Shown here one piece after another: positions 1-64,000 of a stretch of 64,000 nt of DNA. This DNA is from Candidatus Poribacteria bacterium (GTDB lineage Bacteria > Poribacteria > WGA-4E > WGA-3G), in NCBI GenBank assembly GCA_022827225.1, contig JAJDTJ010000035.1:1-64000 (forward strand), written 5' to 3'. Under the pieces are notes generated by a model. It was not told where the DNA came from and ran no database searches. It saw nothing but the letters and a program-made list of their open reading frames with translations. The translations under genes were made by a program, and so were the position numbers. Positions within the stretch are counted from its first letter, which is position 1, and every line of letters starts with the position of its first letter.

Positions 1-60
1 CCCGATTGAGATTAAAAGATCGTCACAAATCGTATAAAGTGCTACAATAGTCAAGTCCAT
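1..60 (-). CDS. 5' end of a probable transposase gene (partial, runs off the window)
   Basis: Reading the minus strand from position 60 gives an open frame starting MDLTIVALYTICDDLLISIG that leaves the window at base 1. An AAGGAGAA ribosome binding site lies just upstream of the ATG. The hydrophobic start followed by an aspartate pair resembles the first residues of IS982-type transposases as I remember them, but only 20 residues are visible, so the family is a guess. The 140 bases between this ATG and the end of fdhD hold no other gene that I can see. Confidence 0.4.
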   Translation of the reverse strand, partial: MDLTIVALYTICDDLLISIG

Positions 61-200
61 GGGGTTCTCCTTTTGTTTTTCGGATAAAAACACTATAAAG
101 GATATCCCATGGATTTACAAGTGGCAACTTGGGTTATTATAGAGACATAACAAGGGCAAAAAGATAGCAAAAACTTGTCTATACACCTATTTCCCTTTCT

Positions 201-1040
201 TCACGCTTCATAGAAAACACGCTCCGGGCAGCTATAGACCGCCATACTCTGACCCCGCATGAAACCGATCAATGTGAGATTTCCCTCCGCCGCGAGATCA
301 ACAGCGAGTGTAGATGCAGCAGAAACAGCGACGACAATCGGGATGCGAGCAAAGAGTGCCTTCTGGACTATCTCAAAACTCGCCCGACCGCTCACCATCA
401 AAACGTGCTGCTCAAGCGGCACCAAATCAGATAACAACGCCTGACCGATCACCTTATCAACAGCGTTGTGCCGTCCTATATCTTCTCTAACAATCAGGAG
501 TTCGCCTTCCGCATTGAATAATCCAGCAGCGTGAAGTCCACCCGTCTTTTCAAAAACCGATTGCGCTTTCCTTAGCCGATCATTAAGCCGATAAAGCACC
601 GCTTGATTCAGACGGAATCCTGATTTCACCGGAGACACTTGCTGCCGAACCGATTCAATCGTCATCTTGCCACAGAGACCACAACTCGCATTCGCATGGA
701 AATTCCGCTGCCACCCCGATTGTGCGTCAAGGTCCAATTCCGCCCGAAGCTGAACGTTGATAATATTCTGAAGTGATAAGACATCTGAACCCTGAGCGTC
801 AGAATCATTCTCCTCACAATACGCGATAATCTCAATGTCATCACTCGAAGCGATGAGATTCTCCGTGTAAAGAAAACCAGCGGCGAGTTCAAAATCGTGT
901 CCCGGAGTCCGCATCACGACAATTAAACTCTGATGCCCTACGCGGATCTCAAGCGGTTCTTCGACAACCAATTCATCTTCCACCCGGATAGGTTCGGTAT
1001 CTGCCCAACGCGTAATGAGTTTTGTCGATGTCGCTTGCAT
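201..1040 (-). CDS. fdhD: FdhD, sulfurtransferase needed for formate dehydrogenase
   Basis: 279 residues, normal for FdhD. In characterised bacteria FdhD passes sulfur from IscS to the molybdenum bis-MGD cofactor of formate dehydrogenase in the cytoplasm. The family's redox motif is present as CGLCG with Cys120 and Cys123, and the segments TPGHDFELAAGFL, GLHAAGLF and REDIGRHNAVDKVIG are the usual conserved blocks. It lies 33 bases downstream of the TPR/propeller gene on the same strand and may be cotranscribed. No formate dehydrogenase gene is in the window. It is relevant that many bacterial formate dehydrogenases are selenoproteins, given the candidate selenoprotein at 22096, but this alone does not show that the organism uses selenocysteine. 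Confidence 0.95.
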   Translation of the reverse strand: MQATSTKLITRWADTEPIRVEDELVVEEPLEIRVGHQSLIVVMRTPGHDFELAAGFLYTENLIASSDDIEIIAYCEENDSDAQGSDVLSLQNIINVQLRAELDLDAQSGWQRNFHANASCGLCGKMTIESVRQQVSPVKSGFRLNQAVLYRLNDRLRKAQSVFEKTGGLHAAGLFNAEGELLIVREDIGRHNAVDKVIGQALLSDLVPLEQHVLMVSGRASFEIVQKALFARIPIVVAVSAASTLAVDLAAEGNLTLIGFMRGQSMAVYSCPERVFYEA

Positions 1041-1073
1041 GGTCTTAAGTATCCGCCTATCCGAGAACAGGTA

Positions 1074-3173
1074 TCATTGGACGTTCATCGCTGCTAACCC
1101 GTTGTTCGTCGCAATCCATACCCTACCGTTATCTACCGTGAAGGCATGTATGATCAACTCACCTGCAACAATTCGCGGGGTCGTTGTATCCTCCCATTCA
1201 CCAGAACGGGTATGATGCGTATAAAAAAGATCGTTCGTCGCTATCCACAACATCAGAGGGGTCGGCGGTGGCGGCGGTTGGATTTCTAATGCCTCTGTTT
1301 CAGGAGAAAATTCGGACGGTCGCTCCGGCACTTCCACAGGAGGTAACGATTCTGGGGTCTCTATAGATGGCGCCTCGTTCTCTTCCACGACAACCGGTGA
1401 ATCGTCAAGAGCACCTCTGATATAAATACGCCTCAGGTCATTTTCATCTTCTATCCCCGTTTCAATAGTCGTCAATTTTCCGTTCGATCCATCCAAATCT
1501 GCTCGAAAATAACCGTTCGACTGGTCATCAGTATTGAACCATGTAAACAACAATTGATCTTCAGCAGTATCAAACCCGACAACCGTCATGCCTTTGCGCA
1601 TCTCTGTTGAATTATAGAGTGACCACTCCTCCACCTCAGGGTCACGGTTGAACATCACAACTTTGCCATCCGCCGAAGCCCCCCAAACCATCGTAGGTGT
1701 CAGAAATAACGTCTCGATGTTATCTGCAGGGATGAAACTGAGTCGCCTATTGTAAACAATCGGTGGATCATCAGTACCACGAATTTTACGGACAACACCG
1801 TTATCCGTAGCAAACCAAACCTCCGTATCATCCATCTTGATGTCCTTGACCCAAGCGGGGAATTCATCGGCTGGCGTGTAGATATCCGGGATTTCGCCCG
1901 TCAACTGGTTGTAATGAATCGCGCCTTGAGAACGCGTGCCGACCCACACATCATCTGAGTTCACCGCAATGGAGCACACATCTGGCACCGTTTCCATCGA
2001 ACTGTTTATCAGTTGCGGCGCGCCTGGAATCGGTGTCCAGTTATTATCAGCCGTCTCAAAGAGCAGCACACCGTTCGGTGTACCCACCCATAACCGCGTG
2101 CCATCAACCGCAATCGCTTGAACACGATTGTCCGGCAGATGTTCTGAAACTGTGTAGACTGTCCATCGGGTCTGATCCAGAATCTGTTTCGCACGCTCCT
2201 TCAGCGCCTCATCTACACCCATATCCTGGACCTCCGCAGCTTCATTTCCGGCTTCTTCCACATTACCCAATTTCAAGTTGACTTCAGCACGGGTCAAGCG
2301 TGCCTCATAAACCCACTCGCTCACCGGATAACGGAGAATAAACCCCCGTAAAGTATGAAGCGCATTTTCTAATTCACCCTTTCGCGCTTGTAGGTTGCCA
2401 ATAAGGAAAAGTGCCTTTTCGTGGGACAACATGTCCGGATACTGTTTAATCGCCGATTCCAACAGCGATAACCCCTCATCTTCCAACAGCGATAACCCTT
2501 CATTATCATCCGCTAACTGTTCAACGAGCAAAAAACCTGTAATATAACTCAAGCCCGATACAGATTCATGTTCCGGATAATACTTCAGGATCAGTCGATA
2601 GTTCTCTACGGCTTCAGCGTAAGCCGCATCGGCGAGCGCAGCGTCTCCAAGCTCTCGAAAATGCGGCACCAAGTCAAAATTCGCCGCATCAAGGATCGCT
2701 ACAGAACGGAAGCGTTCTAACGCGTTTGCAGTGTCGTCATTTGCCTTGTAAAGCAAACCGAGCTGATAATGCGCATCCGGATATTTCGGAAACTCTTCAA
2801 TAGCGGCTTCAAAGCGGTTCTTCGCTTGTTCAGGAAGTCCTAACTCCAGCAGCATAAGCCCGTTCCGAAAATACTTTGAAGCGGTGCGATCCGCAACGTT
2901 CGAGAGGTCTGATGTGAAACTAAGGCGATGTCCTGCCACAGGAAGTCGTAAAATCTCGCCCTGATATTCAATCTCAAAATGCGTCTCAGTGCCACCACGC
3001 CAAGTACCGGTCAGTCTATCGCCGTTCTCTCTATCTACAATGACGTATTGTTGCCCATAAGCAAGATGCTGCTGATAGACCGACAGAACAATTATTGATG
3101 TTAAGAATATAAATAGGTGAAAAGTTTTCTGTTTATTAGGCTGCGTGTTTTTTTTAAACGTCTGATGCAACAT
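1074..3173 (-). CDS. Exported TPR plus beta-propeller protein, function unknown
   Basis: 699 residues. The N-terminus has a charged stretch (KKNTQPNKQK) followed by a hydrophobic helix ending LAYGQQ, so it is probably exported or membrane-anchored. Residues about 100-330 form TPR repeats (for example LGLPEQAKNRFEAAIEEFP). Residues about 340-690 contain propeller-like repeats of the two-component-regulator type (LWVGTPNGVLLF, VWVGTRSQGAIHYN, VWFATDNGVVRKI, VWIATNNGLAAMN). A short proline-rich linker sits near residue 635. An in-frame tandem duplication of 24 bases near 2458-2505 gives the doubled segment GLSLLEDEGLSLLES. No kinase or output domain is present. A role in protein interaction or sensing is plausible but not shown. 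Confidence 0.8.
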   Translation of the reverse strand: MLHQTFKKNTQPNKQKTFHLFIFLTSIIVLSVYQQHLAYGQQYVIVDRENGDRLTGTWRGGTETHFEIEYQGEILRLPVAGHRLSFTSDLSNVADRTASKYFRNGLMLLELGLPEQAKNRFEAAIEEFPKYPDAHYQLGLLYKANDDTANALERFRSVAILDAANFDLVPHFRELGDAALADAAYAEAVENYRLILKYYPEHESVSGLSYITGFLLVEQLADDNEGLSLLEDEGLSLLESAIKQYPDMLSHEKALFLIGNLQARKGELENALHTLRGFILRYPVSEWVYEARLTRAEVNLKLGNVEEAGNEAAEVQDMGVDEALKERAKQILDQTRWTVYTVSEHLPDNRVQAIAVDGTRLWVGTPNGVLLFETADNNWTPIPGAPQLINSSMETVPDVCSIAVNSDDVWVGTRSQGAIHYNQLTGEIPDIYTPADEFPAWVKDIKMDDTEVWFATDNGVVRKIRGTDDPPIVYNRRLSFIPADNIETLFLTPTMVWGASADGKVVMFNRDPEVEEWSLYNSTEMRKGMTVVGFDTAEDQLLFTWFNTDDQSNGYFRADLDGSNGKLTTIETGIEDENDLRRIYIRGALDDSPVVVEENEAPSIETPESLPPVEVPERPSEFSPETEALEIQPPPPPTPLMLWIATNDLFYTHHTRSGEWEDTTTPRIVAGELIIHAFTVDNGRVWIATNNGLAAMNVQ

Positions 3174-3276
3174 ATTTTACCTGCAAAACACAGAATGATA
3201 GATATTTGTTGAACTTATAATATCAGAAACATTGAGAAATGTCAAGATCGTTTCTACCTTCGCTGCATCTAATTCC

Positions 3277-3306
3277 TTGAAAATTTTTCAAACGACATGT
3301 TATAAT
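3277..3306 (+). promoter_or_regulatory. Predicted sigma70-type promoter of proA
   Basis: TTGAAA (3277-3282), 18-base spacer, perfect TATAAT (3301-3306) preceded by an extended -10 TG. The predicted start near 3313 leaves a leader of about 48 bases before the proA ATG at 3361, with AAAGGA just before it. This also argues against the longer upstream start at 3232, which would lie before the promoter. Confidence 0.7.
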
Positions 3307-3360
3307 ATCTGTGTTTTTTCTACCTATAATTTTTTGATCGTATACACTAAAAGGAACATT

Positions 3361-4623
3361 ATGAACGAAAACATCCAAGAACGTATCCAATCCCAAGCGA
3401 AAAAAGCAAAATCGGCGATGCGTGTTTTATCACGGAGTTCCGCCGATGTCCGAAATAACGCGCTCTTAGCAATGGCTGAAAGCCTCCTGAATTCCAAAGA
3501 TAAAATCCAAGCCGCCAATCGCGTGGACCTCGATAACGGCGAAAAAACCGAACTCGCCGGACCGCTCATGCAACGTCTCCTGTTAGACGACAAAAAAATT
3601 GAACGCATGGTGGACAACCTCCGACAAGTCGCCGCACTCCCCGACCCGATAGGTGCCGTTATCAGTATGGGTGAACGTCCGAATGGACTCAAAATCGGGA
3701 CAGTCCGTGTCCCCATCGGTGTCGTCGCTGTCGTATACGAGTCGCGACCAGATGTGACCGTTGAAGTCTCGGCACTCTGCATCAAATCTGGAAACGGCGT
3801 TATCCTCCGTGGCGGTTCCGAGGCTATACACTCCAACGCAACACTCGCTCGGATCCTCAGCGATACCGCCGCCGCAGAAGGCGTGCCAGATGCCATCCAA
3901 TTCGTTAATACCACTGACCGACAGGCAGTCTACGAACTCATACGGCTGCCAGATTACATCGACCTTGTCATTCCACGCGGCAGCAACGAATTCGTACAAT
4001 TCTTGATGAAGGAATCCGATGTCCCGGTGCTCGGACACGCCGACGGCATCTGCCACGTCTACGTCGATAAAGCCGCCGACCTCGAAATGGCAAACAAAAT
4101 CTGCATGAACGCTAAGGTCGGATACAAAGTCGGTGTCTGTAACGCCTTAGAAACACTCCTCGTCCATGCCGATACCGCAGAACAATTCCTACCCGCTTTC
4201 TGTAAGGCACTACAAGATGCAGACGTTGAAATCCGAGGATGCGAACGGACACAGCAGCTCCACCGAACCGCTGAACCCGCAACCGAAGAAGATTGGCGCA
4301 CAGAATACCTCGATTACATCCTCTCCATCCGTGTGGTAGACGACATCGAAACGGCGATTGATCACATAGAAACCTATGGCTCACACCATTCCGACGCGAT
4401 TATCACCGAAAGCTACAGCACAGCGCAACGCTTCCTCAAAGAGGTCGATTCCGCCGCAGTCTACGTTAACGCCAGCACTGTCTTCACCGACGGCTATGAA
4501 TTCGGTCTCGGTGCCGAAGTCGGCATCAGCACACAGAAACTCCATTCCCGCGGTCCCATGGGACTCGAAGGACTCACAACCTACAAATACATCGTCTATG
4601 GAAACGGTCAAATCCGAGAATAG
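3361..4623 (+). CDS. proA: Gamma-glutamyl phosphate reductase
   Basis: 420 residues, the standard length. ProA reduces gamma-glutamyl phosphate to glutamate semialdehyde with NADPH, the second step of proline synthesis from glutamate. The catalytic cysteine is Cys260 in YKVGVCNALETLLVH. Other family blocks include VYESRPDVTVE, ILRGGSEAIHSN, and the C-terminal RGPMGLEGLTTYKY. The start at 3361 is chosen because AAAGGA precedes it and because the protein then begins like other ProA proteins. An in-frame extension to 3232 exists but precedes the predicted promoter. No proB is adjacent. Confidence 0.97.
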   Translation: MNENIQERIQSQAKKAKSAMRVLSRSSADVRNNALLAMAESLLNSKDKIQAANRVDLDNGEKTELAGPLMQRLLLDDKKIERMVDNLRQVAALPDPIGAVISMGERPNGLKIGTVRVPIGVVAVVYESRPDVTVEVSALCIKSGNGVILRGGSEAIHSNATLARILSDTAAAEGVPDAIQFVNTTDRQAVYELIRLPDYIDLVIPRGSNEFVQFLMKESDVPVLGHADGICHVYVDKAADLEMANKICMNAKVGYKVGVCNALETLLVHADTAEQFLPAFCKALQDADVEIRGCERTQQLHRTAEPATEEDWRTEYLDYILSIRVVDDIETAIDHIETYGSHHSDAIITESYSTAQRFLKEVDSAAVYVNASTVFTDGYEFGLGAEVGISTQKLHSRGPMGLEGLTTYKYIVYGNGQIRE

Positions 4624-4640
4624 GGGAGCACTACGCTCCC
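4624..4640 (+). terminator. Short GC hairpin after proA
   Basis: GGGAGC, 5-base loop, GCTCCC begins right at the proA stop codon. There is no T-run after it, so it could be a weak terminator or an mRNA-stabilising stem rather than a classical intrinsic terminator. Confidence 0.35.
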
Positions 4641-4675
4641 ATCCCAAACGACAAACCCCACACTTCCATGAAAAA

Positions 4676-4909
4676 TTAAGAAAGATCAATTTTTTCAACG
4701 CTGCTTTCAATTCCACAAGGAAGTTGACTCAGAATCAGTTTCTCCAGGTCAACTTTGTGGCTTGCATTATCAATGTCAATTCCAACAAGTCTACCCTCGG
4801 CATCATAATCAAGCAGGATGCCTTCGGAGATTTCCTGACTTTCTACACTGGGTTGTTCAGACAAGTTGATATACAACGAATCAGTCTCTGGATAGTAGTT
4901 GAGCCTCAT
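4676..4909 (-). CDS. Small DUF2283-like protein
   Basis: 77 residues. The start MRLNYYPETDSLYINL and the following EGILLDYDAEGRLVGIDI match the pattern of DUF2283 proteins (tyrosine and aspartate-rich start, then a short beta-rich core with a GI-D-I segment). The family has no firmly assigned function. GAGGG lies 8 bases before the ATG. It follows lysA by 35 bases on the same strand, so it may be read from the same transcript. A longer protein with a similar start lies at 57963. Confidence 0.75.
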   Translation of the reverse strand: MRLNYYPETDSLYINLSEQPSVESQEISEGILLDYDAEGRLVGIDIDNASHKVDLEKLILSQLPCGIESSVEKIDLS

Positions 4910-4944
4910 GGTTTGAACCCTCGATCTGGAAAGTGTTGCCTGCC

Positions 4945-6213
<1,269 letters not shown>

Positions 6214-6237
6214 TTATGAGGGAGGGATAAGTCGCTT

Positions 6238-6651
6238 TTACCATGCATCTTCAATCCAGTCGTCACCGTGGTCTGGATTATAGATGAGACCTTTTCTGAT
6301 ATCTAAACAGAGATCCAATTGTTCTAAGACCATGTGTCCAACAAGCATAGGCGCATCCGGGGGTAGGTCTGTTACCGGGAGCGTTCCTTTCCGCTCCAAT
6401 ATTGTGAATTCAACTGTTGAATAAATGATCCGGTCTACAATGCCAGCCGCGGTTCTCGCCTTGGCGTTACCGTACGGTGTCAAACCGAGTTGTTCAATGA
6501 GCGGTTTTGGTAAACAGAGCCGTGTCGCACCCGTATCAACGAGGGCATCTTCAATAGTGACACGGCGGACCTCTCCCGGGGTGATAACACCTCTATCTGC
6601 TAAATTGAGGTCTGACAGGTTTGCGAGTTCAATTTCTGTTGTATGTCTCAT
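6238..6651 (-). CDS. Retropepsin-like (clan AA) aspartyl protease domain protein
   Basis: 137 residues forming a single aspartyl-protease-like domain. The catalytic motif is VDTGAT near residue 40, followed by a hydrophobic flap region and a second conserved element PMLVGHMVLEQL. Bacterial proteins of this size are thought to act as homodimers like retroviral proteases, but their substrates are mostly unknown. GAGGAGAAAG precedes the ATG. There is no signal peptide, so it is probably cytoplasmic. Confidence 0.75.
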   Translation of the reverse strand: MRHTTEIELANLSDLNLADRGVITPGEVRRVTIEDALVDTGATRLCLPKPLIEQLGLTPYGNAKARTAAGIVDRIIYSTVEFTILERKGTLPVTDLPPDAPMLVGHMVLEQLDLCLDIRKGLIYNPDHGDDWIEDAW

Positions 6652-6802
6652 GTTCTTTCTCCTCAGAACTGCTGAATCAGGGAATATTTCAAAAGTATTG
6701 CGTGGGCATGTTTTTTGTTTTCAATGTTTCTATTTGAAAGGATACCATACAATGCTTCCGAAATTCAAGTTTTCGACACAAATCTCTCAATCACAGTTCT
6801 GA

Positions 6803-7948
6803 CTAATACTCGCGCTTGTGCCAGTCGTCTTCCCAGAGATTGAATGAACCTTCACGATACGGGTGTTCAGAAATAAGATCCTCATTCAATTCCATACCGA
6901 GCCCAGGTCCATCAGGCAAACTAAAATAGCCGTCAATCACTTCCGGGCATCCCGTCGCTGCCTCTTTAACCCACGCCTCAGAAAAATCGTTGAAATGTTC
7001 CTGAATCTTGAAGTTCGTGGTACAGGCGGCAAAATGCAAAGCGGTTGCTGTAGAAACGGGACCCCCGACATTATGCGGTGCCACCGTCATATAGCACATA
7101 TCCCCCATCGCTGCGATCTTCTTGGTTTCCAAGAAACCACCCGTCTGCGTAATGTCTGGCTGTAAGATATCCGCTGCTTGTAGATTAATCAACTCACGAT
7201 ATTCATACTTATTGTGAAGCCGTTCACCCGTAGCGACAGGGAGATTAATCTTATCGGCAGCTTTGGCAAGCGCAGCGATGTTATCCGGCGGCACAGGTTC
7301 CTCAACCCAACTCGGTTGAAATTTTTCTAATTCCGCCGCAATCTCAATCGCTGTATACGGACTAAATCGACCGTGCATCTCAACAAGGATTTCGACATCG
7401 GGTCCAACAGCATCACGTACCGCTTCAACGAGTCCGACAGACTTCAACTTCTCCTCATAAGAAAGCTCATAATACCCGGCGCCGAACGGGTCAAACTTCA
7501 GTGCCCGGTAGCCTTTCTCAAGCACCCTTTTCGCTGCAGCGTGGAATTCTTCAGGTGCACGCTCAACGCGGTACCAACCATTGGCATACGCTTTAATCTT
7601 ATCACGACACGCACCACCGAGCAACCGATAGACAGGTTGGTTTAACGCCTTCCCGATAATATCCCAGCACGCAATCTCAATAACGCTAATGCCGGTTGCG
7701 ACGATTTCACCAGCCCGACCGTAATCGTCGCGAAAGAGCCGTTGGTAGAGGTCTTCCGTGTTAAACGGATCGCTCCCGATGACATGCCGCTTCTTTGCAC
7801 CGTCAATATAAGCGACGAGCGCGTCTGTGCGGTTGTTCATCCGCACCTCACTAATGCCGGTCAACCCTTCGTCTGTTTCAACTTTCACAAAGGTTAAGTT
7901 CCGCCAACTCGTCCCCATAACAAGGGTTTTGACGTCTGTAATTTTCAT
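6803..7948 (-). CDS. Enolase-superfamily sugar-acid dehydratase (galactonate dehydratase-like)
   Basis: 381 residues from the chosen start. Mandelate racemase/muconate lactonizing enzyme fold: an N-terminal capping domain, then a barrel with RALKFDPFG, metal-binding EMHGRFSP, WVEEPVPPDN, TGERLHNKYEY and the histidine block APHNVGGPVS. This set resembles galactonate and related acid-sugar dehydratases, but the exact substrate cannot be read from sequence. The start at 7948 is preceded by GGAAGAG and gives the usual MKITDVK beginning. An upstream GTG at 8014 would overlap the sulfatase stop. It follows the sulfatase on the same strand, suggesting joint use in breaking down sulfated sugars. Confidence 0.88.
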   Translation of the reverse strand: MKITDVKTLVMGTSWRNLTFVKVETDEGLTGISEVRMNNRTDALVAYIDGAKKRHVIGSDPFNTEDLYQRLFRDDYGRAGEIVATGISVIEIACWDIIGKALNQPVYRLLGGACRDKIKAYANGWYRVERAPEEFHAAAKRVLEKGYRALKFDPFGAGYYELSYEEKLKSVGLVEAVRDAVGPDVEILVEMHGRFSPYTAIEIAAELEKFQPSWVEEPVPPDNIAALAKAADKINLPVATGERLHNKYEYRELINLQAADILQPDITQTGGFLETKKIAAMGDMCYMTVAPHNVGGPVSTATALHFAACTTNFKIQEHFNDFSEAWVKEAATGCPEVIDGYFSLPDGPGLGMELNEDLISEHPYREGSFNLWEDDWHKREY

Positions 7949-8013
7949 CTCTTCCATCCTTCCAAGCTTCTCTTCAATTCTTCCAGTCTTTCGTCCTTTT
8001 CCTTTTGGCGGCA

Positions 8014-9381
8014 CTAACTTCTCGCCTCGGCTTCGGTTACACTGCGCTGTCCGCTCCGTTGTGTCGGTGCCGGTTCGACCGTCGGTGCCTCTTCGCCTAC
8101 CTCCAGCATCCGCCGAATGAGCCGCTCCCGCATCACTTCTGTAACCGGTTCATGCGATTGCAAACCGATCAGATTCCGCAACTCATACGGGTCCGCCTGA
8201 AGATCGTAAAGATACTGTTCCACATAACGGTCCGATCCAGCGTCTCTGCCACCGCTTTTATTTTGGGCATCCACGCCGTATTTCCAACGTTGCGTCCGCA
8301 CAGCGCGTCCGACCTGCGCCTCGCTAATCTGAACGAAGACCTCCTCCGGCCAGCCGTCCGTTTCGCCACGTACCAGTGGCATAATAGACCGACCTTGCAT
8401 TTCAGCCGGTACTTCTAAACCTGCAGCATCAAGCAGCGTCGGCGGGAGATCTACAAGACTGACGAGCTCCTGAAGCTGTCCGCCACCGATGAAATCGCCG
8501 CCATGGAATGCAGTCGGCACACGGATAGAACTCTCATGGCAGGAACGTTTGTATTCGCTGTTACGGGTCTTGAAATGGCACCCGTGGTCAGAGGTAAAAA
8601 GAATAATCGTATTGTCGAGCAAGTGGAGACTTTTGAGCGCATCTAAAAGCCGACCGAGCGCTTCGTCCAACCTTTTCACCATACCGTAGTAACCGCCTAA
8701 ATGTTGATGCGTTGAACCACCGAGCGCGGCGAGATCCGGCGGTATCCACTTCCCGGTATACCGTTCTCGGTAGCCGTCCGGCGGCGGGTAATCGTCCAAA
8801 TGGTTCTGGTGGTGCGGTTCGATGTATGACGTAAAAAGGTAAAACGGATCGTTTTGGTGTTGATCCACATAACGAATGACTGCATCGGTGAGCGCATCTA
8901 CGCGATAACCGGGAAGGTCAACCGGTTTATTGTCGTTATCATAGAGTGTCGTCTGATACGCATCGGACGTAAATTCGAGGACGTTGGACGCTAACCAGTA
9001 ATCGTACCCACCGCGATGCTCCGCAGGCACAGGTCCCGGTCCGGTACCACCCCCGCTGTAGAGGTGCCACTTACCGATATATCCGGTAGCGTAGCCTGCT
9101 TCACCGAAATGGTGTGCAAGCGTCTTGAGATTAGGAGACAGCGGAATACCGTTTCGGAAGCAGCCCGTGCGGGTCGCGTATAACCCCGTTTGGAGGCATG
9201 AACGCGCAGGACCGCAAACAGGTTGGCACGTAAACGAACGCCGGACATGTGTACCGTGCTGTGCCATCCGGTCGAAGTTTGGTGTCAAGTCAAGCGGATT
9301 CCCGTGCAAACCGGAGGTATCCCACCGTTGTTGGTCAGTAAAAAAAACGATAACATTGGGTTGATTTGTGTCTTGTGGCAT
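8014..9381 (-). CDS. Sulfatase (type I, formylglycine-dependent)
   Basis: 455 residues. The start PNVIVFFTDQQRWDT contains the first metal-binding aspartates. The formylglycine motif is CGPAR near residue 57, in which the cysteine must be oxidised to formylglycine. FTSDHGCHFKTRNSEYK supplies further metal and active-site residues. There is no signal peptide, so it is probably cytoplasmic unless exported unconventionally. It is followed within 66 bases by the galactonate-dehydratase-like gene, which suggests desulfation and then dehydration of a sugar acid. The natural substrate is unknown. Confidence 0.93.
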   Translation of the reverse strand: MPQDTNQPNVIVFFTDQQRWDTSGLHGNPLDLTPNFDRMAQHGTHVRRSFTCQPVCGPARSCLQTGLYATRTGCFRNGIPLSPNLKTLAHHFGEAGYATGYIGKWHLYSGGGTGPGPVPAEHRGGYDYWLASNVLEFTSDAYQTTLYDNDNKPVDLPGYRVDALTDAVIRYVDQHQNDPFYLFTSYIEPHHQNHLDDYPPPDGYRERYTGKWIPPDLAALGGSTHQHLGGYYGMVKRLDEALGRLLDALKSLHLLDNTIILFTSDHGCHFKTRNSEYKRSCHESSIRVPTAFHGGDFIGGGQLQELVSLVDLPPTLLDAAGLEVPAEMQGRSIMPLVRGETDGWPEEVFVQISEAQVGRAVRTQRWKYGVDAQNKSGGRDAGSDRYVEQYLYDLQADPYELRNLIGLQSHEPVTEVMRERLIRRMLEVGEEAPTVEPAPTQRSGQRSVTEAEARS

Positions 9382-9474
9382 ATCTCTATTTTCCTCTCTC
9401 TGTTCAGATTTGGCTTACCTCATTTTAAGAGATTTCCAGCCAGAAGTCAAGCAGAAAATTCGGATAACGAGAAG

Positions 9475-9620
9475 GTCAAGGCACCCAAACCTATGAGGAT
9501 TGGGCTTGTGCTTCGTAGCAGTTTGCGTTTCCCAGGAAACGGCTTACATCTGCTCCACAACGGGACCACAAGCAGCCCGTAAAATGTTTATCGCAGCGTT
9601 GATGTCTCTATCGTGGTCAG
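9475..9620 (-). ncRNA. Probable right-end guide RNA (omega/reRNA) of the TnpB element
   Basis: On the minus strand the 3' end of tnpB runs into GTTTCCTGGGAAAC (a short palindrome), then CTACGAAGC and a hairpin with arms CCCAA and TTGGG near 9484-9505. This arrangement, overlapping the tnpB 3' end and ending at the element boundary, is the position of the guide RNA in TnpB systems. If active, the bases beyond the right end (below about 9475, toward the sulfatase gene) would serve as guide. The 5' limit of the RNA cannot be read from sequence. Confidence 0.5.
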
Positions 9621-10704
9621 AACCACATTCAGGACACATCCACTGCCGATCTGAAAGAGAAAGATTTGCGTTTTTATACCCACAATCCGAACACGGTTTG
9701 GTTGTCGCAGTCCATTGCCCGACTTGACGGAAATCACGATTATGTTTGAAACACTTGTACGCCAAAATCTCAACAAAACTCCCGAAGGCAAGGTCCGAGA
9801 CTTTACGTCCCCAGAGGCGTTTCATGCCATCAAGGTTCAGCGTCTCGGTCGCGATAAGATCAAACCTGTCGCACAAGTCCGTAGCAAGTTTGAAATGCCA
9901 ATCTCTACGTTGGCTGGCGATATGTCTGCAAAGCCGTGCGATCTCTCGGACAGCACGCCACCAATTGTTAGAACCTTTGACTTTACGCGAAAGGCTTTTG
10001 TAGAGTTTTCGGAGTTGTTTCAAGGATTGTTTCAAGAACTCTGGCGATTGTATCTTCTCGCCATTGGAGAGTGTCAGATAGGTCTCCATACCGAAGTCCG
10101 CACCTACGCTTTCACCTGTAGCGGGCAGCACTTCTTTGGACGTATCATCTGTCACGACATAGAGCCAATATGTTCCAACGGCATCACGGAGGATTTGGAT
10201 ATAGCGGACGGTTCCTTTCCAATCGCGGTGGTGATGAAAAGAAAACCAGCGTTTATTGAACTTAAAACGTTGGGAGGCTTCATCCCATTCTTTGAAAGAA
10301 AGGCGAACACGACCTGCTTCAAGTTTGTATCCAGATTGAAACTTCGCAGAACGATAACGGTCCTTACGTTTGAACTTTGGACGACCTACACCAGGAAAGT
10401 CAAAAAAGCGTTCCCACGCAAGATGCAAGCGAATAATCACAGCGTCAAGTGTGTCGCGCGGTATCCACGCCCAATGTTGATGCGTCCGTTGGAGCAACTT
10501 CGTCAGATGCGGTTGCAGGCGATAACGCCCTGCATATTTGCCATAGATGCGATAATAGCGGTTCTCAAGTTTCAGAAAGTGATTATGCACATCAGACAAG
10601 TCGTCAAGCATATTGCCGAGTCGCATATTCTGCCGATGTTCGCGTATCTGATATTTGTATACTTTGCGCGTGCGTTTTTGTTTACGCTTTCGCTTTTTTG
10701 CCAT
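9544..10704 (-). CDS. tnpB: TnpB, RNA-guided RuvC-like nuclease of an IS200/IS605 element
   Basis: 386 residues, full length. The basic N-terminus (MAKKRKRKQKRTRKVYKYQI) leads into the RuvC-like core. Catalytic acidic residues are visible as Asp203 (GADFG), Glu287 (ATETLN) and the aspartates 365/367 in HDRDINAA. A zinc ribbon is formed by Cys338, Cys341, Cys357 and Cys360. No residue needed for nuclease activity appears lost. The C-terminus (ACGPVVEQM) overlaps the predicted guide RNA. The gene has no neighbouring tnpA. A long open frame on the opposite strand (9715-10770) is a shadow of this gene. Confidence 0.93.
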   Translation of the reverse strand: MAKKRKRKQKRTRKVYKYQIREHRQNMRLGNMLDDLSDVHNHFLKLENRYYRIYGKYAGRYRLQPHLTKLLQRTHQHWAWIPRDTLDAVIIRLHLAWERFFDFPGVGRPKFKRKDRYRSAKFQSGYKLEAGRVRLSFKEWDEASQRFKFNKRWFSFHHHRDWKGTVRYIQILRDAVGTYWLYVVTDDTSKEVLPATGESVGADFGMETYLTLSNGEKIQSPEFLKQSLKQLRKLYKSLSRKVKGSNNWWRAVREIARLCRHIASQRRDWHFKLATDLCDRFDLIATETLNLDGMKRLWGRKVSDLAFGSFVEILAYKCFKHNRDFRQVGQWTATTKPCSDCGYKNANLSLSDRQWMCPECGSDHDRDINAAINILRAACGPVVEQM

Positions 10705-10738
10705 AATAGTTCACAGTTCACAGCTTTAACCCCTTTCC

Positions 10739-10791
10739 AGTGGGTAGGCAGACACGCTACCAAGCGGTAACGCTGGAAATGTCTGCCACTG
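10739..10791. repeat. Left-end hairpin upstream of tnpB
   Basis: GGCAGACA (10747-10754) pairs with TGTCTGCC (10780-10787), with an inner TACC/GGTA stem and flanking CAGT/ACTG. Imperfect palindromes of this type form the left end of IS200/IS605 elements, where they are recognised as single-stranded DNA hairpins. Confidence 0.5.
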
Positions 10792-10846
10792 TGATAGGAA
10801 TAGTATAACATTTTTGACGTTATTTGTCAAAAAAAAACAATAGGAG

Positions 10847-10888
10847 CGGGCATTCCTCCCAACGCTAAAGCATTGGGTCTCCTGCCCG
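10847..10888 (+). repeat. Second IS200/IS605-like end hairpin
   Basis: CGGGCA...TGCCCG encloses CCCAA...TTGGG and GCT/AGC. The form (GGGCATTCCTCCCA... GCTAAAGC ...CTGCCC) resembles end hairpins of this element group, in the orientation expected for a plus-strand element. It is either the outer left end of the element at 9475 or a leftover end from another insertion. Confidence 0.45.
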
Positions 10889-10904
10889 AAGATTAGATGA
10901 ATAT

Positions 10905-10933
10905 TTGAAAATTAAAGCGGGGCATGTTATACT
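10905..10933 (+). promoter_or_regulatory. Promoter of the damaged restriction-modification locus
   Basis: TTGAAA (10905-10910), exactly 17 bases, TATACT (10928-10933). The predicted transcription start near 10940 is only about five bases before the ATG at 10945, so a transcript would be almost leaderless. It begins 17 bases beyond the hairpin at 10847-10888. Confidence 0.55.
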
Positions 10934-10944
10934 TTAAATAGCAG

Positions 10945-11369
10945 ATGTGCTCTGATTTAAACACCCATAATTTTTCCATTTCAAACTATCTCGGCGGAAT
11001 GTATTATTTAACCGCCGATGAAGTTTATTGGGAGGATGACCAATTAGTCATACAGGAATGTAAAAATAGTAGTAGAGGGAACTTCCCTCTGAAGATGACA
11101 TCAAGGACGGTTTGTTCAAACTGATTCTGTTCGCGAATATGGAAGAAGTAGCAGTTGATGAAAGAACAAACACCCAATTTATTACACGATTAAAACTAAC
11201 AGGTGATCTCAGTGGAGACCTATTTTTACCATGTGCTACAGACGACATATTTGGTTTCTGTGCAGAAAATCGCTTGACCCAAACGTATCAAAAAAGACTT
11301 GTCCTGCTTAATCAAGAGGCGGGTGAAAATAATAAATTGCAAATATGGATAACAGGTCATCATGACTAA
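10945..11369 (+). pseudogene. Restriction endonuclease remnant, frameshifted
   Basis: The first frame from ATG 10945 reads LGGMYYLTADEVYWEDD, then VIQECKNSSRG, and stops at about 11118. A second frame continues with LPSEDDIKDGLFKLILFANM and ends at 11369. Restoring one A near 11080 (GGGAAACTT instead of GGGAACTT) joins them as SSRGKLPSEDDIKDGL. WEDD followed by VIQECK has the spacing of a PD-(D/E)xK nuclease core (acidic residue, then ExK). The product overlaps the methylase start by 8 bases, as expected for a restriction partner. The N-terminus looks short, so the gene was probably also truncated at its 5' side. The shift could be a sequencing error. Confidence 0.6.
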
Positions 11370-12195
11370 AATAGCAAAAAGTCCACTGCGGTACCCAGGG
11401 GGTAAATCCAGAGCTCTAAAACAGATTCTACCGCTTATTCCGCTGAATATATCCGAATTTCGGGAACCGTTTGTCGGTGGAGGTTCCGTCTTTTTTGCAA
11501 TCCGCAGTCTCTTTCAAAACCGCATTAAATCCTACTGGATCAACGACCTCAATTACGACCTCTACTGTTTCTGGAAACAGACAAGAGACAATGGCCCAAA
11601 TTTGGTTGAAACGTTAACAAAGACGCACGTGACTACTAAAAACGGACGCGCCTTGTTTGAGAAATTGACAAAGGCAAAAGATTTATTAAACAAAAACCCT
11701 GATATGCTCTCCGAGTTTGAGCGTGCTGTACGTTTCTTTGTCCTCAACCGTATTACCTTCTCCGGTGTCGTGGATTCTGGCGGATATTCGCAATCCGCTT
11801 ATGAGAAGCGTTTTACAGAGTCGTCTATTGAACGCGTCAAAAATATCTCGCCCTATCTTTCCGATGTCAAAATCACAAATGGAGATTATACCGCCCCACT
11901 TTTCCAAGATGGCAACAATGTATTTATTTTTCTCGACCCGCCCTATTGGAAAGCAGCTGGATCAAAACTATACGGCGTGAGAGGCGAACTGCATACTACC
12001 TTTGACCACGCACAATTCGCCGAGAATATGAGAAAGTGTCCACACAAATGGCTGATTACCTACGACGACTCGCCTGTTATCAGGGAGCTCTTTGATTTTG
12101 CTGAGATTCAGGAGTGGACACTACAATACGGAATGAATAATTATCGGAAGGACAGTGCAGCGAAAGGAAAAGAGTTGTTCATCAAAAATTATTAA
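11362..12195 (+). CDS. DNA adenine methylase, Dam-like (D12 class)
   Basis: 277 residues. SAM-binding blocks are LRYPGGKSRAL near residue 8 and EPFVGGGSVFF near residue 36. The catalytic motif IV is FLDPPYW near residue 190. The C-terminal part (WLITYDDSPVIRELF, ELFIKNY) is typical of D12-class N6-adenine methylases of the EcoRV/DpnM/Dam group. It overlaps the preceding restriction nuclease remnant, so this was a type II restriction-modification pair; the methylase now appears to stand alone. The recognition site is not predictable here. Confidence 0.93.
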   Translation: MTKIAKSPLRYPGGKSRALKQILPLIPLNISEFREPFVGGGSVFFAIRSLFQNRIKSYWINDLNYDLYCFWKQTRDNGPNLVETLTKTHVTTKNGRALFEKLTKAKDLLNKNPDMLSEFERAVRFFVLNRITFSGVVDSGGYSQSAYEKRFTESSIERVKNISPYLSDVKITNGDYTAPLFQDGNNVFIFLDPPYWKAAGSKLYGVRGELHTTFDHAQFAENMRKCPHKWLITYDDSPVIRELFDFAEIQEWTLQYGMNNYRKDSAAKGKELFIKNY

Positions 12196-12203
12196 GCCAT
12201 TTT

Positions 12204-14027
12204 TTAAGACGAAACTTGCTTATAACCTTTCGGCAAAGGTTTTCCAGCGACGAGCGCAGATTTCAGCGGACGGACATGACGGCAGCTACCACGGTGCGTG
12301 AAACCAGGGCAGTCGCACGTTACATCTACACCGACAACCTCCAACGTGTAAAACTTGCCTTTCTGTGATGAACTCTCAGCGTGATAGATGCTCCGTTCAG
12401 GACCCGTAAGGACTTGTGCTAAAGTACGAATCGCTTCTTCGGAATACGGACGCAACTGCGCACGCGTCGCTTCACGGAGATGTGCCGCGTTCTCTTCAAG
12501 GTACGCCTCCCCTGCTTTCTGAAGCACATCATGGATTTCCGATGCTTCAAAGTCACCGGTTTGGACAGACAACGCATTCATCATCCGTTTGAGTTCACTG
12601 AGCACATCCAACTGCAGAGTTGCCTCTCCATCCGGTATCAAAATTGACCCCTCAACGATGGAATCCATCAATGCTGCTTTTGTTTCTAATACCGTCTTAA
12701 CAAACGAGTCAACGGTTCCAGTCGCAATCATATAGGTGACATTAACGGTCCCTGTCTGACCGATGCGATACGCGCGATCTTCTGCCTGCCAATGGTTAGC
12801 AGGCACCCAATCTAAATCGTTAAAAACGATCTGGCGCGCCGCAGTGAGATTGATACCAACACCTGCTATGTGCATGTTGGCTATGAAAAGTTTGAGATCG
12901 TCATCATTTTGAAAGCGGTCAACCCTATTCTGTCGCTCGTGAACAGGAACTTCACCGGAAACATAAACCGCTCGATCCTTGAAATGCCTTTGGAAACGCT
13001 GCATTGTATTCAGGAAAGATGTGAAAATAATTACCTTTTCGCCTTGTTCCAGCGCATTTTCCACGAATTTAATAGTGTGACGGCATTTGACAAAGGCAAT
13101 CGCTCGACGCACTTGGGTGAGCCTACCCATGCCAGTGCCTAAATCTGTCGTGTCTATTGAAGCATCTAATTCATCGCGACGTTCTGATGATAGCCCCACG
13201 GATTCTGGTGTCCCATCAATAGCTTCAGGCGCGTCAAATTTGGATATGAAGTTTTGTACCAACCGATTAAAGTGCTCGATGGCGTAAGGGTGCAGTTCAA
13301 CGGCCATCCAGGTTCGTATCTTAGGTGGAAGGTCTAACACTTCATCTTTTGTACGGCGCAGCATAACACCGTGGAGTTGCACAGTCAATTCCTCGATGTT
13401 GCTCGCACCATCTGCTACCAACCCGAAATCGCCTTGATACGCATCACAATAACGTTTGGCAAAACTCAGGAAACTCTTTCCGAGCGGATGATCCAAAATC
13501 TTCAACAACGGAAAAAGATCGCGCGGACGGCTCGTCATCGGCGTACCCGTTAGCGCATGGACGACAAGGTCACGTTTTATCTCCTTAACCAGTTTTGATG
13601 CGTTTCGACTTCGCTGACTCTGATAATTTTTTAGGTAATGTGCTTCGTCAAAAACAACACCTTTCCAGTCAAATTCAAGGAGTTTGTCAAGATTTTTACC
13701 GAGGAGTTCATAATTGACAATAATCCAACCACGATGAGTTGTAGGAGGGAGCACTGCGGGCCCAACAATGGCAGGTTCGGCATCTGGAAAAACGATTTCA
13801 ATTTCGCGCGCCCAGTTGCGCTTGATGGAGGCAGGACAGATGACAAGGTAAGGGCCTTCTCCTTCCGCCTCAACCATCGCAATAATCGACTGACGCGTTT
13901 TGCCGAGTCCCATATCATCAGCGAGGAGCGCACGACGACGACCCAGCAAAAAAGCGATACCCTCTATTTGATGTGGATACAATCCTTTGGCAATATCTTC
14001 AGCACGCGTGAGACTGGCTTCCGGCAT
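12204..14027 (-). CDS. SNF2-family helicase with C-terminal SWIM zinc finger
   Basis: 607 residues. Motif I is DDMGLGKT near residue 37, motif II DEAH near 126, and the second RecA lobe has GVGINLTAARQ and QAEDRAYRIGQ (motifs V and VI). The C-terminal 60 residues carry a SWIM finger (CDCPG...CRH). Such proteins translocate on double-stranded DNA; the cellular role of bacterial SWIM-bearing members is mostly unknown. It is convergent with the methylase (8-base gap) and starts 12 bases after the VWA gene ends, so it more likely belongs with the genes to its right. AGGGGAAAAC precedes the ATG. Confidence 0.9.
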   Translation of the reverse strand: MPEASLTRAEDIAKGLYPHQIEGIAFLLGRRRALLADDMGLGKTRQSIIAMVEAEGEGPYLVICPASIKRNWAREIEIVFPDAEPAIVGPAVLPPTTHRGWIIVNYELLGKNLDKLLEFDWKGVVFDEAHYLKNYQSQRSRNASKLVKEIKRDLVVHALTGTPMTSRPRDLFPLLKILDHPLGKSFLSFAKRYCDAYQGDFGLVADGASNIEELTVQLHGVMLRRTKDEVLDLPPKIRTWMAVELHPYAIEHFNRLVQNFISKFDAPEAIDGTPESVGLSSERRDELDASIDTTDLGTGMGRLTQVRRAIAFVKCRHTIKFVENALEQGEKVIIFTSFLNTMQRFQRHFKDRAVYVSGEVPVHERQNRVDRFQNDDDLKLFIANMHIAGVGINLTAARQIVFNDLDWVPANHWQAEDRAYRIGQTGTVNVTYMIATGTVDSFVKTVLETKAALMDSIVEGSILIPDGEATLQLDVLSELKRMMNALSVQTGDFEASEIHDVLQKAGEAYLEENAAHLREATRAQLRPYSEEAIRTLAQVLTGPERSIYHAESSSQKGKFYTLEVVGVDVTCDCPGFTHRGSCRHVRPLKSALVAGKPLPKGYKQVSS

Positions 14028-14039
14028 GCAGTTTTCCCC

Positions 14040-15014
14040 TTATCGACCTCTATCAACGAGCCAGAGTTCTCCTTGACTCACTGTGGCGAGACGCTTCAAC
14101 ATCACGGCACCCGGAAAATTCGGGGACATCCCGGTACCCATAGCGAAGATGCGTCCATTACCTATAGCGTATTGACCGACAAGCGTCAGATCCGGTCCCT
14201 CGATAGTTGTAGGAATGCCATCGCTGAAAAGAACAACAAGTGTCGGATCCCGCTTCGCAATTTCTGTCAATGCCGTTAGCATATCGTGATCCGTCCCTTT
14301 TGTGTGGATGTGGGATTGGATGTCGGCGAGATGGTTCGACGACGCAGCGACTGTCTGCTCCGTCACAGAAACAAAGTTTTCCTGATAGACGACCAGTTCC
14401 GTACTGAATGCCACAATATTGAAACTGTCGTGCGGTTCGAGGAAGGTCAGCGAGTCACGCATGAGGTCTATGACCTTCTTAAGTTTGTGTGGCGGGAGGT
14501 TCTGCATACTGGTCGACAGATCCACACAGTAGACAATCCGCTGCGGTCCCTCTTGCGCTTCGATGAACTTCACTAACCGGCTCTTATAGCGGGTTTCAAC
14601 CTTTTCCTCTTTGACAAACGGACTTTCAATGACCTTTTGGACGCGCGGTACGTCGTTGAAATCAACTGCTGTCGCCGTTGGTCCGATAGGTTCACTGAGA
14701 GTTTCACTCTCAAACTGTTGAAATGGTGCCGGATCCGATGCCGAGACGACACCACGGTTGCTGACAGGTGCGTTACTTGTGAGAATTTTAAGACGTTGTT
14801 GGTTCGTAGCGCGTGTCCTTTTCTGGACAAGTTGTGCACGCTTTGGTGGCGTTACGCGTCTGACTTTCGGCTTCTCTTCTCTGACAAACAGCGCATTGAT
14901 ACTTGAATCCTCACGCATCGGTGCCGTGCCAAACCAATAGAAGACACCAAGCACCCCAATACCGAGATGCAAGAGAACTGAAATAAAGAATGCCTTACTA
15001 GATTTCGATTTCAT
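14040..15014 (-). CDS. Membrane-anchored VWA-domain protein with TonB-like N-terminus
   Basis: 324 residues. A short cytoplasmic start (MKSKSSKAFF), one membrane helix (about residues 9-27) and a basic, proline-containing linker (KPKVRRVTPPKRAQLVQKRTR split over residues 49-70) resemble the N-terminal half of TonB-type proteins. Residues about 158-320 form a von Willebrand A domain with the MIDAS motif DLSTS and later conserved TKGTDHDMLTAL and VVLFSDGIPTT. It probably binds a divalent metal and a protein partner outside the cytoplasmic membrane. It precedes the SNF2 gene by 12 bases. Confidence 0.82.
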   Translation of the reverse strand: MKSKSSKAFFISVLLHLGIGVLGVFYWFGTAPMREDSSINALFVREEKPKVRRVTPPKRAQLVQKRTRATNQQRLKILTSNAPVSNRGVVSASDPAPFQQFESETLSEPIGPTATAVDFNDVPRVQKVIESPFVKEEKVETRYKSRLVKFIEAQEGPQRIVYCVDLSTSMQNLPPHKLKKVIDLMRDSLTFLEPHDSFNIVAFSTELVVYQENFVSVTEQTVAASSNHLADIQSHIHTKGTDHDMLTALTEIAKRDPTLVVLFSDGIPTTIEGPDLTLVGQYAIGNGRIFAMGTGMSPNFPGAVMLKRLATVSQGELWLVDRGR

Positions 15015-15110
15015 TTTTTTTATTTTACCTTGCGGTTTGATCAGATGAGTCGAATGAACGACGCTCCTCTATCAAGGAAAAAACGTTAAAAATCCGAAAC
15101 TATGTCCGGT

Positions 15111-15686
15111 CTAATGACTTATATCAACGCTGCTGTAGATGTCATGCAGGCACAGTTCGCATTCAATTGAGGCAAGCAGCATTACATCCTCAAATTCCCG
15201 AAATTCGGTACGCAGCCAATCGGTGCCTTCGCGAAAATAGTGTTCAACACAAACTCGATCTTGAGAGACAAGGGCGTATTCTTGCAAGGACGCAAGCTGC
15301 TGATAATACCAGAATTTCTCGCCTCGGTCACGTGCCTCAGTTGATGGAGAAAGCACCTCTACTATGACAGTTGGATTAAGAAGTGTGTCCGATCTGTTAT
15401 CCTCTGCACGCGGTTCACCGCAGAAAACGACGACATCCGGATAAAAGTAGGATCCCGTTTCGCTGACCTTGACCCGCATATCACTTGTGGCAGCTTTACA
15501 CTTCCCGCCTTGCAATTGGACGCGAAGCTCACCAAAAATGTCTCCGGTGATGAAATTATGTGCGAAACTTGCCCCCAACATCGCGACGATTTCGCCACTG
15601 AGGTACTCGTGTTTCGTAAGTGCTTTACGTTCAAAAGCGAGGTATTCTTCAGGGGTCAGATAAGTTCTTGCTGCAATAGATGACAT
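15111..15686 (-). CDS. Uma2 family (DUF820) putative endonuclease
   Basis: 191 residues. Typical Uma2 features are LTPEEYLAFER at the start, YFYPDVVVFC, and PTVIVEVLSPSTEARDRGEKF, where the D...E...K-like residues resemble a PD-(D/E)xK nuclease core. The biological role is unsettled, and these genes are often present in many copies in cyanobacteria and related gene-rich genomes. GGAGGT precedes the ATG. A paralogue with clear similarity lies at 50612. Confidence 0.85.
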   Translation of the reverse strand: MSSIAARTYLTPEEYLAFERKALTKHEYLSGEIVAMLGASFAHNFITGDIFGELRVQLQGGKCKAATSDMRVKVSETGSYFYPDVVVFCGEPRAEDNRSDTLLNPTVIVEVLSPSTEARDRGEKFWYYQQLASLQEYALVSQDRVCVEHYFREGTDWLRTEFREFEDVMLLASIECELCLHDIYSSVDISH

Positions 15687-15699
15687 GAGTACCTCCAGG

Positions 15700-18600
15700 T
15701 TACCGCATCGACATTTGCTCTTTCGTCTCTAACGCCCGACGCAGCACGACACCCCACTGCCCAACAACCCACAACGCTTTGCCATCTTTGGAACGCGTGA
15801 TAACATATAGATTGTTGTCGATATCGGTATGCTCCTGTTCCCACGTCTCACCGCCATCGGTTGAGCGGACAATTGTCCCTGCGTTGCCGACCGCATAGAC
15901 CTCCTTTTCGGAGAGCGCGACAACACCGTGGAGGTCTTGCGGAATGCCAGTTAACTTAGGTTCCCACGTGAATCCACCATCGGTTGTCCGTAACACAATA
16001 CCAGACTCACCCGCTGCCCATCCTTTCCGTTTCGTAATGAATGAAACAGCATTGAGGTCATAGGTGACTCCAGTTTCGTGCATCTTCCAATATTCGCCAC
16101 CATTGATAGTCCGTTGGACAACACCGCCTTGTCCAACCGCCCAACCGAGTGGGGCGAATTTCATATCCACACTCAGAAGCCTGTCGTTCACAGTCGTTCG
16201 CTGCGGTGTCCACGTCGGACCGCCGTCTTTGTTGTGGATAATGTCCCCGAATTGACCGACTGCCCAACCTTCAGAGAATTTACCAAAAGCGACATCGTTC
16301 AGCGAGAAATTACCCGGCGAATCGCCTTCCATAAACGGCGGACGTTCAGGTGTGTCACCCGCTGTCCACGTATCGCCATCTGTCGTATACAACACCGTAC
16401 CGTCGCTTTGCATCGCCCAACCCCATTTCGGTTCTAAGCTTGCGAAGTGTACACCGATGAGACGTTGACGCGTCCGACTCGGAATCGTCTCCCACGTCTG
16501 TCCACCATCTTGCGTCTCCCACAGCGCGCCACCGTCGCCTGCTATCCAGCCGTTCTTATCATCATAGAAGAGCACCTCTCGGAAATTGTTGGACTGCTGT
16601 TCACCGAGTTGGCGTTCCCATGTCTCGCCACCGTCGCCTGAGCGATAGATACTACCGGCACTCCCGACTGCCCATGCGTGTTCTGCATCAAGGAAGTACA
16701 CACTCGCAATTCGACGACCCCCACCGCGTCTACGCCTTCCCGATTCGGGAGGTGGCGGCGGTTGTTGCTCCCTTGGCGACGGAGGGGTCGCACGTTCAGT
16801 ATTCGGCGGGAGTTCGCCTTCAGGCGCAAGACGCCCTGGACGTTGTCTCTGCGCTCGAACCCGATTCTGAATTTCTTCTGGTGTTTCGTCGTATGTTAAC
16901 GTCGGTCCCTCTGTAACCTCTTCTTCCGTTTCTTCTTCTGTCTCCTCTTCCATTTCCGTTTCAGGTTCTTCGGAGAACTCTGGATTAGCTTGCCCCATAA
17001 ATATGGCGAACAGATTATCTTCTGTATTGTCGCCCGTACGAACAGGAACGGATTTCCAAGTCACGCCTCGGTCTTCGGTGATATAGGCACCACCGCCGCC
17101 GAGTCCCCAAGCGTGCGTATCGGAACGGAAGGTAACACGCTGCAAGCCGCGCGTGCTTTGTGATGTGGTTTGCAACCGCCACGTTTCGCCGCCATCTTCA
17201 GTCAACAAAGAATTCCCGTTACCGAGAACCACCCAACCGTTGTTCTCATCGGCAAAGTGGACAGCGACACCCGGTTGATTCGTTTTCGCCTGAATTTTCC
17301 AATAGTTACCGCCGTCAACAGTGTGCAGAATGAACCCACCATCTCGACGTTGCGGTGTCACTGCCCAACCTACCTGACTGCTGATGAAATGTATATCGGT
17401 GATGTTCGCCATGGTCGTCCCAGTTTTTTGGATACTCCACGTCTTTCCGCCATCTGTCGTATGTAGGATTTGACCAATCGAAGCACCGAGCCACCCTTTG
17501 TTGGCGTTTAGGAAATGCATCATGCTAACGCGCGGCAGATTCTGCTTCCTCGATTGAAGGATCGGTTTCCACGTTTCGCCACTGTCTTCGGTTTGAAGTA
17601 AGACATTGGAACCGAGCACTCTACCGTGTTTCGCGTCAACGAAGTCCACTTCACGCAAATTTTCGCTCACGCCGCTATGTTGCGGGAACCACGTTTGCCC
17701 ACCGTCCGTTGTCCGGGCGATGACACCGTCTGACCCGACTGCCCATCCGTTCTCCGTGTCTATGAAATGCGTATCCGAGAAGTTGGTGCGCCATGCCGCC
17801 TGACGGATAATGTCCCAATGATAGACAACAGGTTCAATCTGAACCTCAACTTCCGCGACAACTTCGGGTTCTTCTGCAACCGGCGGTAATTTAGCAGGCA
17901 ATTGCGCCTCTTCAATAGAGTATCGCATCGCAATGCCACCCTTACCAACAGCGACAACGCCATCAGGCGAGAGGGCAAGACCGTAAAGGTCGTTGTCGGT
18001 ACCGCTCTCCTGCATCTCCCACTTTTTTCCGCCATTGATAGTCGTTAGCATCACGCCGTTATCACCCACGATTAGACCGTGCTGTGCATCCGCAAAATAG
18101 AGTTTATTCAGATTTTCTTGTGTGCCGCTGCGTTGGAAATTCCATCTCTGTCCGCCGTTTTTTGTGTGTAGGATCTCGCCAAACTGCCCGACGATCCATC
18201 CTACATTTTCATCTGCAAAGTAGACGCCGTAGAGTTCATTGAAGGTACCGGTCGTCTGCTGCGTCCAAGTTAAACCACCGTCTTCCGTCGCGAGACAGAC
18301 ACCGGGCCACCCGATCGCCCAACCTCTCTTCTCGTCAAGAAAAAACACGCCCTTCAACATCAGAGAGAGAAAATCGCCTGTCGCGGTTTGTGGCAGCCAT
18401 GTTTTGCCACCATCAATCGTATGTATGATACTACCGAGATCCCCAACGATCCAGCCAACTTCAGGACTCACAAAGTGGACAGCACGGAGCGTGAAGGAGG
18501 AAGGACCACGCTGACGTTCCCAATTCGCGCCGCCGTCCTTGGTATGGACGATCAGCCCGCGATCGCCGACTGCCCAGCCGTGTTTATCTGTCGCGAAATA

Positions 18601-19821
18601 GATGTTCCAAATACCGTCCCAGATATCCGTTTCGAGTTCAGTCCATGTCTGTCCACCATCGTTGCTCATCGCCATCGTACCACGCCTGCCGACTGCAATC
18701 GCACGGTTGGCATCCGTAAACTGGACGTTCTGTAAATCGTTCGCTGTTGTTCCGCTCGTCATCTCCCATGTAGCACCCGCATCCGTTGTGTGCAGAATCG
18801 TGCCATACCATCCAACTGCCCACGCTTCCGTTGCGGTCGTAAACTGGATACCCGTCAAATTGTTCTCAGTCCCGCTCTCCATCAATTGCCAATTGTCGCC
18901 ACCGTCTTCCGTCCGAGTGATGAAACCAACATCCGCCACGGCGATCCCGTAATTTTCATCTGTGAAATGGATGCTATTGATCGTATCTCGGACGTGTCCA
19001 TTAATCATCGGAATACGACTGTCTTGACGCGTCCAATTAATGCCACCGTTTGTCGTATGGAAAATAGAACCGTCGCTGCCAACGATCCAACCTTCGTTGT
19101 CATTAACGAAGAAGACCTGCTTGTTGTCATTAATCATACGATCGCGTTCGCCTTCAAAGCGGTTACTCTGTTCTCGCCACGCTTTGCCACCGTTCTGGGT
19201 ATGAAAAATTCTATCGTGCGTCCCGACAACCCATCCCCTTGAATTGTCAGCAAACCAGACCCCGTTAAGCATAAATTCGCTGACATACTCGAAGCGTTTC
19301 CACTCTTTTCCACCGTTTTTAGTATAGAGAACATCCGAGTCTTCGCCAACAATCCAACCCTCTTTTGAGTTCGCAAAATACACATCGAGGAGCATCGCGG
19401 AGGTACCACTCTTTTGCAGTGTCCAGTGTCTACCGCCATCGTCAGTTGTTGCTATTAACCCTTCATCGCCGACTGCCCAACCGTAGTTCGCGTTTGTAAA
19501 ATAAACCGCTTTGAAATCCAATGAGGCATCAGGCATACGAAATCCTGGACTTGTTGTATCGACTTCCTGCTGCTGCCACGTCTTACCGCCATCTGCTGTA
19601 TGGATTATCAGACCCCCCTCGCCAACAATCCAACCCTGTCTGTGGTTGACGAAATGGATGTCTGTGAAATGTGTCTCCCAATCCGCTTTCCGCGTCGCTT
19701 CCATCTTGACACAGCCGTTGAAAAGGAACAGGATACCGAGTAGAAAGGCTATAACAAGGCTCCTAAAAACGAGTGTCGGCTTAAAAGCTATGCCAAAATT
19801 TAAATTCCGTACTAAGTTCAT
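15700..19821 (-). CDS. Very large YCF48-like propeller-repeat lipoprotein
   Basis: 1373 residues. The signal peptide ends in LFNGC, a lipobox, so Cys37 is probably lipidated. Nearly the whole protein consists of YCF48/BNR-type repeats of about 40-45 residues with the pattern GWAVG..G.I..T.DGG..W, more than twenty of them, so several propellers in a row. Two low-complexity linkers break the array: a Glu/Val-rich one near residue 605 and an acidic then Pro/Arg-rich one near residues 940-1030. In photosystem II assembly YCF48 is a scaffold, but there is no sign of photosynthesis here, so a surface binding or scaffold role is more likely. A perfect GGAGGT precedes the ATG. Confidence 0.88.
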   Translation of the reverse strand: MNLVRNLNFGIAFKPTLVFRSLVIAFLLGILFLFNGCVKMEATRKADWETHFTDIHFVNHRQGWIVGEGGLIIHTADGGKTWQQQEVDTTSPGFRMPDASLDFKAVYFTNANYGWAVGDEGLIATTDDGGRHWTLQKSGTSAMLLDVYFANSKEGWIVGEDSDVLYTKNGGKEWKRFEYVSEFMLNGVWFADNSRGWVVGTHDRIFHTQNGGKAWREQSNRFEGERDRMINDNKQVFFVNDNEGWIVGSDGSIFHTTNGGINWTRQDSRIPMINGHVRDTINSIHFTDENYGIAVADVGFITRTEDGGDNWQLMESGTENNLTGIQFTTATEAWAVGWYGTILHTTDAGATWEMTSGTTANDLQNVQFTDANRAIAVGRRGTMAMSNDGGQTWTELETDIWDGIWNIYFATDKHGWAVGDRGLIVHTKDGGANWERQRGPSSFTLRAVHFVSPEVGWIVGDLGSIIHTIDGGKTWLPQTATGDFLSLMLKGVFFLDEKRGWAIGWPGVCLATEDGGLTWTQQTTGTFNELYGVYFADENVGWIVGQFGEILHTKNGGQRWNFQRSGTQENLNKLYFADAQHGLIVGDNGVMLTTINGGKKWEMQESGTDNDLYGLALSPDGVVAVGKGGIAMRYSIEEAQLPAKLPPVAEEPEVVAEVEVQIEPVVYHWDIIRQAAWRTNFSDTHFIDTENGWAVGSDGVIARTTDGGQTWFPQHSGVSENLREVDFVDAKHGRVLGSNVLLQTEDSGETWKPILQSRKQNLPRVSMMHFLNANKGWLGASIGQILHTTDGGKTWSIQKTGTTMANITDIHFISSQVGWAVTPQRRDGGFILHTVDGGNYWKIQAKTNQPGVAVHFADENNGWVVLGNGNSLLTEDGGETWRLQTTSQSTRGLQRVTFRSDTHAWGLGGGGAYITEDRGVTWKSVPVRTGDNTEDNLFAIFMGQANPEFSEEPETEMEEETEEETEEEVTEGPTLTYDETPEEIQNRVRAQRQRPGRLAPEGELPPNTERATPPSPREQQPPPPPESGRRRRGGGRRIASVYFLDAEHAWAVGSAGSIYRSGDGGETWERQLGEQQSNNFREVLFYDDKNGWIAGDGGALWETQDGGQTWETIPSRTRQRLIGVHFASLEPKWGWAMQSDGTVLYTTDGDTWTAGDTPERPPFMEGDSPGNFSLNDVAFGKFSEGWAVGQFGDIIHNKDGGPTWTPQRTTVNDRLLSVDMKFAPLGWAVGQGGVVQRTINGGEYWKMHETGVTYDLNAVSFITKRKGWAAGESGIVLRTTDGGFTWEPKLTGIPQDLHGVVALSEKEVYAVGNAGTIVRSTDGGETWEQEHTDIDNNLYVITRSKDGKALWVVGQWGVVLRRALETKEQMSMR

Positions 19822-20115
19822 TTTTACCTCCGGTGTTGTCTTTTGAAAACCGAGAAGGGGTTGAGTCTTCGGTCGTGTCTGATGGTTCCTTCTCCGCGAG
19901 ATGTTCTGTTGAAGTTGAAATTCACATCCGAATATAGCAAATATAGCAAATTCCGTGCCACCCTGTTAGTGGATTTTGGCGAAATATATGGCAAAAATCG
20001 CACAAAATCGTGCGTACACCGCACCCAATTGCACGAAATCGGGCAAAATTTAATAAGAAAACTCCAAATATTTAACCAAATATTTAGACAGACCCACCCG
20101 GCGATTTGTTCGCAT

Positions 20116-21021
20116 CTAATAGCCACTGCTTTCGCCAAAGAGACCAGAACGCGCAACAGCAATACCTATTGCGATGACAACGGGCAGCGCAATAACGCCT
20201 ACCTGAACAAAAGCAGAACGCCTGCCACCTAACCTCTGAATTGCTCCTATTCGTCCAACGGGTGCTAAGAATAATGAGACCAATAGCAATACAGCACTCA
20301 CTACTGGGACTTCTTCATAGAAATAGCCGTTCATCCAGATGCCTGCCAACGCAAGGGCTATAACTGCGGATGCACTGATCGGAAACACAGGTACTTTGTC
20401 ATCAGATTGTAGAAAAAGCGTGATAACCCATATCGCCGCAAAAAGTGCTACGAAAATACCAGTGTGCTGTGCTAACCGCAGACTTCCAGAAACCGCAAGA
20501 ATTAGCGCGGTGCCACCGGAGAGTCCGAAGTAGACAAACGGACTCCAACTACCCGATGGTAATAGGGTGAAGCTCTGTTGGACTATATTCCAAAAGATGA
20601 AAATCGCAACGGCGAGGCATACCCACCAAGTGATGCCTTCAATCTGTCCCCAACTATACTTAAACATTGACCCCAAAAGGAGTCGCGGGACAACGATGGA
20701 TACGACTACTTGTGCAATCAAACGTACCAATAGCGAGAGATGCCAAAAGATGCCCAGAATGAGTCCAATAAGCGCGAGATAGCAGAGCCAATGCACACCT
20801 TCTCGTGGTGGAAACGGCGGAATTCCTTCTAAACCGATGTAACCGACAATATAACCGACACTCAGCGCGATGCCAACAAGCCAACCAAAAGACAAACCGT
20901 CCCCTTCAACGGTCTGCTCGCGTTCTCTTTTAAAGGTAAGGATTTTTGAGAATATAAGGATCCCGCCACCAACAATAGCCGGTAGGAGTAAACCGAGGAC
21001 AAGCTGCTTGAATATTGACAT
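20116..21021 (-). CDS. Polytopic membrane protein, unknown function
   Basis: 301 residues with about nine or ten hydrophobic helices, beginning MSIFKQLVLGLLLPAIVGGG. Loops are short, and I recognise no catalytic or transport motif. It stands alone between the large propeller gene and yceI. The 294 bases to its left (19822-20115) contain AT-rich direct repeats such as CAAATATTTA and paired GCACxAAATCGxGC segments, but no gene. Confidence 0.7.
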   Translation of the reverse strand: MSIFKQLVLGLLLPAIVGGGILIFSKILTFKREREQTVEGDGLSFGWLVGIALSVGYIVGYIGLEGIPPFPPREGVHWLCYLALIGLILGIFWHLSLLVRLIAQVVVSIVVPRLLLGSMFKYSWGQIEGITWWVCLAVAIFIFWNIVQQSFTLLPSGSWSPFVYFGLSGGTALILAVSGSLRLAQHTGIFVALFAAIWVITLFLQSDDKVPVFPISASAVIALALAGIWMNGYFYEEVPVVSAVLLLVSLFLAPVGRIGAIQRLGGRRSAFVQVGVIALPVVIAIGIAVARSGLFGESSGY

Positions 21022-21130
21022 CGCTGATATCCCTGTTGGTGAGGTGTTTTGCTTCGGTGTTTCCCCTAAGCAACCTCACCAACGAAAGTTTTCAGAGCAA
21101 ATGCGTTCGTAGCGCATCGGAAACGCGCAC

Positions 21131-21754
21131 CTATTCGTGTTTCGCTTCAATACTGACAATAAGGCGAATCTCGTCACTAACGGCTCCTATACCGTAAGTC
21201 ATACCGAACTCACTCCGCTTAATCGTGAAAATGCTCTCAAATCCGATGAGCGATTCGCCATCTCTCCCTGTAGCGCGCCCCGTAATTTCGACATCCACTG
21301 TGATTGATTTTTTAACACCGTGTAATTCAAGATCGCCTGTGACCTCCAGCACATCTTCTTTCCCTTCCTTCGCTTTGACTTTCGTGCTTTTGAAGGTAAT
21401 CACAGGAAACTGTTTCGCACTGAAGAAATCGGAGCTTCTGAGATGTTGATCGCGTTTTTCGTTGCCAGTATCAACACTCGCTGCTTTAACCTCAAATTCC
21501 ACCATGTACCCTTCAGCATGACCGCCCGCATCCATTGAACCCATCGCTATCATGCCGGTGAATTCGTTGAATCTACCGTAATTATAAGTGACGCCATTAT
21601 GTTTTGCGCGAAAAAGTATCATTGAATGTGCGGTGTCAACTTCATACGGCGTTACACTCATAGGTTGCGTAATGCCAGCAAAACCGAGAAGTAGCAAAAG
21701 CACAAGGCTTCCGACACTGAAAATTTGCAGGTTCCGTCCTAAATCCGTTTTCAT
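21131..21754 (-). CDS. YceI family periplasmic lipid-binding protein
   Basis: 207 residues. A signal helix (about residues 13-32) precedes the YceI lipocalin-like barrel: YEVDTAHSMILFRAKHNGV, FNEFTGMI, RDQHLRSSDFFSAKQFPVITF and the late IFTIKRSEFGMTYG. Family members bind isoprenoid or polyprenyl chains in the periplasm. An AAGGAGATA site precedes the ATG. No quinone or isoprenoid gene is adjacent. Confidence 0.92.
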   Translation of the reverse strand: MKTDLGRNLQIFSVGSLVLLLLLGFAGITQPMSVTPYEVDTAHSMILFRAKHNGVTYNYGRFNEFTGMIAMGSMDAGGHAEGYMVEFEVKAASVDTGNEKRDQHLRSSDFFSAKQFPVITFKSTKVKAKEGKEDVLEVTGDLELHGVKKSITVDVEITGRATGRDGESLIGFESIFTIKRSEFGMTYGIGAVSDEIRLIVSIEAKHE

Positions 21755-22095
21755 TAAAAAAAATATCTCCTTTTTTAGGGTGAAGTTTCGTTAAAATGTG
21801 TCTATTACACAAAACAAGTATACCGTGTTTTTCAAAACCTGTCAACGAAAATCAGCAGTTTTCTGATTCTGATAAACGTCTCTGTCTTTTGAGAGTTCAC
21901 CCGCTAACAAAGCACCCTATCGTCAAAATTGCGTAAGTCCTGTTAAAATTGAATGGCCCCTGTCTCGTATCCGATTTTTTCTTGAATTACATTATGAAAA
22001 TGTGATATAATTATTAAGAAAATATGTCAAAGACAACATTTCGACACGGCGAACTATAGCACCTCACCTTGATAAATGGGAGGGTTCCAACCAAT
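21755..22095. other. Intergenic region with a solitary MITE-like end and a promoter
   Basis: 341 bases between yceI and the cytochrome/WD40 gene, with no gene seen. Near 21924-21948 the sequence GTCAAAATTGCGTAAGTCCTG closely resembles the right end of the MITE at 45156-45275, but no matching left end lies within about 200 bases. The promoter of the downstream gene is listed separately. Confidence 0.55.
21982..22011 (+). promoter_or_regulatory. Predicted promoter of the cytochrome/WD40/HMA gene
   Basis: TTGAAT (21982-21987), 18-base spacer, perfect TATAAT (22006-22011). The predicted start near 22018 leaves a leader of about 78 bases before ATG 22096. Confidence 0.6.
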
Positions 22096-23694
22096 ATGAA
22101 TACATTGAGATCAAAGTTTACAGTCCATCTAACCGTATATCTGCTCTCTATTGTGATGTTGCTCCCGTTTGTAGCAGCAGACAACCACGCTGGAGACACA
22201 CCCGTGAGTTACCACTCACAAATCGTCCCGATCCTCAAACGGAGCTGTCAAGGATGCCATCATCCGGGTGACCCAAACGGCGGCTTGATTGTCACAACCT
22301 ATACCGATCTCAAACAAGGCGGGATGGCGGGGGATGCAACAATCATCCCAGGGAAACCTGATGACAGTCTTATCATTGAACTCATCTCCGGCGATGAACC
22401 CGCAATGCCACAAAACATGGAACCGCTCTCCGCTGAGGAGGTCGAACTGTTCCGACGTTGGATTCTTGAAGGCGCAAATGACGATACACCCGCCGAAGTC
22501 GATGAGATGGCGGAGGGAAACTATCCGGTCTATACCGTACCGCCGGTGGTCACTGCACTGGCATACTCGCCCGATGGCAGCACGCTTGCAGTATCAGGAG
22601 TCCGCGAAGTTTTATTGTATGACACAGTAAATTTTGAACTCAAAGCGCGATTGGTAGGTAAAGCGCGGCGAATAGAATCGTTGACATATACGACAGATGG
22701 CAAAACTTTAGGCGTAGCAAGCGGATCGCCCGCACAATTCGGCGAAGTACAACTCTGGGATACCGCAACCAATACGCTTATCAAAGCCATACGTTCCAGT
22801 TACGATACAATTTACGGACTCTCCTTCTCACCCGATGCCAGCCGCGTCGCTTTCGGATGCTCAGATCAGACGGTCCGCGTCCTATCCGTTGAAGATGAAA
22901 AAGAGCGCATTAAATTTGATAATCATAGCGATTGGGTTTTCGGGACCGTCTTTTCTACGGACGGCTCCCATTTCGTGAGTGCCGGACGTGATACCGCCCT
23001 CAAATTGGTTGAGGTGAACACAGGCTCTTTCGTTGACGACATCAACTCCAGCAATAAAGGCTACGGAGAGATCAACACCATCGCACGGCATCCGACCAAA
23101 GATCAAGTCTTGAGTGCAGGTGAAGACCGGATACCACGGCTCTACAAAATCTTCCGCGAAATCCGAAGAGATGTCGGAAATACAGACTTTAACCTCATTC
23201 GAGCCTATGAAGCGCAGTCGGGGACAATTGAAGGCGTAGCGTTTTCAGCAGACGGCAGTCGGTTTGCCACTGGCAGCGCAGGCGGTGAAGCACGTATCTA
23301 TAACGTAGCCGATGGAAAACGGTTGGCAAGCATGCAAGGCGATGCAGTCGGTGTCTTTGCAGTCTCCTTCCATCCTGATGGGACACAACTCGCCACGGGC
23401 GGGTTCGACGGAAAGATCCGGATATTTGACACTTCTGGGAAACTACTGAACGCCTTTATGTCCGTGCCGATCGAACCTGCCGGAAGTGAGGATGTCGCGC
23501 TGGTCGTCTCAGGCATGACGTGAGGGGCTTGTGTCACAAAAGTGCAGGCTGCACTTTCACAACATCAGAGCGTTATCAGTGTTGAAGTCTCGCTACCCGA
23601 TCAGGCAATCATTAAAGTCCGAAAAAACACCGCCACTGCAGCTGACCTTGCAGGGATCGTTGAAGCGACCGGGTTTAGTGCAACGGCTAAATAA
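22096..23694 (+). CDS. Cytochrome c/WD40/HMA fusion, candidate selenoprotein with TGA codon 476
   Basis: 532 residues if TGA at 23521-23523 is read as selenocysteine; a conventional caller would stop there at 475 residues. After a signal peptide (cleavage near residue 29), CQGCH at 51-55 is a heme c site in a planctomycete-type cytochrome domain. Residues about 140-460 are WD40 blades. Residues about 466-532 form a heavy-metal-associated domain: VALVVSGMT, TGA, GAC, then VTKVQAAL, VISVEVSLPD, IIKVRKNT and ADLAGIVEATGFS, matching the beta-alpha-beta-beta-alpha-beta order. The TGA falls on the first Cys of GMTCxxC. The start at 22096 follows GGGAGGG; a TTG at 22069 would precede that site. Location is probably periplasmic or membrane-associated. 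The alternative is a single-base nonsense mutation or error. Confidence 0.8.
23529..23562 (+). promoter_or_regulatory. SECIS-like hairpin downstream of the in-frame TGA
   Basis: AAAGTGCA (23539-23546) pairs perfectly with TGCACTTT (23550-23557) around the loop GGC. Below a 5-base bulge on the 5' side, TTGTG (23529-23533) pairs with CACAA (23558-23562). The loop begins with G and lies 23 bases after the TGA, within the spacing known for bacterial SECIS elements, and the apex GCAGGCTGC is close to the E. coli fdhF hairpin apex. Confidence 0.7.
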
Positions 23695-23715
23695 CAAAGA
23701 CGAAGAGGCTGACCG

Positions 23716-25200
23716 ATGGCTGCCACAGCTCCCAATATTCTCTGGGTTTGCACAGATCAGCAACGTTACGACACAATCGGCGCATTAGGTAACCCCTACG
23801 TGTCAACACCGAACATTGATAGCCTCGTAGCAGACGGAGTCGCGTTTACACACACCTATTGTCAAAGTCCTATTTGTACGCCGAGTCGGGCAAGTTTTCT
23901 TACCGGGATGTATCCAAACGCAACACACGCAAATCGAAACGGAAACGATTTTTTCCCAGACGCGTACCCGCTTGTGACGCGCACCCTCGCTGACATCGGA
24001 TATGATTGCGGACTCATCGGTAAACTCCATCTCGCAAGTGCTTACCGTCGGATAGAACCACGCACAGACGACGGGTACCGTTACTGGCAATATAGTCATG
24101 CCCCACGAGACGACTGGGAACACGGACACGACTACGCCGATTGGGTCCGTTCAAAGGGGTACATCCTCGGTGAGTTGAACCGAAATCCAGAGGGTGTCCC
24201 AGCCGAATTGCATCAGACGACGTGGTGTGCAGAAAAGACAATTGAGTTCATTCGTCAGGAACGTGATTGCCCGTGGCTCGCGAGCGTCAACATCTACGAT
24301 CCGCATCCACCGTTCAATCCACCACAGACACACAGAGAACGGTTCAACCCAGCAGAGATGCCTGACCCACTCTTCCGAAACAGTGACCTTGCGCAGCAGA
24401 CCCGATTACTAGCCGTCGATTTTCAATCCAAAGTTCGGACACCAGATGAACTGGACATTCGGAATCCGGTCTTGCCCGGACCCGCGCGTGTTACCGCAGA
24501 CAGACAGACAGCACAGACACCGCGCCGAGAGACGAAACCAGTCGGTGCAAGGGATGCCAAGACGCTCAAAGCCGCCTATTACGCCATGATTCAACTTATT
24601 GATGAGCAACTCGGTAGGATTCTCGAAACGCTTGACGAAACGGGGCAGCGAGAAAACACCGTTATCATCTTTACCAGCGACCACGGCGAGACGCTTGGCG
24701 ACCACGGACTCATTCAGAAAGGGTGCCGCTTTTATGAAGGCTTAATCAGAGTACCGCTGATTTTCGTATGGCAGAATCAGTTTGCGAGCGGTCTGAAGAG
24801 CGATGCCCTCGTCGAACTTGTTGATAAGACACCAACGCTCTTGGAATTAGCAGGATTAACACCGCCTGAAGGCATGCACGGACGTTCGCTACTGTCTATC
24901 CTCCGAGGTGAAGCGGACCCAAACCATCACCGCGATTTTGTCCGGTGTGAGTACTATGATGCTGTCAATGGCCGCGACCACTCTTATGCAACAATGTATC
25001 GCGATAAACGTTACAAATTAGCAGTCTACCACGGACACGAGGAGGGTGAACTCTACGACCTAATCGAAGATCCAGACGAATTTGACAATCTGTGGCACGC
25101 ACCCGACAAACAGGGCATCAAGATGGATCTGTTAAAACAGAATTTTGACGCGGCTATGTTCGCTATGGACATAGGACCCCGACGAGTAGGACCGATGTAA
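23716..25200 (+). CDS. Sulfatase (type I, formylglycine-dependent)
   Basis: 494 residues. APNILWVCTDQQRYDT supplies metal-binding residues and CTPSR near residue 55 is the formylglycine motif. IFTSDHGETLGDHGL is the second metal and active-site block. There is no signal peptide. The C-terminal part includes YRDKRYKLAVYHGHEEGELYD, shared by sulfatases and phosphonate monoester hydrolases. It begins 21 bases after the TAA of the HMA gene, with GAGG before the ATG, so the two may share a transcript. Substrate unknown. Confidence 0.93.
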   Translation: MAATAPNILWVCTDQQRYDTIGALGNPYVSTPNIDSLVADGVAFTHTYCQSPICTPSRASFLTGMYPNATHANRNGNDFFPDAYPLVTRTLADIGYDCGLIGKLHLASAYRRIEPRTDDGYRYWQYSHAPRDDWEHGHDYADWVRSKGYILGELNRNPEGVPAELHQTTWCAEKTIEFIRQERDCPWLASVNIYDPHPPFNPPQTHRERFNPAEMPDPLFRNSDLAQQTRLLAVDFQSKVRTPDELDIRNPVLPGPARVTADRQTAQTPRRETKPVGARDAKTLKAAYYAMIQLIDEQLGRILETLDETGQRENTVIIFTSDHGETLGDHGLIQKGCRFYEGLIRVPLIFVWQNQFASGLKSDALVELVDKTPTLLELAGLTPPEGMHGRSLLSILRGEADPNHHRDFVRCEYYDAVNGRDHSYATMYRDKRYKLAVYHGHEEGELYDLIEDPDEFDNLWHAPDKQGIKMDLLKQNFDAAMFAMDIGPRRVGPM

Positions 25201-25224
25201 ACTGATAGGACGCTTTGCCGTATT

Positions 25225-25992
25225 ATGCTTGAACATAACACCATCCATTGTGGTGACACGTTTACACTATTGGATGAGGTAAAAAATGCTTCAGTGGATC
25301 TGATTGTATGTGATGGACCGTATGGTGTAACCGAGAACTCGTGGGATAAAATCTTCTCTATTCAAGAGTTTAACCTTGACCTCATCAAAAGGTTCACACC
25401 GAAGTTGAAAGACGGGGGCGCGCTCTATCTGTTCGGCAAACCGGATTGTATCGACTTTATAGATTATCGAAGGTTCTTGAACCTCCGTTCAAAGATTGTA
25501 TGGTATCAACCGAGTCGGCTCGCACAAGGACGCATCAATTACACCAACAACTACGACATTATCTGCTATTTCATCAAAGGTAAAAAACCGCAGTGCTATA
25601 ACCTTGACGCTATCAGAGTTTCGCAACTCGTTGAATTAGAACATCGACTCCGATGTGAAAATGTACCGTCCGTGACGAATGGCAAATTCGGAAAAACCAA
25701 GTTTAATACAAAAGGTAAAAACCCAGGCAACGTCTGGGGCGACATAAAGCAGCTAACTTACAAGTCGAAGGAGTTGGTCTGTAGAGAGGCACTTAATACA
25801 ATCCAGAAACCAGAAAAATTAATCGAGCGAATCGTGTTAGCAAGTTCATCACCAGGGGATCTGATCCTCGATCCATTTGCTGGGGTAGGGACCTGCCCAG
25901 TCGTCTGTAAGCGGCATCAACGGGATTTCATCGGATTTGAAATTAATCCAAATTTCGTGGAAATCGGAAACCAACGGCTCCATGAGTGCTAA
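25225..25992 (+). CDS. Orphan DNA methyltransferase, beta-class N4/N6
   Basis: 255 residues. The catalytic motif IV comes first (VDLIVCDGPYGV near residue 30) and SAM-binding motif I near the end (LILDPFAGVGT near residue 217), which is the beta-class order with the target-recognition region between them. Motif IV reads DGPY instead of the usual DPPY or SPPY. QKPEKLIERIVLASS before motif I is typical. No restriction gene is adjacent. It may be a phage-type or regulatory orphan methylase. Confidence 0.88.
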   Translation: MLEHNTIHCGDTFTLLDEVKNASVDLIVCDGPYGVTENSWDKIFSIQEFNLDLIKRFTPKLKDGGALYLFGKPDCIDFIDYRRFLNLRSKIVWYQPSRLAQGRINYTNNYDIICYFIKGKKPQCYNLDAIRVSQLVELEHRLRCENVPSVTNGKFGKTKFNTKGKNPGNVWGDIKQLTYKSKELVCREALNTIQKPEKLIERIVLASSSPGDLILDPFAGVGTCPVVCKRHQRDFIGFEINPNFVEIGNQRLHEC

Positions 25993-26241
25993 AACAAATC
26001 GAAACCACACTTATAGGCGAAGGCAAGCACGCTCACTTGTAGGAGGGAAACCTTGTAAGCCAGATCTATCTCAAATGCCAGAACACATTCAGTGTTGATT
26101 TGACAGAAATTTCTTGAAAATCCGTGTAATCTGTATAATCCGCGAAAATCCGTGATTTGCAGCGTACTTGAAGAAACATTTTCTTTGCATTGGATTTTAA
26201 CGTTTGCAAAAACCCCAAATGCGACCTGCGTTCAGAATACT
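25993..26241. other. Intergenic region with AATCCGTG-type repeats
   Basis: No gene seen. Between about 26115 and 26155 there are three variant copies of AATCCGYG (AATCCGTG, AATCCGCG, AATCCGTG), a low-complexity repeat common between genes in many bacteria. Its minus-strand translation gives the meaningless ADYTDYTDF pattern. The rest is AT-rich without structure that I recognise. Confidence 0.5.
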
Positions 26242-26270
26242 TTGACAAAAATGTTGTTGTATGATATTAT
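26242..26270 (+). promoter_or_regulatory. Predicted strong promoter of the GATase-like gene
   Basis: Perfect TTGACA (26242-26247), exactly 17 bases, TATTAT (26265-26270). The predicted start near 26277 leaves a leader of about 94 bases. Confidence 0.7.
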
Positions 26271-26370
26271 CTATAGAAAGTCAGAGAGACGAAAGAGAAG
26301 TCTAACTATCCATTGATCCTATTGTTGTGGTGTACGATCAGTCTGCAACATAGACACATAAGGGGCAAGC

Positions 26371-27189
26371 ATGGAACGGAAAATTGTAATTTATTTGACA
26401 TTTCTTCTCTGTTTTGGTATAAGTATTGGTAATGCCGCTGTAGAAGTCGGATTCGTTTATCTCGGTGACAAAGGCGACTTTACCGCACCCGCATTGGAAT
26501 TCGCCGAAAAAACGTTCAAAACGAAACAACTCGCTAAGGCAGACTTGAAGAGCAATACGTTCAAGCAGTTCGCTGTTGTCTGGTGGCACGATGGCGATGC
26601 CGATCCGGGCGGATTATCCGCCGCAGAAATTGATGCGTTTTTAGACTACGCTGAAAGCGGCGGCGCAGTGCTGCTGACAGGCGCAGCTATCCGGTATATT
26701 ACGCTATTAGGATTAGAAGACGCAGAACCACGGAAATTTGGACCCGTTGAGAACGATGGAAGCAATGTCGGTATTATCGTCCTCAAAGAGACACTGGAAC
26801 TCGGGTTGACAGAAGGCCTTGAGAATGTTGATGGAAAGACACCCCAAGTCGATGATTGGGTTCAGGTCAACTCAACCGGATTTCCAGTCAGTGGGGACTA
26901 TTACGACAAGATTTGGAAAAATTTTACGACGCTTGCGCATGCGTGGGAACGGGGTACCAATTACACGGATAGAATTGCAGCCTTCGGGTATTGGGAAGCT
27001 GGGGACGGTAAAGTGTTCAATATGAACTGGCGACTCCCGAATTATCATAAGAACAACGAGAGTATTGATCAGATAGAGAAACTCACAGAAAACGTTATCA
27101 ACTGGTTAGCAAGTGAATCGGAATTCGCTGATGTTACCGCCGGTGCTAAGCTGCCCATAGTGTGGGGAGAATTGAAAAATCACGAATAG
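26371..27189 (+). CDS. Exported protein with GATase/ThuA-like fold, unknown function
   Basis: 272 residues with a signal peptide ending GNAA near residue 22. The order of segments (VGFVYLGDKGDF; FAVVWWHDGDADPGGL; IDAFLDYAESGGAVLLTGAAIRY; the late MNWRLPNYHKNNESIDQIEKL) is that of class I glutamine-amidotransferase-like proteins related to DUF4960/ThuA. No catalytic cysteine of a true amidotransferase is evident at the usual place. It may bind or process sugars as suggested for ThuA-type proteins. AAGGGG precedes the ATG. Confidence 0.65.
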   Translation: MERKIVIYLTFLLCFGISIGNAAVEVGFVYLGDKGDFTAPALEFAEKTFKTKQLAKADLKSNTFKQFAVVWWHDGDADPGGLSAAEIDAFLDYAESGGAVLLTGAAIRYITLLGLEDAEPRKFGPVENDGSNVGIIVLKETLELGLTEGLENVDGKTPQVDDWVQVNSTGFPVSGDYYDKIWKNFTTLAHAWERGTNYTDRIAAFGYWEAGDGKVFNMNWRLPNYHKNNESIDQIEKLTENVINWLASESEFADVTAGAKLPIVWGELKNHE

Positions 27190-27239
27190 CACGGAATATG
27201 CTCCAGTGAAACTAATCACTTTAAAAAATTGACAAAAAA

Positions 27240-27330
27240 CGTCACATCTTCACGGATCACCTGGGATTTGCACGTCACTGTGATGTTTTGAACGTCACTT
27301 AAAGCGTCACATATATGCAACTGTGAAGAT
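27240..27330. repeat. Cluster of CGTCAC repeats between genes
   Basis: CGTCAC occurs four times (27240, 27273, 27293, 27305), and ATCTTCAC (27246-27253) is matched by its inverted form GTGAAGAT (27323-27330). The cluster sits immediately upstream of the WD40 gene and could be a regulator-binding array. No further evidence is visible. Confidence 0.4.
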
Positions 27331-27396
27331 CAGAACAAATTAATAATACAGCAGGTTTTGGCTTGCATGCTATACTAAAAAGGGATACTTTACGCA

Positions 27397-28311
27397 TTGG
27401 ATACTTTAAACGCGGATCCACAAACGAATCTACCGAAAGGCGTCAAAGCACGGCTTGATCAAGGAAACCTGACTGGAGATATCGCCTTCTCACCAGATGG
27501 CACGCAACTCGCGGTCGCTTGCGATATCGGTGTTTGGGTCTACGATGTAGACAGCGGTTTAGGTCTTAACCTCCTCGTGGAGCATAAAGAGTATGTGAGG
27601 TGTGTCGCCTTTTCACCGGATGGCACGGCTGTCGCAAGTGGCGGTGTAGATAACACGGTCATTCTCTGGGATGCCGTCGGCGGCATGCCGACAGCCACGC
27701 TCAAAGGACATACAGATGCCGTGAGGTGTGTCGTCTATTCACCAGACGGGACCACAGTCGCAAGTGGAAGTCCTGATGGCACAGTACGTTTGTGGGATGC
27801 AGGCACTGGGGAAGCAAAAAACGTCCTTGAAGGACATACAAGTTCCGTCAGATGTCTTGCGTATTCCCCAGATGGCAGCACGCTCACTGCCGGAACTGGA
27901 GACGATACTGTCGTCCTCTGGGATGCTGCGACGCAGAGGCACAAAACCACACTCTCAGGGCATAAAGATATCGTCAATTCCGTCGCTTATTCCCCGGATG
28001 GAAGTACGCTCGCAAGTGGAAGTATTGACGGCACAATTCGGTTGTGGAATATGTTTGAAAACGCCTTGATTACAACGCTTACAGGACATGTCGGTTACGT
28101 CTGGAGCGTCGCCTATTCCCCGGATGGAAGCACACTCGCGAGCGGCGGACGCGACGAGACAGTGCGGTTGTGGGACGCAGAGACGGGTGAACCTACAGGA
28201 GCACTCGCCGGACACACAAGGAGTGTTACGAACGTTCTATATGCATCTGATGGAAACGTACTCGCAAGTGGCAGTGAGGACAACTCCGTACTACTCTGGA
28301 ATCTTACATAG
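27397..28311 (+). CDS. WD40 repeat protein, seven-bladed propeller
   Basis: 304 residues forming about seven WD40 repeats (LKGHTDAVRCVVYSPDGTTV, then LWD at each repeat end). There is no signal peptide. The start codon is probably TTG at 27397, with AAAAAGGGA ten bases upstream. The N-terminal LPKGVKARLDQGN followed by IAFSPDGTQLAVACDIGVWV is the same lead-in seen in the larger WD40 proteins at 36709, 39405 and 43844. A protein-interaction scaffold is likely. Partner unknown. Confidence 0.85.
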   Translation: MDTLNADPQTNLPKGVKARLDQGNLTGDIAFSPDGTQLAVACDIGVWVYDVDSGLGLNLLVEHKEYVRCVAFSPDGTAVASGGVDNTVILWDAVGGMPTATLKGHTDAVRCVVYSPDGTTVASGSPDGTVRLWDAGTGEAKNVLEGHTSSVRCLAYSPDGSTLTAGTGDDTVVLWDAATQRHKTTLSGHKDIVNSVAYSPDGSTLASGSIDGTIRLWNMFENALITTLTGHVGYVWSVAYSPDGSTLASGGRDETVRLWDAETGEPTGALAGHTRSVTNVLYASDGNVLASGSEDNSVLLWNLT

Positions 28312-28410
28312 ATTTTGGTACAGAATTGATAATAAATGGTGTATGAGGCGTGAGAAAAACTGAGTGAACATCTAATCGAAAAAACAATAGAAGATTTAAT
28401 AAGGAGGTCG

Positions 28411-28476
28411 GTGTCTCCTCCGTCAACTATCGTCGGAGGTACCTACGCCGAGTTTTTTGATGAAACCCAGGTCTAA
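28411..28476 (+). CDS. Possible 21-residue leader peptide overlapping the DUF1549 gene
   Basis: AAGGAGGT at 28401-28408 is the strongest ribosome-binding site nearby, yet it lies 50 bases before the DUF1549 ATG. It is followed by GTG at 28411, opening a 21-codon frame (SPPSTIVGGTYAEFFDETQV after the first residue) that ends at TAA 28474-28476, overlapping the main start ATG at 28460. Spacing from GGAGG to GTG is only 3 bases, which is short. It may be a coupled leader or may not be translated. Confidence 0.3.
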   Translation: MSPPSTIVGGTYAEFFDETQV

Positions 28477-30961
28477 TTTTGTAACAGCGCTCCTTGTCGC
28501 ATGCTCTATCTGCTTCGTGTTCCACTTAGCAGCATGGGCGGAAATGACGCAGCCTGCAAATGCGGAGATTCCGACAGCGGAGGAATGGATTGCAAGCGTC
28601 GCTTTAACGGAGTTGAAGGTCCATCCAGAAACACTGACGTTAGAGCATGCCCGCGACGGTAGACGCATACTTGTCTCGGGTAAGACGAAAGATGGTACAT
28701 GGGTGGATGTAACACCGTGGGCAGTGCTGACACCCGCGAATGCCACGGTGAAAGTACATGAAGATGGCTATATCTTCCCAGAATCTGTCGGCACAACGAA
28801 CATTGTCGTTACCGTCAAGGGCGTGAGCACCGGATTGCCAGTTACCGTCAATAGTGTTGGAGCACAACCTGTCAGTTTTGTACGAGATGTCATGCCGCTC
28901 CTCAGCCATGCCGGATGTAATAACGGCACATGCCACGGTGCAGCGAAAGGGAAAAACGGATTCAAACTTTCACTTCGCGGTTATGATCCCGATTTTGATT
29001 ATGAACTCCTGATTGAGGATATATCTGGCAGACGTTTCAACCGAGCGTTCCCCGAACAGAGCCTAATGCTCCTAAAACCGACATCCGAAGTACCACACAA
29101 AGGTGGACAGGTCATCGTACCCGAATCACGCGATTACGAACTGATCCGCCAATGGATAGCGGAGGGCGCGAATTCTGATGTCGAAACGACGCAACGGGTC
29201 GAAAGATTAGAGGTCCTACCGGATTCTGCTGAACTTGCTACGCCAGGAATGAAGCAGCAACTGATAGTGATCGCTCACTATCCAGATGGCACAACACGGG
29301 ATGTCACCCGTGAAGCGAAATTTACGAGCAGCGTCAATGAAGTCGCAAAGATCACGGATGACGGTGTGATAACTGCAGAACGCCGTGGCGAAACCGCTAT
29401 TCTTACCCGATATGAGGGCGCATACAGCACGAACGGTATCATCGTTATGGGCGACAGGAGCGGGTACAAGTGGGTTGAAACGCCTGAATACAACTACATT
29501 GATACGCACGTACACAATAAACTCAAACGGATGAAAATCCTGCCATCTGAGCTCTGTACCGATGAAGAATTCGTACGCCGTATCTATTTTGATCTTACAG
29601 GCTTACCACCAACACCTGAGCAGGCTCGCAGCTTCCTCACGGATACCGCGGATTCTAAAACCAAACGCGAAAAACTAATTGACGTACTCGTCGAAACGCC
29701 TGAGTTTGTTGACCACTGGACGCATAAATGGGCAGACCTGTTACAATCTAACCGTAAGTTCCTCGGGGAACGCGGGGTCTGGCTCTTCCGGGAGTGGATA
29801 CATCAGGCTATCGCACAGAACCGTCCCTATGACGAATTCGTGCGGGAACTAATCACTTCAACCGGAAGTACATATCAGAACCCTGCGGCAAACTATTTCC
29901 GCGTCTCACGTGAATACACGGCTGCCGTGGAGAACACAACGCAACTCTTCTTAGGTGTCCGATTCTCTTGCAACAAGTGCCACGATCATCCGTTTGAGAA
30001 ATGGACACAAAATCAGTATTATGAACTCGGCGCGTTTTTCGCTGATGTGAAAATAAAGCCAGGGCAGCTACCGGGCGATGAAGTCGTCTACGCAAGTTAC
30101 ACCCCTCAATCCGTGCAACATCCACGAACGTTAGCAGTGGTTAACCCGTCTGTCCCGTTTGGGGAAGTTACCGCACAAGTCGATAATAAGCAACAGATGC
30201 TCGCAACATGGCTTACCGCAAAGGATAACCCAATGTTCGCACGCGCAGGCGTCAACCGTATCTGGAGCTACTTCATGGGGCGCGGGATTATTGAACCAGT
30301 TGACGACATCCGAACAAGTAATCCACCGAGTAATCCGGAACTGCTTGATGCGTTGACAAAAGATTTCGTCGACAGTGGGTTCGACATGAAGCATGTCATG
30401 AAGACAATCACACGTTCACGAGCCTATCAACAGAGCATCAAGACAAATAAGTGGAACAAGTCAGATACCATTAACTTCTCACACGCCGTCGCAAGACGTT
30501 TAACAGCTGAACAGCTGTTAGATGCTATCGGTGTTGCAACAGGAAGCCGACCACGATTTCAGGAGGTACCTAAAGACTTCCGCGCAGCCCAATTACCAGA
30601 TAGCAAAGTCAAAGATGACGGATTTTTGAAACTCTTTGGTAGACCCGAACGCGAGACTTCTTGTGAATGTGAACGCACAACTGAGGTCAGTCTCGCACAC
30701 GCAATGAACCTCATTAATGGACCCACCGTCGCAGAGGCACTCATTGATCCAGAAGGACGGGTCGCAAAACTCATTAAAACGAATCAAGATGACCGAGTTC
30801 TCGTTGAGGAACTATATCTCGCAACACTTTCTCGGTTACCAGAGAAGAACGAATATGCAGTAGCGGTTGAACACATCGCAAAGGCTGAATCGAGAGAAGA
30901 AGGCGCACAAGATTTGTTGTGGGCATTAATCAATAGTCCCGCCTTCTTATTCAATCGCTAA
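28460..30961 (+). CDS. Planctomycete-type cytochrome with DUF1549 and DUF1553 domains
   Basis: 833 residues from ATG 28460. After a signal peptide comes a bacterial Ig-like (BIG_2) segment at about 50-130. CNNGTCH at 153-159 is the CX4CH heme-type motif usual for this family, and CNKCH near residue 508 is a second heme site inside DUF1549 (EFVRRIYFDLTGLPPTPEQA, VDHWTHKWADLLQ). DUF1553 follows (VNRIWSYFMGRGIIEP, LAHAMNLINGPTV). A second BIG_2-like stretch lies near 250-330. Function is not established; a periplasmic electron-transfer or glycan-related role has been suggested for the family. It is the first gene of a set with DUF1501 and PPC-domain genes. Confidence 0.92.
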   Translation: MKPRSNFVTALLVACSICFVFHLAAWAEMTQPANAEIPTAEEWIASVALTELKVHPETLTLEHARDGRRILVSGKTKDGTWVDVTPWAVLTPANATVKVHEDGYIFPESVGTTNIVVTVKGVSTGLPVTVNSVGAQPVSFVRDVMPLLSHAGCNNGTCHGAAKGKNGFKLSLRGYDPDFDYELLIEDISGRRFNRAFPEQSLMLLKPTSEVPHKGGQVIVPESRDYELIRQWIAEGANSDVETTQRVERLEVLPDSAELATPGMKQQLIVIAHYPDGTTRDVTREAKFTSSVNEVAKITDDGVITAERRGETAILTRYEGAYSTNGIIVMGDRSGYKWVETPEYNYIDTHVHNKLKRMKILPSELCTDEEFVRRIYFDLTGLPPTPEQARSFLTDTADSKTKREKLIDVLVETPEFVDHWTHKWADLLQSNRKFLGERGVWLFREWIHQAIAQNRPYDEFVRELITSTGSTYQNPAANYFRVSREYTAAVENTTQLFLGVRFSCNKCHDHPFEKWTQNQYYELGAFFADVKIKPGQLPGDEVVYASYTPQSVQHPRTLAVVNPSVPFGEVTAQVDNKQQMLATWLTAKDNPMFARAGVNRIWSYFMGRGIIEPVDDIRTSNPPSNPELLDALTKDFVDSGFDMKHVMKTITRSRAYQQSIKTNKWNKSDTINFSHAVARRLTAEQLLDAIGVATGSRPRFQEVPKDFRAAQLPDSKVKDDGFLKLFGRPERETSCECERTTEVSLAHAMNLINGPTVAEALIDPEGRVAKLIKTNQDDRVLVEELYLATLSRLPEKNEYAVAVEHIAKAESREEGAQDLLWALINSPAFLFNR

Positions 30962-30963
30962 AT

Positions 30964-31074
30964 GGTTATTAGTTATAAGTGGTTAGTTATAAGTTAAGAG
31001 GAAACCTTGGGACTTTCTCAAGCAAACCTCTTTAACTTATAACCTATAACCTACAACTTATAACCCTAAAAAAC
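30964..31074. repeat. Heptamer-repeat intergenic element, copy A
   Basis: AGTTATAAG units on the left (AGTTATAAGTTAAGAGG) face inverted units on the right (CCTCTTTAACTTATAACC, then ACAACTTATAACC), enclosing about 30 unique bases. The whole can fold as a long hairpin between the DUF1549/1553 and DUF1501 genes. Confidence 0.6.
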
Positions 31075-31088
31075 GGAGGAAACAATAG

Positions 31089-32534
31089 ATGTTATCGTTA
31101 CCACAATTACCCGGACGCTTATGTGACGGGTTCTCACGTCGTGAATTTCTACGTGTCGGTGGTGCGGCGATGCTCGGCATTAGTCTGCCACAAGTATTGT
31201 CACTCCAAGCGAACGCGAATACGGCAGTTGACCCCGCTAAACCGCTAAATGGATGGGGAAAAGCCAACTCGGTCATCCTACTCTTCCTGCAAGGCGGTCC
31301 AAGCCACCTTGACATCTGGGATCCCAAACCAGGGGCACCCTCGAACATTCGCGGTGAGTTCAAACCGATCCCGACCAATATACCAGGCATCCAATTGTCC
31401 GAAACCATGCCGCGTTTGGCACAGCAGATGGACAAAGCCTGCTTAATCCGCTCCGTAAGTTATACACCGGCAGGACTTTTCAACCATACCGCTGCGATGT
31501 ATCAGATGGTTACCGGTGAAACACCGGATAAGGTTGCACCGTCAGGGCAGCTGGACCCGCCTTCACCCGCTGACCACCCGAATGCCGCAGCACATATCGC
31601 TAACTACAGGCCACCAGATGAACCGATGCTCGCCGCTGTTCAACTCCCACGTCCCATGCAGGAGAGTAATATCATCGGGAAAGGCGGGAACGCCGGTTTC
31701 CTCGGTAGAGCATACGACCCGTACTTCCTCTTCCAAGATCCAAATCAGGAGATTAACCTTGACGACTTAAGTTTACGCCCAGAAGTGCCGCCTGTGCGTC
31801 TGAAACGCCGGAAAGATCTCCTCGAAACCATTAACGCCGGTATGCCCGAAATTGACAAGGTAGCCGACTCCTACGCCTTGAACGAGTATTATGAGAAGGC
31901 GTACAACCTCATACTGTCGCAACGGGCACGCAACGCTTTCGACCTCTCACAAGAACCAGATGAGGTCCGCGATCGCTACGGTAGACATACCTTTGGACAG
32001 AGCACACTCCTTGCCCGACGGTTAGTCGAAGCAGGCACCCGTTTCGTTCAGGTGAACTGGCCCTCTGTCGCAAATGGTAATCCGAACACAACAGCGTGGG
32101 ATACGCACGCAACTAACTTCGGACCTCTGAAAAATCTACATTGTCCGAAGTTAGACAGCGCGGTCTCTTCACTGCTCGAAGATTTGGATCAACGCGGGCT
32201 CTTAGAAGAAACGCTCGTCTTGGCGATCGGTGAATTCGGACGCTCCCCACGGATGGGGATTAGCACCTCCGGTAACAGCAACGCACCGGATGGACGTGAT
32301 CATTGGCCCTATTGCTACACCGGATTGATCGCAGGCGCAGGGGTCCGAGGTGGACAGGTTTACGGGAAATCGGATGCAACAGGTTCAACACCCCTTGAAA
32401 ACCCAGTCCATCCACGCGATATACTCGCCACGGTCTACCATACGCTCGGTATCGACCCGCACACGATCGTCTATAATCATTTAGATCAACCCCGTGAATT
32501 GGTGAAAGGCGAACCGATTATCGGGATATTTTAA
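31089..32534 (+). CDS. DUF1501 protein with Tat signal
   Basis: 481 residues. SRREFLRVGGAAMLG near residue 16 is a twin-arginine signal, so it is exported folded. DUF1501 blocks include VILLFLQGGPSHLDIWDPKP, FNHTAAMYQMVTG, FVQVNWPSV, TLVLAIGEFGRSPRM and GRDHWPYCYTGLIAGAGVRGG. The fold is related to sulfatase/alkaline phosphatase enzymes, with metal-binding Asp and His residues, but no reaction is known. It follows the DUF1549/1553 gene, the standard pairing in planctomycetes and Poribacteria. CGGAGGAAAC lies before the ATG. Confidence 0.93.
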   Translation: MLSLPQLPGRLCDGFSRREFLRVGGAAMLGISLPQVLSLQANANTAVDPAKPLNGWGKANSVILLFLQGGPSHLDIWDPKPGAPSNIRGEFKPIPTNIPGIQLSETMPRLAQQMDKACLIRSVSYTPAGLFNHTAAMYQMVTGETPDKVAPSGQLDPPSPADHPNAAAHIANYRPPDEPMLAAVQLPRPMQESNIIGKGGNAGFLGRAYDPYFLFQDPNQEINLDDLSLRPEVPPVRLKRRKDLLETINAGMPEIDKVADSYALNEYYEKAYNLILSQRARNAFDLSQEPDEVRDRYGRHTFGQSTLLARRLVEAGTRFVQVNWPSVANGNPNTTAWDTHATNFGPLKNLHCPKLDSAVSSLLEDLDQRGLLEETLVLAIGEFGRSPRMGISTSGNSNAPDGRDHWPYCYTGLIAGAGVRGGQVYGKSDATGSTPLENPVHPRDILATVYHTLGIDPHTIVYNHLDQPRELVKGEPIIGIF

Positions 32535-32547
32535 TCGTTATCGGTTA

Positions 32548-32580
32548 TCAGTGCGATTTTTCGCAGAAAAATCGCACTGA
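32548..32580 (+). terminator. Long perfect hairpin after the DUF1501 gene
   Basis: TCAGTGCGATTTTTC pairs perfectly over 15 bases with GAAAAATCGCACTGA around the loop GCA, 14 bases after the DUF1501 stop. It is not followed by a T-run, so it may be a processing or stabilising stem within the operon as well as a terminator. Confidence 0.5.
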
Positions 32581-32617
32581 CACCTCTTAACTGACAACTA
32601 CTAAATAGGTGATCGAA

Positions 32618-35110
32618 ATGCCTAACAAGTTATTTCGGAGATTGTGGAGACGCGGCAGTTTGTCTGTTCTCCGACTTCCAGTCAGATACTGTTTCCTTTT
32701 CTTACCAATCCTTTTTATAGCGACGAATTACGCGAAGGCACAGGTTGTCCCCGCGCTATCAAGCATCTCCGCGCAAGGGGCACAACAGGGACAAAACGTA
32801 GAAGTGATTCTCACGGGTAAGAACCTTGACACAGCAACAGCCGTGTGGTTCAGCGGGAGCGGCATCACCGCCGAAATCAGGCAGGAAACCCAGCAAGCAG
32901 CTGTCCTCTTTAACGGCACCGGTATCTCTGGACAGGTCCCGACCGACGTGCGGTTAGTTGCCTCCTTGACGATTGCCCCCGATGCCCCCTTAGGTGTCCA
33001 ACAGATCCGAATCGTCACGCCTTATGGTGTTTCCAACGCGCAAAACTTCGTCGTCGGCAACCTACCAGAAGTCAACGAAAACGAGGCGACTGAAAAGGCT
33101 GAAATGTCAAACGCGTTGGAGTTGCCTGTCACAGTCAACGGTGTGATCGCATCCATTGATGATAAGGACAGCTTCAGTTTTAATCTCAAGAAGAGTGCAC
33201 GACTTATCTGTGAAGTGATGGCACAGCGCATCGGGTCTCCGTTGGATTCATATCTCGTCCTTCGGGACCCCAACGGTGCTGAAGTGGCGAACAGCGGACA
33301 GGGCAGCGGATTGGATTCTGTCCTCGATTACACGGCACTCGCAGCAGGGAAATACACACTCCATATCCGGGATATCCGATACAAAGGTGGCGGTGGATTT
33401 CGTTATCGTTTGAGTATCGGTGAATTACCATATCTTGAGACAATTTTTCCCCTCGGCGGACAACGTGGAGCAGATAATACGATTGCCGTCACCGGCGCGA
33501 ACCTCGAAACTGTGAAGGCTATACAGGTCTCAATAGATACTGAAACACCAACAGGTCAGCAATCCTTAAGGGTAAAAACGCCTTCTGGATTGACAAGTAA
33601 TCCGCACCCGTTTTCTATCGGGAGTTTGGCAGAAATGGCGGAAAGTGAACCTAATGATTCGGCTGATAAAGCGAATGCCGTAAACACACCGATAACGATC
33701 AACGGAAAAATTGACAAACCGGGTGATGTTGATCGGTTTTCGTTTGAGATAAAAACCCCGCAATTTCTCGTCTTTGAGGTGGAGGCACTTAGGCTCTCAT
33801 CGCAGCTAGACGCGCTTCTTACGCTTTACGGGGCAGAGAACGACCAGGTCTTGGCGGTCAACGACGATGCTCGCCGCAGCGATGCCCGTATTGAACAGAA
33901 TTTCGCGCAAGCAGGAAAATATTCTATCGCCATCCGGGACCTGAACAACCAAGGTGGCGGTGCTTATTCATATCGCCTGAATATACGTCCGTTGGAACCG
34001 AACTTCACGCTCAGTACAGTCGTACTTGACAGCCAGAATCGACCCTCCGGTTTAGATAGTCCGCGCGTCAGTCGTGGCGGCACTTTTACAATGCAGGTCA
34101 ACGTTAGCCGTCTTGATAGACTCAGCGGTCCTATCCGCTTACACTGTCCTACACTGCCGAAAACATTTGACGTGAGTCCGGCTGTTATTGAAACAGGGAA
34201 AAACCAAGCCGTCATCACAGTAACAGCACCCTGGGATGCACCGCTCGGGCTGATGCCGTTCTCGGTAGCTGGTATCAGTGCTGTCGGTAGCCGTCAGGTG
34301 GAACGGACGGCTCCACCGATGCTCTTGACCGTGATGGAAGCACCGGAATTCACGTTGACGCTTGCTGAGATTAGCGCGAGTGTTGCGCATAATAAAACAG
34401 TCAACCTCCATGTAACAGCGAATAGGCGCAACGACTTCACAGGTCCCATCACACTTTCAGTCGTCGGGTTGCCACCCCGTGTGACCGCAGCAGCTGTCAC
34501 TGTTGCCCCAGCCAAAAACGAGGCGGTCCTCTCAATACGAGCTGGCAGTTTTGAGCGGAGAGAACAGTTCTCTGTTGTGCCGCCACCCGGTATCAACTAT
34601 ATCTCTGTCGTCGGCACAGCGAGTGTCGACAGAGAGACGGTGAGCCAATCGACACCTGCTATTCCGTTGACGATACTTGAGGCACCATTCATCGTAACGG
34701 TAGAACCCTTGCGTTTTAGCATCGTTTTCCCCGCAACCGTAGCTGCAGACGCGGACGCGAATTCAAACGCACAAACAGACACTGTCGCGATTGCAGCGAA
34801 CCCAACTGCGGATACCGAAACCACAGAAAGCGAAACCCCTCTGACAAAAGAGGCGATGCTCACGCTAACAGTCGTCCGTCAAGGCGGTTTTACGGATGTT
34901 GTCACACTCACACCAATCAATGTACCAGAGGGTTTCACCACGGAAACTGTTACGATTCCGGTGAATGAAACTGAGGTCAAAGTACCACTGAAGGCTATCG
35001 GTTCCTTGGAAGATAAGACCTATCAGTTCAGATTCCGAGGTTCAGCCACAATCAACGGCAAACCGTTTGTACAAGATAGTCCCATCCTCAACGCGAAGAT
35101 TATCCATTGA
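32618..35110 (+). CDS. Large exported protein with IPT/PPC-type domains
   Basis: 830 residues. Start 32618 follows AGGTGA; a GTG nine bases earlier is in frame. The signal peptide ends near AKAQ. Domains in order: an IPT/TIG-like domain (about 40-140), a bacterial pre-peptidase C-terminal domain (about 165-275, DKDSFSFNLKKSARLICEV), a short IPT part, a second PPC domain (about 340-460, PGDVDRFSFEI), then Ig-like beta-sandwich repeats to the end. No catalytic domain is seen, so it probably binds surfaces or glycans. It is the third gene after DUF1549/1553 and DUF1501. Confidence 0.85.
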   Translation: MPNKLFRRLWRRGSLSVLRLPVRYCFLFLPILFIATNYAKAQVVPALSSISAQGAQQGQNVEVILTGKNLDTATAVWFSGSGITAEIRQETQQAAVLFNGTGISGQVPTDVRLVASLTIAPDAPLGVQQIRIVTPYGVSNAQNFVVGNLPEVNENEATEKAEMSNALELPVTVNGVIASIDDKDSFSFNLKKSARLICEVMAQRIGSPLDSYLVLRDPNGAEVANSGQGSGLDSVLDYTALAAGKYTLHIRDIRYKGGGGFRYRLSIGELPYLETIFPLGGQRGADNTIAVTGANLETVKAIQVSIDTETPTGQQSLRVKTPSGLTSNPHPFSIGSLAEMAESEPNDSADKANAVNTPITINGKIDKPGDVDRFSFEIKTPQFLVFEVEALRLSSQLDALLTLYGAENDQVLAVNDDARRSDARIEQNFAQAGKYSIAIRDLNNQGGGAYSYRLNIRPLEPNFTLSTVVLDSQNRPSGLDSPRVSRGGTFTMQVNVSRLDRLSGPIRLHCPTLPKTFDVSPAVIETGKNQAVITVTAPWDAPLGLMPFSVAGISAVGSRQVERTAPPMLLTVMEAPEFTLTLAEISASVAHNKTVNLHVTANRRNDFTGPITLSVVGLPPRVTAAAVTVAPAKNEAVLSIRAGSFERREQFSVVPPPGINYISVVGTASVDRETVSQSTPAIPLTILEAPFIVTVEPLRFSIVFPATVAADADANSNAQTDTVAIAANPTADTETTESETPLTKEAMLTLTVVRQGGFTDVVTLTPINVPEGFTTETVTIPVNETEVKVPLKAIGSLEDKTYQFRFRGSATINGKPFVQDSPILNAKIIH

Positions 35111-35126
35111 TAGGAGGGGAATTAAC

Positions 35127-35393
35127 GTGAAAAAACTTGGCAATATTTTTAGACCTTACGTTGTTGTGGGGTTGCTTATGATCATGCTCACCTTCGGGAT
35201 ATGGGTTTACATAGGAGCACAATCCTTAGATATAACCGAACCGTTCGATCGAGATGAAGAGGTAATGCGGTTGTATAAAGAAGTGACGCGTCAAAAGGAG
35301 CGTGCAATAAACACCACCGCAATCCCACAACGCTATACACGATTTGTTGAGTTTACGCGCCTACAAATAGAGTTGCTTAACAGTATGGATTGA
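35127..35393 (+). CDS. Small single-pass membrane protein, unknown function
   Basis: 88 residues from GTG 35127, which has TAGGAGGGG upstream. One helix (YVVVGLLMIMLTFGIWVYIG, about residues 11-30) is followed by an acidic and basic extracytoplasmic helix region (DRDEEVMRLYKEVTRQKERA). It begins 16 bases after the stop of the PPC-domain gene and probably belongs to its operon. An in-frame extension to 35067 is possible but overlaps the previous gene. Confidence 0.65.
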   Translation: MKKLGNIFRPYVVVGLLMIMLTFGIWVYIGAQSLDITEPFDRDEEVMRLYKEVTRQKERAINTTAIPQRYTRFVEFTRLQIELLNSMD

Positions 35394-35498
35394 CGATGAG
35401 AAAGATAGATTCTGATACCTGTTTAAAATGGCTTTCAGCTATCGGAAACTGTCGGATTTCAGCAAAGACGCAAGCGTTACATAACTGCCTCACAGTGA

Positions 35499-36695
<1,197 letters not shown>

Positions 36696-36708
36696 CCACT
36701 ATTCCTTC

Positions 36709-39234
36709 TTACTTCCGTATTAACATTTTTCGCGTTGCCGCGAAATCCCCTGCTGTCAACGTATAAAAATAGACACCACTGGCAACAGGCTCGCCAAGTT
36801 CATTCTTCCCATCCCAATACACTGCACGGCTCCGGGCATGATAAATACCCGCAGACTGATAGCCTAACGCCAGCGTCCGAACCAATCTCCCATCAGCGGA
36901 GTAGATACGCAGTGCCACATTCGCAGATTCTGACAACTGATACGGTATCCATGTCTCTGGGTTGAATGGATTCGGGTAGTTAGGCAACAATACTGTTTCT
37001 GTTGGTGCTAACGTCCTCAGTAACTGCTCAAGGAAGCGAATACCTCTCTGGAACGTTGCATCTGGCACGTCTAATTGCTGTGCTTGCGTAAGCCACTGTC
37101 GCACCTTTTCTGCCTTAAGCATCGTCGCTGATGGCGCAGCTGCCGCATTATCCAACGCAGCAGCGACTTTGATAAGATCAGCAGCGTCAACAACACCGTC
37201 ACCATTGACATCCGCAGCGTTTGGACCTGTCTGTCCGAAATTCGCCGCAACAAGCACCAAGTCCTGAACATCTTCAACACCATCACCGTTCACATCCACT
37301 TCCAACAACGGCAGCTCCTCTATAGTTTCAAGCTTCCATAGGAGTATTATCCCACCAGCACCAGCAGTAGCGAGTGTATTTCCATCGGGACTGAACGCAA
37401 CGCTCTCAATAGCATTCGCATATCCTATGAGCGTCGATTTGAGTTCCCCAGTGATAGGATCCCACAGGCGCACTGTTTTGTCTCTCCAACCTCCACTACT
37501 TGCGAGTGTATTTCCATCGGGACTGAACGCAACACTGATAATCCTGTCTGTATGTCCAGTGAGGGCGATCTTATGCTCTCCAGTAGCGACATCCCACAAA
37601 TGCACGTCTGGATCCGTACCGCCACTTGCGAGCGTTTTTCCATCTGGACTGAATGCAAGTGCCCAAGAATTCCTCGCATACCCAGTCAGACTCGCTTTCT
37701 GCTGCCTATTGGCAACATCCCATAAATATACTTCCCCGCGCCCCCCGCTTGCGAGCGTTTTTCCATCCGGGCTAAACGCGACCTTGTATACACCCTTTTT
37801 ATGCCCAGCCAGCGTCGCCAAGTGATTACCTGTAACAGGATCCCACAGACACACTTTTTTGTCCCGGCTCCCACCACAACTCGCAAGCATGCGGCCATCC
37901 GGACTAAACGCGACATCATAAATACGGTCCTTATGTCCAATGAGTGTCATTTTATGTGTGCCAGTCACAGCATCCCATAACCTTACTGTGTAGTCATCTA
38001 CGAACCAACTGTTGACGACAGTTGTGCTACCACTACTGGCAACCGTTCGACCATCCGGACTGAACGCTACGGATTCAATGGGACCTATATGTCCAGTGAG
38101 AGTGCCACTGTTGGTACCGGTAGCCGTATCCCAGAGCCGGACTGTTCGGTCCCAACTTCCACTCACAAGCGTTCGGCCATCTGGGCTGAACGCAATACGC
38201 GAGAAACCTGTCACATGTCCAGTGATTGTCGCTCTGCGTTTAAAACTCACGGCATCCCATAATATCACTGTACCGTCCCAACTCCCACTGACGAATGTTT
38301 TTCCATCTGGGCTGAACGCTACGCTTACTACACTTTCGCTGTGCGCTAAGAGCGTAGTTTTGTAAGTGGCACTCGCAACGTCCCATAAACACACCGTGCC
38401 ATCTTCGCTCCCACTCGCAAGCACGCTACCATCTGGACTGAACGCGACACTGTGGACACCATCTACATGTCCGCTCAGGGTCGTTTTCAATTCACCGTTG
38501 TTAACATCCCAGAGCCACACCGCGCTGTCCCTCCAACTATTACAACTGGCAAGTGTGTGACCATCCGGGCTAAACGCAATACTCGTAACATCGTCTATAT
38601 GTCCGCTGAGTGTCGCTTTGAGCGTACCGGTAGCAACATCCCAGAGCCGCACCGTGTTGTCATCATATTCTCCGCCGCTTGCGAGTGTATTTCCATCCGG
38701 GCTGAACGCTATGCTTGAGATACTGTCCGTATGCCCTGTAAGTGTCATTTTAAGGGTCCCTGTATCTACATTCCAAAACTTGACCAATCCTTCTTTCTCA
38801 TCTCCACCAGTTGCGAGTATTTTTCCATCGGGACTAAATGCTATACTCGTAATATCAGTTGTGTGTCCTGTAAAAGTGGCTTTGTGTTCACCGCTTTCAA
38901 CATCCCATAAATAAAACTCGGCAGAACTACTGCTTGCGAGTGTATTTCCATCGGGACTGAACGCTATACTTGAAATTTCGCCTGTCTGCGTTGTGAATAG
39001 ATTGCGTTCTTTACCGGTGTATCCATCATAAATCCAAATCCCAATGGCAGTTGGAACAGCGAGCAAGGTGCTGTCCGGTGAAAAGACGATATTGCCCCAT
39101 AACTCGCCTTTTCCAAGTCTCATTGTGGTACCCTCAGGTAACCCCCATTGTGTGTGAGCCTGCGCAAAGGCACCCAGAGGAAAGAAGATTGAAATGAGAA
39201 ATAGTATTAAAAGTGAAAATTGCCTCGTTTTCAT
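36709..39234 (-). CDS. Secreted WD40 protein with dockerin-like pair and C-terminal sorting-type domain
   Basis: 841 residues from ATG 39234, with GAGGAGA upstream. A signal peptide ends FAQA near residue 25. Residues about 40-600 hold some thirteen WD40 repeats (SIAFSPDGNTLASGG type), enough for two propellers. Next come two calcium-binding dockerin-like loops, DVNGDGVEDVQD and DVNGDGVVDAAD, then a C-terminal domain with LPNYPNPFNPETWIPYQL and GVYFYTLTAGDFAATRKM. That end resembles FlgD-like/secretion-sorting domains common on Poribacteria surface proteins. It converges on tgt with only 13 bases between. Highly similar in layout to the next gene. Confidence 0.9.
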   Translation of the reverse strand: MKTRQFSLLILFLISIFFPLGAFAQAHTQWGLPEGTTMRLGKGELWGNIVFSPDSTLLAVPTAIGIWIYDGYTGKERNLFTTQTGEISSIAFSPDGNTLASSSSAEFYLWDVESGEHKATFTGHTTDITSIAFSPDGKILATGGDEKEGLVKFWNVDTGTLKMTLTGHTDSISSIAFSPDGNTLASGGEYDDNTVRLWDVATGTLKATLSGHIDDVTSIAFSPDGHTLASCNSWRDSAVWLWDVNNGELKTTLSGHVDGVHSVAFSPDGSVLASGSEDGTVCLWDVASATYKTTLLAHSESVVSVAFSPDGKTFVSGSWDGTVILWDAVSFKRRATITGHVTGFSRIAFSPDGRTLVSGSWDRTVRLWDTATGTNSGTLTGHIGPIESVAFSPDGRTVASSGSTTVVNSWFVDDYTVRLWDAVTGTHKMTLIGHKDRIYDVAFSPDGRMLASCGGSRDKKVCLWDPVTGNHLATLAGHKKGVYKVAFSPDGKTLASGGRGEVYLWDVANRQQKASLTGYARNSWALAFSPDGKTLASGGTDPDVHLWDVATGEHKIALTGHTDRIISVAFSPDGNTLASSGGWRDKTVRLWDPITGELKSTLIGYANAIESVAFSPDGNTLATAGAGGIILLWKLETIEELPLLEVDVNGDGVEDVQDLVLVAANFGQTGPNAADVNGDGVVDAADLIKVAAALDNAAAAPSATMLKAEKVRQWLTQAQQLDVPDATFQRGIRFLEQLLRTLAPTETVLLPNYPNPFNPETWIPYQLSESANVALRIYSADGRLVRTLALGYQSAGIYHARSRAVYWDGKNELGEPVASGVYFYTLTAGDFAATRKMLIRK

Positions 39235-39404
39235 GGTTAGTCTCCTCATTCAGTGGTTATCGGGTAACGGTAATCGGTTGTCCGTCAAAGAGGACTGTGG
39301 TGGATCCAACCTGTCTCTTAACTTTGACAACTCGTTTACAGATACTTTTACTAAGGCACGAGTTGTTGGTCAAAACTGACAACCGACGACTGACAGCTAT
39401 TTTT

Positions 39405-41978
39405 TTATTTCCGTATGACCATCCGGCGCGTCGCCGTGAACTTACTCGCAAACAGTGTATAGAAATAGATGCCGCTTGCAACAGGTTCTCCAAGTTCATT
39501 TTTACCATCCCAATACGCCGCCTGGCTACGACTTTGATAGGGCCCCGGGGATTGATATCCCAACGCCAACGTCCGCACCAATTCCCCATTCGCAGTATAG
39601 ATGTGGATTGTCGCATCCGCAGCCGCTGCTAACTGATATGGGATCCATGTCTCCGGATTAAAAGGGTTCGGGTAGTTCGGCAGAAGCATCGTCTCTTTCG
39701 GAGTCAGCACAGCCAAGAGGCTTTGAAGAACAGCGATACCTTTTTGGAAAATAGGTGCTTTGTCATTAACGTGCTGTGCTTGCCTTAACCACAGTTCCAC
39801 TTCCGCGGGGGTAAGCAATTCTATTGACCGCGAATGTGCAGATGGGGCACCGTTATCCACTGCAAGGGCTCCAGCGACTAACAAGATATCCGCTATATCA
39901 ACAGTCCCGTCCCCGTTGATATCCGCAGCGTTTTCTGCACCAGGCTGTCCAAATTGTGAGGCGACAAAAACCAAATCTTGTAGGTCTACGACACCATCAC
40001 GATTTGCATCTTCAGCGAGTTGTGTGGTTTCTGTCTCAACGGATACTTCTGGTACCAAATCCCAGAAAAATATGATGCCATCCCAACCACCACTTGCCAG
40101 GGTCTGACCATCCGGACTGAACGCGATTCCAGTAATACCGTAAGTGTGTCCAAGGAAGGTCGTTTTAAGCGCACCCGTCTCAACATCCCAAAGCTTCACA
40201 GTGGTATCATCCCGATAGCCACAACTCGCAAGCGTTTTGCCATCCGGACTGAACGCTACGTCATTGACACCGTTCGTATGTGCAACGAAGGTAGTTTTCG
40301 GTTCCCCGGTGTCAACATCCCATAGAATTATTGTGTTGTCATCACTGCCACTCGCGAGGAGACTACCATCCGGACTAAACGCGACACTCATAACACTGTC
40401 TGTATGTCCCGCGAAGGTTGCCTTGTTTTCATCTGTGTTAACATTCCACAGACGCACCGTGGTGTCTACACTACCACTTGCAAGCGTTCGACTATCGTAA
40501 CTGAAGGCGATTGAGGTGACATCATCTGCATGGCCAGTAAGTGCCGTTTTATATGTCCGTCCGGCATACCATAGCAGCACGCCGTTACTTGTGCTACGGG
40601 CAAGAAATCTGCCATCGGGGCTGAAAGCAATTGCTCTGTGTCTGACATAACCACTGATTGTCTGCCCATATCCTTTGATAGTTGCACTGTGTGTCCAGTT
40701 GTTAATGTCCCACAGATGAATCAGCGAACTATCCTGACTAGCAAGTGTCCCGCCGGCTGGATTGAAAGCCAAACTTGTATTAACTGTCCAGTCCCCGACA
40801 AAGAGTGTCGCTGCGTGTGTCCTTGTGGTCGTATCCCACAGAAAGATTTGTTCTTCATACCCGCTTGCGAATGTGCGACCATCTGGACTGAAAGCAATAG
40901 AGTAAACACCACTCGTATGACCCGTAATTGATAGTTTCCGCCCGCCCGTCTCAACATCCCATAGATACAGTTTGTCGCCGCCCGCGCTTGCGAGCGTTTT
41001 ACCATCCGGGCTGAATGTAACGGAAGAAATACGTGACGTATGCCCGAGGAACTCTGCTTTGTGGGTTCCACTCGCCACATCCCATAGGTGTAATTCGCCC
41101 CTCCAACTTCCAGTGACAAGCGTACGACTGTCAGGACTGAAAGCGGTACAATTGGCATCCGTATTAAGAGCTGCTTTGTGTCTGCCAGTGATCGCATCCC
41201 ATAAGTGTAACTTATCTTCATTCGTACTTGAACTCGCGAATGTGCGACCATCTGGACTGAAAGCGATGTTAGAGATGCCTTGGGTATGTTTCGTGAGGGT
41301 CGTTTTGTGAGTGCCAGTTGCAACATCCCATAAACGCACTGTTTCATCCCAACTACCGCTGGCAAGTGTCGTTCCGTCTGGACTAAAAGCGAGTGAGGTA
41401 ATTGAGTGTGTGTGTCCAATGAGCGTTGCTATGCGCGCACCAGAGGCGACATCCCATAGTATTACCTTATCGTCCGAAGTCCCACCAGCAACCGTGCGAC
41501 TATCCGGACTGAAGGTCATTCTGCGGATTTTCGAGGTATCCCCGCTAAGTGTTACTTTGTTTTCCCTATCGGCTACGTTCCACAGGCATACCTCGTCGTC
41601 TGGCCCCCAATTCGCAACAGTCCTGCCATCCGGACTCAAAGCAAGACTGTCTGATAAATTTCCTGTGATTAAATCCAACTCCACACCGCTATGGGCATCG
41701 TAGACCCAAACCCCGACAGTGTTCTCGACCATCAGGCGATTGCCATCATCGGAAAACTTTAAACCGCCTGCATATCCCTTACCAAGGCGCGCCTTAGCTC
41801 CTTCAGGCAAATCCCACTGCGTATAACTTTGGGCAAAAACATTCGGGAGAAAAAAAGTTGAAACTACAAAGAGCAGTAAAATTAATCTTTTTATCAAAAT
41901 TTCAGCAAGAAAGCGCGTACGGTATGAAATAATTTTGACAGCTCCTTCCAAAACTGTTTGAAATTGCGTCCCTTTCAT
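39405..41978 (-). CDS. Secreted WD40 protein with dockerin-like pair, paralogue of 36709
   Basis: 857 residues, AGGAGGG before the ATG. A rather long N-region of about 28 residues precedes the signal helix, which ends NVFAQ. About twelve WD40 repeats follow, then dockerin-like loops DANRDGVVDLQD and DINGDGTVDIAD and the same LPNYPNPFNPETWIPYQL C-terminal domain. It arose with 36709 by duplication, judging from identical domain order, but the blades differ enough to indicate an old event. The intervening 170 bases contain simple direct and inverted repeats and no gene. Confidence 0.9.
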   Translation of the reverse strand: MKGTQFQTVLEGAVKIISYRTRFLAEILIKRLILLLFVVSTFFLPNVFAQSYTQWDLPEGAKARLGKGYAGGLKFSDDGNRLMVENTVGVWVYDAHSGVELDLITGNLSDSLALSPDGRTVANWGPDDEVCLWNVADRENKVTLSGDTSKIRRMTFSPDSRTVAGGTSDDKVILWDVASGARIATLIGHTHSITSLAFSPDGTTLASGSWDETVRLWDVATGTHKTTLTKHTQGISNIAFSPDGRTFASSSTNEDKLHLWDAITGRHKAALNTDANCTAFSPDSRTLVTGSWRGELHLWDVASGTHKAEFLGHTSRISSVTFSPDGKTLASAGGDKLYLWDVETGGRKLSITGHTSGVYSIAFSPDGRTFASGYEEQIFLWDTTTRTHAATLFVGDWTVNTSLAFNPAGGTLASQDSSLIHLWDINNWTHSATIKGYGQTISGYVRHRAIAFSPDGRFLARSTSNGVLLWYAGRTYKTALTGHADDVTSIAFSYDSRTLASGSVDTTVRLWNVNTDENKATFAGHTDSVMSVAFSPDGSLLASGSDDNTIILWDVDTGEPKTTFVAHTNGVNDVAFSPDGKTLASCGYRDDTTVKLWDVETGALKTTFLGHTYGITGIAFSPDGQTLASGGWDGIIFFWDLVPEVSVETETTQLAEDANRDGVVDLQDLVFVASQFGQPGAENAADINGDGTVDIADILLVAGALAVDNGAPSAHSRSIELLTPAEVELWLRQAQHVNDKAPIFQKGIAVLQSLLAVLTPKETMLLPNYPNPFNPETWIPYQLAAAADATIHIYTANGELVRTLALGYQSPGPYQSRSQAAYWDGKNELGEPVASGIYFYTLFASKFTATRRMVIRK

Positions 41979-42299
41979 CGGTTTGCCCTCCTATCTGACT
42001 CGATTTTCCAACAGCAAGTCCTTTGATAGCATTATAGATAGCAAATATGATATAGCAATAGCAAATATGATGCCAATTATGCATAAACGCCAACGACCTC
42101 CGCCTCCGTTGACTTCCATGTATGCAATAGGCGGCTATCTAATAAAAAATGCTGAGCATTGTTCATAATTTGAACACACTCAGCATTTATACACGGATAT
42201 TCAAAATTGCTGCCTATGTCGGGTTTCTGACGACAAGGGGGCTAACCTGCACAAAAATGGGCAATCCTTATTTCAAAGTGGACAGTATGGGGCATTCAC
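41979..42299. other. Intergenic region upstream of the WD40 gene
   Basis: 321 bases with no gene seen. It holds two copies of ATAGCAAATATGAT (around 42040-42071) that could be regulatory for the gene starting at 41978, and the terminator of the gene to its right, listed separately. Confidence 0.45.
42147..42188 (-). terminator. Intrinsic terminator of the sigma/WD40 gene
   Basis: AAATGCTGAG (42147-42156) pairs with CTCAGCATTT (42179-42188), and an inner GTTCA/TGAAC stem lies in the loop. Read on the minus strand, the stem is followed by TTTTTTATT, giving a standard rho-independent terminator 110 bases after the stop codon at 42300. Confidence 0.75.
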
Positions 42300-43778
42300 C
42301 TAATCTGTAGCGTTAGCTGAGGGCGCGATGTTCCAGAGCAGTACCGAACAGTCCCAACTTCCGCTCGCGAGTGTCTGTCTATCTGGGCTGAATGCGACAC
42401 TCGTAACAACATCCGTGTGCCCTGAGAGCATCCTTTTATGTTGCCCTGTGTTTGTATCCCACAGACGGATCGTCCCATCTGTACTACCACTCACGAGTGT
42501 CGCACTATCCGGGCTGAACGAAATACAATAAACTCTGGATGCATGCCCTATAAGTGTTTGTTTCTGCACACCTGTGACAACATCCCACAAACGGATGGTA
42601 TTGTCCGACCCGCCACTTGCGAGCATCTGTCCATCCGGACTGAATGAAACACTATGAATATGAGGCGGATATATATTCGCCTGCCCACGCATTAAGTTTT
42701 GATTTTCAAGTTTTTGCGTCAGTTCGCCTCTTGTAACATCCCATAAGTAGATGTTACCATCCAGGCTCCCACTTGCGAGTATTTTTCCATCCGGACTGAA
42801 GGAGACACTACTAACAGTTTGATGTGTAAGTTTTCGCTGCGGCTCGCCTGTTATCGCGTTCCACAAGCGGATTGTTCCGTCCCAACTCCCACTCGCCAAC
42901 AGACGACCATCCGGACTGAAAGAGATGCTATTAACACCCTTGTCATGACCCGTGAGTGTTTTTTTTAGCTCCCCAATAGTCGCATCCCACAAGTCAATTT
43001 CCTCCCCATTTCCACTTGCGAGTGTTTTTCCATCCGGACTGAAGGAAAGACACCCAATATCGATAGAACTTATTGGCCGACTTCCTCTGAAGAGTTGTTG
43101 TTTTTTTTCACCTGTGTTTGTATCCCATAGATGGATTTTTCCTTGCCAATCCCAACTTGCGAGTGTTTTTCCATCCGGACTGAAGGCTACACTTTTAACC
43201 CGACTTATATACCCAGCGATCGTTCTCTTTTTTTCTCCTGTGGTTACATTCCACAGAGAAAGCTCGGGACTTCCAAGATTGTCACTTGCGAGTGTTTTTC
43301 CATCCGGACTGAGAGAAATACTACTGGCACCCTCTGTGAACAGTTGCGTACTCTCTGGAAGCGTTTGCTTCAGCTCACCTGTAGTCGCGTCCCACAAGCC
43401 TATTATGTCCCAACCGCCACTCACTAACACCCTCCCATCCGGGCTAAAGGAGATGCTATCCGTAAATCCGCTGTGCCCTCTAAGGATTTGTTTGGGCTCG
43501 CCTGTGTTTGCATCCCACAAACGGATAGTGTTATCCCGACTTCCGCTTGCGAGCGTTTTCCCATCCGGACTAAATTCTACACAGAGAACATCCGTTTCGT
43601 ATGGTATTGTGAGTAATCCTATTTTTCCGAGTACTTTTTTGAATATTCCTATTTTATGGCCTGTGATTTTTTTCTTTAGTGTTCCTGTGTTTGTATCCCA
43701 CAGACAGATTGTTGCGTCTCCACTTCCACTTGCGAGAGTTTTTCCATCCGGACTAAACGATACGCTGCTAACATACAC
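42300..43778 (-). CDS. C-terminal WD40 part of the sigma/WD40 protein (separated by a frameshift)
   Basis: 492 residues of WD40 repeats with no signal peptide or start of its own; the apparent GTG start at 43778 is in the middle of a blade (YVSSVSFSPDGKTLASGSGD). The frame continues upstream without a stop to the end of the sigma-containing gene at 43844, and the two are joined by one extra C in the C5 tract 43904-43908. It is best read as the second half of one protein of about 943 residues. The ending is ...LLWNIAPSANATD. Confidence 0.8.
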   Translation of the reverse strand: MYVSSVSFSPDGKTLASGSGDATICLWDTNTGTLKKKITGHKIGIFKKVLGKIGLLTIPYETDVLCVEFSPDGKTLASGSRDNTIRLWDANTGEPKQILRGHSGFTDSISFSPDGRVLVSGGWDIIGLWDATTGELKQTLPESTQLFTEGASSISLSPDGKTLASDNLGSPELSLWNVTTGEKKRTIAGYISRVKSVAFSPDGKTLASWDWQGKIHLWDTNTGEKKQQLFRGSRPISSIDIGCLSFSPDGKTLASGNGEEIDLWDATIGELKKTLTGHDKGVNSISFSPDGRLLASGSWDGTIRLWNAITGEPQRKLTHQTVSSVSFSPDGKILASGSLDGNIYLWDVTRGELTQKLENQNLMRGQANIYPPHIHSVSFSPDGQMLASGGSDNTIRLWDVVTGVQKQTLIGHASRVYCISFSPDSATLVSGSTDGTIRLWDTNTGQHKRMLSGHTDVVTSVAFSPDRQTLASGSWDCSVLLWNIAPSANATD

Positions 43779-43843
43779 TGTATGACCTTTGAACGTTTGT
43801 TTGTGCGTGCCTGTAGTTGTATCCCATAGACGGATTGTTGCGT

Positions 43844-45130
43844 CTAAACCTGAACCTCCACTTGCGAGTGTCTGTCCATCTGGACTAAACGATACGCTAT
43901 AGACCCCCTTGTATGTCCTGTGAATGTCTTTTTATGTTGTCCTGTGTTTGCATCCCACAAACGGATAGTGTTATCTTGACTCCCACTTGCGAGAGTTTTT
44001 CCATCCGGACTAAACGCTATACATAAGACATGCTCCGTATGGCCCGTAAGTAGATTGATCTCTTGACCGGTATCAGCATCATACAGCCAAATACCGATCG
44101 TACTCGCGACTGCGAATCGAGTGCCATCCGGTGAATACTGTATTTCGGTCGCGGCACCTTTTCCGAAGCGAATTTTGGCTTCTTTGGGTAAACCCAATTG
44201 CGTGTAATTGCCGTTATCGGACAAAACCTGATTCGACTCCTGACCAGCACCGTTCCCTTTACCGCGATCATCAGAATTTTCTCCGAGCTGATTTCGGACA
44301 TCTGGTTTCGCTTGAATATCCTGAACAACGGGTGCATCAATCAGTTCAATTACCGCTTCAGACTGGGCATCTAAACTATAGGGTTGCTGGAAACGGGCTA
44401 AGTATTGGTTGCCTATGCCAAGCATTAGCACGACCAAAAGGGCGCTGGATACCCCGCCTATCACCCACGGTGCCAACGGTTTGCTTCCTGATGGGGCAGT
44501 CGGTTTGATACGGGCAACTTCTCGCATAATACTATCAGTGAAATTAGGGGACAATTGGAAATTGTTAAGTGCCTCTCGGATCATCGGTTCCTCCTTTTTT
44601 AGACGCTGCCGAGCTCTGTGAAGCCGGAGCTTAATCGCGCTGGTGGATACACCTAAAAATCGGCTGATCTCTTCACACGTCATTTCGCCGAAGTAGTGAA
44701 GCGTCATCACCGTGCGTTCACTCTCGTTTAGCTTCGCAAGCAGCTTTTTAACCACTTCGCGTTGCGCTTCTACTGTAACTTTCGTCCGCTCTTCTGCAAC
44801 ATATCGGGAATATGTTTCGTCTGTGGAATCAATCTCTGTAGCCTCAAGCGGTTCAGTTTCCAAACGTTTCTTGCGAATCCAGGCGCGGCATAGGTTGGTG
44901 GCAATTACATAGAGCCATCCTGAAAACTGGTTCGGATCTTTCAATGTAGAAAGTTTCTGATAGACTTTGAGGAAGGTGTCCTGCGTAATCTCTTCAGCGA
45001 TGTGGAAATCCCCTATTTTCCGCCAAGCGAGCGCGTGCACCTGCTTTTCGTATTTTTTCACTAAACTTGCAAAAGCGTTTTCATCGCCTGCCAGAATCCG
45101 ATTTATTAATTCAACATCTCTGTTTTTCAT
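43844..45130 (-). CDS. ECF-type sigma factor fused to a membrane helix and WD40 blades (N-terminal part)
   Basis: 428 residues from ATG 45130 (GAGG upstream; an in-frame TTG 12 bases earlier is less likely). Residues 1-90 are sigma region 2 (AEEITQDTFLKVYQKL), and 125-180 region 4 (SERTVMTLHYFGEMTCEEIS and helix-turn-helix STSAIKLRLHRARQRL). A helix at about 222-241 (WVIGGVSSALLVVLMLGIG) would anchor it, leaving WD40 blades from about residue 320 outside the cytoplasm. The last 22 residues (from RGSIAYRLVQ) are out of frame: one C too few in 43904-43908 switches frames, after which WD40 coding resumes and joins 42300-43778. The whole would be a sensor and sigma factor in one chain. Confidence 0.88.
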   Translation of the reverse strand: MKNRDVELINRILAGDENAFASLVKKYEKQVHALAWRKIGDFHIAEEITQDTFLKVYQKLSTLKDPNQFSGWLYVIATNLCRAWIRKKRLETEPLEATEIDSTDETYSRYVAEERTKVTVEAQREVVKKLLAKLNESERTVMTLHYFGEMTCEEISRFLGVSTSAIKLRLHRARQRLKKEEPMIREALNNFQLSPNFTDSIMREVARIKPTAPSGSKPLAPWVIGGVSSALLVVLMLGIGNQYLARFQQPYSLDAQSEAVIELIDAPVVQDIQAKPDVRNQLGENSDDRGKGNGAGQESNQVLSDNGNYTQLGLPKEAKIRFGKGAATEIQYSPDGTRFAVASTIGIWLYDADTGQEINLLTGHTEHVLCIAFSPDGKTLASGSQDNTIRLWDANTGQHKKTFTGHTRGSIAYRLVQMDRHSQVEVQV

Positions 45131-45148
45131 CAGGGACCTCAAAAAGTA

Positions 45149-45282
45149 GTAAATTAGGACTTACGCATGCAGCTCTTTTGTAGCATAAACTTTCCAGTTT
45201 GTGCCACTAAAACGCTATGTTTTCCGAGAAATTTCATCTAATAGAATAGGCTATAGTCAAAAATGCGTAAGTCCTGTAAATT
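45149..45282. mobile_element. MITE with 13-bp inverted ends and 7-bp target duplication
   Basis: The element 45156-45275 (120 bases) begins AGGACTTACGCAT and ends ATGCGTAAGTCCT, perfect inverted repeats. GTAAATT flanks it on both sides (45149-45155 and 45276-45282), a target-site duplication. It has no gene, so it must have been moved by a transposase in trans. It lies 25 bases upstream of the sigma-gene start codon, so that gene's promoter is inside or beyond it. The remaining sequence from 45283 to 45513 holds no gene that I can support. Confidence 0.85.
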
Positions 45283-45513
45283 GCTTAAGCAGAGAATATA
45301 TTAGGTATGCTGCATGCTATTAAAATATAATGACGCGAGTTAGCAGCGGATGGTTACTTAATTCTCACGGAAGGATGGATGTGAAGCAATTAATCTCTTG
45401 TCAACGGACGATACGGAGTGATAGATCACTATTTTAGCCCAAGTTGCTACTGATCTTTTCTCTTAATGGGTGCGGTTGGAAAATTGTCCCTGCTGGATGG
45501 AACGGAGAGCAAA

Positions 45514-46464
45514 CTACCCGACCAAGTATTTAAACACAGAGGAGAGATTATCATCAGGAGAGTAGAGTTGCGAGACGTTCAACTCGTTTTCGATGAGGAG
45601 TTCAGGAAGCCGTCCATAGAAAGCATCAGGCTTAGCAGTTTCAATAATAATATCGCCGGCTGCGTCTGTTTCTAATTCTTCCACAATGGCTCCGTTATTA
45701 ACAAAGGTGACGCTCAGGATGTCTGGAAAAGGGAGACAGACTTGTGCTAAACGACGCGGTTCGTCGGTACTCAGGTAAACTTTATGGGGATGTTCGTCAA
45801 TCAGTTCGCGAATGTCGGAGATGGTGCCCTCTGCAAGAATACGTCCTTGATGGATGAGCAGAATTGTCTCTGTGAGTGCTTCAATCTCGTAGAGGATATG
45901 GCTCGAAACGATGATGCTAATACCTTTATCAGTGAGGTCTTTTAGCAATGCAAGCACATGTCGTCTGCCATTAGGGTCTAACCCGGTGAGCGGTTCGTCA
46001 AGAAATAAGAGTTCCGGTTCATGCACTAACGCTTGGGCAAGTTTGATACGTTGCCGCATCCCCTTACTATAAGACCCGATAGGTCTATCCTTTGCCGGTA
46101 ACATATCCACCGTTTCCAATACTTGTAGCGTTCGGGATTCCGCCTCTGATGTGTCGTATCCACTTAACGTAGCGAAAAACGTGACAAACTCGAATCCACT
46201 CATGAATTGATATGCCAGTTCTATATCGGGACAGTAGCCAAACCGCCGCGTCAAATCGGGGTTGTTCCATACCGTTTGATTTAGCACCTTGACGGTGCCT
46301 TGGTTCGGTTTGAGTTGTCCCGTCATCAGTTTGATGAGACTGGTTTTGCCCGCACCGTTTGGACCCAGTAGACCCGTTATTCCGGGGTAAATCGCAAGTG
46401 TTACATCATTCACCCCCATAACTTCGCCGTACCATTTGGATAGATTTTCTGTTTGGACGATCAT
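45514..46464 (-). CDS. ABC transporter ATP-binding protein (ABC-2/CcmA type)
   Basis: 316 residues. Walker A is GPNGAGKTS near residue 34, the signature SYSKGMRQR near 130, Walker B LLFLDEPLTGLDP near 150, and the H-loop SSHIL near 187. The C-terminal 100 residues are the extension typical of ATPases that pair with ABC-2 permeases for drug, polysaccharide or lipid export, or gliding-type systems. No ABC-2 permease is adjacent in the window, though a large membrane protein lies two genes away at 47593. AAGGAA precedes the ATG. Confidence 0.92.
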   Translation of the reverse strand: MIVQTENLSKWYGEVMGVNDVTLAIYPGITGLLGPNGAGKTSLIKLMTGQLKPNQGTVKVLNQTVWNNPDLTRRFGYCPDIELAYQFMSGFEFVTFFATLSGYDTSEAESRTLQVLETVDMLPAKDRPIGSYSKGMRQRIKLAQALVHEPELLFLDEPLTGLDPNGRRHVLALLKDLTDKGISIIVSSHILYEIEALTETILLIHQGRILAEGTISDIRELIDEHPHKVYLSTDEPRRLAQVCLPFPDILSVTFVNNGAIVEELETDAAGDIIIETAKPDAFYGRLPELLIENELNVSQLYSPDDNLSSVFKYLVG

Positions 46465-46477
46465 TTAATGTTCCTTG

Positions 46478-46592
46478 TTAGTTATAAGTGGTAAGTTAGG
46501 TTTCCGTTGTGTCTCGGACCTTCCCTGTTCCTGCCACAATAATCCTCTTAACTTATAACTTATAACTTATAACTTATAACTACTGACGGCTA
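46478..46592. repeat. Heptamer-repeat intergenic element, copy B
   Basis: Left arm GTTATAAGTGGTAAGTTAGG; right arm CCTCTTAACTTATAACTTAT continuing as about four units of the heptamer AACTTAT (to about 46580). The right arm reaches into the stop codon of the PfkB gene. Confidence 0.65.
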
Positions 46593-47506
46593 ATTTTTAG
46601 AGTCTCTTCAAGATTCTGGATGCCTGCACTGGTTCCCATAGCCGTGACGCAAGCTGCCCCCGTCGCGGATGCCAATTCAGCAGTCGCTTTCAGATCCCAA
46701 CCCATGATCATTCCAGCGAGAAAACCGGCGACGTACGCATCACCCGCACCTGTCCCATCAACGACGTTGACGGAATAGGCAGGTACAGAGAATTCTGTTT
46801 CTCGTGTAGAGACATAACTACCGTTTTCCCCCATCTTAATGGCAATGGTATCAATGTCGTAGTTATTTCGCAAAAGTTCGACGATTTCACGGCATTCGGA
46901 CAGGCCGGTGAGGTGTTGCGCTTCAACAATACTTGGCATAAAGATGTCTACATGTCGCAAACACGGTTCTAACGTTTCCATCCATTTTCCGGTAGCATCG
47001 TACGCTGTGTCAAGCGAGGTCGTTATACCTTGTGCCTTCGCCTCTCGGAGAACGTTTGCCATCGGGACACCGTCAAAACTTGGCATGACGAGTGCACCAG
47101 CGATGTGCAAAATTTTGGCGGTTTTAATCAGTTCCCAATCAAGGTCCCCTTCACAGAGTTCACCATTCGCACCGATATAATGATAGAAAGTCCGTTCACC
47201 GTCGGAGGCGACCGCGACAAATGTAAGTGAGGTACTAACGTCGGTGTCCTGACGTATACCAGCAACGTCAACACCGTTATCTGAAAGCGTTTGCAGAATC
47301 AGATCGCCGAAAGCGTCAGTGCCAATTTTTCCCATCGCACCGACAGAGATCCCCAGGCGCGCGAGCGCAAGAGCTGTGTTATTCGCACAACCCCCGGTAT
47401 GGATTTCGAGTTCATCGAAGAGTGCTAATTTCCCTTTTTCAGGGAACCGATCTATCGGTCGTCCAAGCACATCAACGACATAAATACCGAGCGACAGCAC
47501 ATCCAT
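46580..47506 (-). CDS. PfkB/ribokinase family sugar kinase
   Basis: 308 residues. N-terminal DVLSLGIYVVDVLGRPID, GGCANNTALALARLG (substrate loop) and the ATP/anion-hole motif VNVVDGTGAGDAYVAGFLAG with catalytic Asp near residue 253 identify the family. Substrate could be ribose, fructose, KDG or a nucleoside and is not decided by the sequence. AAAAGGAATAA precedes the ATG. The gene ends inside repeat copy B. Confidence 0.92.
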   Translation of the reverse strand: MDVLSLGIYVVDVLGRPIDRFPEKGKLALFDELEIHTGGCANNTALALARLGISVGAMGKIGTDAFGDLILQTLSDNGVDVAGIRQDTDVSTSLTFVAVASDGERTFYHYIGANGELCEGDLDWELIKTAKILHIAGALVMPSFDGVPMANVLREAKAQGITTSLDTAYDATGKWMETLEPCLRHVDIFMPSIVEAQHLTGLSECREIVELLRNNYDIDTIAIKMGENGSYVSTRETEFSVPAYSVNVVDGTGAGDAYVAGFLAGMIMGWDLKATAELASATGAACVTAMGTSAGIQNLEETLKISRQ

Positions 47507-47524
47507 TTCTAATTATTCCTTTTA

Positions 47525-47611
47525 GGGTTATAAGTTATAAGAAGGAGTGTTTAGGTAAGTCCTAAGACCCTCTTAACTTATACCCTCTTAACCTACCACT
47601 TATAACCTTTA
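47525..47611. repeat. Heptamer-repeat intergenic element, copy C
   Basis: GGTTATAAGTTATAAG on the left and CCTCTTAACTTATACC, CCACTTATAACC on the right. The last codons of the minus-strand gene at 47593 (KGYKW and stop) lie inside the right arm. Confidence 0.6.
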
Positions 47612-49518
47612 GGACGAAAAATCACTAAAGTGTCATCGTCTGTCTTAACGTTTCCATCTACGATTATATCCGTAAGGTTTCCTTGCGAAGTCCATCCGAT
47701 CAAATACGGTGGCAGGCTTGCATCCGCCTCTTTCTCCAGATGTCGTAACACATACTCCTGCCGTAGAATTCGGGCAAACCATTTCCGCTTACCGCTGAGT
47801 TCTTTATACGGATCCGGGGGTATCTGCGGTGTTATTTGCAGTTGAAGTGCTGCCGTTGAAAGTTCGGGTTCGGCATCAAGGGCAACGTCTCCTAAGTAGG
47901 TCATCTCTCTGCCTGTAACATACCACGCATTTTCGAGGGGATACAGGAGTTCGGAGACATCCAAAAATACTTCTTTCACATACGTCGTAGGCTGCCACGG
48001 GTCCACGAGCAGCTCGCGGAGTTGAACCTGCGAATCTTGAAAGAGTGTTCCAATCTTTTGGCGACGTTCAAGGCGTGAGTCCTCGACTTCCTGATGACGA
48101 ATAAAACTCATTTGTGTATAACCGATAGATGTTTTAGCACGTGTAGCAGCTCTGACGGAGACATAACTTAATAAGTGCGCGCGCTGCCGCTCCGGATAAA
48201 CTGATAAAATTGACAACCGATCTGCTGTAACGCTGTTCGGCAACACAACTCGGACGGCTGCAATTGTACTTACCGACAGTAGAACCAACACACATCCGCC
48301 TATCCAATAGGTGCATACCTTCTGTTTTGACTTCCCAAAATAGAACAGTAAACCACCAAAACTGAGTAGGTATATAGGCAAGATAATAAACAACAGTTTT
48401 ATGAGTGGCACTCCGATCAGACCGGTTTTAACAGAGGTTGATCGGAATTCCTCATGAATTTTTTCTTCGTGTTCCAGTGCAAGCGCATACTGATCTACAA
48501 AATGCCGTGCTGATTTCCCGTAGCTACTCAGTAACCCGTGCCAAAATGTTTCGCCTACCTGCTGCTCCGAAAATGGTGGGGCATTGTAATCAAACGCGAG
48601 GCTGATAATCTGTCCATCTCCAAATTTCCGTTTCGCAACGTAGATCTGTTCTTTTGTGCCAACTAGCATTTGGCATCCAACTTTTGGAACAAATTGGATA
48701 CGTTCAAAAATCGTGCTGTTATTATCCTGTCCTTGAAAACCGAATTGTTCGCGCACGGTGTCTGGAAGTCTGTCCGTTTTCTGTAGACTTTTCAATTCAA
48801 CTGGCAGAAAAGGTTCTACGAAACTGCCTTGTAGGGTGCTAAAGTTGTTACCTCCCGACAGAATGAGTGTACCGCCGCGCTGCACCCAATCCAGTAATGC
48901 CGTCTGCTGTGCTTTGGAGATACGTCTTTCTGTCAAGGTGCGGATTACTAGCACATCAACTGCACCGTAGCCTATCCAGGCGCGTGGCAGTAAGGTCGAA
49001 TTCTGTAGGTATTCGACATATACCTGCCCGCCATCGGAACCGGCTAACTGTTGTTTGTCAATGAAGCGTTTGAACTTATCACCGCTCTGCGCTAACACCA
49101 GTACGAAATAGTCTTTACGTGAAAGAGGTGGCGGTAACGGAAACTCCTGTATCACGCTCGGCTGCGTATTCCCCAACGCTATACTTTTTGAGGGTGTTGT
49201 CGGTACAAGTTGAACGACGAGTTGTACCGCATTTTTGGGGCAGTAGATATAGAATTTTTTCTCTGCTTCCGCAGTGGTATGGAGACGCAGCTCGGCGGCG
49301 TACCGCTCCATAGGTGTGTCGGAAGAAAAACTTCGGACCTCAACTACCAAGTCCCCGATAAACGGTGTCGGTTGATTCTGACTTTGAACGGTGATACGTA
49401 AAGGTGCCCACGTGCCTGTTTTGTAACGACCATTGAATCCGAAATTCACATCTGCAGCTTCCGCTGCACCGAAAGCAACGGATACTAAAAAAAGTGATAG
49501 GAGAAGCACTGTTTTCAT
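47593..49518 (-). CDS. Large exported membrane protein with GATase-like domain, unknown function
   Basis: 641 residues. Signal peptide ends AAEAAD near residue 23. Residues about 24-120 look like a beta-rich domain. Residues about 160-330 resemble a glutamine-amidotransferase-like fold used by membrane-bound DUF proteins (VLVIRTLTERRISKAQQTAL, LLDWVQRGGTLILSGGNN). Two membrane helices follow near 365-388 and 398-418, then a long C-terminal domain. Upstream of the ATG the sequence consists of TTATAAC heptamers and no Shine-Dalgarno site is visible. It could work with the nearby ABC ATPase, but this is only position-based. Confidence 0.6.
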   Translation of the reverse strand: MKTVLLLSLFLVSVAFGAAEAADVNFGFNGRYKTGTWAPLRITVQSQNQPTPFIGDLVVEVRSFSSDTPMERYAAELRLHTTAEAEKKFYIYCPKNAVQLVVQLVPTTPSKSIALGNTQPSVIQEFPLPPPLSRKDYFVLVLAQSGDKFKRFIDKQQLAGSDGGQVYVEYLQNSTLLPRAWIGYGAVDVLVIRTLTERRISKAQQTALLDWVQRGGTLILSGGNNFSTLQGSFVEPFLPVELKSLQKTDRLPDTVREQFGFQGQDNNSTIFERIQFVPKVGCQMLVGTKEQIYVAKRKFGDGQIISLAFDYNAPPFSEQQVGETFWHGLLSSYGKSARHFVDQYALALEHEEKIHEEFRSTSVKTGLIGVPLIKLLFIILPIYLLSFGGLLFYFGKSKQKVCTYWIGGCVLVLLSVSTIAAVRVVLPNSVTADRLSILSVYPERQRAHLLSYVSVRAATRAKTSIGYTQMSFIRHQEVEDSRLERRQKIGTLFQDSQVQLRELLVDPWQPTTYVKEVFLDVSELLYPLENAWYVTGREMTYLGDVALDAEPELSTAALQLQITPQIPPDPYKELSGKRKWFARILRQEYVLRHLEKEADASLPPYLIGWTSQGNLTDIIVDGNVKTDDDTLVIFRPKGYKW

Positions 49519-49625
49519 TTAGTGGTTATAAGTTATAAGTTATAAGTTATAAGTTAAGAGGGGTTTTAGCTGAATCAGAACCTTCTTTAACTAACAACCG
49601 AGAACTACCGACTAACAACTATTCC
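49519..49625. repeat. Heptamer-repeat intergenic element, copy D
   Basis: Starting directly next to the start codon at 49518: GGTTATAAGTTATAAGTTAT and further units of ATAAGTT to GTTAAGAGG, then about 25 bases, then CTTCTTTAACTAACAACC and related degenerate units. Confidence 0.65.
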
Positions 49626-49643
49626 TCTGGTATAATATTGCCG

Positions 49644-50492
49644 TTACGAGATAAGACGTGCTGGGTTATGGACGAGTTGTGTCTCCACTGCGTTCTCAAA
49701 AGCGTGTGTGCTAAAAACACCGTTTCCTAACATAATCATTGACGCAACCCCACCTTCTGCTTCAATGTGTGCAATTGTATCTATCACCCGTGCATCACTA
49801 AGTAACCCGCTCTCCACCGAAAACTGTTTTGAGACGGCACAACAAGCGTTGAAAAGGTTATCACTCGATTTCGCAGCGGTAAGTGTTTTCAAGACGTTCA
49901 ATGCCACGTCCGCGGCGCGGTTAATACGCATCGTCTGCTCCGTATTTCCGAGCACCTCGCTTGTTTGAATCGGTCCGAAGTAGCGGTAATAGATAGGCTG
50001 TTTGGCAATCGGTAGCCTGTCGGCAGTTAAAGGGGACCCCTCTTGCAACTTGACGAGGCAACCCCCGTGGTATTGTGAGCAGACATCGCCTAACCCTGTC
50101 CGGTTTTCAACTTCTGCAACGTGCGCTATCATTGCAAGTGTTTCGTTGTCTTTGTGTGACGACAAAAGTTCATTGAGCGCATAGGCTGTCGCGAGCGATG
50201 CAGCACCGCTGAGTCCGAAACCACAACCGAGCGGCAATGGAGAGGTAAGCTCTACCTTTACGCCTACAATACCGCTATTTTGGGTGAGGCGATTGACAAC
50301 AGCACCGACCGTCGGAAAGTTGATATGCTCTCCATTAAACACTACCTCTGTCTCATGATACGCAGAGACGATAGCCTCTACACCTTCTTTAACGGTGAAC
50401 CCCATACCCAGGGAGTGCATACGCGCCGGATCGGAGTGCGGAATAACCTTGAAAACACACGAGATGTTGCCAGGAGCAAATGCTCTCGCCAT
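49644..50492 (-). CDS. GHMP kinase resembling archaeal pantoate kinase
   Basis: 282 residues. Start 50492 follows AAAGGAAAG and gives MARAFAPGNISCVF, the same kind of start as archaeal pantoate kinases. The ATP loop is PLPLGCGFGLSGAASLATA near 90-110, and EVENRTGLGDVCSQYHGGC follows, another pantoate-kinase hallmark. The late motif SMIMLGNGVFS is the third GHMP motif. Archaeal enzymes phosphorylate pantoate in coenzyme A synthesis in place of the bacterial PanC/CoaA order. No phosphopantothenate synthetase is in the window. An isoprenoid or other GHMP substrate cannot be excluded. Confidence 0.72.
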   Translation of the reverse strand: MARAFAPGNISCVFKVIPHSDPARMHSLGMGFTVKEGVEAIVSAYHETEVVFNGEHINFPTVGAVVNRLTQNSGIVGVKVELTSPLPLGCGFGLSGAASLATAYALNELLSSHKDNETLAMIAHVAEVENRTGLGDVCSQYHGGCLVKLQEGSPLTADRLPIAKQPIYYRYFGPIQTSEVLGNTEQTMRINRAADVALNVLKTLTAAKSSDNLFNACCAVSKQFSVESGLLSDARVIDTIAHIEAEGGVASMIMLGNGVFSTHAFENAVETQLVHNPARLIS

Positions 50493-50611
50493 TTCTTTCC
50501 TTTCAACAATAACCATCCGGAGTCTGTAAAAAGTTAGCAAGTCGCATAAAGTCTAAGAAAATAAAACACTTAAAGCTAAAAACAGGACTTCCAAGTGAGT
50601 CTGAGATAGGA

Positions 50612-51193
50612 TCAGCGGATATCTGTAAATTTCACCCGTCTATAGATATACTCCAAAGGAAGTTCGCAGCGAATTGAATCCAGAGGCAGTACATCCGCAA
50701 GTTCCTGAAATTCGAGTGCTTTCCACTGCGTTCCTAAGCGAAAATGACGTTCAACGTTTACCCTATCTTGTGAGACAAGGATGTATTCTTGCAAGGACGT
50801 GATCTGCTTATAAGCCTCGAATTTTTCTCCCTTGTCATAAGTTGCAGTTGAGCGGGAAAGCACCTCTACGACAACAGTTGCGTTGAGGAGTGTGTCGAAC
50901 ACATCATCTTCAAAACGGGGTTCATCACAAACGACAGCAACATCCGGATAGAAGTAAGATGTTATGGGTCTCGCCTTCACACGCATCTTGCCGGTAAAGG
51001 TAATGCACTCCCGCTCTATCAATTGGTTGTAAAGTCCATTAAATATATTGCCTGTGATAAGATTATGCGCGAGGCTTGCCCCGGACATCGCGAGTATCTG
51101 TCCGCTGAGATATTCATTTTTGAAGGGTGCTTTGCGTTCCCAAGCGAGGTATTCCTCAGGTGTCAGTTGGGTTTGCACAGCAATAGCCGTCAT
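50612..51193 (-). CDS. Uma2 family (DUF820) putative endonuclease
   Basis: 193 residues, clearly similar to the copy at 15111 (LTPEEYLAWERKAPFKNEYL; SYFYPDVAVVCDEPRFEDD; VVEVLSRSTATYDKGEKF). The conserved acidic and lysine residues of the proposed nuclease core are retained. It stands alone among unrelated genes, and AGGGAGAA precedes the ATG. Confidence 0.85.
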   Translation of the reverse strand: MTAIAVQTQLTPEEYLAWERKAPFKNEYLSGQILAMSGASLAHNLITGNIFNGLYNQLIERECITFTGKMRVKARPITSYFYPDVAVVCDEPRFEDDVFDTLLNATVVVEVLSRSTATYDKGEKFEAYKQITSLQEYILVSQDRVNVERHFRLGTQWKALEFQELADVLPLDSIRCELPLEYIYRRVKFTDIR

Positions 51194-51355
51194 GGTATTC
51201 TCCCTTAACGGACAGAAAATCTATGTCATTGAGGTTTCAGTTGCTTGTTGCATAGCATACACGAAGTCTGTTCTGATGTCAACGTAGAAAATTGGAAACG
51301 GAATAACTTGGAAGAACGCAAAATCAATTTCCTAAGCATTCCCTCAAGGTGTTGC

Positions 51356-52870
51356 CTATCTTGGATTGAAGGCATCTTCTCCATACATTCCATCTCCAAT
51401 TTTTGCCTTTTGTCCTCTGCCGGTAACTGCACATCTTGTGCCATCCAATCGTGGGTCTACGTACCGTTCAAACCACGCCCCCATCTGTCGCCGCATATCG
51501 CTTATCAATGCTTTCTGCGATTTGTCGTCTATTAGATTTTTCCGTTCTCTTGGGTCTTTCGCTAAGTCGTACAACTCATGGGGTCCGTAAGGATAGCGGT
51601 GAACATATTTCCACTCTTGCGTTCGGATCATACGGACAGGACCGTATTCATCAAATACAACGACCTCATCTTGCGCATCGTTTGTTTTTCTTGTAAGTGC
51701 TGGGACAAAACTCCTGCCAGGTGACATATCGTCATTCGGATCCGGTAAACCGAGGTAATCGAGCAGTGTCGGCATGAAATCGTATTGACTCACCATCGCT
51801 TCGCTGACGCGTCCCTCTGGTATCTTACCGGGGTGGCTCATGATAAAAGGCACTTTAACCGAATTCTCATACATATTCAGTGGGAATGTGCCGTTGCCTT
51901 TGTGCCAAAATCCGTGATGCCCACACGAATATCCATTATCGCTACTGAAAACGATGAGCGTATTTTCGCGGATCCCTAACTCAGAAAGTCGTTCTAAAAT
52001 CCTACCAACGTTTAGATCAAGCGCCGTTATGGCAGCGAAATAACCTTTTAACGACTCGCGATTGCCCATGTGAGGGTGTGTACCTCGGCCCGCCCACGGG
52101 TGCAATGCCTCCTGCGGACACGTCTTGAATGGGCAATCATCATAAGAATCTACAATGTCTTGCGGATGCCCATTAAACGGGGTATGTGGTGCGTTATAAT
52201 TGACGCTGAGATAAAACGGACCTTTGCTATTCGCTGAAATGAAATCTAATGCGTCATCAGTAATGACATCTGTAAGGTAACCGGGTTGTATCTCTACTTG
52301 TCCATCTCTGATCATGTTGGCGTTGTTGTATTTGCTTCCACCTAAAGGCATAGCGAACCAGTGACTAAACCCGTGTTGTGGTGTTAGACTATCGCCGAGA
52401 TGCCATTTACCACTTAACCCGACAGTGTAGCCATTGTCAGCGAGGACATCGGTATAGCAGGTCAAACCTTCAAGATAACGTTCTGCATTGGGTGGCATGC
52501 TGCCGTCCCGGCAAAAATCATGAACGCCGTGGGCAGAAGGGATGCGTCCGGTCATCAGGCTTGCACGCGCCGGTGAACAGACGGGAGTGGTGCAGAAAAA
52601 ATTGGGAAAACGTGTCCCCTCTGAAGCAAGTTGGTCAACAAAAGGTGTGCGGACTTCATCATTACCGCAACAACCCGCAGCCCAGGGGCCTTGGTCATCC
52701 GTGAGAATAAAAATGACATTGGGTCGGTTTTGCATTTGATTTCCTCCTGTTTTTTCTGCACCGATAAAGATCGCTGGCGTAACTGCTGCAGCAACAGTAC
52801 CGGTACCTACGTCCTTAAAAAAACGCCGGCGCGAAATATTCGGACTCCGGTTTTTCGCCTGATCCAACAT
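51356..52870 (-). CDS. Exported sulfatase with Tat signal
   Basis: 504 residues from ATG 52870 (GGAGGG upstream). NISRRRFFKDVGTGTVAAAV is a twin-arginine signal. The sulfatase core begins NRPNVIFILTDDQGPWAAGC; formylglycine motif CSPAR; late VFSSDNGYSCGHHGFWHKGN. It is a close paralogue of the next gene, which lacks the export signal. The Tat route means the enzyme is exported folded and already matured. Confidence 0.92.
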   Translation of the reverse strand: MLDQAKNRSPNISRRRFFKDVGTGTVAAAVTPAIFIGAEKTGGNQMQNRPNVIFILTDDQGPWAAGCCGNDEVRTPFVDQLASEGTRFPNFFCTTPVCSPARASLMTGRIPSAHGVHDFCRDGSMPPNAERYLEGLTCYTDVLADNGYTVGLSGKWHLGDSLTPQHGFSHWFAMPLGGSKYNNANMIRDGQVEIQPGYLTDVITDDALDFISANSKGPFYLSVNYNAPHTPFNGHPQDIVDSYDDCPFKTCPQEALHPWAGRGTHPHMGNRESLKGYFAAITALDLNVGRILERLSELGIRENTLIVFSSDNGYSCGHHGFWHKGNGTFPLNMYENSVKVPFIMSHPGKIPEGRVSEAMVSQYDFMPTLLDYLGLPDPNDDMSPGRSFVPALTRKTNDAQDEVVVFDEYGPVRMIRTQEWKYVHRYPYGPHELYDLAKDPRERKNLIDDKSQKALISDMRRQMGAWFERYVDPRLDGTRCAVTGRGQKAKIGDGMYGEDAFNPR

Positions 52871-52954
52871 GCATCCCTCCATTTGATGTTACTAAATTGA
52901 CGCTAAATGCGCGAACAGCATTCAGCATATCTGATTCAGATGAAGATATGTTGC

Positions 52955-54358
52955 CTATACATTCCGTCGAGGAGAAGCATATCTTGGATGGAAGGAATCT
53001 TCGCCATAATTACCGTCTCCTATTTTTGCCGCTTGTCCGCCGCCAGTGACCGAGCATCTGGAACCATCTAACCCTGGCACCACATATCGCTCAAACCAGG
53101 CACCCATCTGTTGCCGCATATCGCTGATGAGTGCGTTATGCTCCTTTTCATCTATCAGATTTTTCCGTTCGCCCGGGTCCTTCACAAGGTCATACAACTC
53201 ATGCGGACCGTATGGATACCTATGCACATATTTCCACTCCTGCGTCCGAATCATACGGACAGGACCGTATTCATCGTAAATAACGATCTCATCTTTCGCA
53301 TCGTTTGTCTCACCAGAAAGTACCGGAACGAAACTCCTACCCGGCGACATGTCGTCATTCGGATCCGGTAGACCGAGATAGTCAAGCAGTGTCGGCATGA
53401 AGTCGTATTGGCTTACCATCGCCTCGCTAACGCGCCCTTCTGGGATACTACCGGGTTGACTGACGATGAAGGGAACTTTGACAGAGTTTTCATACATGTT
53501 CAATGGGAAGGTGCCGTTGCCTTTATGCCAAAATCCGTGATGTCCACACGAGTACCCGTTGTCGCTACTGAAAACCACGAGCGTATTCTCACGGATGCCT
53601 AACGCCGAAAGCCGATCCAGAATTCGCCCGACATTTAAATCGAGTGCTGTTATCGCTGCGAAATAGCCTTTCAACGATTCGCGGTTACCCATGTGCGCCG
53701 CTGCACCCTGAATAGCCCACGGATGCAGTGCCTCTTGTGGACACGTCTTGAACGGACAATCGTCATAAGAGTCAACGATGTCCTGCGGGTGTCCTGTAAA
53801 CGGTGTGTGTGGGGCGTTGTAGTTAACGCTGAGATAGAACGGTCCCTCTTTGTTCGCTGAGATGAAGTTCAATGCGTCATCGGTGATGACATCCGTGAGG
53901 TAGCCGGGTTGCATCTCTACCTGACCATCTCGGATCATATCAGCATCGTTATACTTACTTCCTCCGGTAAGCAGAGCAAACCAATGACTAAAACCGTGTT
54001 GCGGTGTCAAGCTATCACCGAGGTGCCATTTACCACTAAGCCCGACAGTATAGTTATTGTCGGCTAAGACATCCGTGTAACACGTCAAACCTTCGAGGTA
54101 TCGAGCAGGATTCGGTGGCATGTTTCCATCTCGGATCCAGTCGTGTACGCCGTGCGCTGACGGGATACGCCCCGTCATGAGGCTCGCACGTGCCGGTGAA
54201 CAGACAGGACTTGTACAGAAGAAATTCGGGAAACGGGTGCCTTCTGATGCCAACTGGTCAAGATACGGTGTCCGTACCTCATCGTTACCGCAGCAACCTG
54301 CAGCCCACGGTCCCTGATCGTCCGTTAAAATAAAGATGACATTGGGTCTGTTTTCCAT
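52955..54358 (-). CDS. Sulfatase, cytoplasmic-type paralogue of 51356
   Basis: 467 residues. MENRPNVIFILTDDQGPW begins at the sulfatase core with no signal. CSPAR is the formylglycine site, and nearly every later block matches the previous gene (WFALLTGGSKYNDADMIRDG; NVGRILDRLSALGIRENTL; GPVRMIRTQEWKYVHRYPYG). The two genes are a tandem duplication. Different targeting suggests use of one substrate or two related ones in two compartments. Confidence 0.93.
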   Translation of the reverse strand: MENRPNVIFILTDDQGPWAAGCCGNDEVRTPYLDQLASEGTRFPNFFCTSPVCSPARASLMTGRIPSAHGVHDWIRDGNMPPNPARYLEGLTCYTDVLADNNYTVGLSGKWHLGDSLTPQHGFSHWFALLTGGSKYNDADMIRDGQVEMQPGYLTDVITDDALNFISANKEGPFYLSVNYNAPHTPFTGHPQDIVDSYDDCPFKTCPQEALHPWAIQGAAAHMGNRESLKGYFAAITALDLNVGRILDRLSALGIRENTLVVFSSDNGYSCGHHGFWHKGNGTFPLNMYENSVKVPFIVSQPGSIPEGRVSEAMVSQYDFMPTLLDYLGLPDPNDDMSPGRSFVPVLSGETNDAKDEIVIYDEYGPVRMIRTQEWKYVHRYPYGPHELYDLVKDPGERKNLIDEKEHNALISDMRQQMGAWFERYVVPGLDGSRCSVTGGGQAAKIGDGNYGEDSFHPRYASPRRNV

Positions 54359-54426
54359 ATTGAATCCTCCATTCCATCGGTGAAGTTCGTATGATAGACT
54401 ATATTTCTTTTCTTATATTTGCTCAC

Positions 54427-54564
54427 TTATTGGATCGCTGCTTTTTGCAATTCTTCAAGGAGACGCACTATATCGCGATAGCATTTATCAAACGAATCGG
54501 CTTGACGAGCGTGTTCTATATCAAAAAGTGATGCCTCAACAATACATCCAATTCTGACCATCAT
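54427..54564 (-). pseudogene. Shrunken DUF4276-like gene (internal deletion)
   Basis: A 45-residue frame directly downstream of the AAA ATPase gene (19 bases), with AAAGGACG before the ATG. It starts MMVRIGCIVE, the typical beginning of DUF4276 proteins, then continues with ARQADSFDKCYRDIVRLL, which looks like the C-terminal helix of the same family. The middle part, including the TOPRIM-like acidic residues, is missing. This suggests an in-frame internal deletion. Unknown whether the short product is used. Confidence 0.5.
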
Positions 54565-54583
54565 TTACGCGTCCTTTTTTCGG

Positions 54584-55822
54584 TTAGTATTCTTTCTTGT
54601 TGGAATCAAAAAGATCAAGCTGCTTAGTTTTCTCACGGTTAGCCAAAGGTGTCTGATTTGGATCTGGCCGCAATTGATCAACACGTAAAAGTTCACCTAC
54701 TGTAAACAACCGATCGTGCAATACAGACCTTCCTACCTCGTCTACTGGGGCGATCACTGTATTGCCATCATCTGTTTCAACTGCAAGAATTGACTCCACA
54801 TCTATATGTTTGTCCTCAAGCAGATCTGGACTGTGAGTAGTGACGATAACCTGCGTTCTGTGGGCAGCGTCCCGAAGAGCATCAAGCAAGACTCCTGCTG
54901 CTGCCGGATGAAGTGCGATCTCTGGTTCCTCAATTCCTACCAATGACACCCGTCTCTGTTGCTCATTACCCCCCTGAAAGAGTGCTACGAGAATTCCCAA
55001 TGCGCGGAGTGTACCATCAGACATATTATTCGTGAGAAACCGCCCCGGGTATCTGTCCTCCCCGACCTTCTGTCTGAATGCTAATATCTGCTTGGAGCCA
55101 AACGCTTTGACATCGACTTCACGAATATCCGGAACAACTAATGCTAAATACTCCTCAATGTCTGTTTTAACAGCGGGCGAAAGTTGAGTCAGTTGAGCCA
55201 GGATACTGGTTAGGTTGCTGCCATCTTCCATAAGGATGTCCGCAGGATCAAGATCTTTGAAACCTCGAATTTTGTCCAAATTGAAGTTGTAAAATCCCAT
55301 CCGAGAAAATGCGTCATAGACAGAGCGAAATTCGGGCAGCCCAGATGCATTTACCAAGTAGAGCCGATCGGGTGCAACCGCCGGTGCAACTTCCACGCTC
55401 GTGTCGGTTACAGTGCCACTCTCAACACGGAAGTATGCTTCTGACGTTAGGCACGACTTGTTTTGAACGCTACACTCTTCAGTCTGGACCTCGTAACCCC
55501 CCGGTGGACGCTTCCTAATTTGGAAAGCATAGTGCCCCGTAAAACCTTCAGGCAACACAACAAATTCAAGACGAATACTAAAATGATTCGGATGCCCGCG
55601 AGAACGACGACAAACATCATTGATACCCCCACGATCGCGTATCGCATGGCCCAGCGATGAATTCAACGCATCGGCAACGAATCGCAGCGCATCCAGAAAA
55701 TTGCTCTTGCCCGAACCGTTGCGTCCTACAAGAAATGTCAAGGACCCCAACCGCACATCGCATGCAGCAATGCTCTTATAATTCTTTAGAACAACTCTTG
55801 TAATAAACGTTGAATCTTTCAT
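54584..55822 (-). CDS. AAA family ATPase of the RecF/AAA15-21 type
   Basis: 412 residues from ATG 55822 (TTG 12 bases earlier is possible). RVVLKNYKSIAACDVRLGSL leads to Walker A VGRNGSGKS near residue 35; SLVGIEEPEIALHP near 290 is the ABC-like signature/Walker B region; VIVTTHSPDLLED follows. Such ATPases are often paired with DUF4276 or other TOPRIM partners in phage-defence-like operons. Here the partner immediately downstream is reduced to 45 residues. Confidence 0.88.
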   Translation of the reverse strand: MKDSTFITRVVLKNYKSIAACDVRLGSLTFLVGRNGSGKSNFLDALRFVADALNSSLGHAIRDRGGINDVCRRSRGHPNHFSIRLEFVVLPEGFTGHYAFQIRKRPPGGYEVQTEECSVQNKSCLTSEAYFRVESGTVTDTSVEVAPAVAPDRLYLVNASGLPEFRSVYDAFSRMGFYNFNLDKIRGFKDLDPADILMEDGSNLTSILAQLTQLSPAVKTDIEEYLALVVPDIREVDVKAFGSKQILAFRQKVGEDRYPGRFLTNNMSDGTLRALGILVALFQGGNEQQRRVSLVGIEEPEIALHPAAAGVLLDALRDAAHRTQVIVTTHSPDLLEDKHIDVESILAVETDDGNTVIAPVDEVGRSVLHDRLFTVGELLRVDQLRPDPNQTPLANREKTKQLDLFDSNKKEY

Positions 55823-55840
55823 TTCAGTATTCAAACCTTG

Positions 55841-56692
55841 TTACGCTACCGGGAATCCATCACCGACGAGTGGTTCACCGTCTGCAACTTCGATGGTCGG
55901 GACGAGGATATGACCCGACGATTGTGCGTTGTTATAGCGGACACCTTTTGCCATGAAAATCATAACAAATGCTCTACGCTGGCGATCCGTGATGTTTGGC
56001 GGCGTACCGTGCCAGTTGAGGCAGTGATGAAACATACACTCGCCGGCTTTCAACTCCACCGGAACCCCGTGACTGATGTCCAATCCCCGTCTCTCTGTCC
56101 ACGGGTTCGGCGGCGGTTCGCTTCCCTCTTCACTGGCTTTTGCTGATGCCGCGTTGAATGCCGCTCTTGCTTTGACCGAGAACCGTTCATCTTTATGACT
56201 TTTCGGCATGACGTGCATGCACCCGTTCTCGACTGTCGCATCATCCAACGCGAGCCAGCAGCTCACGATGTTCGGTGGACTCAGGGGCCAAAAGAAGAAA
56301 TCGTGATGGAATCCGAAATGTCCGTTATCTTTTGGCGGTTTGGAGATAATCTGATCGTGCCAAAGCCGGACTTCAGGCGTATTAAGTAATGCGCGTGCTG
56401 TCCCTGCAATGAGCGGATTATGGATAGCTGCCTCGTAACTGGATTCACGTTTCCACATATTGACGTACTGATGGATTGCGCGGGGGTGACCACTACCGCG
56501 ATTGAGTTTATCTTCACGCCGATCGTGTCCATACTTGAACTCTGGCGAAGAATCGTCGCCTTCGTTGAGTTCAAGTTCAATAATGGTATCTAAACCTGCA
56601 CGCATGGCTTCAACGCCATCGCTATCCAAGACCTTACCGAATTTGAGATACCCATTCTCCTGAAAAAAATCGATCTGTTCTTGTGTTGCCAT
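55841..56692 (-). CDS. Phytanoyl-CoA dioxygenase family protein
   Basis: 283 residues; GGAAGGG before the chosen ATG. Fe(II)/2-oxoglutarate oxygenase of the PhyH group: the start QEQIDFFQENGYLKFGKVLD, the iron ligands HHDFF (HxD) near residue 125 and the distal HHCLNWHG. PhyH proteins are greatly expanded in Poribacteria. The substrate is unknown. Its stop lies about 19 bases from the start of the AAA gene. Confidence 0.93.
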   Translation of the reverse strand: MATQEQIDFFQENGYLKFGKVLDSDGVEAMRAGLDTIIELELNEGDDSSPEFKYGHDRREDKLNRGSGHPRAIHQYVNMWKRESSYEAAIHNPLIAGTARALLNTPEVRLWHDQIISKPPKDNGHFGFHHDFFFWPLSPPNIVSCWLALDDATVENGCMHVMPKSHKDERFSVKARAAFNAASAKASEEGSEPPPNPWTERRGLDISHGVPVELKAGECMFHHCLNWHGTPPNITDRQRRAFVMIFMAKGVRYNNAQSSGHILVPTIEVADGEPLVGDGFPVA

Positions 56693-56723
56693 TGTACCCT
56701 TCCTTTCCAATACAGGTTTGAAA

Positions 56724-57023
56724 CTACTGATAATTGAAAAATTTTTGAAAAAATGTCTGCATCACACTGTAAATAAAGGATATAAGTTTCCGTATCAAAC
56801 ACAACAAAAGTACCAATAGGTAGTATGTCAGATATAATTGAGCGCCTATTATAATGCCAACGGCAAGAAGTTTTAGTATCAGTCCGAAAAAGTATGTTAT
56901 CGTGTTTTCGTCTATGGAGTCAAGGGGCCAAATGGCAATAAAAACAAACCCGAAGCATGCGATTATCAGTAAGGAAAGACTTGTGAAAAATTTTTTAAAC
57001 GAGAAGGGTTCGTTTTTATCCAT
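56724..57023 (-). CDS. Small two-helix membrane protein, unknown
   Basis: 99 residues with hydrophobic stretches at about 15-32 and 43-75 and a phenylalanine-rich basic C-terminus (MQTFFQKFFNYQ). AGAGG lies ten bases before the ATG. I do not recognise a family. It sits between PhyH and SDR genes on the same strand. Confidence 0.55.
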   Translation of the reverse strand: MDKNEPFSFKKFFTSLSLLIIACFGFVFIAIWPLDSIDENTITYFFGLILKLLAVGIIIGAQLYLTYYLLVLLLCLIRKLISFIYSVMQTFFQKFFNYQ

Positions 57024-57050
57024 TTTTCTATACCTCTGATAAACCCATAT

Positions 57051-57809
57051 CTAAATCGGAAACTGGTGATTGCCCGCCGTCAACCCGCCGTCAATGACGA
57101 AGACCGCGCCTGTTGCGAAACTGGCTTCATCGGAGGCGAGGAAGAGCGCAGCGTTTGCGATGTCAACGGGTTGTCCGATCCGTCCTAACGGATACCACGG
57201 CGTGATTTCGTCCAAGATTTGAGGGTTACGTTCAATCATCGGCTCCCACACTTCGGTCTGAATCGTGCCGGGACAGATACAGTTGATACGGATGTTGTCT
57301 TTGCCGTGTGCGACTGCCATGGAGCGCGTCAATGCGATAACACCGCCTTTTGCAGCAGAATAGGCGTGAATCGCCTGCAACCCGATGAGTCCGTTGACAG
57401 AAGCGATGTTAACAATACTGCCACCACCGTTCTGTTGCATCACCGGAATAGCTGCGTTGGAACAGTGACTCGTCCCTCGGAGGGCGACCGCCAAGTTCGC
57501 TTCCCAGTTGTTGTTTAAGACATCGGCTGTCGAACAGATGGCGTTATTGACCAAAATATCGACAGGACCGTAAGCGTCAACGGTGCTGGAAATAAGCCTT
57601 TCTGCCTCGGCGGCATCGGAGACATCGGCATTAACAAACAGTGCCTCGCCGCCTGCCTCGTTGATAGCAGCGACAGTTGACGCTCCATTGATATCGTTTA
57701 CATCATCAACGACGACCTTAGCACCCTCTTCAGCAAACCGAAGAGCCACTGCTTTGCCGATACCGCGCCCTGCTCCTGTGACAATGGCTGTTTTGTTATT
57801 CAATCGCAT
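57051..57809 (-). CDS. Short-chain dehydrogenase/reductase
   Basis: 252 residues, classical SDR length. NAD(P) motif TGAGRGIGKA (residues 11-20), VDILVNNA, catalytic Ser137, Tyr150 and Lys154 (YSAAK), and late NCICPGTIQTEVW and VFVIDGGLTAG. Asp36-type residue after the second strand (VDDVN) suggests NAD preference. Start 57809 has AGGA upstream; a much longer open frame to 58034 would overlap the divergent gene. Substrate unknown. Confidence 0.95.
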   Translation of the reverse strand: MRLNNKTAIVTGAGRGIGKAVALRFAEEGAKVVVDDVNDINGASTVAAINEAGGEALFVNADVSDAAEAERLISSTVDAYGPVDILVNNAICSTADVLNNNWEANLAVALRGTSHCSNAAIPVMQQNGGGSIVNIASVNGLIGLQAIHAYSAAKGGVIALTRSMAVAHGKDNIRINCICPGTIQTEVWEPMIERNPQILDEITPWYPLGRIGQPVDIANAALFLASDEASFATGAVFVIDGGLTAGNHQFPI

Positions 57810-57904
57810 CTTTTGTCCTATGTCTTTTTGTAAAAATTGACGGTATTCAAAGACGATTTTTGGGTTATAGAATTTGCCGCGTTCACCCTCTAAAAAATCA
57901 TATT

Positions 57905-57932
57905 TTGTTTTCACCGATTTGCATGGTATAAT
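57905..57932 (+). promoter_or_regulatory. Promoter of the DUF2283-like gene
   Basis: Perfect TATAAT (57927-57932) with an extended -10 TG two bases before it. TTGTTT at 57905-57910 may be a weak -35 with a 16-base spacer. Confidence 0.55.
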
Positions 57933-57962
57933 AAAAACGAAAAGGATTAGGTAAATAAAATT

Positions 57963-58319
57963 ATGACGCAACCAATTTTTAACTACGATGAAATCAGTGA
58001 TACATTGTACATCTCGTTTGCTCCTGGTGATCAAGGAACAGGCATTGAATTAACTTCCCATATTTTACTGCGATTTAACAAACCGGAACGTAAAGCTATT
58101 GGACTGACCCTTCTGGAATACTCTTTGCTTGCCCAGAAGACAGACATGGGACCCCGAAGTTTTCCACTCACCGGTTTAACCGACTTGTCTGAGGAACTTC
58201 AAGACATTGTCTTAGATATTCTTCAACGTCCACCCGTCAGCGATGTGCTTTTAATTTCATCCTATACGCCTTCAATTTCTGAAGCGATTCGGATTATGCT
58301 TCTGCAAGCAGCTTGCTAA
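57963..58319 (+). CDS. DUF2283-like small protein
   Basis: 118 residues. The start FNYDEISDTLYISFAPGDQG is the tyrosine/aspartate-rich pattern of DUF2283. A beta-rich core follows (ILLRFNKPERKAIGLTLLEY) and a longer C-terminal part than in the copy at 4676. Function unknown. The gene is divergent from the SDR gene and convergent with the aap operon end (19-base gap). Confidence 0.7.
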   Translation: MTQPIFNYDEISDTLYISFAPGDQGTGIELTSHILLRFNKPERKAIGLTLLEYSLLAQKTDMGPRSFPLTGLTDLSEELQDIVLDILQRPPVSDVLLISSYTPSISEAIRIMLLQAAC

Positions 58320-58338
58320 ACAGATTTGCAATATATCC

Positions 58339-59094
58339 CTAATGTTGCAGTGTCTGTGAGATGAACAGTTTCGTGCGTTCGTGCCGTGGGTTATCAAAGA
58401 AATCTGCAGGTGCTGCCTCCTCTATAACCACACCCTCATCGAAGAACATGATCCGATCAGCAACTTCTCGTGCAAATCCCATCTCATGCGTAACAACCAA
58501 CATCGTCATCCCTGAATGAGCAAGCTCCCGCATCACATCTAACACTTCTGAGATCATTTCGGGGTCAAGGGCACTTGTCGGTTCATCAAAGAGCATGATT
58601 TTTGGCTCCATCGCCAATGCCCTCGCAATTGCGACACGTTGTTGTTGACCACCCGATATTTCTGCGGGATACTTATACGCCTGATCGGCAATATCCATAC
58701 GTTCCAATAAAGCTAAAGCTGCTTCTTCCGCTGCTTTTTTCGACATCTTCCGAACTTGGATTGGACCTAAGGTGATATTTTTTATGTTCGTCAGGTGAGG
58801 AAATAGGTTGAACTGTTGGAACACCATACCGACTTCCTGACGGATCAGATTGATATTCCGGAGATCGTTGCTAAGCTCGATGCCATCAACAATGATTGTG
58901 CCGCGTTGATGCTCCTCCAACCGATTGATTGTTCGGATAAAGGTGGATTTTCCCGAGCCGGAGGGACCACAAATAACTGCCCTTTCTCCTTTTTTAAAAG
59001 TAGTCGTTATACCTTTAAGGACATGGAAATCATCAAACCATTTGTGTACGTCTTCACATATAATTATTGGATCGTTTGTTGTATTTTCATTCAT
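58339..59094 (-). CDS. aapP: General L-amino acid ABC transporter, ATP-binding protein
   Basis: 251 residues. Walker A GPSGSGKS (43-50), Q-loop [10 protein letters not shown], signature ISGGQQQR near 147, Walker [14 protein letters not shown], and H-loop VVTHEMGFA. This is the polar amino acid subfamily (GlnQ/AapP/GltL). Its place after two permease genes and a binding-protein gene gives the AapJQMP order. GGAAGGAATA precedes the ATG. Confidence 0.95.
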
Positions 59095-59150
59095 TGATAT
59101 ATTCCTTCCTTTATGATTCTCAGATTGATGTGAAGGGATCCTATAAACCC

Positions 59151-60401
59151 TTAATGTTTTCCGACTCCTAAATCTGCTTCAATTTTCTGACTGACTATGG
59201 ACATTGAAAATGAAAAAACGAAATAGATGATTGCGATGAAGAACCATACTTCTGCATAGTTCCCTGACCATTTAGAGCTCCCGAGGATGGTTCTGCCTAC
59301 TCCTAATAGATCAAGTAGTCCGACAACAGATACCAAAGAAGTATCCTTAAATAGTGCGATGGATTGTCCAACGATCGCGGGAATAACTGCTCGTATTGCC
59401 TGTGGTAAAACGATAAAATGCATGGTTTTGGGATAAGTCAGTCCGACTGCTTGTGCAGCCTCAACTTGTCCACTTGGAACTGCTTGAAGTCCTCCCCGTA
59501 TATTCTCTGCCATATAGGAAGAGGAGAAGAGCGTTAATGCAACCATGGCACGTATAACTTTATCAAGTTGAAAATCACCTGGCATAAAAATTGGTAACAA
59601 TATACTACCCATAAACAGTATGGTTATCAAGGGTACACCTCGAATCGTCTCAATATAAACTGTGGAGACCCATTTTATCGCTGGTAGTTGACTTCTCCGT
59701 CCAAGTGCTAATAGCACACCTAATGGAAAGCATGCGACGATACCGACAGCAGCCAGAATGAGTGTTAAGAGCAGTCCTCCCCAATCTGTTGTGGAAACGG
59801 CATTTTTTCCAAATCCGTGTAGTATTATCATGGTCCATGGAAAGGAGAGTACCCATCCAATGATAATCCATCGTTTAAATGTATTCTTATCGCGTCCGAT
59901 TAAGAAGGTTACAGCAAGTAATACTAAACCACCTAACAACCACTTGCGTTTGAAAAAAATGAGATAGAAGATATTGAGGTTGAATTCAAGTGTCGCCGAG
60001 GTGTCCTCTCCCTCTTTAACAACATCCAATGGGATAAGGAGCAAAAAAAGACCAACACCTGCTATTGCTATCGCAATTTGGAGTACTCTATCTCTCCATA
60101 TCCCTGCACTGAGTCCTAATAATGTGAGCAAAGTACAAAAGACTATCCCTATCCGCCATACCTGTTCTATCGGATAAGGACCGATCATTAGTGTTCGCAA
60201 GTAAGCAGGAATAACTGCCCAATTTGCTTGTGTAAATACCCATATAAAAAAAACTCTGAAAAAGAAGAAAAGCAACACAAGACCTAAGCAGGTTAAAATT
60301 GTGTTATACCAGGTACTAAAGAGGTTATCTCGTAACCATCTGACTGGACCTTTTGAGGTGTCTGGTGGTTTAACTTCTTGTGTTAATGTGTTATCTTCCA
60401 C
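59151..60401 (-). CDS. aapM: General L-amino acid ABC transporter, permease AapM
   Basis: 416 residues, starting at GTG 60401 with AAAGGATAG upstream. About eight to ten helices; the C-terminal half is the conserved amino-acid permease domain with the EAA loop [20 protein letters not shown], which contacts the ATPase. The long N-terminal half is typical of AapM and BztC rather than of the short HisM/GlnP permeases. Confidence 0.92.
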
Positions 60402-60422
60402 TCTTCTATCCTTTGTTATATT

Positions 60423-61640
60423 CTAACTTGAACTACCAAATCGGGTTATTCTACGGTTATACCAATTCATGAAAGCGGATGTTGTTAGACTCAATATCAG
60501 ATAGCTTGCCATAATTATAGCAAAGATAGGCACAGATTGATCTGTCTTACCATTTATTATCTCTGCAATTGCATACAGATCAGTGTAAGCGATGAAGGTT
60601 CCAAGGCTTGAGTTTTTGGCAAGGTTCAGGTATTGGCTGGTGAGCGGTGGCACAATTACCGGAATAGCTTGCGGTATGACAACTAAACGCAGGACTTGTG
60701 ATTCCTTCAAACCGACAGATCTGGCAGCTTCCCGTTGTCCTTTTACGACTGATTGTATGCCGGCTCTGACCACTTCTGCAATAAATGCGCTTGTATAGAC
60801 AGTGAGACCGATTAGCATCGCAGTGAATTCTGGTGAAAAATTTATCCCACCGACGAAGTTAAAACCCTGCAACTCAGGTTTTGATAACACAAATGATACT
60901 TCTGGCGTTAGAAACCATCCTACAATAGCAGCTGTTAAAAAAATTGGAGCAGCAACCCATTTCGCGCCAAGAATTATATTGGAGACAAAGGAAGGACGGT
61001 CAGTCTCGTGAAGTTCCCGATCCTGAAAGAAATAACGGTATGCTGCAAGACCAAGAACAACAATAATCGCTATTATGATACCTGATAGAAGATACCACCT
61101 CCAGGTGTTAAATCCATCAGCGGGTACAGCTGAGGGAAGGTAGACACCACGACGATTAATGAATATACTATCAAAAAAGTTAATACTCTCCCTGACTTTA
61201 GGTAATGTAAGAATTAACGGATACCAAAATAGAATCTGTAGTACGAGTGGGGTATTACGAAAGATTTCAACATAGACTGCAGCTGTTTTGCTGATGAGCC
61301 AGTTGCTGGAAAGGCGCGCAATTCCGAAAAGAAAGCCGACAATTGTTGCACAAAATATCCCAATAATACTTACTCTTAGGGTGTTGACGACACCAACCCA
61401 AAATGCCTTGAGATTTGTATCTGAAGAATCGAAATCAATTCCCTCAGATAATTCAAATCCTGCTTCACTCATGAGGAAATCCAGACTGAGTTCTATACCT
61501 TGTCTTTCAAGTCCATTTAGCATATTCATGTAGAAAAACAGTGCTAACAGAATAATGCCGATAATGAAAATTACTTGGAAGAGTACTTTCAGTACCCGGA
61601 TATCTCGCCAGAATGGGATTTTTGTTGAATCTTGTTGCAT
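60423..61640 (-). CDS. aapQ: General L-amino acid ABC transporter, permease AapQ
   Basis: 405 residues. EAARSVGLKESQVLRLVVIP is the EAA loop. The large periplasmic insertion and extra helices in the first 280 residues are the AapQ/BztB form. It ends 21 bases before aapM starts. No clear Shine-Dalgarno site is visible upstream of its ATG, so its translation may depend on mRNA structure in the aapJ-aapQ interval. Confidence 0.92.
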   Translation of the reverse strand: MQQDSTKIPFWRDIRVLKVLFQVIFIIGIILLALFFYMNMLNGLERQGIELSLDFLMSEAGFELSEGIDFDSSDTNLKAFWVGVVNTLRVSIIGIFCATIVGFLFGIARLSSNWLISKTAAVYVEIFRNTPLVLQILFWYPLILTLPKVRESINFFDSIFINRRGVYLPSAVPADGFNTWRWYLLSGIIIAIIVVLGLAAYRYFFQDRELHETDRPSFVSNIILGAKWVAAPIFLTAAIVGWFLTPEVSFVLSKPELQGFNFVGGINFSPEFTAMLIGLTVYTSAFIAEVVRAGIQSVVKGQREAARSVGLKESQVLRLVVIPQAIPVIVPPLTSQYLNLAKNSSLGTFIAYTDLYAIAEIINGKTDQSVPIFAIIMASYLILSLTTSAFMNWYNRRITRFGSSS

Positions 61641-61670
61641 TGTTATGTTTTATTCTAACATTTTTTGTTC

Positions 61671-61876
61671 ATTAATTCGGTAATATAGGAGTAGGGAAAT
61701 GAAGTTTAAAATAATACTTTAGATAATTTGGCGAGGTTAGGAAACCTCGCCAGCAGGGAGTGAACCTGCATCATGTGAACAGACAATTACCGAATTAATT
61801 ATTTAATCTTCATAACCCCACCCATACGTTCATGTTTATGAACTGGATTACCGAAATATTTATTTAAACTTCATAA
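61671..61876. repeat. Structured aapJ-aapQ interval
   Basis: ATTAATTCGGTAAT (61671-61684) and ATTACCGAATTAAT (61786-61799) are perfect 14-base inverted repeats. Inside them, GGCGAGGTT and AACCTCGCC form a 9-bp hairpin at 61730-61751. A 30-base sequence at 61786-61815 is repeated with few changes at 61847-61876. The interval of 290 bases has no gene. Confidence 0.65.
61730..61751 (-). terminator. Hairpin between aapJ and aapQ
   Basis: GGCGAGGTT/AACCTCGCC with a 4-base loop, no T-run on the minus strand. In such operons a hairpin after the binding-protein gene usually protects or partly terminates the message, raising aapJ over the permease genes. Confidence 0.5.
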
Positions 61877-61930
61877 GGCATTCATACCGTAGATTTCATG
61901 ATATGAGAATCTTGTTTCAGTCAATATGGT

Positions 61931-62947
61931 CTAACGGAACGGCATGGAATAGAGCAGACCGCCTTCTGTCCACGGTTTATTAATCCCGCGTGGTAACCCT
62001 ATAGGGGTGAGGTTCCGCTCAAAGATCTCACCGTAGTTCCCTACAGCTATAATAACCTGCTTCGCCCAATCTTTAGGCAGACCGAGTATTTTACCCATTT
62101 CACCTGATTCACCTAAAAATCGCTTGATCTCGGGATTTTCAGTTTCAAAGGATTTGACATTTTCCTGCGTAATTTTGTGTTCTTCGGCAAAAAATGTCGC
62201 ATAAACGACCCAACTCACAGCATCATTCCATTTGTTGTCGCCGTGAATAGTGAGGGGTCCCAAAGGTTCTTTTGAGATAGTTACATCCAGAATAACATGA
62301 TCGTCTGGGTTTTTTAGATTTTTCCGACGTGCCACAAGTTGGGATTTGTCACTTGTAACAGCATCCACTCGTCCTGCATCATAACCGTTGTAAAGGGTAT
62401 CAATATCCGAGTAGGTAAGCGGTTTGAAGTCAATGCCTAAGGAACGCATGGTATCAGCGAGGTTTAATTCTGTTGTGCTGCCCCCAGTGACACCGATGGT
62501 TGCTCCTGCTAACTCTTTAATAGATTTGATATTAAGAGATTTTGGGACCATAAAACCTTGTCCATCATAAAATGTGGGTGGCGCGAAGTCAGTGTTTAAA
62601 TCTGCATCGCGGGTAAGTGTCCAGGTCGTGTTTCTGATGAGGACATCTATCTCACCTGTTTGAAGTGCTGTGAAACGTTCGGCAGCATTCAGGGGGACAA
62701 ATTCAACTTTATCGGGGTCACCCAGAACTGCGGCAGCAATTGCGCGACCGAAATCTGCGTCAAAACCGCTCCATTTGCCATCTTCACCGAGGTAACCAAA
62801 ACCGGGTAAACCACCGTGCACGCCACAGACTAATTTTCCCCTGTTTTTAACTTTGTCCAAAACACTCTCGTGATTGTCTGCAAGGAGTGGTGTCACTAAT
62901 GAAATCGCTAAAACTAACGCGGAAACGCGAAACAAAAATTTACGCAC
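61931..62947 (-). CDS. aapJ: General L-amino acid ABC transporter, substrate-binding protein
   Basis: 338 residues, GTG start with AGAGAGGA upstream. Signal peptide to about residue 23 (LLADNHES). Conserved blocks: RGKLVCGVHGGLPGFGYLGE, FDADFGRAIAAAVLGDPDKV, ALQTGEIDVLIRNTTWTLTRD, and the C-terminal IVAVGNYGEIFERNL-like segment, which identify AapJ rather than GlnH-type proteins. It binds L-amino acids in the periplasm. Confidence 0.95.
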   Translation of the reverse strand: MRKFLFRVSALVLAISLVTPLLADNHESVLDKVKNRGKLVCGVHGGLPGFGYLGEDGKWSGFDADFGRAIAAAVLGDPDKVEFVPLNAAERFTALQTGEIDVLIRNTTWTLTRDADLNTDFAPPTFYDGQGFMVPKSLNIKSIKELAGATIGVTGGSTTELNLADTMRSLGIDFKPLTYSDIDTLYNGYDAGRVDAVTSDKSQLVARRKNLKNPDDHVILDVTISKEPLGPLTIHGDNKWNDAVSWVVYATFFAEEHKITQENVKSFETENPEIKRFLGESGEMGKILGLPKDWAKQVIIAVGNYGEIFERNLTPIGLPRGINKPWTEGGLLYSMPFR

Positions 62948-63086
62948 TATAATCCTCTCTTTTGTAATGTGACCTCTATTGAAGAGATCGTTGAAATGTA
63001 GCGATTTGATGTAGTTCTGTTAGTATTAAACAGTCATATAAAAATCGCATTTATATCTTAAGAAAAACTATTGTCATCTTTTAAAG

Positions 63087-63115
63087 ATTGTATCAGACTA
63101 CCTTTATGTTGTCAA
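63087..63115 (-). promoter_or_regulatory. Promoter of the aap operon
   Basis: On the minus strand, perfect TTGACA (63115-63110), exactly 17 bases, TACAAT (63092-63087). Predicted start near 63080, giving a leader of about 130 bases before aapJ. Confidence 0.7.
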
Positions 63116-63403
63116 GGAATTAATAGAAACCAGCAGAATGATTAAGTGATCCTGTTGTTTCGATGTGTTTGTTAAGTGCTAATGACCGATAACTTCTCGT
63201 TACAACTGCCCTATTTTGTGCAGCTGGATACTGGAGTATGCCCTATTTTGTGCAAGACTTTGCGGATGTTTATAAAGTTGCTATCCGTACGGTCTCATTC
63301 AGATTCGGCACGAAAATTGCTACATTGGATTCAGTTTTCCGGTAGATTAACAGTCCTTTTTTTGCCACCTGAAAATTAACCAATTCTCAGGCGTAAGCTG
63401 CGC
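63116..63403. other. Intergenic region with a 16-base direct repeat
   Basis: No gene that I can support. TGCCCTATTTTGTGCA occurs exactly at 63207-63222 and 63239-63254, 32 bases apart, about three helical turns. The open frame over this stretch (67 residues) has no recognisable domain. Confidence 0.5.
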
Positions 63404-63432
63404 TTGACATATTTTCAAAGTCTTGTTAATAT
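63404..63432 (+). promoter_or_regulatory. Promoter of the TPR gene at the window end
   Basis: Perfect TTGACA (63404-63409), exactly 17 bases, TAATAT (63427-63432). Predicted start near 63439, followed by AAGGAGAA and ATG 63466. Confidence 0.65.
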
Positions 63433-63465
63433 ATTCGGAACTAATACTTGGCAAGGAGAAAAAAA

Positions 63466-64000
63466 ATGAAGAAGTTCATAATTGCAGAAATCTGCGTTCT
63501 GCTGGCGCTTGCGGGCGGGTTTTGGCTGGGGCGTGTCACTGGCGGCAGCACGAGTTATGAAGACTACTACGACAACGCAGATAAGGCCTGGGCAGCGGCA
63601 AAGGCACTTGACGAACCACCGATAGAACTTGATAGTCCAGATACAGACCGTTTACGCAAGGTCCGAGCTGCATACCGCGAAGTTTTCGACAAATACCCCG
63701 ATAGCTTATGGGCAGATGATGCCATCTATCAACTCGCTTCACGCATCCCACGTACCGATGAAGAGGCGTTCGCACTGTTCCGGCGGCTCATCAACAATTA
63801 TCCTGACAGTGAGTGGGCAGACGATTCGATGTATGCCATCGCTTTCGCTTCTTATAAGATCGCTGAGGAATTAAAACAGACCGGGACACTTGAATCTGTC
63901 AATTCTTATTACGATCGCGCACTTGCACTTTACAACCAATTGATAGCGTTATACCCGGGAAGCGACTTGTCAGATCAAGCACAGTTTAATACGGCGATGT
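63466..64000 (+). CDS. Membrane-anchored TPR protein (partial, continues beyond the window)
   Basis: Open to the last base, 178 codons visible. MKKFIIAEICVLLALAGGFW is a signal or anchor helix; the following region has TPR-like repeats ending in YPDS/YPGS (REVFDKYPDSLWADDAIYQL, FRRLINNYPDSEWADDSMY, YNQLIALYPGSDLSDQAQF), as in YbgF/BamD-like tol-pal or outer-membrane assembly proteins. The family assignment beyond TPR is uncertain. AAGGAGAA precedes the ATG. Confidence 0.8.
   Translation, partial: MKKFIIAEICVLLALAGGFWLGRVTGGSTSYEDYYDNADKAWAAAKALDEPPIELDSPDTDRLRKVRAAYREVFDKYPDSLWADDAIYQLASRIPRTDEEAFALFRRLINNYPDSEWADDSMYAIAFASYKIAEELKQTGTLESVNSYYDRALALYNQLIALYPGSDLSDQAQFNTAM

What the first reader, a model, noticed from the sequence alone, without database searches (positions are those of the whole stretch)
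23521..23694. In-frame TGA at the first cysteine of an HMA domain: candidate selenoprotein
The cytochrome/WD40 gene reaches TGA at 23521 in the context GMT-TGA-GAC. The same frame continues 57 codons to TAA and encodes the rest of a complete heavy-metal-associated domain in correct beta-alpha-beta-beta-alpha-beta order. The TGA replaces exactly the first Cys of GMTCxxC, giving UxxC, the replacement pattern known for many redox and metal-binding selenoproteins. A random nonsense mutation would hit this one codon only by chance, and the downstream frame shows no decay. I recall selenocysteine-containing mercury-binding or transport proteins from marine surveys, but not this fusion.
Basis: partly seen in the sequence, partly recalled or inferred. 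Interest (0 to 1): 0.95.

Follow-up and report, generated by a model that had tools for sequence, protein, structure and literature searches.

The report
Selenium-dependent metal-binding tail on cytochrome propeller
In bacteria of the candidate phylum Poribacteria, a gene for a probably exported cytochrome/propeller protein has an internal UGA stop codon that is conserved among relatives and is likely read as the rare amino acid selenocysteine, which would add a predicted metal-binding tail missing from the database copies examined.

Summary
TGA 23521-23523 interrupts a PSCyt1 cytochrome/WD40 gene exactly at the first ligand of GMT-x-GAC; 56 more sense codons, a PF00403 HMA domain, follow before TAA. 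The codon was read in 58 orthologue loci: 55 TGA, 3 Cys. A hairpin core GUGCAGGNUGCAC begins 18 nt after the TGA in 55 of 55 TGA forms and 0 of 3 Cys forms. It fits the published geometry of bacterial SECIS elements, and its codons show zero synonymous change (lowest of 447 windows). The window's own genome has tRNA-Sec, selA, selB and a UGA-containing selD, plus four more small HMA genes with UxxC and a like hairpin. The selenoprotein call is thus strongly supported by comparison; no protein evidence exists. Sec-containing metal proteins of Mer/HMA type were known, but this architecture is not in a 2026 inventory of 119 families whose table I read. Fetched homologues without HMA end at the same boundary (24 of 24), so UGA termination would leave a complete ancestral-type protein, and selenium might set how much carries the tail. 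Metal binding is inferred. New variant of a known kind.

The parts
22096..23694 (+). whole gene read through UGA: 532 residues, ATG 22096, UGA 23521, TAA 23692 (an upstream TTG 22069 is also possible)
22096..22182 (+). N-terminal signal peptide (inferred)
   Evidence: hydrophobic N-terminus followed by AAD; predicted helix 4-26; no signal-peptide program run
22246..22410 (+). PSCyt1 c-type cytochrome domain, residues 51-105, heme motif CQGCH at 22246-22260
   Evidence: PF07635 39.8 bits, cut-off 22; C51, G53, C54, H55 invariant in 31 aligned sequences
22552..23469 (+). WD40 beta-propeller, about residues 153-458
   Evidence: PF00400 105.6 bits; strands in the model
23506..23676 (+). HMA (heavy-metal-associated) domain
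   Evidence: PF00403 28.6 bits over cut-off 24.8 with the UGA in place; 37.7 bits read through with Cys
23521..23523 (+). in-frame UGA, predicted selenocysteine 476 (first metal ligand of GMTUGAC)
   Evidence: TGA in 55 of 58 orthologue loci, Cys in 3
23530..23532 (+). second ligand, Cys479 (TGT)
   Evidence: Cys in 52 of 52 same-family TGA orthologues
23539..23557 (+). predicted bacterial SECIS hairpin, AAAGUGCA-GGC-UGCACUUU, 8 bp, loop GGC starting 23 nt after the UGA
   Evidence: core GUGCAGGNUGCAC in 55 of 55 TGA forms; zero synonymous change in codons +6 to +10
21131..21754 (-). neighbour: YceI-like protein
   Evidence: PF04264 149.9 bits
23716..25200 (+). neighbour: sulfatase; found downstream in 47 of 51 named same-family loci, within 100 nt of the stop in 35
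   Evidence: PF00884 160.5 bits; synteny
28457..30961 (+). PSCyt2/PSD1 protein; a homologue starts 0.2-1.5 kb downstream in 8 of 9 orthologues of the other Poribacteria families (L121-L127, L042; not found at L128)
   Evidence: PF07583 and PF07587; synteny

Best explanation
The UGA at 23521-23523 is predicted to be decoded as selenocysteine, giving a probably exported cytochrome/WD40 protein whose C-terminal HMA domain would likely bind soft metal ions through a selenocysteine-x-x-cysteine pair. Shown by sequence: the UGA/Cys exchange pattern, the conserved hairpin after the UGA, purifying selection on the 56 codons after it, and the full Sec machinery in the genome. Inferred: SelB carrying Sec-tRNA-Sec binds the hairpin and inserts Sec; the protein is exported because it has a signal-like N-terminus and a c-type heme motif; in the periplasm the selenolate/thiolate pair captures Hg(II), Cu(I) or a similar ion, as the Cys pair does in MerP and CopZ (established knowledge, recalled), with the heme domain possibly keeping the pair reduced. 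My confidence is about 0.95 for the Sec codon and about 0.6 for metal capture as its function; the number below is for the Sec part.
For: Codon state: 55 of 58 orthologue loci TGA, 3 Cys. Across 84 genomes of the phylum, 66 have an orthologue at E <= 1e-90: 60 with one in-frame TGA and 6 with none (3 Cys forms, 3 without HMA). Chromosome-level records such as L076, L079 and L090 show it too, so an error in one assembly cannot explain it. Hairpin: GUGCAGGNUGCAC in 55 of 55 TGA forms and 0 of 3 Cys forms; random synonymous recoding of the window's stretch gives an equally stable hairpin in 0.17% of 20,000 draws. Loop GGN, stem of at least 5 bp, 23 nt from the UGA, within the bSECIS geometry read in PMC13188914. 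Synonymous change is zero in codons +6 to +10, the lowest of 447 five-codon windows between codons -400 and +56 (median pS 0.661). Selection: dN/dS 0.153 over +1 to +56 (51 orthologues); after the final stop about 0.64 (36 same-genus loci, ungapped register). Machinery: tRNA-Sec, selA, selB, selD. Four further HMA genes of this genome have a UGA at the same ligand with a like hairpin. A pattern drawn from these five matches 7 places in 5.6 Mb, against 0 for the reversed control; the two extra places are a UGSC-type gene and one without a sensible frame.
Against: No peptide or selenium data. Energy alone does not single out the hairpin: z-scores -0.15, -1.49, 0.03 and -0.68 for four stretches. 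The 19-nt hairpin alone ranges from -4.9 to -9.9 kcal/mol in the 55 forms (-7.3 in the window), so not all reach the -7.5 of the published model by themselves. Covariation is not significant, because the core hardly varies. Two of the 3 Cys forms can still fold a hairpin of -6.1 and -6.6 kcal/mol, though not the motif. The HMA tail is less constrained than the propeller (dN/dS 0.153 against 0.061). Of 39 TGA-form genomes among the 60 searched, 34 show tRNA-Sec and 36 a selA match (one of these only a fragment below cut-off); one (G030) shows neither, which I put down to draft assembly without proof. The Cys forms occur in genomes that still have tRNA-Sec (3 of 3) and selA (2 of 3), so Cys does not follow loss of the machinery. 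Nothing here tests metal binding.
Confidence: 0.95

Rival explanations
1. The gene ends at the UGA. The 475-residue cytochrome/WD40 protein is the only product and the HMA tail is a relic of a nonsense mutation.
For: Databases hold the protein this way: of the 120 homologues listed (of 1524 found), 119 end exactly at ...GMT, the residue before the UGA, and none has the HMA motif. Deeper homologues end at this boundary (24 of 24 fetched).
Against: The tail stays open in 55 orthologues, down to about 53% identity, is under purifying selection (51 aligned), the codon exchanges only with Cys, and hairpin codons are frozen at synonymous sites.
Confidence: 0.02
2. UGA is a sense codon in this organism (Trp or Gly) or is read through by a near-cognate tRNA, so residue 476 is not Sec.
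For: The frame is open across the UGA.
Against: TGA ends 6 of 40 ORFs of at least 250 aa in the window (this one counted) and 12 of 38 in seven other loci of the genome. The genome has tRNA-Sec with anticodon TCA plus selA, selB and selD. Exchange is with Cys, not Trp or Gly.
Confidence: 0.02
3. Function rival, same Sec codon: the UxxC pair works as a periplasmic selenol/thiol redox centre coupled to the heme, not as a metal trap.
For: The review calls UxxC a redox-related motif and thinks most uncharacterised selenoproteins redox proteins (PMC13188914, section 7 part 1 read). A c-type heme domain lies in the same chain.
Against: The fold and motif are HMA/MerP/CopZ-like. Residues between the ligands vary (GA, GV, PA, VA, AL, AG), which I think fits a ligand pair better than a tuned redox site.
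Confidence: 0.3
4. Sequencing or assembly error in one MAG.
For: The window genome is a 151-contig draft.
Against: An in-frame TGA is found in the orthologue of 60 genomes of the phylum, including chromosome-level records such as L076, L079 and L090, where the codon was read.
Confidence: 0.005

Closest known systems
Cation-transporting ATPase, Sec-containing (UxxC; TIGR01525 in PMC13188914 Table 1)
   Same: Sec in a UxxC motif of a metal-transport protein; that the motif lies in its HMA domain is recalled
   Different: a membrane P-type ATPase; here a predicted periplasmic cytochrome/WD40 protein with one C-terminal HMA
NF041115 UxxU metal-binding (seleno)protein
   Same: best NCBIfam hit of the tail (37.0 bits), a Sec-containing metal-binding family
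   Different: below its cut-off of 95 bits; UxxU instead of UxxC; small stand-alone protein (74-position model)
Sec-containing MerP of the Global Ocean Sampling survey (PMC2398784, one table row seen; its first number, 2, I take as the number of sequences)
   Same: MerP is a periplasmic HMA protein (recalled); Sec-containing in marine bacteria
   Different: MerP is stand-alone (recalled); TIGR02052 MerP cut-off 92.55 not reached here (25.2 and 29.8 bits)
NF045683 MerT/CopZ fusion-like heavy metal transport selenoprotein
   Same: by its name a fusion with a CopZ-like module in a selenoprotein; matches the four small UxxC proteins of this genome below cut-off
   Different: MerT partner, cut-off 375 bits; no hit for the window protein at E 0.001
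PSCyt1-WD40 proteins of Verrucomicrobiota, Armatimonadota, Acidobacteriota and other Poribacteria (L126-L149)
   Same: same cytochrome/propeller body, 40-63% identical
   Different: end 3-18 codons after the matched body, no HMA-like motif in 24 of 24

Membership tests
bacterial selenoprotein | in-frame UGA conserved in orthologues | tested here: met
   TGA in 55 of 58 loci; 60 of 66 genomes with an orthologue
bacterial selenoprotein | Cys-containing homologue aligned with the UGA | tested here: met
   L121 TGT, L122 TGC, L042 TGT
bacterial selenoprotein | bSECIS geometry: loop 3-9 nt with G in first two positions, stem 4-16 bp, 16-37 nt from UGA | tested here: met
   loop GGC, 8 bp, 23 nt; rules from PMC13188914
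[quoted passage not shown]
   -11.3 for the 50 nt from the UGA, -7.3 for the 19-nt hairpin alone
bacterial selenoprotein | Sec machinery (tRNA-Sec, SelA, SelB, SelD) in the genome | tested here: met
bacterial selenoprotein | Sec residue found in the protein | not testable with these tools
   needs mass spectrometry or 75Se
HMA domain PF00403 | score over Pfam gathering cut-off | tested here: met
   28.6 and 37.7 bits against 24.8
HMA domain PF00403 | two soft-metal ligands in GMTCxxC | tested here: inconclusive
   second Cys in 52 of 52 same-family orthologues; the first ligand exists only if UGA is read as Sec or Cys
NF041115 UxxU metal-binding selenoprotein | score over 95 bits | tested here: not met
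   32.3 bits whole protein, 37.0 tail
TIGR02052 MerP | score over 92.55 bits | tested here: not met
   25.2 and 29.8 bits
PSCyt1 planctomycete cytochrome c | PF07635 over cut-off and CxxCH | tested here: met
   39.8 bits, cut-off 22; CQGCH

The most novel reading that the evidence does not exclude
The UGA is a selenium-gated domain switch. It sits at a domain boundary where all 24 fetched HMA-free homologues end, so termination yields the complete ancestral cytochrome/propeller protein and Sec insertion appends the metal-binding HMA domain; the cell's selenium supply would thereby set the ratio of two working proteins from one gene.
Probability: 0.25. Interest if true: 0.8.

Novelty: new variant of a known kind. 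Interest (0 to 1): 0.66.

Why it matters
It adds a selenoprotein architecture (heme domain, propeller, Sec-HMA) to the list and shows a candidate phylum with a set of likely exported Sec-HMA proteins (five genes in this genome). It also shows a systematic annotation loss: 119 of 120 listed database copies stop exactly at the UGA. Because the UGA coincides with an ancestral C-terminus, the gene makes a directly testable question of whether Sec codons can act as selenium-controlled switches between two functional proteins. Sec as a metal ligand in exported HMA domains would bear on mercury and copper handling in sponge-associated bacteria.

Tried and rejected
Code reassignment was rejected because TGA ends other long ORFs. 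Energy z-scores and covariation gave no support and are reported as such. Upstream dN/dS values were discarded because the register ignored indels; redid them on a codon alignment (51 of the 52 same-family loci; one was too short). I tried to polarise Sec versus Cys with a tree of the propeller (32 rows): the three Poribacteria groups with HMA are joined by open forks and the 3 Cys rows did not come out as one group, though one group is not ruled out, so the direction of exchange is unresolved; one row (L042) carried extra upstream residues, and a long-branch warning was given. Gene contexts of the four small HMA genes showed no clear metal operon (read by eye, no family scan of the neighbours). 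The window alone holds no tRNA or Rfam match. The phylum-wide PF00403 search (81 genomes) was cut short in its listing, so I give no phylum count of Sec-HMA domains. The tRNA-Sec search over 60 genomes used stricter filters that can lose weak matches. Comparison of the model with fold libraries was not run.

Full report
What is there. The gene at 22096-23694 encodes an N-terminal signal-like segment, a PSCyt1 c-type cytochrome domain (CQGCH), a WD40 propeller and, after TGA 23521-23523, a tail of 56 sense codons ending at TAA. The tail is an HMA domain by Pfam (37.7 bits with Cys for the UGA, cut-off 24.8), by sequence similarity to solved copper-ATPase, CopZ and MerP domains (33 distinct PDB sequences at E <= 0.01) and by the predicted beta-alpha-beta-beta-alpha-beta order (mean pLDDT 83.9, 31 sequences, Cys for Sec). 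The TGA takes the place of the first Cys of GMTCxxC; the second Cys is present.

Comparison. In 84 genomes of the same phylum, 66 hold an orthologue at E <= 1e-90: 60 with exactly one in-frame TGA (61 matches, G070 having two), and 6 without (3 with Cys, 3 that end before the HMA); 18 have none at that threshold. I read the codon itself in 58 loci (window copy, 56 named public loci, one unnamed): 55 TGA, two TGT, one TGC. Three further named Poribacteria loci have no HMA motif. One locus, L099, carries two copies, both TGA, of which one was counted. The named records are Candidatus Poribacteria. The window's genome itself is unnamed; it is placed there by its relatives, the nearest named one being 93% identical.

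RNA signal. Eighteen nucleotides after the TGA begins GUGCAGGNUGCAC, in 55 of 55 TGA forms and 0 of 3 Cys forms. In the window it extends to an 8-bp stem with loop GGC, 23 nt from the UGA. The published bacterial SECIS model asks for a 3-9 nt loop with G among its first two bases, a 4-16 bp stem, 16-37 nt spacing and MFE <= -7.5 kcal/mol (PMC13188914, passages read); the first three are met, and the energy is met for the 50 nt from the UGA (-11.3) but not quite for the 19-nt hairpin alone (-7.3 in the window, -4.9 to -9.9 over the 55 forms). In 51 aligned same-family orthologues, codons +6 to +10 have no synonymous change, although codon +6 varies between Lys and Arg and codon +9 between Ala, Asp and Gly (52 loci). 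This is the lowest of 447 five-codon windows between codons -400 and +56 (median pS 0.661), and the seven lowest windows all overlap it. That is what selection on RNA rather than protein looks like. Against it: energies are not unusual for the composition, covariation cannot be shown, and two Cys forms still fold a hairpin of similar energy.

Machinery. The window's own genome has tRNA-Sec (76.4 bits) with selB just upstream, selA and selD with its own UGA. Among 60 relatives (own genome counted), 52 have tRNA-Sec and 52 a selA match. Of the 39 TGA-form genomes among them, 34 and 36 do; G030 shows neither. Genomes with the Cys form still have tRNA-Sec (3 of 3) and selA (2 of 3), so the exchange is not explained by loss of the machinery.

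A set, not a single case. This genome has 8 HMA hits at E <= 0.01, 5 with a TGA inside. The four others are small proteins with a lipoprotein-like N-terminus (read by eye) and UxxC, two of them neighbours on contig C42, with a like hairpin at the same distance; in two the motif is GTGCGGTCTGCAC. A pattern for UGA plus hairpin, drawn from these five, hits the 5.6-Mb genome 7 times, against 0 for the reversed control: the 5 HMA genes, one UGSC-type gene, and one place without a sensible frame.

How it probably works. SelB brings Sec-tRNA-Sec to the UGA on the hairpin's signal (established mechanism; shown here only by sequence). The product would be exported, carry a heme, and present a selenolate/thiolate pair in an HMA fold. 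The nearest relatives of that fold are copper and mercury proteins, so I commit to soft-metal capture, likelihood about 0.6, with a heme-linked redox role as the main rival.

Domain boundary. Of the 80 loci kept (171 found), 24 lack the HMA (3 Poribacteria, 21 others, mostly Verrucomicrobiota). All 24 end 3-18 codons after the matched body, with no HMA-like motif (one regular expression) in the next 60 in-frame codons. The UGA-terminated 475-residue product would thus be a complete protein of the ancestral kind. Whether both forms are made is untested; this is the novel case.

What is known. A 2026 review counts 119 prokaryotic selenoprotein families and subfamilies; I read its Table 1 (section 7 parts 1 and 2 of 3). 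It has a UxxC cation ATPase, a UxxU metal-binding protein and a MerT-like protein, but no WD40, PSCyt1 or HMA-fusion entry. The ocean survey PMC2398784 lists a Sec MerP (one table passage seen). NCBIfam has NF041115 and NF045683, neither reached by this protein. Full-text searches for 'selenoprotein' with 'HMA domain' or 'heavy metal-associated domain' found no paper. 'Poribacteria' with 'selenocysteine' found two: in PMC5649159 I read passages, which note SelA and SelB together in the majority of sponge symbiont bins of various phyla; the other was seen in the listing only. 'Selenoprotein', 'WD40', 'cytochrome c' and 'bacterial' together found three papers that look unrelated from their titles (listing only). 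In PMC9312934 I saw passages, and a term search in PMC12013277 found nothing. Searches gave listings only beyond the papers named. Databases hold this protein cut at the UGA: of 120 listed homologues (of 1524 found), 119 end exactly at ...GMT, one has a different end, and none has the HMA motif.

Verdict. It is a new variant of a known kind; protein evidence and metal-binding tests are outstanding.

Noticed in passing
L150:3873-4271 and 4548-4931 (G000:C42): two neighbouring small HMA genes with a lipoprotein-like N-terminus (by eye), each with one in-frame TGA at the ligand (GMTUGSC, GMTUGAC) and the same hairpin
   Followed up: partly
L151:4381-4668 (G000:C3) and L152:4578-4859 (G000:C47): two further small HMA genes with UGGC motifs and hairpin GTGCGGTCTGCAC, in which a stem A-U pair has become G-U
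   Followed up: partly
L156:1501 (G000:C13:21128): UGSC-type gene with in-frame TGA and hairpin GTGCAGTATGCAC, resembling the known UGSC selenoprotein family (not scored against its model)
   Followed up: no
L058:2296-3339 (G000:C84): selD itself has an in-frame TGA (CAGUASK); a short GCTC-CGGGT-GAGC inverted repeat follows (by eye)
   Followed up: partly
L009:7396-12943 (G000:C17): selB lies directly upstream of tRNA-Sec, after lepA-like and two signal-peptidase-like genes (by eye); selA (C39) and selD (C84) lie on other contigs
   Followed up: no
G046:C102:15269-15451, G036:C24 (two), G038:C11: TGA-containing HMA hits in other Poribacteria families, including a genome whose WD40 fusion has Cys
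   Followed up: no
L056 and L057 (G032:C55, G030:C20): other WD40 proteins with one in-frame TGA in relatives; fetched but not analysed
   Followed up: no
L121-L127 and L042, downstream of the orthologue: a PSCyt2/PSD1 gene starts 0.2-1.5 kb downstream of the orthologue outside the window's family (8 of 9, not at L128); within the family a sulfatase has come between
   Followed up: partly
G070:C168 and G070:C188: two copies of the gene in one draft genome, 77% and 91% identical to the window's; the second may be contamination
   Followed up: no
window 15700-19821: 1373-aa protein of many GWAVGxxGxIxxTxDGGxTW repeats (Ycf48/photosystem-assembly-like, recalled)
   Followed up: no
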